A stretch of DNA of 45,216 bases, taken from the NCBI GenBank assembly GCA_003023645.1, contig PXYQ01000002.1:1-45216 (forward strand). Direction: 5' to 3'. Of the stretch, positions 1 through 45,216 are shown piece by piece. Position 1 is the first letter of the stretch; the number at the start of each line of letters is the position of its first letter. This DNA is from Candidatus Arcticimaribacter sp. (GTDB lineage Bacteria; Bacteroidota; Bacteroidia; Flavobacteriales; Flavobacteriaceae). The translations under genes were made by a program, and so were the position numbers. The notes under the pieces are model-generated. The model did no database searches and was not told the DNA's origin. It saw nothing but the letters and a program-made list of their open reading frames with translations.

Positions 1-1754
1 ATTTCTACATTACCGACTTGACGCATTTTCTTTTTCCCCTTCTTTTGTTTTTCCAACAGTTTTCGTTTACGAGAAATATCACCACCATAACATTTGGCGG
101 TTACATCTTTACGAACCGCTTTGATGGTTTCTCTAGAAATTATTTTGGCTCCAATAGCAGCTTGTATTGGAATATCGAACTGTTGTCTTGGAATTAGTTG
201 GCGTAATTTCTCACACATTTTCTTTCCAATATTATATGCGTTGTCTGCATGGATCAAAGCCGATAAAGCATCCACTTGACTTCCGTTCAATAGGATATCG
301 ACCTTCACTAGTTTAGAAGGGCGCATTCCAATTGGAGAATAATCGAAAGAGGCATACCCTTTTGAAACAGTTTTTAAACGATCATAAAAATCAAAAACAA
401 TTTCAGCTAAAGGCATATCAAAAGTAAGCTCTACACGTTCGGTTGTCAGATACGTTTGATTGGTAATAACACCTCTTTTTTCGATACAAAGAGACATTAC
501 ATTTCCAACAAAATCTGCTTTGGTTATTATGGAGGCCTTTATAAAAGGCTCTTCAACACGATCTAAAGCCGATGGGTCGGGAAGATCCGATGGATTATTT
601 ACTAGAATTCTATCGGTTACATCTTTTCGGACAAAGGCATGATAGGAAACGTTGGGAACCGTTGTGATAACGGACATATTGAATTCTCGTTCCAAACGCT
701 CTTGAATGATTTCTAAATGCAACATCCCTAGGAATCCACAACGAAAACCAAAACCTAGTGCAGCTGAACTTTCTGGAAGAAAAACAAGAGAAGCATCGTT
801 CAGTTGAAGCTTTTCCATCGAAGAACGAAGCTCTTCGTAATCTTCGGTGTCGACAGGATAAATTCCAGCAAAAACCATGGGTTTTACTTCTTCAAATCCA
901 TCAACAGCGTTTTGGGTAGGGTTGTCTGGGGTAGTAATTGTATCTCCTACTTTTACTTCTTTAGCGTCCTTAATACCGGTGATGAGGTATCCCACATCTC
1001 CAGCTTTAATTATTTTTTTGGGTTCTTGTTTGAGCTTTAAGGTTCCAATTTCATCCACATTATAGGTGTTTTTTGTGGCAATGAATTGAATCTTTTGTCC
1101 TTTAGAAATAGTACCATTCAAAATTCTGAAATAGGTTTCTATTCCTCTAAAGGGATTGTAAACTGAATCGAAAATTAAGGCTTGAAGCGGTTCGTCTGGG
1201 CTTCCTTTTGGATGCGGAACGCGCTCAATAATTGCTGTTAATATTTCTTGAATTCCAAGGCCTACTTTAGCAGAGGCTGGAATAACATCTTCGGGAGCAC
1301 AGCCCAATAAATCGACAATATCATCAGTTACTTCTTCGGGGTTAGCCGAAGGAAGATCGACCTTATTGAGCACTGGAATAATTTCTAAATCATTTTCTAG
1401 CGCAAGGTATAAGTTCGAAATAGTTTGTGCTTGGATGCTTTGTGCAGCATCAACAATAAGCAAAGCTCCTTCGCAAGCAGCAATGGATCGAGAAACCTCG
1501 TAGGAAAAATCGACATGGCCGGGTGTGTCAATCAGGTTCAAGATATATTCTTGTCCTTCATGAATATATTCCATTTGGATTGCATGCGATTTAATGGTAA
1601 TCCCACGCTCACGCTCCAAGTCCATACCGTCTAAGATTTGATCTTGTTTTTCGCGTTCCGTAACAGTTCCAGTAAAATCTAATAGTCGATCTGCTAATGT
1701 ACTTTTCCCATGATCAATGTGGGCAATAATGCAAAAATTTCTGATGTACTTCAT
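1..1754 (-). CDS. lepA: Elongation factor 4 (LepA) GTPase, C-terminus truncated by window edge
   Basis: Reverse-strand translation from ATG at 1754: [60 protein letters not shown]..., open to position 1; not in the ORF track because it runs off the edge. Confidence 0.96.
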
Positions 1755-1901
1755 AGCGTTTCTTTCCTAAGCTTAAGCCGCAAATATACTTATTTGTCCA
1801 ATGCTTTTTTGCTTTCTCTTGAAATATAGTTTCTTAAAAACCATTTGCTTTTTTAAATAATTGTTATCTTGAATTAGATTTAACCCAATAATCTTATTTT
1901 T

Positions 1902-2489
1902 ATGAAATTAACCATCACACATCAGGAACAATATTCTAGAAGCGAACTCTTGTTAAGATCCATTTTTGGAGTTCTATATATTACCTTACCACACGCATTT
2001 CTTCTCTTTTTTGTAGGCCTCTGGGGGCTTATTTTAAACTTCGTTGCTTTTATTACCGTCGTTTTTACTGGAGAATACCCCAAAAGTATTTTTGAGTTTC
2101 AAGTGCAACTGATGCGCTGGAAGTTACGTGTCAACGCGCGCATATATAATTTGTCTGACGGATACCCTGCATTTGGCCTCTCGGGTACAGATGAGGAATA
2201 CACACAATTAGAAGTACCTTATCCTGAACAAATAAGCAGAAGTTTGGTTTTGCTACGATTCTTCTTTGGTGTCATTTTTGTTGGAATCCCGCATGGATTT
2301 GTTTTATACTTTAGAAACATAATAGGCGTATTCATTTCTTTTTTCGCATTGTTTGCTGTGCTCTTTACAGGAGAATATCCAAAGAGTTGGCACCGTTTTA
2401 TTGTTGGCACTATGCGCTGGCAATTTCGAGTTGGAATTTATTTAGCCTACTTGTCAGATGACTATCCTCCGTTTACTGGAGAAGCCTAA
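1902..2489 (+). CDS. DUF4389 domain-containing membrane protein with two tandem domain copies
   Basis: Two repeats sharing RS.LLLR..FGV......PH.F.L.F and FTGEYPKS...F....MRW..RV. Confidence 0.8.
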   Translation: MKLTITHQEQYSRSELLLRSIFGVLYITLPHAFLLFFVGLWGLILNFVAFITVVFTGEYPKSIFEFQVQLMRWKLRVNARIYNLSDGYPAFGLSGTDEEYTQLEVPYPEQISRSLVLLRFFFGVIFVGIPHGFVLYFRNIIGVFISFFALFAVLFTGEYPKSWHRFIVGTMRWQFRVGIYLAYLSDDYPPFTGEA

Positions 2490-2513
2490 CTCATTTATTT
2501 TTAAAACAGAAAA

Positions 2514-3035
2514 ATGTCTATAACCTACATTCCACTTCCGCAACCAGAAGAACTTACTTCACGCGAAAAAGAAGACGCAATGGGCGCCTATTTAATGATG
2601 TTTGCCGCTTTTGCTGTAAGCATCCCTTTACCTATTGTCAATTTGATTGCTGCAATAATTTACTTCTATATCAACAGAAAAAAAAGCCGTTATATTCATT
2701 TTCATTGCCTTCAATCCCTACTGTCTCAATTGCCAACAACCCTTATAAATTGGGGTATGCTCTACTGGGCACTACAAATTTTCTTATTCGATAACGTAGA
2801 GATCAACGACTACTTTTACGCCTATCTCGGTTTTATGATTTTGGCCAACCTCATCTATTTTACGTTCAGTATTGTTGCAGCCATTCGAGCAAGAAAGGGT
2901 GTTTTTATGTACTTTATTTTCTTTGGTTCTTTTGCCTATAATCGTGTGTATTCCTCCAAGAACACCTTGTTTTATGATAATGAAGAACGCCACGAAAAAA
3001 CAACACAGCAACTCAATAAACCTCCATTCGAATGA
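2514..3035 (+). CDS. Multi-pass membrane protein, DUF4870-like
   Basis: Hydrophobic segments; IPLPIVNLIAAIIYFYINRKKSRYIHFHCLQSL resembles DUF4870. Confidence 0.55.
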   Translation: MSITYIPLPQPEELTSREKEDAMGAYLMMFAAFAVSIPLPIVNLIAAIIYFYINRKKSRYIHFHCLQSLLSQLPTTLINWGMLYWALQIFLFDNVEINDYFYAYLGFMILANLIYFTFSIVAAIRARKGVFMYFIFFGSFAYNRVYSSKNTLFYDNEERHEKTTQQLNKPPFE

Positions 3036-3859
3036 AGCAAAAGATCGTAAAAGATTTGATTAAAATCCTGTTCCTTTTCGGAGGGATTTTTGCATTTTTC
3101 TATGTTGGATTACAGTTGTTGTCTGAGGATAAGAAGAATAGTTGGCTGTATTCTGGCGATGAAGCGAAGCTCATTTCCTATGAGCAAGAAATCAAATTAG
3201 GGAATCTTATTGATGAATATTTAATAGATACAGATGAAACGATTTTGCTGCAAAATGAATTAATCGATTCGGTCGTTTGGGCAGTTCGTTCGCGTTTAGA
3301 AAAACAAATTATAATGTCAGAGTATGATTACAAAATCGTAGTCGTCGATGATGATCTGGTCAATGCATTTACAATCCCAGGAGGAAGGATTTATATTTAC
3401 AAAGGTTTGTTTGAGTTTTGCGAATCTGCGGAACAACTTGCAGCTGTTTTGGCACATGAGATAGGCCATGTAGAAAAGCGTCATTCGGTTTCTAAACTCA
3501 TTAAAGAATTTGGACTCAAAATTTTATTTTCGATTGTAACTGGGGGCGATACTATTTTGCTTGGTGAACTATGGGAAAGCACCGTTTCTAGCGCTTTTGA
3601 CCGTTCCAATGAAAAAGAAGCAGATCAATATGCAATGGAATTGTTGGAGCGTGCTAAAATAGTACCAACAGCGATAGCTTCTTTTTTTAGAAAATTAAAT
3701 CGTGAAGAATTGGATTACAACGAGAATATGGAATTTCTAATGACCCACCCGCACAACAATTCAAGAATAAAGGCATCCTTAAGCTACGAAACAGCAGGAA
3801 ATTTTGAAGCTCAAGACTTTGATATTGATTGGAAGCGAGTTAAAGAAGCTTTGAAGTAA
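3032..3859 (+). CDS. M48 family zinc metalloprotease
   Basis: HEIGH motif in AVLAHEIGHVEKRHS, downstream NEKEADQYAMELL; N-terminal membrane segment. Confidence 0.9.
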   Translation: MKQKIVKDLIKILFLFGGIFAFFYVGLQLLSEDKKNSWLYSGDEAKLISYEQEIKLGNLIDEYLIDTDETILLQNELIDSVVWAVRSRLEKQIIMSEYDYKIVVVDDDLVNAFTIPGGRIYIYKGLFEFCESAEQLAAVLAHEIGHVEKRHSVSKLIKEFGLKILFSIVTGGDTILLGELWESTVSSAFDRSNEKEADQYAMELLERAKIVPTAIASFFRKLNREELDYNENMEFLMTHPHNNSRIKASLSYETAGNFEAQDFDIDWKRVKEALK

Positions 3860-3871
3860 AACAACAAAGAG

Positions 3872-4741
3872 ATGCGAAACATTATAGCTGGATTAAGAAT
3901 ATTATTGGGGATAACCTTCCTTTTTTCGGCTTACACCAAATTTGTTGGCCCTGGTTTTTTTGAAATAACCTTAATGGATCAAGGATTAGCATCCGACCGT
4001 TTTATTGCTGCACAGCTAGCCCGATTTTTTATTGGGTTGGAATTTGCTCTAGGAATTTTAATGCTACTTCCTTTTTACACCAAAAAATTAATGATTGCCT
4101 CTCTACTTCTTTTGGGAGGCTTTACACTACATTTAGTCTATTTGTGGAGTATAGGCGACACCGAAAATTGCGGCTGTTTTGGCGAGATGATATCGATGAC
4201 ACCAGTAGAGTCAATTATAAAAAACATAGTCTTTATTGGAATTTCTGCATTTCTTTTTTGGAAAACACCCAAGGATATACGCTCGATAAAGCCAGCATTT
4301 TTATCAGTAGGACTTATTATTGCAAGTATGTGGCTACTACTCCCACTGCCAGATCACAGCGAATTTCCTTTTCAAAAATTCACCCAGTTTGAGTATGCAG
4401 GTCGAGTAGATCTGGCTGCTGGAGAAAAAACCGTGGCAATTTTTAATTTGGACTGTGAACACTGTCAAGAAGCTGCAACCCAATTGGCCGAACTGGAGCG
4501 CGCGAGCACCAACTTCCCGAAGCTATACGTTTTGTTTTATCAAGAAGGAAGCACTACAGTTTCGGAATTTGAACAACTCACAACGTCTGCTTATCCAAAC
4601 GCTTTTATCGATATGAATACATTTTTTGATTTAATCGGGAATTCTCCCCCTCGAATTTACCACCTAAAAGCAGGAAAAGTTGAAGCGATCTGGGATGAAG
4701 ATTTTGTTTCTCATTACCAAGAAACGTTTGAATTGAACTAG
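3872..4741 (+). CDS. DoxX/MauE-like membrane protein with C-terminal thioredoxin-like part (BT_3928-like)
   Basis: N-terminal RILLGITFLFSAYTKFVGPG; C-terminal FNLDCEHCQEAATQL CxxC-type segment. Confidence 0.75.
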   Translation: MRNIIAGLRILLGITFLFSAYTKFVGPGFFEITLMDQGLASDRFIAAQLARFFIGLEFALGILMLLPFYTKKLMIASLLLLGGFTLHLVYLWSIGDTENCGCFGEMISMTPVESIIKNIVFIGISAFLFWKTPKDIRSIKPAFLSVGLIIASMWLLLPLPDHSEFPFQKFTQFEYAGRVDLAAGEKTVAIFNLDCEHCQEAATQLAELERASTNFPKLYVLFYQEGSTTVSEFEQLTTSAYPNAFIDMNTFFDLIGNSPPRIYHLKAGKVEAIWDEDFVSHYQETFELN

Positions 4742-4791
4742 GGTGTATAGAAAACCTAGGTTTTACGTACTTTTGTAAAAAATTTCACGCT

Positions 4792-5784
4792 TTGGTAAAA
4801 ATTGGTGACATCGAACTCAGTGACTTTCCGCTTCTTCTTGCACCCATGGAAGACGTTAGCGACCCTCCTTTTCGAGCCCTGTGCAAGGAACATGGAGCAG
4901 ACGTAGTTTACACCGAATTCATTTCGAGTGAAGGTCTGATTCGTGACGCCGCTAAGAGTGTCATGAAACTTGACATTTACGAAAAAGAGCGCCCCGTTGG
5001 GATTCAGATTTTTGGTGCAAACGAAGAATCAATGCTTCGATCTGTAGAAATTGTTGAAGCATCTAAGCCCGATATTATTGACATCAATTTTGGATGTCCA
5101 GTTAAGAAAGTAGTGAGTAAAGGAGCAGGAGCAGGTATTTTGAGAGACATTCCCTTAATGGTTCGCTTGACTAAAGTAATGGCAGAACACACCAACCTTC
5201 CCATTACGGTAAAAACACGTTTGGGCTGGGATCACGATTCTATAAAAATTGTTGAGGTAGCCGAACGCTTGCAAGACGCCGGAGCAAAAGCCATCTCGAT
5301 TCACGGGAGAACTCGTGCTCAAATGTATAAAGGCGATGCCGATTGGCGTCCTATAGCTGAAGTTAAAAACAACCAACGCATGCATATTCCTATTTTCGGA
5401 AATGGCGATGTTGACAGCCCCGAAAAAGCAATAGAAATGCGCGATCAATATGGTTTAGACGGTGCTATGATTGGAAGAGCAAGTATTGGAAACCCTTGGT
5501 TTTTTAATCAAGTAAAGCATTTTATGAAAACGGGAACTCACTTAGCTCCACCATCCATTGTAGAGCGAGTAGATGCTGCCCGTAGGCATTTGGAAATGGC
5601 AATTGATTGGAAAGGGGAAGTTTTGGGTGTTTTAGAAACGCGCAGACATTATACAAACTACTTCAAAGGAATTCCCCATTTTAAAGAATACCGAACCCGA
5701 ATGGTAACCTCGAACGCATCGGTAGATGTCTTTGCCGCTCTAGCTGATGTTGAGGCCAACTGGGGTGATTATGAAATGGTTTAA
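4792..5784 (+). CDS. dusB: tRNA-dihydrouridine synthase
   Basis: LLAPMEDVSDPPFRALCKEHGADVVYTEF, DINFGCPVKKVVSKGAGAGIL, ISIHGRTRAQMYKG. Confidence 0.93.
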   Translation: MVKIGDIELSDFPLLLAPMEDVSDPPFRALCKEHGADVVYTEFISSEGLIRDAAKSVMKLDIYEKERPVGIQIFGANEESMLRSVEIVEASKPDIIDINFGCPVKKVVSKGAGAGILRDIPLMVRLTKVMAEHTNLPITVKTRLGWDHDSIKIVEVAERLQDAGAKAISIHGRTRAQMYKGDADWRPIAEVKNNQRMHIPIFGNGDVDSPEKAIEMRDQYGLDGAMIGRASIGNPWFFNQVKHFMKTGTHLAPPSIVERVDAARRHLEMAIDWKGEVLGVLETRRHYTNYFKGIPHFKEYRTRMVTSNASVDVFAALADVEANWGDYEMV

Positions 5785-6983
5785 AGCAACTTAATTCTTT
5801 TCCCTACCTGGGCAGTAGCCCACGCCGAGGCAAGACCCCCTAGCACAAGAAGTAACAGCAATACCATCGCTACGTTTTGAAGCTCCAAACGAACGGGATA
5901 TGGGAAATTGGTTCCAGGAACATAAAGAAAAGGGAAATAGCGCTGAAGGAGTACTAGAGTTGTGCCTAATAAAATCCCAAGGCCACCGCCAACCCAACTG
6001 ATCATTCCGCCCAAGTAAAAGAAAATTAAACGAATTTCTTTAGGCTGTACACCAAGAGCGTACAGCACCTTCAATTGGGGTCTTTTTTCTAAAATCATCA
6101 TGATCAAAGCACCGACGACATTAAAAAGCGCAATGATGATTACCAAGGTAAAAATCAAATAGATTGCCATTTGCTCGGTATTGAGCATCTTGAAAAGCGC
6201 CGCATTGAGCTCCGTTCTGGAACGTATGCGTATGGGTGTTTTGAGTAAAGCTTGAAGCTGTTCTTCGAGTTGCTTTCGATTTAAACTGGGGTCAACTTTT
6301 AGCTCTAGTGAACTATATACATTTCCCTTTCGTTGAAAAAGATCGCGCGCAAACGACAGGTTTGAGAACATGTATTTTTTGTCGAGCTCTTCGCTAACAC
6401 TATATATTCCAGATACTAAGGCCGTTTTATTGATAAAAGGTTCTTTGAGTTGGGTTGCACTTGCCGATCTTTTGGGAACCGTAAGCACTAAAAAATCGTT
6501 GTAATCGTAAACGCCTAAACTTAATACTTGGGCTACTCCGCCACCAATCACAACCTCATCAAGCTCCTTGGAAAACCAAGCACCACTGCTTAAAAAACGA
6601 TCACTTTCTATTACTTTTTGATAGGTCGAATCAACTCCCTTGAGATAAACAACATGGTTTTTATCTCGGTAATTCAAAAACACTTTGTCTTCTATAATTC
6701 CAGAAACAGCAAAAATACCATCCAGTTGTTTTATAGAAGCCAGGGCTACCGAATCTACTTCAAGAACTTTTCCTTGAACAGCTTCAACTCGAAAATCAGG
6801 ATCGAATACATTAGAAAAAGAAAGGCCAAAATCTTTGAGACCTGTAAAAGCAGAGAGGACAATTAACAAGGCTGCAGTAGCAATTAGAACTACCGAAAGG
6901 GCAATGTAATTGATGATATTGATTACACTTTGTTTGCTTCTAGTGAAGAAATATCGGGAGGCTATGTACAGGGGGAAGCGCAC
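5781..6983 (-). CDS. FtsX-like/LolC-LolE-type ABC transporter permease
   Basis: MRFPLYIASRYFFTRSKQSVINIINYIALSVVLIATAALLIVLSAFTGLK; C-terminal FtsX-like TM region. Confidence 0.85.
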   Translation of the reverse strand: MRFPLYIASRYFFTRSKQSVINIINYIALSVVLIATAALLIVLSAFTGLKDFGLSFSNVFDPDFRVEAVQGKVLEVDSVALASIKQLDGIFAVSGIIEDKVFLNYRDKNHVVYLKGVDSTYQKVIESDRFLSSGAWFSKELDEVVIGGGVAQVLSLGVYDYNDFLVLTVPKRSASATQLKEPFINKTALVSGIYSVSEELDKKYMFSNLSFARDLFQRKGNVYSSLELKVDPSLNRKQLEEQLQALLKTPIRIRSRTELNAALFKMLNTEQMAIYLIFTLVIIIALFNVVGALIMMILEKRPQLKVLYALGVQPKEIRLIFFYLGGMISWVGGGLGILLGTTLVLLQRYFPFLYVPGTNFPYPVRLELQNVAMVLLLLLVLGGLASAWATAQVGKRIKLL

Positions 6984-6987
6984 AAGG

Positions 6988-7380
6988 TTATCTTTTTTTA
7001 CGAGGAATTAAGCCCTCAGGATTTTTTATGGGATCGTTGGTCGCGGTTAAAGCCTCATCAATTTTTTCGATATAATCCAGAGAATCGTCCAAGTAAAAAA
7101 CAAGTTCAGGAACTTTTCGTAATTGATTTTTCATTAATCGCGCGAGGTCATGCTTTACCTGAAAACTGTTCGATTGAATTCCTTCGAGCACTTCAAGTGC
7201 TTTGGCAGGAGGGAACAAGCTCAAGTATATTTTGGCAATGGAAAGGTCAACCGTTACGGCAACTTTGGTAACTGAAATCAAAAGATTAGAGACTCCTTCT
7301 TTACGAACGGCTCCCTGAAGCATTTGAGCAATTTCTTGTTGCAATAAGGTTGCGATTTTCTTTTGTCTCGGACTTTCCAT
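6988..7380 (-). CDS. rbfA: 30S ribosome-binding factor A
   Basis: SPRQKKIATLLQQEIAQMLQ..., VTVDLSIAKIYLSLFP, LRKVPELVFYLDDSLDYIEKIDEAL. Confidence 0.93.
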   Translation of the reverse strand: MESPRQKKIATLLQQEIAQMLQGAVRKEGVSNLLISVTKVAVTVDLSIAKIYLSLFPPAKALEVLEGIQSNSFQVKHDLARLMKNQLRKVPELVFYLDDSLDYIEKIDEALTATNDPIKNPEGLIPRKKR

Positions 7381-7466
7381 AAGTTTGAATATTGTGTAAA
7401 ATTAAGGATATTTGTTGGGATGCAGTCCTCAAACACAAAGTATACCACTTAAAACAAGCAATTGAT

Positions 7467-7988
7467 ATGATAAAAATTTCTAAAACCCTATGCACAACAT
7501 TTTTTTTGTTTCTTATTTTTTCTGCTTTTGGGCAGCAAGATCAAGAAATTATAGCCCAGCTTATTTTTAAAAAGACAAATCAATTGCGACAAGCCAAAGG
7601 CCTAGTCCCATTTAAAAAACTAGACAGCTTAGACCAGATAGCTCAGTATCACAGCGACAATATGGTTCAAAAAAAGTTTTATTCTCATACTGATCACGAA
7701 GGTTTGAGCCCAGTAGAGCGGGCCGAAAAGTTTAACATTCAAGCTTGGAGAAGAATCGGAAACCGCTTTGTTGGGATTGCAGAAAACATTGCTCAGGTAC
7801 CCTGGTTCGAAAATGTAACGAAATGTGGAGATACTCGATCGAACGAAGCCATAGCCGAATGCTTGGTTCAGGGTTGGAAAAGTAGCCCGCCCCACTATAA
7901 AAACATCTTGGGAGATTATGTGTATTTAGGTGTAGGAATTCGTTTTAATACCGACCTAATGGGTTTTGCAACGCAGAATTTTAGATAG
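7467..7988 (+). CDS. Secreted CAP (SCP/PR1-like) domain protein
   Basis: Signal peptide from ATG 7467; IFKKTNQLRQAKGLVPFKKLDSLDQIAQYHSDNMVQKKFYSHTD and GWKSSPPHYKNIL. Confidence 0.87.
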   Translation: MIKISKTLCTTFFLFLIFSAFGQQDQEIIAQLIFKKTNQLRQAKGLVPFKKLDSLDQIAQYHSDNMVQKKFYSHTDHEGLSPVERAEKFNIQAWRRIGNRFVGIAENIAQVPWFENVTKCGDTRSNEAIAECLVQGWKSSPPHYKNILGDYVYLGVGIRFNTDLMGFATQNFR

Positions 7989-7989
7989 T

Positions 7990-8394
7990 CTAGAGGCGTT
8001 CCCACTTATAGTCTCCGTTTAGACGGAAAGACCCCAGATGTGTTTTCTTCCAACTGTTGGGTTCTATAAGTGATAAAAAAGACTCTTTGGCTCCTTCATA
8101 CAGATGATAGGTTTCGCCAACTATGGGTTCGAATTTGAATTTAGCGGAGTAAACCATTTGAGTATCGGAAGCTAAATCGACAAAGTTTTTGATTTTGCTC
8201 TGCAGGTCTGCAAGCTCCGCTTGGAATTGTTTAGTAACCCGATCAACTCCCTTTTTTTTAAACGAATCTACGTTAGGAATACTGATTACAGGACTGCTGT
8301 TGCTTATTGCGTAGGGCAATAATTTTGCAATGTATTCTTCATTTTTTTCGTCCCATGCGACATTATCTGGTTTTTTCGACGATTTCATCTTCAA
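7990..8394 (-). CDS. DUF2452 domain-containing protein
   Basis: KKPDNVAWDEKNEEYIAKLLPYAISNSSPVI, FEPIVGETYHLYEG, LGSFRLNGDYKWERL. Confidence 0.82.
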   Translation of the reverse strand: MKMKSSKKPDNVAWDEKNEEYIAKLLPYAISNSSPVISIPNVDSFKKKGVDRVTKQFQAELADLQSKIKNFVDLASDTQMVYSAKFKFEPIVGETYHLYEGAKESFLSLIEPNSWKKTHLGSFRLNGDYKWERL

Positions 8395-8549
8395 GCGTTT
8401 ACTGCAAAAATAGGCTTCTTCCTTTGTCTAGCCAATTTTCTTCTGATAACATTCGTGAAGAAAAACTTTAAATAATTGCATTTAAAAGGAAGAAAAAATA
8501 ATTATTGTGTTAATTTTGCAGCATGCTAGCAAATTCGTTTGTTTAAGCA

Positions 8550-8623
8550 GGTCCTATAGCTCAGTTGGTTAGAGTAGCTGACTCATAATCAGTTGGTCCC
8601 TGGTTCGAGCCCAGGTGGGACCA
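8550..8623 (+). tRNA. tRNA with CAT anticodon (Met, or Ile2 if lysidine-modified)
   Basis: GGTCCTA...TGGGACC acceptor stem, D-loop AGCTCAGTTGGTTAGAGTAG, anticodon arm GCTGA CTCATAA TCAGT, T-arm CCTGGTTCGAGCCCAGG; C4-G69 and C5-G68 fit tRNA-Ile2. CCA not encoded. Confidence 0.96.
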
Positions 8624-8648
8624 CAAAAGAAGAGATAACTCTTTTTGG

Positions 8649-8680
8649 AAGCCTTTACATTTTGTAGAGGCTTTTTTGTT
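8649..8680 (+). terminator. Rho-independent terminator after tRNA (copy 1)
   Basis: AAGCCTTTACATTTTGTAGAGGCTTTTTTGTT. Confidence 0.85.
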
Positions 8681-8753
8681 TTCTGGTGAGAAGTTTATCC
8701 GCAGTATGCGGGAGCCCAGGTGGGACCACAAAAAAAGAGACAACTCTTTTTGG

Positions 8754-8785
8754 AAGCCTTTACATTTTGTAGAGGCTTTTTTGTT
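8754..8785 (+). terminator. Rho-independent terminator (copy 2, in tandem repeat)
   Basis: AAGCCTTTACATTTTGTAGAGGCTTTTTTGTT repeated. Confidence 0.8.
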
Positions 8786-9046
8786 TTTGGGCGAGAAGTT
8801 TATCCGCTATAGGTGGGAGCTCTGGTGGGACCAAAATTAAAATCAAGCCTTCACGTAAAGCGGGAGCTTTTTTTATTTCCAACACTCACTTAATACTCAC
8901 TTCAGCACTCTATTTCATTTGTCGATTAACCCCAGTAAAACCCTTTAAATCATCAAAAACGTTAGAGAATGAAAACAAGCTTTGAAAACGGTTTTGTACA
9001 TTGTATTGATAAATTATATTAAACTTATAAAAGCAGAAAAGCACTA

Positions 9047-9673
9047 ATGGATTTAATCTATATTTTAGATATTACTGGAACATTTGCATTTGCAATTAGT
9101 GGAGCATTATTTGCTTCAGATAAAAAATTCGATTTATTTGGTGTAATTATTATTGCTTTTGTCACCGCAGTTGGAGGTGGAATGCTGAGAGATATTTTAA
9201 TGGATACTCATCCAATAAATTGGATTGGTGATTTAAATTATGTTTGGACAATTTTGATAGCAGTTATTTTTACTATGCTATTCAAAAGTAAAATAGCTCC
9301 ATTAAGTAAAACTATGTTTTTGTTTGATACCATTGGTATTGGTGTTTTTACTTTAATAGGAGTGCAAAAAGGATTTAGTTATGACTTACATCCTTTTGCA
9401 GCAATTATTATGGGTATGATTTCTGCAGTCTTTGGAGGTGTTCTAAGAGATGTTCTTACTAATCAAATACCTCTTATTTTTCAGAAAGAAATTTATGCGT
9501 CAGCTTGTCTTATCGGCGGTTTAGTTTTTTGGATATTGAATTATTTTGAGTTTTCCCAGTTTGTACAATTTTTTGTGACTTTAGTTTCAGTAATCTTGGT
9601 AAGATCTATAGCAGTAAAATTCCATTTAGAATTACCAAAAATTAATGATGATTTATTCAGTAAAATGAAATAA
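9047..9673 (+). CDS. TRIC cation channel family / YadS (UPF0126) membrane protein
   Basis: DITGTFAFAISGALFASDKKFDLFGVIIIAFVTAVGGGMLRDIL, second half SAVFGGVLRDVL. Confidence 0.92.
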   Translation: MDLIYILDITGTFAFAISGALFASDKKFDLFGVIIIAFVTAVGGGMLRDILMDTHPINWIGDLNYVWTILIAVIFTMLFKSKIAPLSKTMFLFDTIGIGVFTLIGVQKGFSYDLHPFAAIIMGMISAVFGGVLRDVLTNQIPLIFQKEIYASACLIGGLVFWILNYFEFSQFVQFFVTLVSVILVRSIAVKFHLELPKINDDLFSKMK

Positions 9674-9779
9674 AGCAAATTAATTTTAAAAACAGCTTTG
9701 CACATTAGTTTCAGACAACAATGTATTATAAAAAAGATTTACAGTTTTTCAAAATCAAATTTTGTTACAGGACATATTG

Positions 9780-10085
9780 TCAACGATGGATAGCTCTATT
9801 GTGCCTCGTTCTTCTAGGTATATTTTTCTTTATTTTATCAATAACGTCAATATCCAATTGCCTAAAGAATTGATGTCTCAGCTTCTGCTGCTTCTATATT
9901 TTTATTGCTTCATTAGCTCAGTTTATTAAAGCTTTATAGGCAGTATCTTCTACTAGCCGCGTCTTCTGTGACAGTGTCTCTAATTCAACAGCACTAGGAC
10001 TCAATTTGTCCTGTAAGTAAGCCTTTGTCTGTTTTTTGTCTTCCTGCTTCTCATAGGTAGTCCTATAGATTGTCTGATCGATCTT
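9780..10085 (-). pseudogene. Degenerate coding remnant with internal stops, unknown family
   Basis: Single minus-strand frame: KIDQTIYRTTYEKQEDKKQTKAYLQDKLSPSAVELETLSQKTRLVEDTAYKALIN*ANEAIKI*KQQKLRHQFFRQLDIDVIDKIKKNIPRRTRHNRAIHR*; coding-like composition over about 100 codons with two internal stops. Confidence 0.5.
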
Positions 10086-10202
10086 TCATAAGTGATAATA
10101 ATCTCACAGATCAAGTGAAGTTTTTATACCTTTCTACTTCATAAATGTTTTGAAATACAAATGTTTGAAACGATTTAGCACTAGATTTATAAAACACCTA
10201 AC

Positions 10203-10748
10203 ATGAAACACACACTATTTTTATTACTTATACTAATAAGTTGTTCTAAAGAGGCACCATCCTCAGAACCACAGGATACGGTTGTTACTGAACCGGAAAT
10301 TATTGTTCCAGATTTTGATAATGATACGATCTATATGAAATTAAAACCCAAGTTACTCGATAGCTATTGGACTGCATTTAAAGAATCAGCATCATTATAT
10401 AACATTGATCTTTCTTATATCGATGAAGTTGCATTTGTTTCTGAAAACCTTCTTAATAATATTGCTGGAACGGCAAACGGATCTTGCGAACCGTATGTTC
10501 GAATTTTAGTTGATGAAACTACATTTAGAAATCTGAGTGCTGGTGAACAAGTTTTCCTAATGTATCATGAACTTGGTCACGATGTCTTTAACGCTTCTCA
10601 CGAAGGAGGCGGGTTAATGGCCCCTAATATTCGGTCTTTGGATTATAAACTTTTTCAAACGGAAGTTAAAGACTTTTTCACCGGAGTAGATTATGTTGAA
10701 TGGACTGATGAGGAGTGTGAATATATTCGGAGTATAATTGACAATTGA
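10203..10748 (+). CDS. Predicted lipoprotein with HExxH metallopeptidase-like motif
   Basis: N-terminal MKHTLFLLLILISCSKE lipobox; VFLMYHELGHDVFNASHEGGGLM. Confidence 0.75.
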   Translation: MKHTLFLLLILISCSKEAPSSEPQDTVVTEPEIIVPDFDNDTIYMKLKPKLLDSYWTAFKESASLYNIDLSYIDEVAFVSENLLNNIAGTANGSCEPYVRILVDETTFRNLSAGEQVFLMYHELGHDVFNASHEGGGLMAPNIRSLDYKLFQTEVKDFFTGVDYVEWTDEECEYIRSIIDN

Positions 10749-10890
10749 CTTCCAGTAAAAACAGGAGAATAGTAAACGTGATATTTGGTAGGCACTACCA
10801 AGTTTTAGGTTTTTTCCTCAGCACTTTTTAATTATTAATAGAATCTTATTTAGTATTGATGTTTAATTTAAATTATATAATAACCACCCT

Positions 10891-11382
10891 ATGAAAACTA
10901 TATTTACTTTATTTGTTGCAACAATTGTATTGCTTTCTTGCAACAACAATATCAAAGAAATTGAAATTGACCGAACAGCTGGAGAATGGGTTTCATCTGG
11001 AGCAAAGTATGTTATTGGTTCTGACGAAAAAGTAGCGATCGTTAAAAAATTAATTGAAAATTATGCGGCCTTGGATGCAGAGGGTGTTTTCACTAATACA
11101 AGAGATTCGCTAAGGTTTTTCCCGTTCAATTCAAAGACTTCAGTGATGTTGACCGTTGACAATCTGAAGGAAATGTTTTCTTCATATGATTCAATAATTT
11201 CAAAACCAGTATACTATTTACCTTATGATTTGGAGGGGGTTAGAAGTATTGTTCAAGTAACATCTACAGAAACGAAATACAACAAAAATGGCACCGTTGA
11301 AGAAGATCTTCTATTAGAAAAATTCATCTTTGGAAAAAATGGCAAAATACATACAGTCAGACAATGGAGAGCTGCTTGGTAA
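10891..11382 (+). CDS. Predicted lipoprotein, SnoaL/NTF2-like
   Basis: MKTIFTLFVATIVLLSCNNN lipobox; KKLIENYAALDAEGVFTNTRDSLRFF pattern. Confidence 0.6.
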   Translation: MKTIFTLFVATIVLLSCNNNIKEIEIDRTAGEWVSSGAKYVIGSDEKVAIVKKLIENYAALDAEGVFTNTRDSLRFFPFNSKTSVMLTVDNLKEMFSSYDSIISKPVYYLPYDLEGVRSIVQVTSTETKYNKNGTVEEDLLLEKFIFGKNGKIHTVRQWRAAW

Positions 11383-11722
11383 AAGTGTTTTCTGTCAATC
11401 ATTCCTACTAAGTGGTTTTAATAACGAACCATCGACAATAAATTAGTCTAAGAAACAGGTCTAATTAATCAATCAAAGACTAAAATCAACTGGATGAAAA
11501 ACTATTCTGATTTTGTATATGAAACACTAATCAAACTTTATAAATGTGAGATGAGAACTTGGAGAAATATCTTTAAGTACAAAATCTAAAAACCAGAGGA
11601 GCTTCTTCACTTTAATTGATTTGTCCTTTCTACTAATTTTTTTTAAGTATTATGATTTGCAATACAACTTGCAATGTGCAATATATTCTTATATTTAAAT
11701 ATTGTTAACTAAATTTTTAAAA

Positions 11723-12253
11723 ATGAAAAAACTATTATTATGTACGGTACTTGCAGCATCTTTAATTTCATGCCAAGCTCCAGCCGAAAAAGGATCGGAT
11801 CATTCTCACGAATCAACTATTATTGGATATGAATTTAGTGATGCAGGTGAAAAACAGAATCTGATAGCTGGAGACATTTCTATAATTGATACGTATATGG
11901 AATTTATTCAGGCGCACAACGACCGCGATATTGATAAAATCATGGACATGGTTCAAGACTCAATTCTAATTAAGACTCAAGACGCTCGAGAATTAAAGGG
12001 AAAGTCTACTCATAGACAAGCTTTGGAAAAATGGTTCCCAGAGAGTAATCCGGTGTGGACTGTTAGATGGATGGCTACTAATACTGTTGAGGTTAAAGAT
12101 GGAGAAAACAGACATTGGCTAACAACAGGTATTGAAATTACCGAGACACTCGATAATAAAGAAATAAAAAGAGAGCAAATTCTGGATGTTAATTTTGTCG
12201 GCAAGATGATTAAAGAGGTTAGCATCTACGAAAGATCAAAACCAATAGAATAA
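11723..12253 (+). CDS. Predicted lipoprotein, SnoaL/NTF2-like
   Basis: ATG 11723: MKKLLLCTVLAASLISCQAPAEK lipobox; YMEFIQAHNDRDIDKIMDMVQDSILI...GKSTHRQALEKWF. Confidence 0.65.
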   Translation: MKKLLLCTVLAASLISCQAPAEKGSDHSHESTIIGYEFSDAGEKQNLIAGDISIIDTYMEFIQAHNDRDIDKIMDMVQDSILIKTQDARELKGKSTHRQALEKWFPESNPVWTVRWMATNTVEVKDGENRHWLTTGIEITETLDNKEIKREQILDVNFVGKMIKEVSIYERSKPIE

Positions 12254-12262
12254 CGATATTCT

Positions 12263-12290
12263 AAAGCCCTCCCTAGCGGAGGGTTTTTTG
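12263..12290 (+). terminator. Rho-independent terminator
   Basis: AAAGCCCTCCCTAGCGGAGGGTTTTTTG. Confidence 0.85.
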
Positions 12291-12444
12291 TTTTTTTATT
12301 CTGTCAAGATCGCATTTAACGAACCAATCGAACGACTCAAGACATTGGGCAAGATTTTCTTCAAGGGCACTAAAGAAGATTAAAGAAGCTCAGGTTGTTA
12401 ATATTATCGGCACTTTTAATTTCTAATCACAATCTATATTATAA

Positions 12445-13254
12445 ATGAAAAAATTAATGTTACTTTTTATCGCTTTATTGTCAATATCTGCATATGCACA
12501 AGATGACAACACCTATGAATCTGCTCTTTACATCAACGATGTAGCTATTTCTGAAATGCCAAGATTTGTCGAATTACATAAAAAATTCACAGATATGTCT
12601 TTAGGAGAAAACAGAACAATGACAGGCGAATGGGTTTTTAGACACTGGTATGGGTCAGGTCACAGCTTTGTTATTTACAATCAATACAACTCTATGGAAG
12701 ATTTTCATAAGGATGCTGATATTGCAAATCAAAACATTAGAGCAAAAATAGACACAACAAAAGATACAAGTGTAAAAGAAACTCTTATGAAAGAATGGGC
12801 AGAATACAGAGCCTTTTCTAATGGTCATTCCGATGAAATTCGAGTAGCAAACAAGGCAACTGGTTTTTATCAACTTGAAGAAACAGATTTTGATATTCCT
12901 TTTGCAATGGTAGTTGGAAAATATAATTCTTCTGGTGCTTGGGGAACAATGGGAACAGCTTTTTTTGACTGGGCAATTAAAAATTCTGTAGACAATGGAT
13001 CATCAATGTCTGGTGGGGTTTCTTACCACTATATGGGAACGAGTTTTGAAGTAGAAGTATGGCAATGTTATACAAATCTAGTTGAATTCGCAAAAGGGGT
13101 AACAGCAAGAGCTGAAGAAACCGAAGAAGCTATTAAAGCAAAGAAAACATTTTGGAGCTTAGTCGATGGTGCTCATGAAGATCAAATTTACCTCCATATT
13201 GGACATGTAAATATGGAAAAAGGAATTTTTGATTTAGCAGGTAAAGACCGCTAA
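12445..13254 (+). CDS. Secreted protein of unknown function, possible internal duplication
   Basis: Signal peptide MKKLMLLFIALLSISAYAQ; full ORF followed by terminator. Confidence 0.7.
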   Translation: MKKLMLLFIALLSISAYAQDDNTYESALYINDVAISEMPRFVELHKKFTDMSLGENRTMTGEWVFRHWYGSGHSFVIYNQYNSMEDFHKDADIANQNIRAKIDTTKDTSVKETLMKEWAEYRAFSNGHSDEIRVANKATGFYQLEETDFDIPFAMVVGKYNSSGAWGTMGTAFFDWAIKNSVDNGSSMSGGVSYHYMGTSFEVEVWQCYTNLVEFAKGVTARAEETEEAIKAKKTFWSLVDGAHEDQIYLHIGHVNMEKGIFDLAGKDR

Positions 13255-13270
13255 AAAAATCTATTTATAA

Positions 13271-13295
13271 AAAGGCGCTTCGGCGCTTTTTTTTT
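13271..13295 (+). terminator. Rho-independent terminator
   Basis: AAAGGCGCTTCGGCGCTTTTTTTTT. Confidence 0.85.
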
Positions 13296-13424
13296 GCCTT
13301 AAATCGAATTCTTTATCTACTTCAATAGTATCATTTTCTACAAAGACACCCAATCGATTTTTTTAATGTCAATTTTAAAATTAACAAGTGTAATTTAGAA
13401 AAATATACATACCTTAAAGAAAAA

Positions 13425-13610
13425 ATGAAGTTTTTAGAAAAGTACTATCCCGTTATTCTAGCATTTTTAAGCTTTTTGTACTCTGTGTTTTTATGGTTTT
13501 CAGGAAGTGAGCTTGAGGGAATTTATGTAGGAATTTGGCCTGTAACGATTTTAGCTTTTGCGATTGTTATAAGACAAAGAAGGAATGATGATAAAAACAA
13601 CCGAATATGA
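13425..13610 (+). CDS. Small membrane protein
   Basis: 61 aa with two hydrophobic segments; 4-bp overlap with next ORF. Confidence 0.5.
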   Translation: MKFLEKYYPVILAFLSFLYSVFLWFSGSELEGIYVGIWPVTILAFAIVIRQRRNDDKNNRI

Positions 13611-13801
13611 ATAAAAATGGAATAATGTTTATTGTTGGTTCAGTCATATTTGTCACGTACATTTATTTTTATTTTAAAATAATTATCAGACAACACAAAG
13701 ACGAACGTCAAGATTTTCAATCGCACGATACAAATGATTTCGACGGAATAGGGAATCAAGGACGAATTCCGGATAAGAAACCAAAAAACAGAGCCTTTTA
13801 A
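13607..13801 (+). CDS. Small single-TM protein with polar tail
   Basis: MNKNGIMFIVGSVIFVTYIYFYFKIIIRQ...; ATGA overlap with upstream ORF; terminator just downstream. Confidence 0.5.
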   Translation: MNKNGIMFIVGSVIFVTYIYFYFKIIIRQHKDERQDFQSHDTNDFDGIGNQGRIPDKKPKNRAF

Positions 13802-13806
13802 TTACA

Positions 13807-13872
13807 CAGACTCATTGGAAGCCTCTACATTATGTAGAGGCTTTTTTGTTTTGGGGTAAGATGTTTATTTGT
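13807..13872 (+). repeat. Diverged partial copy of the tRNA-downstream repeat, includes terminator
   Basis: TTGGAAGCCTCTACATTATGTAGAGGCTTTTTTGTTTTGGGGTAAGATGTTTAT vs copies at about 8645 and 8750. Confidence 0.75.
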
Positions 13873-13897
13873 TAAAGTAAGTACTTCAAGGATATTA

Positions 13898-14122
13898 TTA
13901 CTCTATAACCTCATAGTCAATGCTTAATTTTCGCAAAGACCTTAGAGCAGAACCAGAACTCTTATCTCCTATCTCAATGTCTACAGGGTCTCCTTCCAAA
14001 AGGATGTCGGTAAGCTCTTTGGACAAAGAGTCACTTACGTTAGAAGAAATTTCCGCAATACATTGGGCAATGGCTCTTCTATCGGGCCGCTGAGCATCAC
14101 AAGACAATAAGTTTATTTTCAT
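13898..14122 (-). CDS. Small conserved-looking protein, unknown function
   Basis: ATG 14122: MKINLLSCDAQRPDRRAIAQCIAEISSNVSDSLSKELTDILLEGDPVDIEIGDKSSGSALRSLRKLSIDYEVIE. Confidence 0.5.
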   Translation of the reverse strand: MKINLLSCDAQRPDRRAIAQCIAEISSNVSDSLSKELTDILLEGDPVDIEIGDKSSGSALRSLRKLSIDYEVIE

Positions 14123-14281
14123 AGTTCTTTCTATGGAATAAATATAAGGCAAACCACCGCGAAAGGAAGAGTGTTTGAACTATAAAAACCAAGTCCTGCA
14201 TAGTCGAGACAAATTTTAAACTTAAAAAAAGGAATGACCATAGCAGTTGAATCGGTTTTCTTTCACTCGTTTCAAGTGAGT

Positions 14282-14542
14282 TTAAGTGCCAATTAATTTC
14301 AGTTTTTCTACCCGTGATAATTTTTTGATTTCGTATTCTCGTTTTGATGCAGTCGATCGATCGGGATGCATTTCAGAATACACTAAGTCAACAGGTCTTC
14401 TATTTCTTGTGTACTTGGCTCCCTTTTTTGAATCGTTGTGTTCAGCGATTCTTCTTTCTCGGTCAGTTGTAATACCCGTGTACAAACTTCCGTCTGAGCA
14501 TGCAACAATATAGACCCACCACTCTTTTTCTTCCTCCATCAA
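14282..14542 (-). CDS. GIY-YIG nuclease family protein
   Basis: WWVYIVACSDGSLYTGITTDRERRIAEHNDSKKGAKYTRNRRPVDLVYSE. Confidence 0.93.
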   Translation of the reverse strand: MMEEEKEWWVYIVACSDGSLYTGITTDRERRIAEHNDSKKGAKYTRNRRPVDLVYSEMHPDRSTASKREYEIKKLSRVEKLKLIGT

Positions 14543-14631
14543 GTACGAATATCAGCTTCTGTCTAACCAAGATATAAAATCTTCGCCATAGTAATTTTAG
14601 AATTCATTCCTCTTTTTTAAGAATGTTCCTT

Positions 14632-14862
14632 TCAAAATAAACTCACGATATAGAGCCAAAGTTTTTTCCAGACGAGGTATAATAAGTGTCCAGCAATTAA
14701 ACCAATAGCAAGTATTTTTTGACTTAAATTTTTTCCGCCAAAGAAGTTGAGTTTTTGAACAAGAACATAAGAAAGCACCATGCTAATTAAAATCCATAAA
14801 CCAAAAGCAGCGTAATCAATTAGGGTGAATAAGAAAATCATCATGAATCGAATATACAGCAA
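14632..14862 (-). CDS. Small membrane protein, unknown
   Basis: Hydrophobic 76-aa ORF. Confidence 0.4.
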   Translation of the reverse strand: MLYIRFMMIFLFTLIDYAAFGLWILISMVLSYVLVQKLNFFGGKNLSQKILAIGLIAGHLLYLVWKKLWLYIVSLF

Positions 14863-14886
14863 TTGAGTGACATTTACTTTTATTAT

Positions 14887-15738
14887 TTAACCGTCGGCAG
14901 TAGGATTGTTCTTAAAGGCCGATGGATTTTCTCCACTTATTTTTTTAAACGTACGGTTGAAGTACGATAAACTTTCGAAGCCACATCCATAACAAGCCTC
15001 GCTTACATTCTTTCCAGCGAGGAGCAAGCGTTTGGCCTGTGAAATCCGATACTGGTTTAAAAAGGCTGTAAAGGTGTTTCCACTGTGTTTTTTGAAGTAT
15101 CGACAAAAAGCTTCTTTACTTAGGTTCACCAATTGCGCCACTTCTTCGACCTTAATTTTTCGGATGTAGTGTTCATCAATAAAAGAATAGACCTTTTGTA
15201 AGCGCTGCCGCTGTTTTTTATCTGAACTGTTATACACGGGTTGTTTGTGTAAAAGTTCAAACTCTACAGACAAAGCAAGCGTTTTCAAAATTTGGATAAC
15301 AGCAATGAATTGATCAAAAGCACCGAGCAAATGCAGGGTTTTGATTTGTTCTCCGACGATCTGCTTTGTTTTTCCATAAAAAACAATTCCATGTTGCGCT
15401 TGTTCAAATAAGGTGTGAATGCTCGAAAGCTCTCGAACCTGCTTAAAAACCTGTTCTTTAAATGACGGACTAATATGCAAAACCTCTTTCCTGTATGCGG
15501 TCTTTATTCCGTAATCAAAATTCAAATGTGGAATATTTGATCCAATCAACACCAGGTCGCTTTGTTGGTAATTGGAACGATGCTTTCCAACATGTCGAAT
15601 TCCATCTGCTCCTTCGATATATACGAGTTCATATTCTGGATGAAAATGCCAAAAAAACAAGTCATTCAATTTAGGATCATGTAATAATCGAAACGAACTC
15701 TTGTCGTCGGGTTGAATGTTTTCAAGTTGAATTTTCAT
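14887..15738 (-). CDS. AraC family transcriptional regulator with cupin-like N-terminus
   Basis: C-terminal double HTH: VEEVAQLVNLSKEAFCRYFKKHSGNTFTAFLNQYRISQAKRLLLAG...YGCGFESLSYFNRTFKKISGENPSAF. Confidence 0.94.
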   Translation of the reverse strand: MKIQLENIQPDDKSSFRLLHDPKLNDLFFWHFHPEYELVYIEGADGIRHVGKHRSNYQQSDLVLIGSNIPHLNFDYGIKTAYRKEVLHISPSFKEQVFKQVRELSSIHTLFEQAQHGIVFYGKTKQIVGEQIKTLHLLGAFDQFIAVIQILKTLALSVEFELLHKQPVYNSSDKKQRQRLQKVYSFIDEHYIRKIKVEEVAQLVNLSKEAFCRYFKKHSGNTFTAFLNQYRISQAKRLLLAGKNVSEACYGCGFESLSYFNRTFKKISGENPSAFKNNPTADG

Positions 15739-15804
15739 TAAATTGTCATTTACTACACTTAATTAACGCTATTTTGTCAATATAGTTCAAATTACAATCA
15801 ACAT

Positions 15805-15820
15805 CAAGGTTGTGACCTTG
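15805..15820. promoter_or_regulatory. Perfect inverted repeat in divergent promoter region, candidate operator
   Basis: CAAGGT-TGTG-ACCTTG between divergent AraC gene and dioxygenase operon. Confidence 0.4.
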
Positions 15821-15877
15821 TTTTTATACTTATAGATTTGAATTATATATTTCCAGATTAACGTATAAGGAAGAAGT

Positions 15878-16849
15878 ATGAAGAAAGAAGTAAAAACAAC
15901 AATGGCTAATAAAGCCCATGAAGAAATTCCAGGAAACCCATCCGTTTCCACCAGCAGCGATCAAAAGCTAAACGACCGTTCGAACGGAAAGCCCTTGCGG
16001 GTTTTATCGGAAGAAGATTGGCGGTTTTGGATGCACAATGGATATATCGTAATAAAAAACGCAATTCCTAAAGATCAAGCAAAAGCTACTGCAGATTTTA
16101 TATGGGAATTTGATGAGAAAGATCCAAATGACCCTTCGACCTGGTATGCAAAACCACGAGCCGAAATGCAAATGAAGGAATTGGCAGGAACTGGAATGGT
16201 CGAAGCATACAACCATCAAACTCTTTGGAACAACCGTCAGATGCAAAAGGTATACGATGCCTTTGTAGATGTATGGGGCACCGAAAAATTATGGGTAACG
16301 ATTGATCGCGTCAACTTGAATTTTCCGCAGCGACCTGGAGAAGAAAAAGAAGGCTTCATTCACTGGGATTATGATCCTGAAACCAGACCACAAAACGTAC
16401 AGGGTGTTATCGCACTTGCCGATCAAATGGACGAAAACATGGGAGGCTTCCAGTGTATTCCGTGGTTGTATCGAAATTATGATACTTGGAAACTAACCCA
16501 ACCAGAAGATAGAGATCGTTTTAAACCCAATCTAGATGCTTTGCAAAACAAGTTTGTAAAAGTTGTAATGGAGGCTGGAGATTTGCTGATTTTTAACAGT
16601 ACAGAACCGCACGGAATCCGCCCTAATCGATCGGATAATAAGGTTAGAATCGCACAGTATATTTCGATGATGCCCGCAGAAGAAGAGAATCAGGAACTCA
16701 AAGATTGGAGGGTAAACTCTTGGAAAAACAGAATCGCCCCCGTAGGTTATGCCTTTCCTGGTGATCCAAGGAATTGGGAGCAGGAAAAACATAAAACAGC
16801 TGAACTGTCTGAGTTGGGTAAAAAACTATTGGGGCTGAACAACTGGTAA
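15878..16849 (+). CDS. Phytanoyl-CoA dioxygenase (PhyH) family protein
   Basis: GYIVIKNAIPKDQAKATADFIWEF, HWDYDPETRPQNVQGVIAL, GDLLIFNSTEPHGIRPNRSDNKVRIAQYISMMP. Confidence 0.88.
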   Translation: MKKEVKTTMANKAHEEIPGNPSVSTSSDQKLNDRSNGKPLRVLSEEDWRFWMHNGYIVIKNAIPKDQAKATADFIWEFDEKDPNDPSTWYAKPRAEMQMKELAGTGMVEAYNHQTLWNNRQMQKVYDAFVDVWGTEKLWVTIDRVNLNFPQRPGEEKEGFIHWDYDPETRPQNVQGVIALADQMDENMGGFQCIPWLYRNYDTWKLTQPEDRDRFKPNLDALQNKFVKVVMEAGDLLIFNSTEPHGIRPNRSDNKVRIAQYISMMPAEEENQELKDWRVNSWKNRIAPVGYAFPGDPRNWEQEKHKTAELSELGKKLLGLNNW

Positions 16850-16878
16850 AAAAACAAAACGAATTAAAACTGTACTAA

Positions 16879-18558
16879 ATGCCAACAACAATAAGTTTAT
16901 TAGACATTTTCATCATCCTAATCTATTTTGGAATTATTCTATGGATAGCCCAATGGGCTTCAAAAAGTAAAAGCGAGTCTGGGGGAGCAGTTGATTATTT
17001 TTTAGCAGGGAAGAACTCTGGTTGGCTGGTAATTGGAGCATCTCTTTTTGCCTCAAACATTGGATCAGAAATTATTCTGGGAGTTTCGGGTGCAGGAGCT
17101 CGAGGTAATATGCCCATGGCAAATTTTGAAATAATAGCCTCTTTAGTATTGATCCTTTTGGGTTGGGTTTTTGTTCCCTTTTACTTGCGAACAGGAGTTT
17201 TTACAATGCCTGAATTTTTAGAGAAACGGTATTCTGTAGCGTGTCGTAATTACCTTTCAATAATTTCTATTTTGGCTTATGTAATTACCAAGATTTCTTT
17301 AATCATATTTGCGGGTGCCTTGGTTTTCGAAACCATTGGAATTTCTTTTTGGACCGGAGCAATTATTACAGTTGTCGCAACTGGATTTTATACTGTTTTA
17401 GGGGGACTAAAAGCGGTGATTTATACGGATATGGTTCAAGCGTTTATTTTACTCATAGGGACCCTATGTGTTACAGGATTTGGACTATACGCTCTTGGAG
17501 GATGGGATAATTTATTAGCCATACTTACCGAAGCTTCTGCGGTAGATGGAAATCCGCCACGTGAGCAGTTTTTTAACCTATGGAGACCTATGGCAGATAC
17601 CGAATACCCATGGACAGGAATGCTCTTTGGAGCACCTATTTTAGGTGTTTGGTATTGGTGTACGGATCAATATATCGTTCAGCGTGTACTTTCTTCTAAA
17701 GATGAAAACAATGCAAGGAAAGGAGCCTTGTTTGCAGGGTATTTAAAATTACTACCGGTATTCATCTTCTTTATTCCTGGTGTAATTGCCTATGCTCTTT
17801 TACAAGAAGGAGCCATTGACTTTTCACTTGATAATGCAGATCAAGCACTTCCAGCGATGATTAACCAATTCTTACCATCTGGTTTAAAGGGGCTTGCGAT
17901 TGCAGGATTGTTAGCTGCCTTAATGAGCTCACTTTCTTCAGCATTTAATTCTAGTTCAACATTATTAACAATCGATTTCTATTTGAAATATAAGCCCAAG
18001 GCATCTCAAAAAGATCTGGTTCGTTTTGGTCAATTTGCTACCGTTATTTTGGTACTCGTTAGTTTGGGCTGGATACCCTTTATGAAATCATTAATGGGCG
18101 GGGGAATTTTTCATTACTTACAAAGTGTTCAGGCCTATATATCTCCTCCAATTGCTGCTGTTTTCCTTTTTGGATTATTCTATAAATGGATAAATGCTAA
18201 AGGCGCAATCGTATCATTGTGGTTAGGCTTTATCGTTGGAATTTTTAGACTAGTAGCAGAATTTCTTTCTAATGAAGGAACTATAGTTGTTGCAGAAGAT
18301 TCGCTTTTGGGGCTTTTTATAGGGGTGAACTTTTTGCATTTTGCCTTATTTTTATTCCTATTCTGTGGCTCAGTTTTAATGCTTGTTAGTAAACTGACAC
18401 CACCACAGCCACTAGAAACATTAGAATTGGTTACTTTTAAATCGAGAAACCTTAGACCAAAATTTATATGGTCAACAGACATGACCTTAACAGTTGTGCT
18501 AATCGGACTTGTATTGATGCTTTGGATACTGTTTAGCCCTTGGGGAATTGCACAATAG
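16879..18558 (+). CDS. Sodium:solute symporter (SSS/SLC5 family)
   Basis: DYFLAGKNSGWLVIGASLFASNIGSEIILGVSGAGA, WYWCTDQYIVQRVLSSKDENNARKGALFAGYLKLLPVF. Confidence 0.95.
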   Translation: MPTTISLLDIFIILIYFGIILWIAQWASKSKSESGGAVDYFLAGKNSGWLVIGASLFASNIGSEIILGVSGAGARGNMPMANFEIIASLVLILLGWVFVPFYLRTGVFTMPEFLEKRYSVACRNYLSIISILAYVITKISLIIFAGALVFETIGISFWTGAIITVVATGFYTVLGGLKAVIYTDMVQAFILLIGTLCVTGFGLYALGGWDNLLAILTEASAVDGNPPREQFFNLWRPMADTEYPWTGMLFGAPILGVWYWCTDQYIVQRVLSSKDENNARKGALFAGYLKLLPVFIFFIPGVIAYALLQEGAIDFSLDNADQALPAMINQFLPSGLKGLAIAGLLAALMSSLSSAFNSSSTLLTIDFYLKYKPKASQKDLVRFGQFATVILVLVSLGWIPFMKSLMGGGIFHYLQSVQAYISPPIAAVFLFGLFYKWINAKGAIVSLWLGFIVGIFRLVAEFLSNEGTIVVAEDSLLGLFIGVNFLHFALFLFLFCGSVLMLVSKLTPPQPLETLELVTFKSRNLRPKFIWSTDMTLTVVLIGLVLMLWILFSPWGIAQ

Positions 18559-18573
18559 AAAACAACACAGAAA

Positions 18574-19368
18574 ATGGATTTAGAATTAAAAGGGAAAACG
18601 GTTTTCATAACAGGGTCTACAGCTGGAATTGGTTTTGCAACGGCAAAAGCATTACTGAACGAGGGCGCTAGTGTCATCCTCAATGGTCGAACTTCTGCCT
18701 CAGTAGAAGCAGCGATTAAACGCTTAGAACAAGCGTTTCCAAACGGAACAATTTCTGGGATAGCAACAGACTTCAGCATACTAGGAGAAGTGAATAATCT
18801 CCTAGAAAATCTACCTAAAATAGATGTCTTAATCAACAATGTTGGGGTGTATTCTTCGGGTTCTTTTTTTGAAACCGATGATGCAGCGTGGTACCGTCAG
18901 TTTGAAGTAAATGTAATGAGTGGAGTCCGCTTATCGAAACGTATGCTCCCGCGTATGTTGGCTAATAATTGGGGACGGATTTTGTTTATTTCCAGCGAAT
19001 GTGCCAGTCTAACGCCTCCTGATTTAATTGCATACAGCATGACCAAGGCCGCTATTTTAGCAGTTTCTCGTGGCTTGGCTCAATTAACAAAAGGAACCAA
19101 TGTTACCGTAAATTCAATAATCCCAGGGTCTACTTTGTCCGAAGGAGCAGAGCAGTTTTTAGAAGATGCTGCACAAAAAGAACAGAAGACAAAAGATGAA
19201 ATAGAAAACGCTTTTTTTACAGAAGTACGAACAAGCTCTTTGCTGCAGCGGTTTGCAAAAGTAGAAGAAGTAGCCGATACGATTGCGTATATAGCAAGTC
19301 CGCGTTCTTCCGCTACAAACGGGGCTGCAATTAAAGTTGACGGAGGAAGTTCAGGAGGATTGTTTTAG
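18574..19368 (+). CDS. SDR family oxidoreductase
   Basis: KTVFITGSTAGIGFATAKALLNEGASVILNGRT, LINNVG, YSMTKAAILAVSRGLA, KVDGGSSGGLF. Confidence 0.94.
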   Translation: MDLELKGKTVFITGSTAGIGFATAKALLNEGASVILNGRTSASVEAAIKRLEQAFPNGTISGIATDFSILGEVNNLLENLPKIDVLINNVGVYSSGSFFETDDAAWYRQFEVNVMSGVRLSKRMLPRMLANNWGRILFISSECASLTPPDLIAYSMTKAAILAVSRGLAQLTKGTNVTVNSIIPGSTLSEGAEQFLEDAAQKEQKTKDEIENAFFTEVRTSSLLQRFAKVEEVADTIAYIASPRSSATNGAAIKVDGGSSGGLF

Positions 19369-19438
19369 TTTTTTGAGTCGGGTCTTTTAATTTAAGGCGT
19401 GTTTTCTGGAAATTGATTATCTTGAATGAGTTAAATGA

Positions 19439-20038
19439 ACTCGTATCAAAAAGCCCTTCTTTTTTCTTGTTTTACTTTCCTTCCTTACTTTCGCTCAAGA
19501 GCGGAACGAGGCCTTAATTATTCAGGGGAAGATTTTTACGGTTTCTTATAACGAATTATACGAGCAGCCCAATTGGATTACCTATTGCGTTCGAGATGTT
19601 CCAAAGAATGTAGATCGAAAAGGATATAATTTTCGGAAAGACCTACAGGTATGGACTTCAAATAATGCAGATTATAAAAACAACATTTGGGACAAAGGAC
19701 ATTTGGCACCCGCCGCTGCTTTTTCTGATTCAGAAGGTAATCTAAAGGCAACCTTTTCTTTTTTGAACTGTACACTTCAACACCAAAGGTTAAACCGAAA
19801 AGAATGGGCTCAACTCGAACAACAAGTACGTGATTGGGCTAAAGCGTTTGGCGATATGAGCGTAGAAGTAGACGTTCTTTTCGAATCAAACCATCGAGTT
19901 TTACCCACGGGAGCACATGTACCTTCTGGCTTTATCAAACGGATTCAATTTCCTGATGGCACCACCAAATGTTTCTATTTTCCCAATGATGATACACTTA
20001 ACAAAAACTGGACTCAATTTGAGATTGAATGCGACTAA
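19439..20038 (+). pseudogene. DNA/RNA non-specific endonuclease (His-Me finger), start region disrupted or non-canonical
   Basis: Frame TRIKKPFFFLVLLSFLTFAQERNEALIIQGKIFTVSYNELYEQPNWITYCVRDVPKN...NIWDKGHLAPAAAF... is open from 19439 with no in-frame ATG/GTG/TTG before 19703; ATG at 19435 is out of frame. Confidence 0.65.
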
Positions 20039-20123
20039 AGCAAAAACCTTTCGAACGAGAATATCTGTTTGAGGATGTAAAAAAAATGCAAGCGGGCTTT
20101 AATGGAGTAATGCTTCGTTAAAA

Positions 20124-21500
20124 TCAGTTTTTTTCTAGCTGCACTGTAAAATGTCGCATGATGGGCGCCTCCCATTTGATGGAATAACCCCTTTTGGCTT
20201 CTTTACGGGTGTCGAATACTTTTTTAATTGCCACTGCTACGTATTCCATATGGGAAAGCGTGTAGGTTCTTCTTGGGATAGCCAAGCGAACCATTTCCAA
20301 TTTCGGAAAACGATTTTCTCTGGTCACGGGATCTCGATCGGCCAACAAAGTTCCAATTTCTACTCCACGAATTCCTGCAACAATATATAATTCAATCGCC
20401 AAAGACTGTGCTTGGTACTCTTCTTTAGGAATCTCGGGGACAAACTTTGCAGCATCAATATAAACTGCATGACCGCCGAACGGCTTAAGAACAGGAATTC
20501 CAAAGGCATCGAGGCGTTTGCCTAAATAGGCCGTTTGCTGAATTCGGCTTTCTAGATATTCGAATTCTACTCCTTCGAGTAATCCTTGTGCCAAAGCGCC
20601 CATATCCCGACCTGACATTCCGCCATAGGTAACAAAACCTTCGTACATGATAGCAAAAGTAGAACAGCTTTCATAAACCTTTGGATCGTTCAACGCAATG
20701 AAACCTCCCATATTGACAAGCCCATCTTTTTTTGCGCTCATGGTCATTCCGTCCGCTAAAGAGAATGTCTCTTTTACAATATCCTTGATGCTGCGGTTGG
20801 CGAATTCTTCTTCGCGTATTTTAATGAAATAGGCATTTTCTGCAAAACGGGCAGCATCGATGTAAAATCCAACTTCATATTGATTGCATAAGGCACGAAC
20901 CGCGCGCATGTTTTCAATAGAAACCGGTTGCCCACCCGCTGAGTTACACGTAATGGTCATCAGTACAAAAGGGATTTTTTCTTTGGGATGTTGCTGTAGA
21001 ATTGCTTCGAGCTTTTGTAAATCAATATTTCCTTTAAAAGGATGATCGATTGCAATGTCAAAAGCTTCGTCTATGGTACAGTCTACTGCTGTTGCTTTTC
21101 GGTATTCGATATGCCCTTTGGTAGTGTCAAAATGAGCATTCCCGGGAACAAAATCACCTTCTTTTACTAAAGCTGAAAACAAAACATTTTCTGCGGCTCT
21201 CCCTTGATGGGTTGGAATAAAGTGAGTAAAACCTGTAAGGTCTTTTACTGTTTTTTCTAATTTCAAGAACGAGCGAGAACCAGCGTAACTTTCGTCGCCT
21301 AACATTACTTCGGCCCATTGCTTGTCTGACATTGCGCCCGTACCAGAATCGGTAATTAAGTCGATAATGACTTGATCGCTGTTTAACTTAAAGAGGTTAT
21401 AGGATGCTTCCTCGATCCATTTTTTTCGTTGTTCAGGAGTCGATAATTGAATCGATTCCACAGTTTTTATTTTATAGGGTTCTATATAAGGTAAGTGCAT
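20124..21500 (-). CDS. tnaA: Tryptophanase (or closely related tyrosine phenol-lyase)
   Basis: ATG 21500 MHLPYIEPYKIKTVE; DLITDSGTGAMSDKQWAEVMLGDESYAGSRS; PTHQGRAAENVLFS; GMTMSAKKDGLVNMGGF PLP-lysine region. Confidence 0.9.
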   Translation of the reverse strand: MHLPYIEPYKIKTVESIQLSTPEQRKKWIEEASYNLFKLNSDQVIIDLITDSGTGAMSDKQWAEVMLGDESYAGSRSFLKLEKTVKDLTGFTHFIPTHQGRAAENVLFSALVKEGDFVPGNAHFDTTKGHIEYRKATAVDCTIDEAFDIAIDHPFKGNIDLQKLEAILQQHPKEKIPFVLMTITCNSAGGQPVSIENMRAVRALCNQYEVGFYIDAARFAENAYFIKIREEEFANRSIKDIVKETFSLADGMTMSAKKDGLVNMGGFIALNDPKVYESCSTFAIMYEGFVTYGGMSGRDMGALAQGLLEGVEFEYLESRIQQTAYLGKRLDAFGIPVLKPFGGHAVYIDAAKFVPEIPKEEYQAQSLAIELYIVAGIRGVEIGTLLADRDPVTRENRFPKLEMVRLAIPRRTYTLSHMEYVAVAIKKVFDTRKEAKRGYSIKWEAPIMRHFTVQLEKN

Positions 21501-21980
21501 ACCAATTGGATGTTCGTTATTTAAAAATTGAAAAGGGCTCTTTTGAAAGAGCAATCGGAGGTATTAAGCCAAGATGTAAGAGTCTCGGTTTTTGATATTC
21601 TGGAAAAGACGGAAAGAAAAGGTCTTGATTATCATGGCTTAAAACTAAGACAATTTTTGAAACCTTTGGGTGTTTCTGCTAAAAACAGATAAAATGAAGT
21701 ATAAAATCTAAATATAAAACAGAAAATATAGATGCTGTTTTTTTAGATGATTTTCGGTTGATTAAAAGGAAGTTAACTTCTTATTAGCGCTTTTTTTACG
21801 ATAAAATACAATTTATTTTCAATTCTTTTTAACATCCAAAAACATCTTACAAGCCTATGAGCATCAGGGATCAACGCTATTTAAAGTGTGGAATAGACCA
21901 AAAAAAAGAACTTTATTAACAGTATAATGGTTTTACATTGATTTAATCCCTACATTTGCAGTCAATTAAAAAATATAATT

Positions 21981-22178
21981 ATGAGTAATCACAACGGAAC
22001 TGTAAAGTTCTTTAACAACGCAAAAGGATTTGGATTCATCACTAACGAAAGTGGAGAAGATATTTTTGTACACGTAAACAATACCCAAGACGAAATTACT
22101 GAAGGAGACAAAGTTAGCTATGACGTAGAGGAAACTCCAAAAGGTCTTAGCGCTATCAACGTTAGTCTAGAAGACTAA
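21981..22178 (+). CDS. Cold shock domain protein (CspA family)
   Basis: GTVKFFNNAKGFGFITNESGEDIFVHVNN. Confidence 0.96.
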   Translation: MSNHNGTVKFFNNAKGFGFITNESGEDIFVHVNNTQDEITEGDKVSYDVEETPKGLSAINVSLED

Positions 22179-22200
22179 TTCGTATAAAGTATAGTGTAAG

Positions 22201-22229
22201 AAGCCCTACCAAACGGTAGGGCTTTTTTT
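22201..22229 (+). terminator. Rho-independent terminator of csp gene
   Basis: AAGCCCTACCAAACGGTAGGGCTTTTTTT. Confidence 0.88.
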
Positions 22230-22247
22230 ATGCCCAAAAACTAAATT

Positions 22248-22349
22248 CTACCAATTCCATACCCTAAAAGAGAGGTCACGACCAATATTAAATAAACCAG
22301 CTGCTTTTAATCGAGAAAGGCGAGCAATATAAGATAGTTCTAACAAATT
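22248..22349 (-). pseudogene. C-terminal remnant of an outer-membrane beta-barrel-like protein
   Basis: Open frame NLLELSYIARLSRLKAAGLFNIGRDLSFRVWNW* with terminal aromatic residue; preceded by in-frame stop, no start. Confidence 0.4.
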
Positions 22350-22551
22350 CTATAGACCATCTGATATGGATATTTTTTAGACGAAACCCCCATTTCTCTT
22401 TCTTTATAAGTTTGTGTTAAGATATTCGATTACTTGTTTGTTGCTATTATAGGCTAAGAGAGCCCATTTTCAGGAGAGTGTACTTTCATATCCAGAAAAT
22501 ATGTAATAGAAGTTCTTTTTAAACCAAAGCGTTTTTATAAATTTGTTTTAA

Positions 22552-22896
22552 ATGGATTATAATAAAGACAATTCTAAAAAACAGTTTGTTAAAAACATAA
22601 TAGCATCATTGCTTTTGATGTTTTTATTGTTACCTACTGCTTTCCAGTTTGTTGCAATCTTTGAGAAACACGAACACATTGTATGCTCTGAGCAACAAGT
22701 CCATGTTCATAAATCGATTGTAGAGTGCGAAATATGCTCCTTTCAATTCACTCCTTTACATTACAATTTAGTTCATCACAATGAACTAGATGTACTTTTA
22801 ATTCCAGAAACAACCCAAGAAAGAGCTTATTCTTTGTTGTTTCACTCGTTTACAAGAACCAACATTCAGCTTCGTGGACCACCTGCTTTATCATAA
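22552..22896 (+). CDS. Small His/Cys-rich protein preceding TonB receptor
   Basis: TM segment then FEKHEHIVCSEQQVHVHKSIVECEICSFQFTPLHYNLVHHNE. Confidence 0.65.
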   Translation: MDYNKDNSKKQFVKNIIASLLLMFLLLPTAFQFVAIFEKHEHIVCSEQQVHVHKSIVECEICSFQFTPLHYNLVHHNELDVLLIPETTQERAYSLLFHSFTRTNIQLRGPPALS

Positions 22897-22932
22897 ATAA
22901 GACACTATTTTTTATGTTAATTCAGCCAATCT

Positions 22933-25329
22933 ATGCGAATTTATTTTCTAATGATTCTGCTTTTAAGCAGCGTCCCACTATTATCACAAAGATGTGACTA
23001 TACGCTTTCGGGTGTACTCACAGACCTTCATGACGGATCTGTACTTGAAGGAGCAACTCTTATTGTTGCAGGTTCTGAGCGCTTTGTAGTTACTGATTTA
23101 GAGGGGAAGTTTATGATTTCAAACCTATGTAATGAGACCTACTCTATTCAAGTATCTCATCCCTATTGTTTGACTAAAGGTTTTAGCGTTACACTCTCTG
23201 GAGATACGTTTAAGTCTTTTAAACTGGAACATCATTTAGAAGTGCTCAATGAAATCAGCATTGACGGAAGAATTGTCAATAATCAATCCAAAACCCTTAA
23301 GGAAAATATCCTTTCAAAAGAGGAATTAGAACGTTTTGGTAGCAGATCACTTGGTGATGCGCTGGCAAGTTTAAGTGGGGTTTCTTCATTGAATACAGGG
23401 AATACAGTCATAAAGCCAATGATTAACGGGCTCCACAGCAGTCGCGTTGTTATCATAAATAATGGAGTGCGGATGGAGGATCAAGAATGGGGTGCTGAAC
23501 ATGCACCCAATATTGATGTTAATGCAGTCAACAAGCTCACGCTGATAAAAGGAGCTGGTGCGCTTCAGTACAGTGGTGACGCGATTGGAGGGGTTATTAT
23601 TGCAGAAACTGCAATAATTCCTTTTAAGGATAGTCTTTTTGGTAACACTCAGCTTGGAGGTGCTTCCAATGGTAAAGGCACATTCATCACTACTGAGCTT
23701 ACTAAAAGCTATGAGAATGGCTGGTATGCAAGCATGCAGGCTAGCCTGAAACGTTTTGGAGATTTTGAAACAGCAGATTATATCTTAAGTAATACGGGGA
23801 TAAATCAGCAGAATGCTTTTTTGAAAGCAGGATTCAATAGTTACGATCATGGCTTCGAAGTTTTCTATTCCATTTTTCAAAATGAAATTGGGATTTTGAG
23901 AGCCTCTCATGTAGGAAGTGCTCAAGATTTATATCGAGCAATTGGAAGCGATAGACCATTAATCATAAGTGAATTCACCTATGATATTATTGCTCCGAAG
24001 CAAGAGGTAGCCCACCATTTGGCACGCATCAAAGCATATAAGCGAATAGGCGAACTTGGCAAGTTGAGTTTCCAATATGATTTTCAGAGAAACAAACGCC
24101 TTGAATTTGATACCCGAAGAGGAGCAGATAAAGGAGATGCTTCGTTGGATTTAGAGTTGGACACCCACACTTTAAGGCTTGATTTGGATACAAATGCTTC
24201 CGATCAATCAAGCTTTAAGGTGGGCGTTGTAGGCAGTTTTCAGAGTAATTTTGCACCAAATACAGGTGTGAGGAGGTTGATACCAAATTATGATAAGTAC
24301 GATTTGGGAGCATACCTTGTAGCGGATTATCAGTTGGATGATCAATGGCTTTTTGAAATTGGCGCTCGATTCGATCATACGCAAATGGATGTTTTTAAGT
24401 TCTATCGAAAATCATTTTGGGAGTCTAGAAATTACGATCAACTTTTTGCTGATTTGGTTGTCGAAGACGATGGGAATAAGATCAGAACCAATCCAAAATT
24501 AAGTTTCAATAATGGATCGGGTACGTTCGGAGTTATTCATGATTTAGATGAAAAGCATAAGCTGTATTTCAATTATTCTCTTACTTCTCGAATCCCAAAC
24601 CCCTCGGAACTTTTTAGCGAAGGCTTACACCATTCTGCTTCAAGAATTGAATTAGGAGATCTAACCTTTAATCCAGAAATAGGACAGAAACTGTCCTTTA
24701 CTCTAGAACGAAGAGAAGAGCGTTTCAGTTTTTCGATCAATCCCTATTTAAATAATATTTTGGATTTTATTGTAATAGAGCCTATCACGACCAACAGTAC
24801 AATTCGTGGGACTTTTCAAGTATGGGAGTATCGACAAACCAATGCTCAACTTTTGGGAGTTGATTTTGACGCGTCTTATGTTTTTAATAAAACGCTTCAA
24901 TTCAATCACCAAGCATCCATCGTAAAAGGTTTTGATAAAATTCAAGAGGAAGCCCTCATTAACATGCCCCCTGTAAACACAACAAATGAAATAGTTTATT
25001 ATTCCAGCAAGATTAATAACCTACGTTTAGCACTACAGAGTGAATATGTATTTAGACAAAACGAATTTCCCAATACCGATTTTGAAATATATATTCCAGA
25101 GACTGAAACTCAAGAGATAGTTGAGGTGAGTTCCCCTCCACCCGCATATCATTTACTAAACTTCAATTCATCTATTGATTTCAATTTTTCAGAAAAATCA
25201 ACCTTAACCGTTGGTTTTCAAATCACCAATATGTTGAATGTTTCTTATAGAAATTACCTCAATCGAATGCGGTTTTTTGCACACGATTTAGGTAGAAACG
25301 TTTCTGTAAACATCAAATTAAATTATTAA
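22933..25329 (+). CDS. TonB-dependent outer-membrane receptor with N-terminal carboxypeptidase-like repeat
   Basis: SGVLTDLHDGSVLEGATLIVAGSERFVVTDLEGKF; plug KPMINGLHSSRVVIINNGVRMEDQEWGAEHAPNIDVNAVNKLTLIKGAGALQYSGDAIGGVI; C-terminal barrel. Confidence 0.94.
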   Translation: MRIYFLMILLLSSVPLLSQRCDYTLSGVLTDLHDGSVLEGATLIVAGSERFVVTDLEGKFMISNLCNETYSIQVSHPYCLTKGFSVTLSGDTFKSFKLEHHLEVLNEISIDGRIVNNQSKTLKENILSKEELERFGSRSLGDALASLSGVSSLNTGNTVIKPMINGLHSSRVVIINNGVRMEDQEWGAEHAPNIDVNAVNKLTLIKGAGALQYSGDAIGGVIIAETAIIPFKDSLFGNTQLGGASNGKGTFITTELTKSYENGWYASMQASLKRFGDFETADYILSNTGINQQNAFLKAGFNSYDHGFEVFYSIFQNEIGILRASHVGSAQDLYRAIGSDRPLIISEFTYDIIAPKQEVAHHLARIKAYKRIGELGKLSFQYDFQRNKRLEFDTRRGADKGDASLDLELDTHTLRLDLDTNASDQSSFKVGVVGSFQSNFAPNTGVRRLIPNYDKYDLGAYLVADYQLDDQWLFEIGARFDHTQMDVFKFYRKSFWESRNYDQLFADLVVEDDGNKIRTNPKLSFNNGSGTFGVIHDLDEKHKLYFNYSLTSRIPNPSELFSEGLHHSASRIELGDLTFNPEIGQKLSFTLERREERFSFSINPYLNNILDFIVIEPITTNSTIRGTFQVWEYRQTNAQLLGVDFDASYVFNKTLQFNHQASIVKGFDKIQEEALINMPPVNTTNEIVYYSSKINNLRLALQSEYVFRQNEFPNTDFEIYIPETETQEIVEVSSPPPAYHLLNFNSSIDFNFSEKSTLTVGFQITNMLNVSYRNYLNRMRFFAHDLGRNVSVNIKLNY

Positions 25330-25346
25330 TAAATAAAAACAATCAA

Positions 25347-25862
25347 ATGAAAAAAATATATTTTTTAGCAACAGTACTTTTTACAATATTATTAGCGTCT
25401 TGTTCAAAAGACAATGAAACTCCAAAAGCTGTTAACGAGGAAGAATTAATTACAACACTTAAGGTTACACTTGTTCCTGTATCTGAAGGAAATACCATTG
25501 TTTTAACGACCCGTGATTTAGACGGTGACGGACCCAATGAGCCCGAAATTACGATTTCATCAAACTTAATAGCTGGTGTAACTTACAATGGCACTATTGA
25601 GTTTCTTGACGAAACAAAAAGTCCAGCAGACAATATAACTGAGGAAGTAGAAGAGGAAGCGGATGAGCACCAGATTTTCTATACAATCGGAAGCGGACTG
25701 GATGTTGCAGTAACAGCCACTAATTTAGATTCTGAAGGGAATTTGTTGGGTACAGAATTTGAGTTGACTGCAAATACGGCTAGTAGTGGTCCATTGACAT
25801 TTACCTTGCGTCACGAGCCTACTAAACCTAATGATGGTCTTAGTTCTGCATGCAGCTTCTAG
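25347..25862 (+). CDS. Acidic predicted lipoprotein linked to TonB receptor
   Basis: Lipobox MKKIYFLATVLFTILLASCSKDNE; acidic segment EEVEEEADEHQIFY. Confidence 0.7.
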   Translation: MKKIYFLATVLFTILLASCSKDNETPKAVNEEELITTLKVTLVPVSEGNTIVLTTRDLDGDGPNEPEITISSNLIAGVTYNGTIEFLDETKSPADNITEEVEEEADEHQIFYTIGSGLDVAVTATNLDSEGNLLGTEFELTANTASSGPLTFTLRHEPTKPNDGLSSACSF

Positions 25863-25950
25863 AGTTTTAGCGACTTGCTGCCCGGATATTGAAGCTACCT
25901 TTTCAATAACAGTAGAGTAGTTTTATTATAACGTAAACATTTTTAATATT

Positions 25951-25990
25951 AAACACCCTTTGCTTTTAAAGTAAAGGGTGTTTTTTTTTA
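25951..25990 (+). terminator. Rho-independent terminator
   Basis: ACACCCTTTGCTTTTAAAGTAAAGGGTGTTTTTTTTT. Confidence 0.88.
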
Positions 25991-26048
25991 ATTTTTAAGG
26001 GAAAAGTTGGTTCAATCTGGCGAATCTAAACATCAATAACCAACAAAT

Positions 26049-27785
26049 CTACATGCGTGTTTGATAGGTATAGAGCTCGTAATACCTCCCTTGTGCGGCA
26101 ATCAATTCCTCGTGTTTTCCACGTTCTACAATATCTCCATCTTCTATGACTAGGATTTGATCGGCTTTTTGAATGGTACTGAGTCGGTGTGCAATAACAA
26201 AGGTTGTTCGTTCTTGCATCAAAACAGCAAGACTTTTTTGAATAAAAGCTTCACTTTGGGTATCTAAATTAGAAGTAGCTTCGTCTAAGATTACAATTTT
26301 TGGGCGCGCCAATAAAGCACGAGCAATTGAAATACGTTGGCGCTGCCCACCTGATAATTTCACTCCTCGTTCTCCAATAAGCGTATCTAAACCGTCATCA
26401 AACCGATCTGTAAATTCATTTACATAGGCTCCTTCAACGGCTTCTAACAATTCTTTTTCGGTTGCTTCTGGGCGCGGAAAAAGAATATTTTCTCGTATCG
26501 TTCCTTCATATAGGAAGTCGTCTTGTAAAACAACTCCCAGCTGACTTCTAAAGCTTCTTAAGTCTACTTTCGACAAGTCTACTCCGTCAATCAATACTTG
26601 CCCAGAACTTGGGTTTAAAAAGGCTGTAGCCAACCCAGCAATAGTAGTTTTTCCTGAGCCAGATGATCCGACCAAAGCTGTAACACTTCCCTTGGGCGCT
26701 TCAAACGAAATGTCGTGTAGTACTTCTGTTTTATCGTCGTAACTAAATGTTATATTTTTAAAAGAAACGGTTCCTTCTATTTCATCTAAAGTTTTGGTTC
26801 TGACTTCTAAATCATTTTCTTCAGGAATACGCATCAATTCTTGAGTTCGATCTAGACCAGCAAATGCTTCGGTCAGTTGACTTCCAATATTACTCATCTG
26901 CACAATGGGAGCGATCATAAACCCAAGAAAAAGGGTAAAAGAAACAAACTCGCCATAGGTCATAGTGTTTTTCATGATAAAATACCCCCCCATTCCCATG
27001 ATACTAGCTGAGGCTAGGCCAAGTAAAAAAGTCGAAGAACTTGTCATGAAGGCTGTCGCGGTTAAACTCTTTTTTACATTTTGAAACAGCTCATCAACAC
27101 CTTTTTCAAACACTTGTTGTTCTTGTGCTTCGGCATTGAATCCTTTGATCACTCGAATTCCATTGAGGGTTTCGGTTAGACGACCCGTTACTTCTGCATT
27201 TATTTTTCCACGTGCTCTAAAAATAGGGCGGATATAGCCAAAAGCCTTTAAAGCAATCCCTGCAAAAATGGCTACAGGCACTAAAACGAATAATGTCATT
27301 TGAGCATTGATTCGAATTAAAATAACCAAGGATATGATGGCCGTTATACTTCCACCAATCAATTGCACTAAACCGGTTCCTACCAAATTCCTGACGCCTT
27401 CGACATCAGTCATTACGCGCGAGACCAAAGCTCCAGATTTGTTGTTGTCGAAAAAACTTATGGGTAAGGTGAGTAGTTTTTGTTGCACTTTGGCTCTAAG
27501 AATAGAGATCAAATGTTGCGCCTCTACACTCAAAATTCGGGTTAGTGAAAAAGAACTGATCGATTGAAATAAAAGAGCAGAGCACACCACGATCAACAAC
27601 ATCGTTAGTGCATGTGTATCTTTAGAGGGGATGACTTCGTCGATTAAGTTTTTACTCGCATACGGAAGCACCAAGCCCGATAAACTGCGAACAATGATTA
27701 AGAACAGACCTAGGGAAACTACTTTTCTTCTTGGCCAAATAAATTCTTTGAAGGCCCAACTGAAGGAAACATTATTTTTACTCAT
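26049..27785 (-). CDS. ABC transporter, fused permease/ATPase (MsbA/MDR-like)
   Basis: Walker A GSSGSGKTT, signature LSGGQRQR, Walker B IVILDEATS, N-terminal TM domain. Confidence 0.95.
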   Translation of the reverse strand: MSKNNVSFSWAFKEFIWPRRKVVSLGLFLIIVRSLSGLVLPYASKNLIDEVIPSKDTHALTMLLIVVCSALLFQSISSFSLTRILSVEAQHLISILRAKVQQKLLTLPISFFDNNKSGALVSRVMTDVEGVRNLVGTGLVQLIGGSITAIISLVILIRINAQMTLFVLVPVAIFAGIALKAFGYIRPIFRARGKINAEVTGRLTETLNGIRVIKGFNAEAQEQQVFEKGVDELFQNVKKSLTATAFMTSSSTFLLGLASASIMGMGGYFIMKNTMTYGEFVSFTLFLGFMIAPIVQMSNIGSQLTEAFAGLDRTQELMRIPEENDLEVRTKTLDEIEGTVSFKNITFSYDDKTEVLHDISFEAPKGSVTALVGSSGSGKTTIAGLATAFLNPSSGQVLIDGVDLSKVDLRSFRSQLGVVLQDDFLYEGTIRENILFPRPEATEKELLEAVEGAYVNEFTDRFDDGLDTLIGERGVKLSGGQRQRISIARALLARPKIVILDEATSNLDTQSEAFIQKSLAVLMQERTTFVIAHRLSTIQKADQILVIEDGDIVERGKHEELIAAQGRYYELYTYQTRM

Positions 27786-27864
27786 ATCTTTGTTTAAGCA
27801 ATAAAATTAAGCCAAAACTTCGACTTCGAATCTTTAGGGTTAAAGTCTTTTAAACATATTCTTT

Positions 27865-28071
27865 ATGAACGACGAATTATTACTGATGTTCCATCCTGCT
27901 GTTTACATCGCCATAGGTGTTTTTTTTGGCGCTGTTGGTGCTTATTTGGCAGAGAAAAGAGGAAGAACTCACTACAAAGGGTTCTTAGTCGGCTTCTTTT
28001 TTGGACTCTTGGGTGTATTGTCGCTTGCGATTTTTTTGGAAAACAAAAATACGCCTACAGCTGAGAATTAA
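27865..28071 (+). CDS. Small membrane protein
   Basis: 68 aa, two TM segments; GAVGAYLAEKRGRTHYKGFLVGFFFGLLGVLSL. Confidence 0.6.
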   Translation: MNDELLLMFHPAVYIAIGVFFGAVGAYLAEKRGRTHYKGFLVGFFFGLLGVLSLAIFLENKNTPTAEN

Positions 28072-28769
28072 TGTTTAGCTTCTTTTTTTCTTCTTTTTGA
28101 AGTAACAAAGGCTAAAGCAAAACCACTCATCACAGTTACTAGTCCGAGAAAGGAGAAAACACGCAGTGTTAGTGTATTGAAATTATCTCTTCCTTCATAA
28201 TCCATAGTGTGTGTCATCCATAAAAAATCGAACCATCTCCAGCGGCGATGTCGTATGCGTTGAAAAGATCCATCTCGTGCACTTACATAGGCAATCGGAT
28301 TTCCTTCTCCACTGAGCCAAACCTTGTATGCTGGTAAGGGACGACCTCTATACTCGTCATGTTGAGAAACAGAGTCGATCCGTTCAATTTTCTTAACAAC
28401 ATATTGATCAAGAATATTATGTTGTATAACCTCCAAAGCGGCTTTTTCTGAAATAATATCGAGTTTGTTTCCTGTTGTTGCATTGTAAAGATCACGATCA
28501 TTGATCCAGTAAAACGGATCTTCACCGATGACCTTGAGCTCTAAGGATTCGATTGATAGGTTGGCTTTGTTTTCAAGGGAATCTACTGCGATTAGCGAGT
28601 TAAAAACAATCTGTTTAGGATCTTTACGATACTGGTCTCCGTGAATTTCATCGAGATTAGTCCAACTGAAATACAAGCCAGAGAGGGTCCAAAACAAGAA
28701 TTGAATTCCAATAAAAATTCCTAAAAAACGATGCGTTTTTCTAAACTTATTTATGGTTTGATAGCGCAT
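28068..28769 (-). CDS. PepSY domain-containing membrane protein
   Basis: FRKTHRFLGIFIGIQFLFWTLSGLYFSW; C-terminal WFDFLWMTHTMDYEGRDNFNTLTLRVFSFLGLVTVMSG. Confidence 0.82.
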   Translation of the reverse strand: MRYQTINKFRKTHRFLGIFIGIQFLFWTLSGLYFSWTNLDEIHGDQYRKDPKQIVFNSLIAVDSLENKANLSIESLELKVIGEDPFYWINDRDLYNATTGNKLDIISEKAALEVIQHNILDQYVVKKIERIDSVSQHDEYRGRPLPAYKVWLSGEGNPIAYVSARDGSFQRIRHRRWRWFDFLWMTHTMDYEGRDNFNTLTLRVFSFLGLVTVMSGFALAFVTSKRRKKEAKH

Positions 28770-29202
28770 GATCTTGTGGCTTTATTTTTAAAACTAATTT
28801 AGTTACTTCATAAAGTAGAATCCCTACAGGGCCTAGCATAAAGGTAGCTAGGAGTGGAATGATAAGCCAAATATGTTTTATTTTTTTTGACTTTGCTTCT
28901 CTTAAAATCCAACAACCTACCCAAAAATCGAAGGCAAGGTAATGCAACCATCCAGCAGCAATTAGTTCTGGAGTACTGTTTTCGTACAGCGCAATTATTC
29001 CGTCTAGAGAAGAAAAATCTACATCGCCCATACCTCCATTTACGTTCATAAAGTAAAGGTAAATGATACTTAATAAAAGCGGTATAAAAGGGCGTTCGGA
29101 CAAGAGGACCGTAAACTTCCAATTTGGTATAAAAAGAAGCAATCCCCAGGCTGCTAAAATACTGGTGTTACAAATTGTAAATAAAAGCTCAGTTGTGTTC
29201 AT
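28747..29202 (-). CDS. ABA4-like (DUF4281) family membrane protein
   Basis: ELLFTICNTSILAAWGLLLFIPNW, AGWLHYLAFDFWVGCWILREAKSK, LGPVGILLYEV. Confidence 0.8.
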   Translation of the reverse strand: MNTTELLFTICNTSILAAWGLLLFIPNWKFTVLLSERPFIPLLLSIIYLYFMNVNGGMGDVDFSSLDGIIALYENSTPELIAAGWLHYLAFDFWVGCWILREAKSKKIKHIWLIIPLLATFMLGPVGILLYEVTKLVLKIKPQDHALSNHK

Positions 29203-29205
29203 GTG

Positions 29206-30147
29206 TTATTTTTTTATAAGACCAAGTTCAATCAGGCGTTGATGTAAAAAAGCTCCGGCAGTAGTATCGTCGTACGCTTTGGGTTGCTTTTCAGAAATGC
29301 AATGCGGCAAACAATTAAGCGGCATTTCTGCAATGGGATGCATAAAAAACGGAATCGAATACCGTGAACTTCCCCAGGCTTCTTTGGGTGGATTGATTAC
29401 TTGATGTAGGGTAGACTTAAGTTTGTTATTGGTTAAACGCGACATCATATCCCCCATGTTAATGATCAATTCATCGGGTTCAGCAATGGCATCAATCCAA
29501 GCGCCATCGTTGGTCATTACTTGTAAGCCCCTTCCTTGTGCACCCATCAATAACGTAATCAGATTGATGTCTCCATGAGCAGCAGCTCGTAGTGCATTTT
29601 CGGGTTCTTGGGTAATGGGTGGATAATGAATTGCACGCAAAATAGAATTCCCATTTGCGATGAAAGAGTCAAAAAAACGCTCTTCTAATTTGAGATGAAT
29701 CGCTATTGCTTGAAGTACATGCTGTGCTGTTTTTTCTAAAAGTTTATAGGTCTCTTTCCCAACGGAGTTGAAAACGGGGAGTTCGTTAACCTTAAGATTC
29801 TCGGGATATAGTGTAGGGCTAGCTTCTTCGTATTGACCGAAATGCCAAAACTCCTTAAGGTCCCCTATTTTTCTGTCTTTAGCGTGTTCTTTCCCAAAGG
29901 AGGTATATCCTCTTTGTCCTCCTCCGCCTTCAACTTCATATTGTTTTTTCTCCTCCAATGTGAGGTCAAAGAAAGCCTTGATTTCTGTATATAAACCTTC
30001 CATAAGTTCAGAAGAAAGAAAGTGTCCCTTTAAGGCTACAAAACCAATTTCTTCAAAAGCAGAGCCTAACTGGGAAACAAATTGCTTTTTATCATTTTGG
30101 TCAGCACTTAAGAAATCATTTAAATCTACTTTAGGAATTTGTTGCAC
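29206..30147 (-). CDS. Isopenicillin N synthase-like 2OG/Fe(II) oxygenase family protein
   Basis: FVSQLGSAFEEIGFVALKGH, RAAAHGDINLITLLMGAQGRGLQVMTNDGAWIDA, LIINMGDMMSRLTNNKLKSTLHQVINP, SRYSIPFFMHP. Confidence 0.9.
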   Translation of the reverse strand: MQQIPKVDLNDFLSADQNDKKQFVSQLGSAFEEIGFVALKGHFLSSELMEGLYTEIKAFFDLTLEEKKQYEVEGGGGQRGYTSFGKEHAKDRKIGDLKEFWHFGQYEEASPTLYPENLKVNELPVFNSVGKETYKLLEKTAQHVLQAIAIHLKLEERFFDSFIANGNSILRAIHYPPITQEPENALRAAAHGDINLITLLMGAQGRGLQVMTNDGAWIDAIAEPDELIINMGDMMSRLTNNKLKSTLHQVINPPKEAWGSSRYSIPFFMHPIAEMPLNCLPHCISEKQPKAYDDTTAGAFLHQRLIELGLIKK

Positions 30148-30200
30148 GTGGATATGTTTAGAATAAAATTACAAATACGGATGAGGTTGTAGCATACTAA

Positions 30201-30226
30201 AAAAGCAGGTCCATCGACCTGCTTTT
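30201..30226 (-). terminator. Strong, symmetrical Rho-independent terminator ending the small minus-strand unit
   Basis: AAAAGCAGGTC-CATC-GACCTGCTTTT, 11-bp stem; U-run on minus strand. Confidence 0.88.
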
Positions 30227-30248
30227 ATTCTGATAGAAAAAGAAAGGC

Positions 30249-30311
30249 TTATAACTGTCCTCTAAAAGGTATCAGTTGTTCGTCTTTCCTCAAATTCTTT
30301 TTATGTAACAT
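30249..30311 (-). CDS. 20-aa small ORF MLHKKNLRKDEQLIPFRGQL with extended Shine-Dalgarno
   Basis: Minus strand AGAAAGGAGGTATCAAATG; ORF ATGTTACATAAAAAG...CAGTTATAA. Confidence 0.5.
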   Translation of the reverse strand: MLHKKNLRKDEQLIPFRGQL

Positions 30312-30316
30312 TTGAT

Positions 30317-30327
30317 ACCTCCTTTCT
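30317..30327 (-). promoter_or_regulatory. Extended Shine-Dalgarno sequence
   Basis: Minus strand AGAAAGGAGGT, 5-6 nt upstream of ATG. Confidence 0.75.
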
Positions 30328-30372
30328 TCATTTAGTTCGACTTTGCTATTGTCATAGCTTAACTACTCATCT

Positions 30373-30400
30373 CAAAGATAGAAAACAGAATGATATCCAA
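30373..30400 (-). promoter_or_regulatory. Flavobacterial-type promoter candidate
   Basis: Minus strand TTG-N17-TATCTTTG, matching TTG-N17-23-TAnnTTTG. Confidence 0.6.
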
Positions 30401-30403
30401 GAA

Positions 30404-31681
30404 CTATTTTACGATCTTTTTAAGTGTCAGCCCTTGAACAAGGATAGTAAATAAAACTACGGCATAAGTAAGAAATAAAATGAGGGATTTTCCTTCTCCT
30501 AGCGATGCAGGTAAGTTTAACGCCAATGCAATACTCAGACCGCCGCGAAGACCACCCCAAGTAATAATAAGTGCCGTTTTCTCTTCAAAAACTTTTTTGA
30601 TTGAAAGGATTTTTATGGGAATTATAACGCCAATACCGCGAGAAATAACCACCAACACAATAACGATTAGCGATAAGAAAATGTAGTTCAATTGGAAGTT
30701 ATGAAAAATGGTTAGAATTTCAAGACCAATAAGAATGAATAAAACGGCATTAAGTGTTTCGTCGAGCAAGTGCCAGAACTTATATACATAAGCCCCCATT
30801 GACGATTCTTCACTGTCCGAAGACGCAATATTTTTATTTAAAAACAAACCAAGAATTACAACTCCAATGGGACCCGAAAGGTGAAAGCGATGCGCTACAA
30901 CCGAAACAATGAGCACCAAAGAAAGGGTGATTAGGACCTCCAACTCTACAAATTCATTTTCAATGTATCGAAGCAACTTGAGTCCTAAATAACCAACCAA
31001 TGCACCGAGTGCTAATCCACCAACAACTTCTGTTACAAACAAAACGCTAATGCTTTGGGCAGTTACCTGCTCTATGCCTTCTGTTTTGATGTTGAGTAAA
31101 GTTAAAAAGATAACCACTCCAATTCCGTCATTAAAAAGAGATTCCCCTGCAATTCGGGTTTCGGTTGCTGGAGATAGATTCATTTTTTTAACCATGGCCA
31201 AAACGGCAATGGGATCTGTCGGAGCTATTAAAGATCCAAACAAAAGACAGTCAATAAGACTAAGCCCTAGACCAGACAACCCAAGAAACGATTGTTGTGT
31301 AAGCCAAAAAGTCCCATATCCTACTGCGAAGGTTGAGAAAAGAACCCCAAAGGTCGCTAGGAACAAGATGGTTACTTTGTCTTTGAGTAATTCTTTAAGG
31401 TTAATGGTTATTGCGCCTGCAAAGAGCAAGAACGGTAGCATTACATTGATGAGCAGTGTGCTAAAGTCAAACCGCTGTGTTAGCGAAGTAACAGCTTCTA
31501 AAAATGAAGGAAATATAAGGCCCGTTATTAAAACAAAAATGGAAAGTATAATTGCCAGAACCATCAATCCAATGGTTTGAGGGAGTTTTAAAACACGTAA
31601 ATTAATGATTGAAAAAACAGAAGCTAATAAAAGTAAAACGGTAGATAATTCTAATACATCCATAAAAATAGTTTTCACCAA
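30404..31681 (-). CDS. Cation:proton antiporter (CPA1/NhaP-like)
   Basis: LLFGSLIAPTDPIAVLAMVKKMNLSPATETRIAGESLFNDGIGVVIF; ITWGGLRGGLSIALALNLP. Confidence 0.93.
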   Translation of the reverse strand: MVKTIFMDVLELSTVLLLLASVFSIINLRVLKLPQTIGLMVLAIILSIFVLITGLIFPSFLEAVTSLTQRFDFSTLLINVMLPFLLFAGAITINLKELLKDKVTILFLATFGVLFSTFAVGYGTFWLTQQSFLGLSGLGLSLIDCLLFGSLIAPTDPIAVLAMVKKMNLSPATETRIAGESLFNDGIGVVIFLTLLNIKTEGIEQVTAQSISVLFVTEVVGGLALGALVGYLGLKLLRYIENEFVELEVLITLSLVLIVSVVAHRFHLSGPIGVVILGLFLNKNIASSDSEESSMGAYVYKFWHLLDETLNAVLFILIGLEILTIFHNFQLNYIFLSLIVIVLVVISRGIGVIIPIKILSIKKVFEEKTALIITWGGLRGGLSIALALNLPASLGEGKSLILFLTYAVVLFTILVQGLTLKKIVK

Positions 31682-31711
31682 GTTACTGATTTGCCAATTG
31701 CCAACAAGGTC

Positions 31712-32299
31712 TTAATTTAATAATTGCATTTTTGCAATGTATTTCCCTACAACATCAAACTCCAAATTTACACGAGTTCCAACCTGGAATTCATGAAAGT
31801 TAGTATGCTCGTAAGTATACGGAATAATAGCAACAGAAAAATCTGAAATCCCTGAATTGATAACCGTTAAACTTACTCCGTTGATGGTAATCGATCCTTT
31901 TTCGATGGTAATGTTTTTCATTGCAGGATCATAGGTAAAGGTATATAGCCAGCTACCACCTGTTTCTTTAGCCTCAGTACATTGCCCTACTTGATCTACA
32001 TGCCCTTGAACAATGTGCCCATCCAAACGAGCACCAAGTTTCATAGCCCGTTCTATGTTTACTTTAGAGCCAACTTTCAAATCGTTGAGGTTGGTTTTAT
32101 CTAGGCTTTCTTTGATGGCAGTTACTGTGTATTGGGTTCCTTCAATGGCAATAACCGTTAAACAAACGCCATTATGAGCAACACTTTGATCGATTTTTAA
32201 TTCAGAAGTTAAATGACTGTCCATCGTAATATGAAGGTTTTCATTTTCGTGAATTAACTTTTTTACTTCCCCAAAACCTTCTATGATTCCTGTAAACAT
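31712..32299 (-). CDS. ribE: Riboflavin synthase
   Basis: MFTGIIEGFGEVKK, VAHNGVCLTV, GHIVQGHVDQVG, SITINGVSLTV duplicated lumazine-binding domains. Confidence 0.95.
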   Translation of the reverse strand: MFTGIIEGFGEVKKLIHENENLHITMDSHLTSELKIDQSVAHNGVCLTVIAIEGTQYTVTAIKESLDKTNLNDLKVGSKVNIERAMKLGARLDGHIVQGHVDQVGQCTEAKETGGSWLYTFTYDPAMKNITIEKGSITINGVSLTVINSGISDFSVAIIPYTYEHTNFHEFQVGTRVNLEFDVVGKYIAKMQLLN

Positions 32300-32354
32300 T
32301 CCCTAGATTATATTGATTAACTTTGTTGTTCAAAATTACTAATAAATCAAGGAT

Positions 32355-33374
32355 TTGATGGAACAAGACCGAAAAATAAAAGTTGGAATTTCAATTGGCG
32401 ACCCCAACGGAATTGGAATAGAAGTCATCTTAAAAATATTTGAAGAAAAAGAGATTTTTGACTTTTTCACACCTGTACTTTTTGGGAATATGAAATTGAT
32501 TAGTTTTCAGAAAAGACACTTAAATTTAAAGACATCACTTAGCCCATATAAGGAAGGTGGAAAATTAAGCCCTACTCAAGTCAATGTTGTTGATGTTTGG
32601 AATACTCCTTTTAATTCATCTTTTGGTGAATCTACTAAAGAAGGAGGTGAGCATGCACTCAAATCATTAGTGGCAGCAACAAAAGCACTCAAAGAAGGCA
32701 AAGTCGATGTTTTAGTTACTGCGCCTATTGATAAACACAACATCCAATCGGACACGTTTAAATTCCCTGGACATACAGATTACTTAGCGAAAGAGCTGGG
32801 CGGAAAAAGCCTCATGTTTATGATCACCGATGACCTTAAGGTCGGCTTACTTACAGATCATGTGCCGGTAAGTGAAGTTGCTCAATTAATTACGCCAGAG
32901 CGCATCGAAGAAAAAATAGCTTTGATGATGCAGTCGTTAAGAGAAGATTTTGGGATATCGAAGCCTAAAATAGGCGTCTTAGGGGTCAACCCACATACAG
33001 GAGATCAAGGGATTATAGGGAAAGAAGATGATGAAGTGCTCAGACCGACCTTAAAAAAATTATATGACAAAGGTCATATTGTATTAGGGCCTTATGCTGC
33101 GGATAGTTTTTTTGGAGCACAAACCCACACACAATTTGATGCTGTTTTAGCGATCTATCACGATCAAGGTTTGATCCCTTTTAAGACACTGTCTTTTGGC
33201 CAAGGAGTCAATTATACCGCAGGATTAACTAAGGTCCGCACATCACCAGATCACGGTACAGCTTTTGAAATTGCAGGAAAAGGAGAAGCTCATACGGACT
33301 CGTTTAAAGAGGCTCTTTTTGCAGCTCGAAATATCTTTTTTGAACGAACTGCCAACGAAAATATAAGCAGCTAA
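32355..33374 (+). CDS. pdxA: 4-hydroxythreonine-4-phosphate dehydrogenase
   Basis: GISIGDPNGIGIEVILK, KFPGHTDYLAKELGG, GVLGVNPHTGDQGIIG, AIYHDQGLIPFKTLSFGQGVNYTAGL, RTSPDHGTAFEIAGKG. Confidence 0.95.
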   Translation: MMEQDRKIKVGISIGDPNGIGIEVILKIFEEKEIFDFFTPVLFGNMKLISFQKRHLNLKTSLSPYKEGGKLSPTQVNVVDVWNTPFNSSFGESTKEGGEHALKSLVAATKALKEGKVDVLVTAPIDKHNIQSDTFKFPGHTDYLAKELGGKSLMFMITDDLKVGLLTDHVPVSEVAQLITPERIEEKIALMMQSLREDFGISKPKIGVLGVNPHTGDQGIIGKEDDEVLRPTLKKLYDKGHIVLGPYAADSFFGAQTHTQFDAVLAIYHDQGLIPFKTLSFGQGVNYTAGLTKVRTSPDHGTAFEIAGKGEAHTDSFKEALFAARNIFFERTANENISS

Positions 33375-33455
33375 TACTTAGTAATTGACAATTTCCTAAG
33401 GAAAGCTTTTTGGTTGATATTTTTTTATTAAATTTGCAGGCTCAATAACTATTGA

Positions 33456-33980
33456 ATGGAACGCTCATCTGAATTTAAGTTGCCCTTTGTAGGCCTAAAA
33501 GAAGGAGTTCACCATTTTGACTATGAAATTGAGAATACGTTCTTTAAAGCATACGATTTTAATGACTTCTTTAGCGCCAAAGTGAAGGTGGTGTTGACTT
33601 TTGAAAAAAAAGCAACTCTTTTAAACCTCAACTTTAAAGCCCTAGGAAGTGTTGAAGTTAGTTGTGATGTCACCGACGAACATTTTGATTTTCCAATTGA
33701 CACACGTTTTGATTGGATTGTAAAGTTTGGCGATGATTACAACAACGACAACGATGAAATCTTAATTATTCCTCATGGGAGTTACGAAATTGATGTAGCC
33801 CAACCTATATATGAGATGATTGTTTTAGCAATACCTGCTAAAATTGTTCATCCTGGAATTGAAGACGGAACATTAGATTCGGACATATTAATAAAACTAG
33901 AAGAACTACAACCCAAAGAGCGTTTGCTTCCAGAAGAAGAAAGCGACCCTCGTTGGAATAAATTAAAAGACTTACTATAA
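33456..33980 (+). CDS. DUF177 (YceD) family protein
   Basis: Position directly before rpmF; DPRWNKLKDLL C-terminus typical of the family. Confidence 0.85.
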   Translation: MERSSEFKLPFVGLKEGVHHFDYEIENTFFKAYDFNDFFSAKVKVVLTFEKKATLLNLNFKALGSVEVSCDVTDEHFDFPIDTRFDWIVKFGDDYNNDNDEILIIPHGSYEIDVAQPIYEMIVLAIPAKIVHPGIEDGTLDSDILIKLEELQPKERLLPEEESDPRWNKLKDLL

Positions 33981-34000
33981 CAATAAATTAAAGGAATAAA

Positions 34001-34198
34001 ATGGCGCATCCTAAGAGAAAAATATCGAAGACAAGAAGAGACAAAAGAAGAACGCACATCAAAGCGACTCCTTCTCAAATCGCTGTAGACACGACAACAG
34101 GTGAATCTCACTTGTACCACCGTGCACACTGGCATGAAGGCAAATTGTTCTACAAAGGCAAAGTCCTTATTGACAATACTGAAGTAGCTGAAGCTTAA
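34001..34198 (+). CDS. rpmF: 50S ribosomal protein bL32
   Basis: [56 protein letters not shown]. Confidence 0.97.
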
Positions 34199-34226
34199 AA
34201 AGCAACTTAATTTTACACGAAAAAAT

Positions 34227-34250
34227 GCTCTCCTCAAGAGAGCTTTTTTT
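34227..34250 (+). terminator. Rho-independent terminator after rpmF
   Basis: GCTCTCCTCAAGAGAGCTTTTTTT. Confidence 0.82.
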
Positions 34251-34326
34251 ATGAAAAAAATATCGTATCGATTAAAAATCTAGTATATTCACTTTCTAAG
34301 TGCTAGAAGATTAAGCAAGCATTTCA

Positions 34327-35337
34327 ATGAAAAGCATTAACTCAAAAGGTATAAAAGCTGCCATTACTGCTGTTAGCGGTTACGTTCCCTCTGAAATTTT
34401 ATCCAATAGTGATTTGGAGAAAATGGTTGATACGAACGATGAATGGATTGTTAGTCGTACAGGAATTAAAGAGCGTCGTATTGCTCGAAATCCTTTAGAA
34501 CCGACTTCTTTTTTAGCAATTCAAGCAGCAAACCAACTCCTACAAAAAAAGAATATTGATCCATTGACCATTGATTTGGTTCTTGTGGCAACGGTTACAC
34601 CCGACATGGGGGTTGCTGCAACTGCAGCCTATGTTGCAACACAAATTGGAGCACACAACGCCTTTGGCTTTGACCTACAAGCTGCCTGTTCAGGGTTTTT
34701 GTACGGAATGTCTACAGCTTCAATGTATATTGAATCTGGACGCTACAAAAAAGTACTTTTAATTGGGGCAGACAAAATGTCTTCGATTGTAGATTATACC
34801 GACAGAACCACTTGTATTATTTTTGGAGATGGGGCTGGTGCAGTTCTTTTTGAACCTTCAGAAAATGACTTTGGATTCGAAAATTCATATTTACGAAGCG
34901 ATGGATCTGGAAGAGATTCTCTCAATATCAAGGCAGGGGGATCATTACATCCATTCGATGAAAACACTTTTACAGAGGGTTCTCATAATATTATGCAAGA
35001 CGGGCAAACGGTGTTCAAGAATGCGGTAAAAAATATGGCGGATGCTAGCGAAAAAGTAATGCTTCAAAATAAACTATCGGGCGACGATATCGCCTTTCTA
35101 CTCCCACACCAAGCCAACAAAAGAATTATTGATGCAACTGCTAGAAGAATGAATCTTTCTGAAGATCGTGTGTTGATGAACATAGAAAAGTACGGAAATA
35201 CTACCTCAGCAACGCTACCTTTATTACTTTCGGATTACGAGTCTAAGTTTTCGAAAGGAGACAAGTTAATTTTCGCCGCTTTTGGAGGAGGTTTTACTTG
35301 GGGAGCTGTATATTTAACCTGGAATTATAATAACTAA
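34327..35337 (+). CDS. fabH: Beta-ketoacyl-ACP synthase III
   Basis: DTNDEWIVSRTGIKERRIA, LQAACSGFLYGMSTASMYIESG, LLPHQANKRIIDATARRM, YGNTTSATLPLLL. Confidence 0.96.
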   Translation: MKSINSKGIKAAITAVSGYVPSEILSNSDLEKMVDTNDEWIVSRTGIKERRIARNPLEPTSFLAIQAANQLLQKKNIDPLTIDLVLVATVTPDMGVAATAAYVATQIGAHNAFGFDLQAACSGFLYGMSTASMYIESGRYKKVLLIGADKMSSIVDYTDRTTCIIFGDGAGAVLFEPSENDFGFENSYLRSDGSGRDSLNIKAGGSLHPFDENTFTEGSHNIMQDGQTVFKNAVKNMADASEKVMLQNKLSGDDIAFLLPHQANKRIIDATARRMNLSEDRVLMNIEKYGNTTSATLPLLLSDYESKFSKGDKLIFAAFGGGFTWGAVYLTWNYNN

Positions 35338-35349
35338 ATAGTTTAGCAT

Positions 35350-35823
35350 ATGGATATTAAAGAAATTCAAAACCTCATCAAATTTGTCGCCAAGTCAGGC
35401 GCAACCGAGGTTAAGCTTGAAATGGAAGACATCAAAATCACCATTAAAACGGGCGGTGAAGATCGTTTAGAAACCACAACAATTGTGCAACAACACCCTA
35501 GTATAGTTCAAAGTGCACCTGTTGTTCAGGCTCCAATAGTCGAGTCAACTGAAGCAACTCCTGCTGTAACTGAAAACGACAACTTCATTACTGTAAAGTC
35601 ACCAATCATTGGAACTTTTTATAGAAAAGCATCTCCCGATAAACCAGCTTTTGTAGAGATTGGTCAAGAAATTAAAGAAGGAGACGTGCTTTGTGTAATC
35701 GAAGCAATGAAATTATTCAACGAGATTGAATCTGAAGTACAAGGAAAGATTGTAAAAATCTTAGTAGACGATTCTACTCCAGTAGAATTTGACCAACCTC
35801 TTTTCTTGGTTGACCCTTCCTAG
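35350..35823 (+). CDS. accB: Acetyl-CoA carboxylase biotin carboxyl carrier protein
   Basis: [46 protein letters not shown]. Confidence 0.96.
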
Positions 35824-35845
35824 AAGTTTCACAAAAAATAAATTC

Positions 35846-37183
35846 ATGTTTAAGAAAATATTAATAGCCAACCGAGGTGAGATTGCGCTTAGGATAATCC
35901 GAACTTGTAAAGAGATGGGAATTAAATCCGTAGCAGTCTATTCAAAAGCCGACGAAGAAAGCTTACATGTAAAATTTGCAGACGAAGCTGTTTGTATTGG
36001 TCCAGCACCTAGTTCGGAGTCTTATCTCAAGATGTCTAATATACTAGCCGCTGCCGAGATTACAAATGCTGACGCAATTCATCCAGGATACGGGTTTTTA
36101 TCAGAAAACGCTAAATTTTCCAAAATGTGTGAAGAACATCACATAAAATTTATCGGAGCTTCTTGTGATATGATTAATAAAATGGGAGATAAAGCGTCTG
36201 CTAAATCTACCATGAAAGCTGCTGGAGTACCAACCATTCCAGGTTCAGAAGGAATCTTAAAAGATTTTGAAGAAACTCAAAAACTAGCTGCAGAGATGGG
36301 TTATCCAGTAATGCTAAAGGCTACTGCTGGTGGTGGTGGAAAAGGAATGCGTGCAGTTTGGGCAGAAGATGAGCTTTTAAAAGCGTGGGACAGTGCTCGT
36401 CAAGAAGCTGCTGCAGCTTTTGGAAACGACGGTATGTATATGGAAAAACTCATCGAAGAGCCACGCCATATTGAAATACAAATTGTTGGAGATAGCTTTG
36501 GAAAAGCCTGTCATTTATCTGAACGTGATTGTTCTGTACAACGACGCCACCAAAAACTAACCGAAGAAACGCCATCTCCTTTTATGACCGATGAACTTCG
36601 CGATAAAATGGGAGCTGCCGCAGTTTTAGCAGCAGAATATATTCAATACGAAGGAGCAGGAACAGTTGAGTTTTTAGTTGATAAGCATCGCAACTTTTAC
36701 TTTATGGAAATGAATACGCGTATTCAGGTTGAGCATCCAATTACAGAACAAGTAATCGATTTTGACTTGATTCGTGAGCAGATCTCTGTGGCGGCTAAAA
36801 TTCCAATTAGTGGGAAACATTATCTGCCAAAACTACATTCAATCGAGTGTCGTATTAATGCAGAGGATCCGTATAATGACTTTCGCCCTTCACCGGGAAA
36901 AATAACCAACCTTAATATACCTGGAGGCCACGGAATTCGTTTAGACACCCATGTCTATTCTGGATATACCATTCCACCCTATTACGACTCGATGATTGCA
37001 AAGTTGATTACAACAGCTCAAACACGAGAAGAAGCCATCAATAAAATGAAACGTGCCTTAGGCGAATTTGTAATTGAAGGTATAAAAACAACCATTCCGT
37101 TTCACCTTCAATTAATGGATCATCCCGACTATTTAGCGGGGAACTATACGACTAAGTTTATGGAAGATTTCGAAATGAAATAG
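35846..37183 (+). CDS. accC: Acetyl-CoA carboxylase biotin carboxylase
   Basis: [67 protein letters not shown] at 35846. Confidence 0.97.
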
Positions 37184-37200
37184 ACCTTCTTTATCATATT

Positions 37201-37235
37201 AAAAAAGCCTGCATTTAGCAGGCTTTTTTGTTTTT
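37201..37235. terminator. Bidirectional terminator between accC and asd
   Basis: AAAAAAGCCTGCATTTAGCAGGCTTTTTTG. Confidence 0.88.
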
Positions 37236-37251
37236 ATAGATCACAGCAGTT

Positions 37252-38241
37252 CTATATCCAGTTTTTTTCAACTAAATATTCAGCAATTTGAATGGTATTG
37301 GTAGCCGCTCCTTTTCTAAGATTATCCGAAACAATCCACATATTCAACGTATTTTCTTGCGAAAAATCCTTTCGAATTCGACCAACAAAAACATCATTTT
37401 TACCCTCGGCATAAATCGGCATAGGATAGGTGTTGGTGTCAGGGTTATCTTGCACAACAACGCCTGGACTTTGATTCAATAGCGCTTGTACTTCGCCAAC
37501 TGAGGCATCTTCTTTAAGCTCTACGTTCACAGATTCACTGTGTCCACCTACTACAGGAATTCGAACAGCTGTAGCGGTAATTCGAATGCTATCGTCTCCC
37601 AATATCTTATGTGTTTCTTGAATCAACTTCATTTCTTCTTTGGTGTATCCATTATCCTGAAATACATCACAATGTGGAATAGCATTTCGGTGTATCGGAT
37701 AAGGATAAGCCATTGCGCCTTTTTCACCCTTATATTCGTTTTCTAATTGTTGAACTGCTTGAACACCCGTACCCGTAATAGATTGGTAAGTAGAAATCAC
37801 TAAACGTTGAATACCATAGGTTCGCTGTAAGGGAGCCAGAGCAACAAGCATTTGTATGGTAGAGCAGTTTGGATTGGCTATAATTTTATCCTCTGGCGTA
37901 AGTTCGCTAGCATTGATTTCGGGAACTACAAGTTTTTTGGTTGGATCCATTCTCCATGCCGAAGAATTATCAATTACTGTTGTCCCTGCAGCGGCAAATT
38001 TTGGCGCCCATTCAAGAGAGGTTTCTCCCCCTGCTGAAAACAAAGCAACATCGGCTTTCATTGCTACAGCTGTAGCCATACCAACAACCGTATAGGACGT
38101 TCCCATGTAGTCAATTGTTTTTCCAACGGAGCGTTCAGAGGCAACGGGAATTAGTTCCGTAACCGGAAATTTTCTTTCTGCAAGTACTTTTAACATGATT
38201 TGACCTACCATTCCAGTAGCTCCAACAACGGCAACTTTCAT
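37252..38241 (-). CDS. asd: Aspartate-semialdehyde dehydrogenase
   Basis: KVAVVGATGMVGQIMLKVL, IDNSSAWRMD, IANPNCSTIQMLVAL, VVGGHSESVNVEL. Confidence 0.96.
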   Translation of the reverse strand: MKVAVVGATGMVGQIMLKVLAERKFPVTELIPVASERSVGKTIDYMGTSYTVVGMATAVAMKADVALFSAGGETSLEWAPKFAAAGTTVIDNSSAWRMDPTKKLVVPEINASELTPEDKIIANPNCSTIQMLVALAPLQRTYGIQRLVISTYQSITGTGVQAVQQLENEYKGEKGAMAYPYPIHRNAIPHCDVFQDNGYTKEEMKLIQETHKILGDDSIRITATAVRIPVVGGHSESVNVELKEDASVGEVQALLNQSPGVVVQDNPDTNTYPMPIYAEGKNDVFVGRIRKDFSQENTLNMWIVSDNLRKGAATNTIQIAEYLVEKNWI

Positions 38242-38351
38242 TTGAATTCTTTTAAATTATTGAATGCAAAAGTACTTATAAAATCGTTTGTTCCAAATGA
38301 ATCTTTCGATTATACCAAATATAAAACAAAATGTTATAAATAAAACAAAAC

Positions 38352-39446
38352 CTATTGATATACCCGCTGAATTCGGGAATTTAGTCCGGTTAATAGTTCG
38401 TAAGAAATGGTGTTACCAGTTGCGGCAAAGTCTGCGGCAGTAGTGTTTTTATCAAAGAGAATAACTTCCGTTCCAACCTCACAGCGAATAGACTCGAGGT
38501 CAATCATAAGCATGTCCATACAAACGTTTCCGATGATGGGAGCAGTTTGTCCTAAGATCTGCACCTTCCCAACGCCATTGCCGTATTGTCTTCCGATGCC
38601 ATCTGCATGACCGATAGGGATTATCCCAATTCGACTGTCTTTGGTTGCTTTCCATCCTTGATTGTACCCCACATTTTCTCCTTTTTTGAGTGTGTGAATT
38701 TGACAAATTGGTGCACTCAGTTTTGCAATGGGTTGGAGTTCTAAATCCCATTCCGTTTGGTTGGCAAAACCGTATAACGCAATTCCAACACGAACGGCAT
38801 CGAGTTGATGTTCTGGATAATTGAAGACTCCAGAACTGTTCAGCAGATGAAACTTAGGAAGCGTTGGACACAATTCTTTTACTGTTTTTTTTACAACTTC
38901 AAAAGCATTGATCTGATGTTGGGTAAAAGGGCAAGGTTTTAGATTTTCGGAGGCACCTAAATGAGAATAGATGCTTTTAATGTTCAAAGAAGAAGCATCA
39001 ATTTTCGTTAAGAAAAAAACAAGATCTTCTTGTGAAAGACCAATTCGGTTGAGTCCAGTATTACATTTAATGTGAACAGGATAGTCCTTTAAATTCTTTT
39101 GCTTTAGCAATACAATAAAAGCCTTGATGATTTCTACGGTATATAAAACAGGTTCTAGTTGATGTTCAATGATACGATCCAACTGTCCTATCTGAGGGTA
39201 AAAAACCATGATATCCTCTTTGATCGTTGCTTCTCGAAGCACTACCGCTTCGGCGGTATAGGCAACTGCAAAATGCTTTGTTCCAAGTTTTGCAAGTTCT
39301 TGTGCTATTCGCACACTACTGGTACCATAGGCATTGGCTTTTACAACTGCAATAAGTGCTGTATCTTCTTTTAGTTTGGATCGCAAACAGTTATAATTAT
39401 GCGCTAAACAATCCAGGTCAATGGTCAGTTGTGCTTCTTGGATCAT
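38352..39446 (-). CDS. alr: Alanine racemase
   Basis: [60 protein letters not shown]. Confidence 0.95.
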
Positions 39447-40069
39447 GAATTCTTTTTCGTCTTAGCGATGTGCTCTTTTGCCTGAAGTGCTTCTTCGGTA
39501 CGCGACCTGAAAAAAGCGGCTCTGCTCAAGGGTTCGTATACTTCTTTTTCGCCCAAAACAACTAAGCTATCTTCTTTTGAGGTACGGTGACTGTATTGAG
39601 CTAAGTTTCCGGTCTTGGTACAAACAGCATGTACTTTGGTAACATACTCTGCGGTTGCCATAAGGGCAGGCATAGGGCCAAAAGGATTACCTTTGAAGTC
39701 CATATCCAAACCAGCAACAATAACACGAATTCCACGATTAGCTAGATCGTTACAAACCTGTACAATTTCGGAATCAAAAAACTGAGCTTCGTCAATACCG
39801 ACAACATCACAGTCAGAAGCCAAAATAGGAATATTTGCCGCCGCAGGGACTGGTGTCGATCGAATTTGATTCTGATCGTGTGAAGTAACAAGTTCATCGT
39901 CGTAGCGGTTGTCTACCTCTGGCTTAAAAATCTCGATGCGTTGTTTCGCAAACTGAGCACGTTTGAGACGTCGGATCAATTCTTCTGTTTTTCCAGAGAA
40001 CATGGAACCACAGATTACTTCGATCCAGCCAAATTGTTCATTTTGATTTACGGTGTTTTCTAAAAACAT
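39443..40069 (-). CDS. tdk: Thymidine kinase
   Basis: [59 protein letters not shown]. Confidence 0.96.
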
Positions 40070-40148
40070 TTTTGTAATTTTCAGCAGCGCTTTTGCTACC
40101 TACTCCAACAAAAGTATTAAAACTAATTGTTGAAAAGAATCAAATTTA

Positions 40149-40793
40149 ATGATTAATACACTTCACAAAGAATTAAGAGCAATTGCTTTGTCTATTTTGG
40201 ACCAAGGGAATACTGTTAATGTTGTAGAACTGGAACAAAAAGTTCGTGTACTTCAGAAGCAGCTCACCATTTTGGAACACGAACAACGCATGTCTAAGCA
40301 GGGAGTTAACGTAGAGCTTATCCCCGTTGTCGAGGAATCAGAAATTATAGTGGAAGAACCAAAAGTAGCTGTTGAAGCAGTTCTTGAAAAACAAATAGAA
40401 ACACCAAAAATTTCGGAAGAACCTCCCCAAGTTGTAACAGAATCTCTGGAAGATTTATTTGCTACAGCGATTAGTGAACCTGTTTTTGTGAAAAAAGAGA
40501 GTCCAGTTATCGAGGAAGAAGAAGGGGTTGAACAAACTCAGAAAAACCTAAACGACGTTTTAGGCAAAGGTCTCAAGATTGGGTTGAATGATCGTTTGGC
40601 TTTTATAAAAAACTTATTCGAGGAGCGTCCAGAAGAATACCAGCGCGTAATTTCCCAAATTCTAACCTATGAAAATTTAGAAGAAGCTCGGGAATTCATT
40701 GAAACCTTTGTAAAACCGGAGTACAATTCGTGGGAAGGAAAAGAATCCTTCGAGGAACGTTTTTATAAAATAATAGAACAAAATTTTAATTAA
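40149..40793 (+). CDS. Hypothetical protein with coiled-coil-like N-terminus and acidic linker
   Basis: Complete 214-aa ORF in the rsmI-proximal operon. Confidence 0.7.
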   Translation: MINTLHKELRAIALSILDQGNTVNVVELEQKVRVLQKQLTILEHEQRMSKQGVNVELIPVVEESEIIVEEPKVAVEAVLEKQIETPKISEEPPQVVTESLEDLFATAISEPVFVKKESPVIEEEEGVEQTQKNLNDVLGKGLKIGLNDRLAFIKNLFEERPEEYQRVISQILTYENLEEAREFIETFVKPEYNSWEGKESFEERFYKIIEQNFN

Positions 40794-40805
40794 AGACATA
40801 GCTTA

Positions 40806-41159
40806 ATGAACACACAAAAAATTATTTATTGGATTGCTACCAGCCTTCTTTCTTTAATGATACTAGGTAGTGCGGCCCTTTATTTTGTTCAGACCGAGGA
40901 AATAGCGAAGGTGTTCAAACTCCTAGGCTATCCAACTCACTTGATCATTCCAATAGCAGTTGCTAAAATTTTAGGTATACTAACGCTTTTGCGAAATCAA
41001 GGACAGAAATTAGTAGAATGGGCTTATGCCGGTTTATTCTTCGAATTTCTACTTGCAGCTTTTTCCCATTGGCAGGTTCAAGATGGAGAGATTGCAGCAT
41101 CCCTAGTAGCTCTTGTTTTGCTTATGATTTCATATAATTTAAAAAATAAAGTACGATAA
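40806..41159 (+). CDS. DoxX-like membrane protein
   Basis: SLMILGSAALYFVQTEEIAKVFKLLGYPTHLIIPIAVAKILGILTLL. Confidence 0.82.
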   Translation: MNTQKIIYWIATSLLSLMILGSAALYFVQTEEIAKVFKLLGYPTHLIIPIAVAKILGILTLLRNQGQKLVEWAYAGLFFEFLLAAFSHWQVQDGEIAASLVALVLLMISYNLKNKVR

Positions 41160-41162
41160 CCT

Positions 41163-41840
41163 GTGGGAAAATTATTCTTAGTACCAACCCCAATCGGGAA
41201 TTTGAAAGACATGACGTATCGAGCTGTAGAAGTACTTTTGCAAGTTGATCTAATTCTTGCAGAAGATACTCGAACCAGTGGCAAATTGATGAAGCATTAT
41301 GAAATTACGGCACCCATGCAGAGCCATCATATGCACAACGAGCACAGTACATTGGATTCTATTATTTCAAAGCTAAAGCAAGGAAAACAAATAGCATTGA
41401 TTTCTGACGCCGGAACACCAGCAATTTCAGATCCAGGATATTTATTGGTTCGAGAAGCGATCGCAAATAAAATAGAAACCGAGTGCTTGCCTGGAGCAAC
41501 AGCTTTTGTACCCGCTTTAGTTCAAAGCGGCTTGCCAAACGACCGCTTTATTTTTGAAGGTTTTCTTCCTCCAAAAAAAGGAAGACAAACCCGACTAGAG
41601 CAACTTGCCGAAGAGACACGAACCATTATTCTATACGAATCGCCGCACAAGGTTGTAAAAACACTTACCCAGTGTATGGTCTTTTTTGGAGCAGATCGAC
41701 AAGTGAGTTTTTCACGAGAATTGTCTAAACTGCACGAAGAAACGTTCCGAGGGACGATGCAAGAAGTAAAAGAACATCTTGAAATAAAGCCTCCTAAGGG
41801 TGAATTTGTACTCTGTATCGCTGGTAAATCAAAGAAATAA
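41163..41840 (+). CDS. rsmI: 16S rRNA (cytidine(1402)-2'-O)-methyltransferase
   Basis: LFLVPTPIGNLKDMTYRAVEVLLQVDLILAEDTRTSGKLMKHY, ALISDAGTPAISDPGYLLV, LPGATAFVPALVQSGLP. Confidence 0.96.
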   Translation: MGKLFLVPTPIGNLKDMTYRAVEVLLQVDLILAEDTRTSGKLMKHYEITAPMQSHHMHNEHSTLDSIISKLKQGKQIALISDAGTPAISDPGYLLVREAIANKIETECLPGATAFVPALVQSGLPNDRFIFEGFLPPKKGRQTRLEQLAEETRTIILYESPHKVVKTLTQCMVFFGADRQVSFSRELSKLHEETFRGTMQEVKEHLEIKPPKGEFVLCIAGKSKK

Positions 41841-41841
41841 T

Positions 41842-43527
41842 ATGCGTTGGGAACCCAAACCACTTCCAGATTCTACCAAGGTAAAAGCCATTCAAAAAGC
41901 GCTGCAAGTCCCTGAAACTGTTGCGAAGCTTTTAATCCAAAGAGGTATTGGAGATTTTGAAACTGCAAAAGCTTTTTTTAGACCTCAATTGAGTGAATTG
42001 CATGATCCTTTTTTGATGCAAGACATGCAACAGGCAGTAGAACGAATTGATCAGGCTTGCCAGAATCAAGAGTCTCTAATGATTTACGGAGATTATGATG
42101 TTGATGGCACTACTTCTGTTTCCTTAGTTTATTCTTTTCTTCGACCTTTTTTCCAAGAAATAATGCCCTATATCCCAGATCGGTATGCCGAAGGTTACGG
42201 TATTTCGTTTCAAGGAATCGATGTGGCAGCTGCAAAAGGAGTTGATCTGATCATCGCTTTGGATTGTGGAATTAAAGCAGTCGAAAAAGTAACTTACGCT
42301 AAGTCAAAAGGAATCGATTTCATCATTTGTGATCACCATTTACCGGGCGATACACTTCCAGATGCTGTAGCAGTTTTAGATCCTAAACGTCCCGACTGTC
42401 AATATCCATATAAAGAATTATGTGGATGTGGTATTGGCTTTAAATTGATTCAAGCCCAAACCACTTTTTGGAAGGAAGATTCGAAAGCATTGCTACCCTA
42501 TTTAGATCTTGTAGCTACTGCAATTGCTGCTGATATTGTTCCTATGACGGGAGAAAACCGAATCTTAGCTTTTCATGGAATTGAACAATTACGAAAGAAC
42601 CCAAGACCAGGACTTCAACCTTTTATAGCTCAACTTAAAAAACCGGTCACGGTAACTGATTTAGTTTTTGTGATCGCCCCACGAATCAACGCGGCAGGCC
42701 GAATGAGCCATGCCCTAAATGCAGTTGAACTTTTAGTAGAATCCGATTTAGAACAGGTTGAATTAAAAGCCAAAACAATTGAAACTTTTAATAGCGAGCG
42801 CCGGACTACCGACATGCGGATTACCCAAGAAGCTTTAGTTTTGATTAAAGAATTGGGCGAAGAAGAGCGGTATAGCACAGTCGTTTGTCAAGAAGATTGG
42901 CACAAAGGGGTTATTGGAATTGTTGCTTCTCGGTTGATTGAAACCTATTATCGTCCAACTGTTGTTTTTTCTGTTGTTGGTGATACCATGGTCGGCTCAG
43001 TTCGCTCAGTAAAAGGATTCAGTGTATACGAAGCTTTAGACGCCTGTAAAGAGCATATCGTACAGTTTGGTGGACACAAATACGCAGCAGGTCTAACCAT
43101 AGAGAAAAAGCAATTCGAAGCCTTTAAAAATGCTTTTGAGGCGGTAGTTCAGGAACGTATTTTACCAGAACAACGGACTCCAACAATTATATACGATACA
43201 GAAGTTCCTTTTGAAGAGTTGACACCTAAATTATTTCGGATTTTAGAACAATTAGGACCTTTTGGACCTCAAAACATGCGCCCTGTTTTTAGAACAAATC
43301 AAGCTTTAGATTCGGGCTATTCGAAAGCAATAGGGAAAGACTTTTCCCATCTGCGTTTATCGATTCAAACCAAGACAAATCCGATGACTGGAATTGCATT
43401 TGGACGCGCAGATTTTTTACCTCAAATACAATCTAAACAACCTTTCGATTTGGTTTATACCTTAGACGAAAATGAATGGAACGGACAAATATCTTTACAG
43501 CTTAAGGTCAAAGATTTAATGGCTTAG
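41842..43527 (+). CDS. recJ: Single-stranded-DNA-specific exonuclease
   Basis: [79 protein letters not shown] 41842. Confidence 0.95.
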
Positions 43528-45161
43528 GCATCCAAATGATCCAACAAACTTTGGGTTGAATTATCGTGCGAATTTTTAGTTTCTTTAGTGATGTCTGTTA
43601 ATATAACAGAAGCCAATTGCTTTCCTAACTCTACACCCCATTGGTCATAACTGAATATGTTCCACACAACTCCTTGAACAAAGATTTTATGCTCGTACAT
43701 AGCCACCAACTTCCCTAAACTTTCAGGCGTTAGCGCATCAATCATAAGAGTGTTGGTTGGGTTGTTTCCTTTGAATATTTTAAAAGGAAGTAGGGCTTCA
43801 ATTGCTTCAGGGCTTTTGTCCGTTTTATCCAATTCTTTCTGAACAGCCTTACTGTCTTTTCCCTGCATAAGAGCTTCGGTTTGCGCTAAGAAGTTTGCCA
43901 TTAATTTTTGGTGATGATCTTCTTCTCCATAAAGAGATTTTTTGAAGCCAATAAAATCAGCAGGAATCAATTTTGTTCCTTGATGAATCAACTGAAAAAA
44001 GGCATGTTGTGCATTTGTACCTGAACCTCCCCAAATGATTGTACCGGTTTGGTAGTCGATAGGATCTCCGTTTCGATCTACACTTTTCCCATTACTTTCC
44101 ATAATACCTTGTTGTAGGTAGGCTGGTAGGTTTCTTAAGTACTGTGTGTAAGGAATGATAGCTTCACTTTCGGCACCCCAAAAGTTGTTATACCAAACGC
44201 TTATTAAGGCCAATACGACCGGGATATTTTTTTCAAGAGGAGTTTCTTTAAAATGGGTATCCATTGCATTTGCACCCTTTAGAAGGGCTTCGAAATTATC
44301 TGAACCAACGGCTAAGGCAACACTCAATCCAACTGCAGACCAGAGCGAAAAACGTCCGCCTACCCAATCTTTCATTGGAAATACATTATCGGGATGAATC
44401 CCAAAGGCTTCAATTTTTGTGAGGTTGGTAGAGACAGCTACAAAGTGTTTTGCGATTGCATCTTCTGAAGCATGTTGTAAAAACCATTTGCGAATGGTAT
44501 TGGCATTGGTCAGTGTTTCTTGAGTTGTAAAGGTTTTAGAAACGATGACAAATAAGGTTGTTTCGGGATCTAATTTTTTAAGAATTTCGCGAACGTGATC
44601 CCCTTCTACATTAGAAACAAAATGGGTGTTGAGGTGGTTTTTATAAAACTCTAACCCTTCGACAATCATAGCTGGTCCTAAGTCAGACCCTCCAATTCCG
44701 ATATTAACTACATCGGTAATGGCCTTGCCTGTATAACCTTTGTGATTTCCAGAAATTATAGCAGAAGTAAACTGACTTATTTTTTCTTTTACAGCAAAAA
44801 TCTCAGGAATAACATCGAGTCCATCGACAAAAACTTGATCACTTTCTTGAGCTCTTAGTGCCGTATGGAGCACGGCTCTACCTTCTGTTTGATTGATTGC
44901 GTCGCCGTCAAAATAAGATTCGATGGCACTTTTTAAACCACATTCTTCAGCAAGCTCTTGAAGTAAAGACAAGGTTTCTGTACTCAAACGGTTTTTAGAA
45001 TAGTCTACTAAAAAATCTTCCCAATGAATGGATAAAGCTGCAAAACGACTTTTTTCATTTTGAAAAGCGTCTTGAATGCGTTCCTTTTTTTGGATTTTAA
45101 AATGCGCTTCTAATTTTTTCCACGCTTTTGTTTGGGTTGGGTTTATTGTATTTAATGCCAT
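43524..45161 (-). CDS. pgi: Glucose-6-phosphate isomerase
   Basis: [79 protein letters not shown]. Confidence 0.97.
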
Positions 45162-45216
45162 AATATTAATTCAATGCTAGGATTATGTTTTTTTCGTTTT
45201 CTTCGAAAGAAAGACA

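Follow-up and report, generated by a model that had tools for sequence, protein, structure and literature searches.

A conserved mini-gene with an extended Shine-Dalgarno sequence in marine flavobacteria, a candidate translated regulatory RNA of the rpsU type

The mini-gene and its parts

The window is the whole stretch of DNA that was analysed, 45,216 nucleotides of contig PXYQ01000002.1 (contig C80 of the assembly) from Candidatus Arcticimaribacter (NS5_F; GTDB UBA7428; PMC9122927). A very small gene lies on its minus strand between two genes whose names are given by sequence. An earlier note on this DNA had reported a 20-codon open reading frame (ORF) with an 11-nt extended Shine-Dalgarno sequence (SD) at 30249-30327, and a fresh reading of the minus strand found both in place, with AGAAAGGAGGTATCAAATG followed by MLHKKNLRKDEQLIPFRGQL and a stop. 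The features are, in the direction of transcription:

30404..31681, minus strand: cation/proton antiporter-like protein, the upstream neighbour, given as context only
30373..30400, minus strand: Bacteroidota-type promoter predicted from the sequence, with TTG (30400-30398), a 17-nt spacer and TATCTTTG (30380-30373; TAnnTTTG)
30345..30358, minus strand: 5′ hairpin GCTAT-GACA-ATAGC, fully (100%) paired in sets of 17 and 70 sequences, where compensatory changes occur
30317..30327, minus strand: extended SD AGAAAGGAGGT, an 11-nt complement of the 16S 3′ tail, assessed by duplex energies
30313..30319, minus strand: GGTATCA, which overlaps the SD and pairs with 30268-30274 as the left arm of fold I's inner masking helix
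30249..30311, minus strand: 20-codon ORF MLHKKNLRKDEQLIPFRGQL with its stop, at a GGAGG-to-ATG spacing of 6 nt
30284..30291, minus strand: internal purine element GAGGAAAG in codons 7-10, left arm of fold II by its cognate 3′ pairing
30268..30274, minus strand: TGATACC, late in the ORF, which pairs with 30313-30319 as the right arm of fold I's inner masking helix
30231..30247, minus strand: 16S-tail-like element after the stop, CCTTTCTTTTTCTATC, able to pair with the SD (fold I) or with the internal element (fold II)
30199..30226, minus strand: predicted intrinsic terminator AAAAGCAGGT-CGATGG-ACCTGCTTTT with a T-run, of invariant loop and covarying stem
29206..30147, minus strand: 2OG/Fe(II) oxygenase-like protein, the downstream neighbour, given as context only

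The whole gene is a conserved, stand-alone unit of about 170 nt, in which promoter, 5′ hairpin, SD, AUG, an ORF of 20-22 codons, the 16S-tail-like element and the terminator follow one another. The 16S gene is absent from the genome's own assembly, which is 84% complete, and the tail was therefore taken from five congeners, where 8 of 8 copies end in ...GGAACACCTCCTTTCTAGA. Against this tail the full complementarity claimed earlier is borne out at 11 of 11 nt. The duplex of the window copy has 11 bp and -17.7 kcal/mol; most relatives pair over 12-14 nt at about -21 kcal/mol, and the range across 70 homologues is -17.7 to -22 kcal/mol. The window copy and the 70 homologues all reach the energy typical of rpsU (a 9-13 bp helix below -13 kcal/mol). 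GGAGG stands 5-7 nt before the ATG in 70 of 70 aligned homologues, a placement of the initiation type. One locus outside the alignment, L135 (CALITN010000028.1), has AGG in place of the start ATG and keeps the remaining features. An overlapping upstream frame, ATGAAGAAAGGAGG... (MKKGG), was rejected as unconserved; most relatives read ATGTAG there.

The motif TAnnTTTG lies no more than 50 nt ahead of the 5′ hairpin in 62 of 76 homologues, in most cases at a distance of 18-20 nt, against a chance expectation of 0.06 per sequence. The hairpin itself is centred on TGACAA in the homologues. The terminator stem is 99.9% paired, with 6 of its 10 pairs changed on both sides. Its CGATGG loop is specific to the mini-gene RNA among the predicted terminators of the window and the 80 fetched loci; L134, outside the alignment, has TGATGG instead. 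The sequence motifs thus predict a promoter and an intrinsic terminator of its own, as expected of a stand-alone small RNA gene, and we infer that this promoter is used.

Distribution and the rarity of the SD

By BLASTN the locus is present in its own genome and in 16 of 18 congeners, hence in 17 of 19 Ca. Arcticimaribacter genomes. The two congeners without it (G010 and G013) keep the upstream antiporter gene, which is followed by a different, inverted gene, an arrangement that points to lineage loss or rearrangement. With 2 of 19 congeners lacking it, the gene must be dispensable. A covariance model built from the genus matches 17 of 400 family genomes in 9 of 238 genera, all of them bins of 1.3-2.2 Mb, and the homologues beyond the genus belong to other small-genome marine flavobacteria. 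GTDB representatives scanned with a pattern yielded 80 named loci that could be read, including one chance match (L172), and about 75 named records are taken as homologues; since the pattern itself called for parts of the SD and of the 5′ hairpin, the invariance of these parts in the named-record set is partly by construction. Two MAGs, UBA11891 (L171, L175) and HS5SWF_bin.63 (L129, L179), hold two copies of the RNA each on separate contigs; the copies of UBA11891 are of different peptide types, which suggests a mixed bin.

An order-level search with model R2 scored 73 other genomes at up to 42 bits. These matches were rejected as probably other terminators, and none of the 29 loci fetched from among them combines SD, loop and 5′ hairpin. 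Neither the family-level nor the order-level covariance searches found a true match outside marine clades. Rfam 15, at gathering and E-value thresholds, gave nothing credible for the window copy and four relatives.

A strong SD was described earlier as rare in this genome. The pattern AAAGGAGGTN{2,9}ATG is found at 5 sites in the genome versus 7 in a reversed control, so a single SD is within chance in one genome and conservation has to decide. The mini-ORF and rpsU are two of the five sites; two of the other three were inspected, and one lies within a long ORF and one before a 9-aa ORF. The SD is indeed exceptional and of the rpsU type, but rpsU itself, which lies outside the window, had been overlooked, and its SD in the window's species is slightly stronger (-20.1 versus -17.7 kcal/mol). 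The strong SD of rpsU is kept across the genus, and in most species the mini-gene has the greater complementarity to the tail.

A perfect 12-nt SD, AGAAAGGAGGTGN{2,10}ATG, occurs at 39 sites over 400 family genomes. Thirty of these were inspected and comprise 17 rpsU genes, 6 copies of the mini-gene RNA and 7 unrelated singletons; three of the nine further sites bear the signature GTGTC[TA][TA]ATG of the mini-gene RNA. Judged by these patterns, the mini-gene RNA is the sole recurrent companion of rpsU found among the inspected 12-nt-SD sites of the 400 family genomes. The grounds named earlier for giving up the proposal were a lack of conservation or an abundance of equally strong SDs. Neither ground applies: SD, ORF and spacing are kept in relatives, and the perfect 12-nt SD recurs only at rpsU and here.

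Several other sites were seen in these scans. A 41-aa ORF (MAKDSEGRKYNRIPGYTKKVGGK...) in another family member (L248; G187:C1) has a perfect 12-nt extended SD, a single case. A 217-aa ORF with a 12-nt extended SD (L262; G226:C11) looks by eye like a GIY-YIG nuclease and is possibly phage-related. The sequence AAAGGAGGTCAAAAATG / AAAGGAGGTCAAAAATGACCTCCT recurs in four congeners (L278, L279 (G004:C40, G012:C50), L280, L281) and was rejected as a mimic of SD and ATG; it belongs to a palindromic, terminator-like hairpin, adjoined in two of the four by tRNA-like sequence, and is therefore probably a terminator. Similarly, AAAGGAGGTGTTTTATG in two congeners was rejected, as it sits within an open frame. 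The rpsU gene is a separate locus in every congener, and close to a contig end, at L056 (G014:C2:811677-811787), there is another bS21-like match, which is partial and has a stop.

Reading frame, folds and competing explanations

All 70 homologues keep the frame of the ORF open for 19 codons, versus 5 of 70 and 0 of 70 in the other two frames. The ORF is 20-21 codons long in 66 homologues and 25-26 in four, its stops are TAA (51), TAG (14) and TGA (5), and the gaps within its alignment are multiples of 3. The earlier note had proposed a substitution-ratio check, and its outcome is divided. A dN/dS-like ratio from nearest-pair substitutions is lowest in the ORF frame, 0.68 versus 0.89 and 1.15 elsewhere, but the peptide is only weakly constrained. 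Translation thus appears to be kept while the amino acids may drift; what counts is then more likely the translating as such, or the RNA, than the peptide.

Three alternatives survive best: a genuine micropeptide ranks first, a small RNA that works by way of its loop second, and a simple sponge third. In the first, the 20-22-aa peptide is the product, and a shortage of bS21 turns on its synthesis. The frame that is always open, the kept length and stop, the low ratio and the pattern M[SF]Y...[NHY]LR...QQ.P...L[LF], which recurs in many clades, all speak for such a product. However, codons 4, 9, 10 and 14-20 vary freely, the conserved LR and P codons overlap RNA pairing elements, the stop is lost in 4 of 70 homologues with an extension of 5-6 codons, and four peptides searched against Pfam gave no match. 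A micropeptide mRNA is accordingly possible but rather unlikely.

SgrS/SgrT and RNAIII are dual-function small RNAs that contain an ORF, and the mini-gene RNA could likewise pair with mRNAs or bind a protein via the CGATGG loop or the 5′ hairpin, with the ORF in a minor role. This reading gains from the loop, which is invariant on a covarying stem and absent from the other predicted terminators of these loci. Nevertheless, it leaves the full-tail SD unexplained, and no conserved target was found: rpsU mRNAs have no enriched complement, pairing with rpsU is nothing special beyond generic SD complementarity, and the conserved unpaired parts have no notable complementarity to 16S or rpsU beyond the SD. 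It is considered unlikely. Alternatively, the RNA could be a pure sponge that binds the free 16S tail, with the ORF merely keeping the subunit engaged, and peptide and switching of no relevance. Complementarity to nearly the entire tail, above that of rpsU in most species, and a stand-alone promoter and terminator suit a sponge. It would require high RNA abundance, however, and the kept start codon, open frame and stop would be needless, so that this explanation is held to be improbable.

The folding models give two mutually exclusive conserved folds, one that masks the SD and one that frees it. Fold I, obtained with RNAalifold from 70 sequences, joins the SD to the 3′ element; GGTGTC and the region of the start codon both pair with the late ORF. 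Pairing in this fold reaches 97.3%, with both sides changed in 12 pairs, and falls to about 45% in a control in which the partners are slid. The inner masking helix reaches 97.4% across 70 species. The two folds have sequence in common, and the covariation of one may therefore leak into the other. In fold II codons about 7-14 pair with the stop region and the 3′ element, which reads TCCTTATCTA in relatives or CTCCTTTCTA in the MED-G20-like clade. The cognate pairing of fold II in 12 clade representatives has -11.2 kcal/mol versus -7.9 in shuffles (0 of 5000). The same test on fold I gave 177 of 5000 for SD with 3′ element, 35 of 5000 for the start region and 613 of 5000 for SD with late ORF; the 16S tail dictates the SD side, and the test thus has little power there. 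When species are folded individually, folds I and II are near balance in many. The window's own copy is dominated by fold I, its minimum-energy fold, and fold II is weak in it. Freeing the SD costs 3 kcal/mol on average, which is small against the approximately -21 kcal/mol of tail pairing.

Small-ORF mRNAs whose start site is masked by long-range pairing and which have alternative folds are known from hok and AapA. A type I toxin mRNA of this kind, kept inactive through metastable folds, would agree with the small ORF, the masking of the SD by a distant 3′ element and the alternative folds, yet the peptides in 79 translations judged by reading are polar and variable, not membrane-like, and a toxin is very unlikely.

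A leader peptide in the usual sense had also been suggested. The antiporter gene is the immediate upstream same-strand neighbour in 59 of 80 loci; where it is missing, the mini-gene comes after a riboflavin-synthase-like cluster, and one clade has it elsewhere. The oxygenase gene, next on the same strand in the window, is downstream in 39 of 80 loci, and the others have different genes there, often on the opposite strand. A leader or attenuator of the downstream gene can be practically dismissed, since a conserved terminator intervenes and the RNA is kept while the next gene changes in identity and strand among the 80 loci, without the conserved co-directional gene that attenuation calls for, as befits a stand-alone unit.

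A possible readout of ribosome state, and known systems

The tail of 16S rRNA in Bacteroidota is normally hidden by bS21, bS18 and bS6, and the RNA should therefore engage chiefly 30S subunits whose tail is free. With moderate confidence the mini-gene is read as a regulatory RNA that is translated and whose gate is formed by ribosomes with their anti-SD exposed, those free of bS21; it would join rpsU as the second member of the extended-SD class. The start site would be recognised by base pairing along practically the full 16S 3′ tail, chiefly by subunits that are without bS21 or incompletely assembled, as for rpsU. Fold I would mask SD and AUG, partly by the 16S-tail-like element after the stop. 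In fold II this element would pair with the ORF instead and leave the SD free. A translating ribosome may then melt fold II and release the element, which would mask the SD again and limit re-initiation. Translation and the state of the RNA would outweigh the peptide, and the output would probably be in trans, either by capture of tail-exposed 30S subunits or by the RNA acting via its 5′ hairpin or CGATGG loop. The complete scheme, an RNA that senses ribosome composition, in which exposed-anti-SD 30S opens the SD, reading flips the folds and the output acts in trans, is much more tentative.

If it is true, regulatory RNAs include a class that has the state of the ribosome as its ligand. Exceptionally strong SDs are characteristic of rpsU, with an energy threshold of -13 kcal/mol; loss of bS21 raises the translation of strong-SD reporters; and extended-SD control in Flavobacteriales was suggested to be limited to rpsU (McNutt et al. 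2023, PMC9976891). That limit came from whole-genome screens of genes, and the mini-gene, too short for usual annotation, recurs in abundant ocean bacteria with an SD equal to or stronger than that of rpsU. Should its translation follow bS21, specialised ribosomes would govern more than just the part they lack, and searches for extended SDs would have to cover unannotated mini-ORFs. The conserved alternative folds offer a ready system for testing how an RNA reads out ribosome state.

Among known systems, Flavobacterium sRNAs such as Rfp18 (PMC9723704) resemble the mini-gene RNA as independent small structured transcripts in Flavobacteriaceae, here a predicted one. They differ in that an extended SD is not reported in what that source describes of Rfp18-type sRNAs, and the mini-gene models match truly only in marine clades. 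SgrS/SgrT and RNAIII share the short stand-alone RNA, terminator, structured elements and small ORF, whereas the mini-gene RNA is unrelated to them in sequence (no Rfam match) and has an exceptionally long SD. The metastable mRNAs of hok and AapA (cf. PMC6733600) share the small ORF, long-range masking of the start and alternative folds, but the mini-gene peptide is not hydrophobic or toxin-like. The closest likeness is to rpsU (PMC9976891), with an extended SD covering nearly the whole 16S tail at below -13 kcal/mol in a phylum that hides this tail. Unlike rpsU, the mini-gene encodes no ribosomal protein, its 20-22-aa peptide without a Pfam match being none of the tail-pocket proteins bS21, bS18 or bS6; its GGAGG-AUG spacing is 5-7 nt, compared with about 9 in rpsU, and its SD sits in an RNA of alternative folds.
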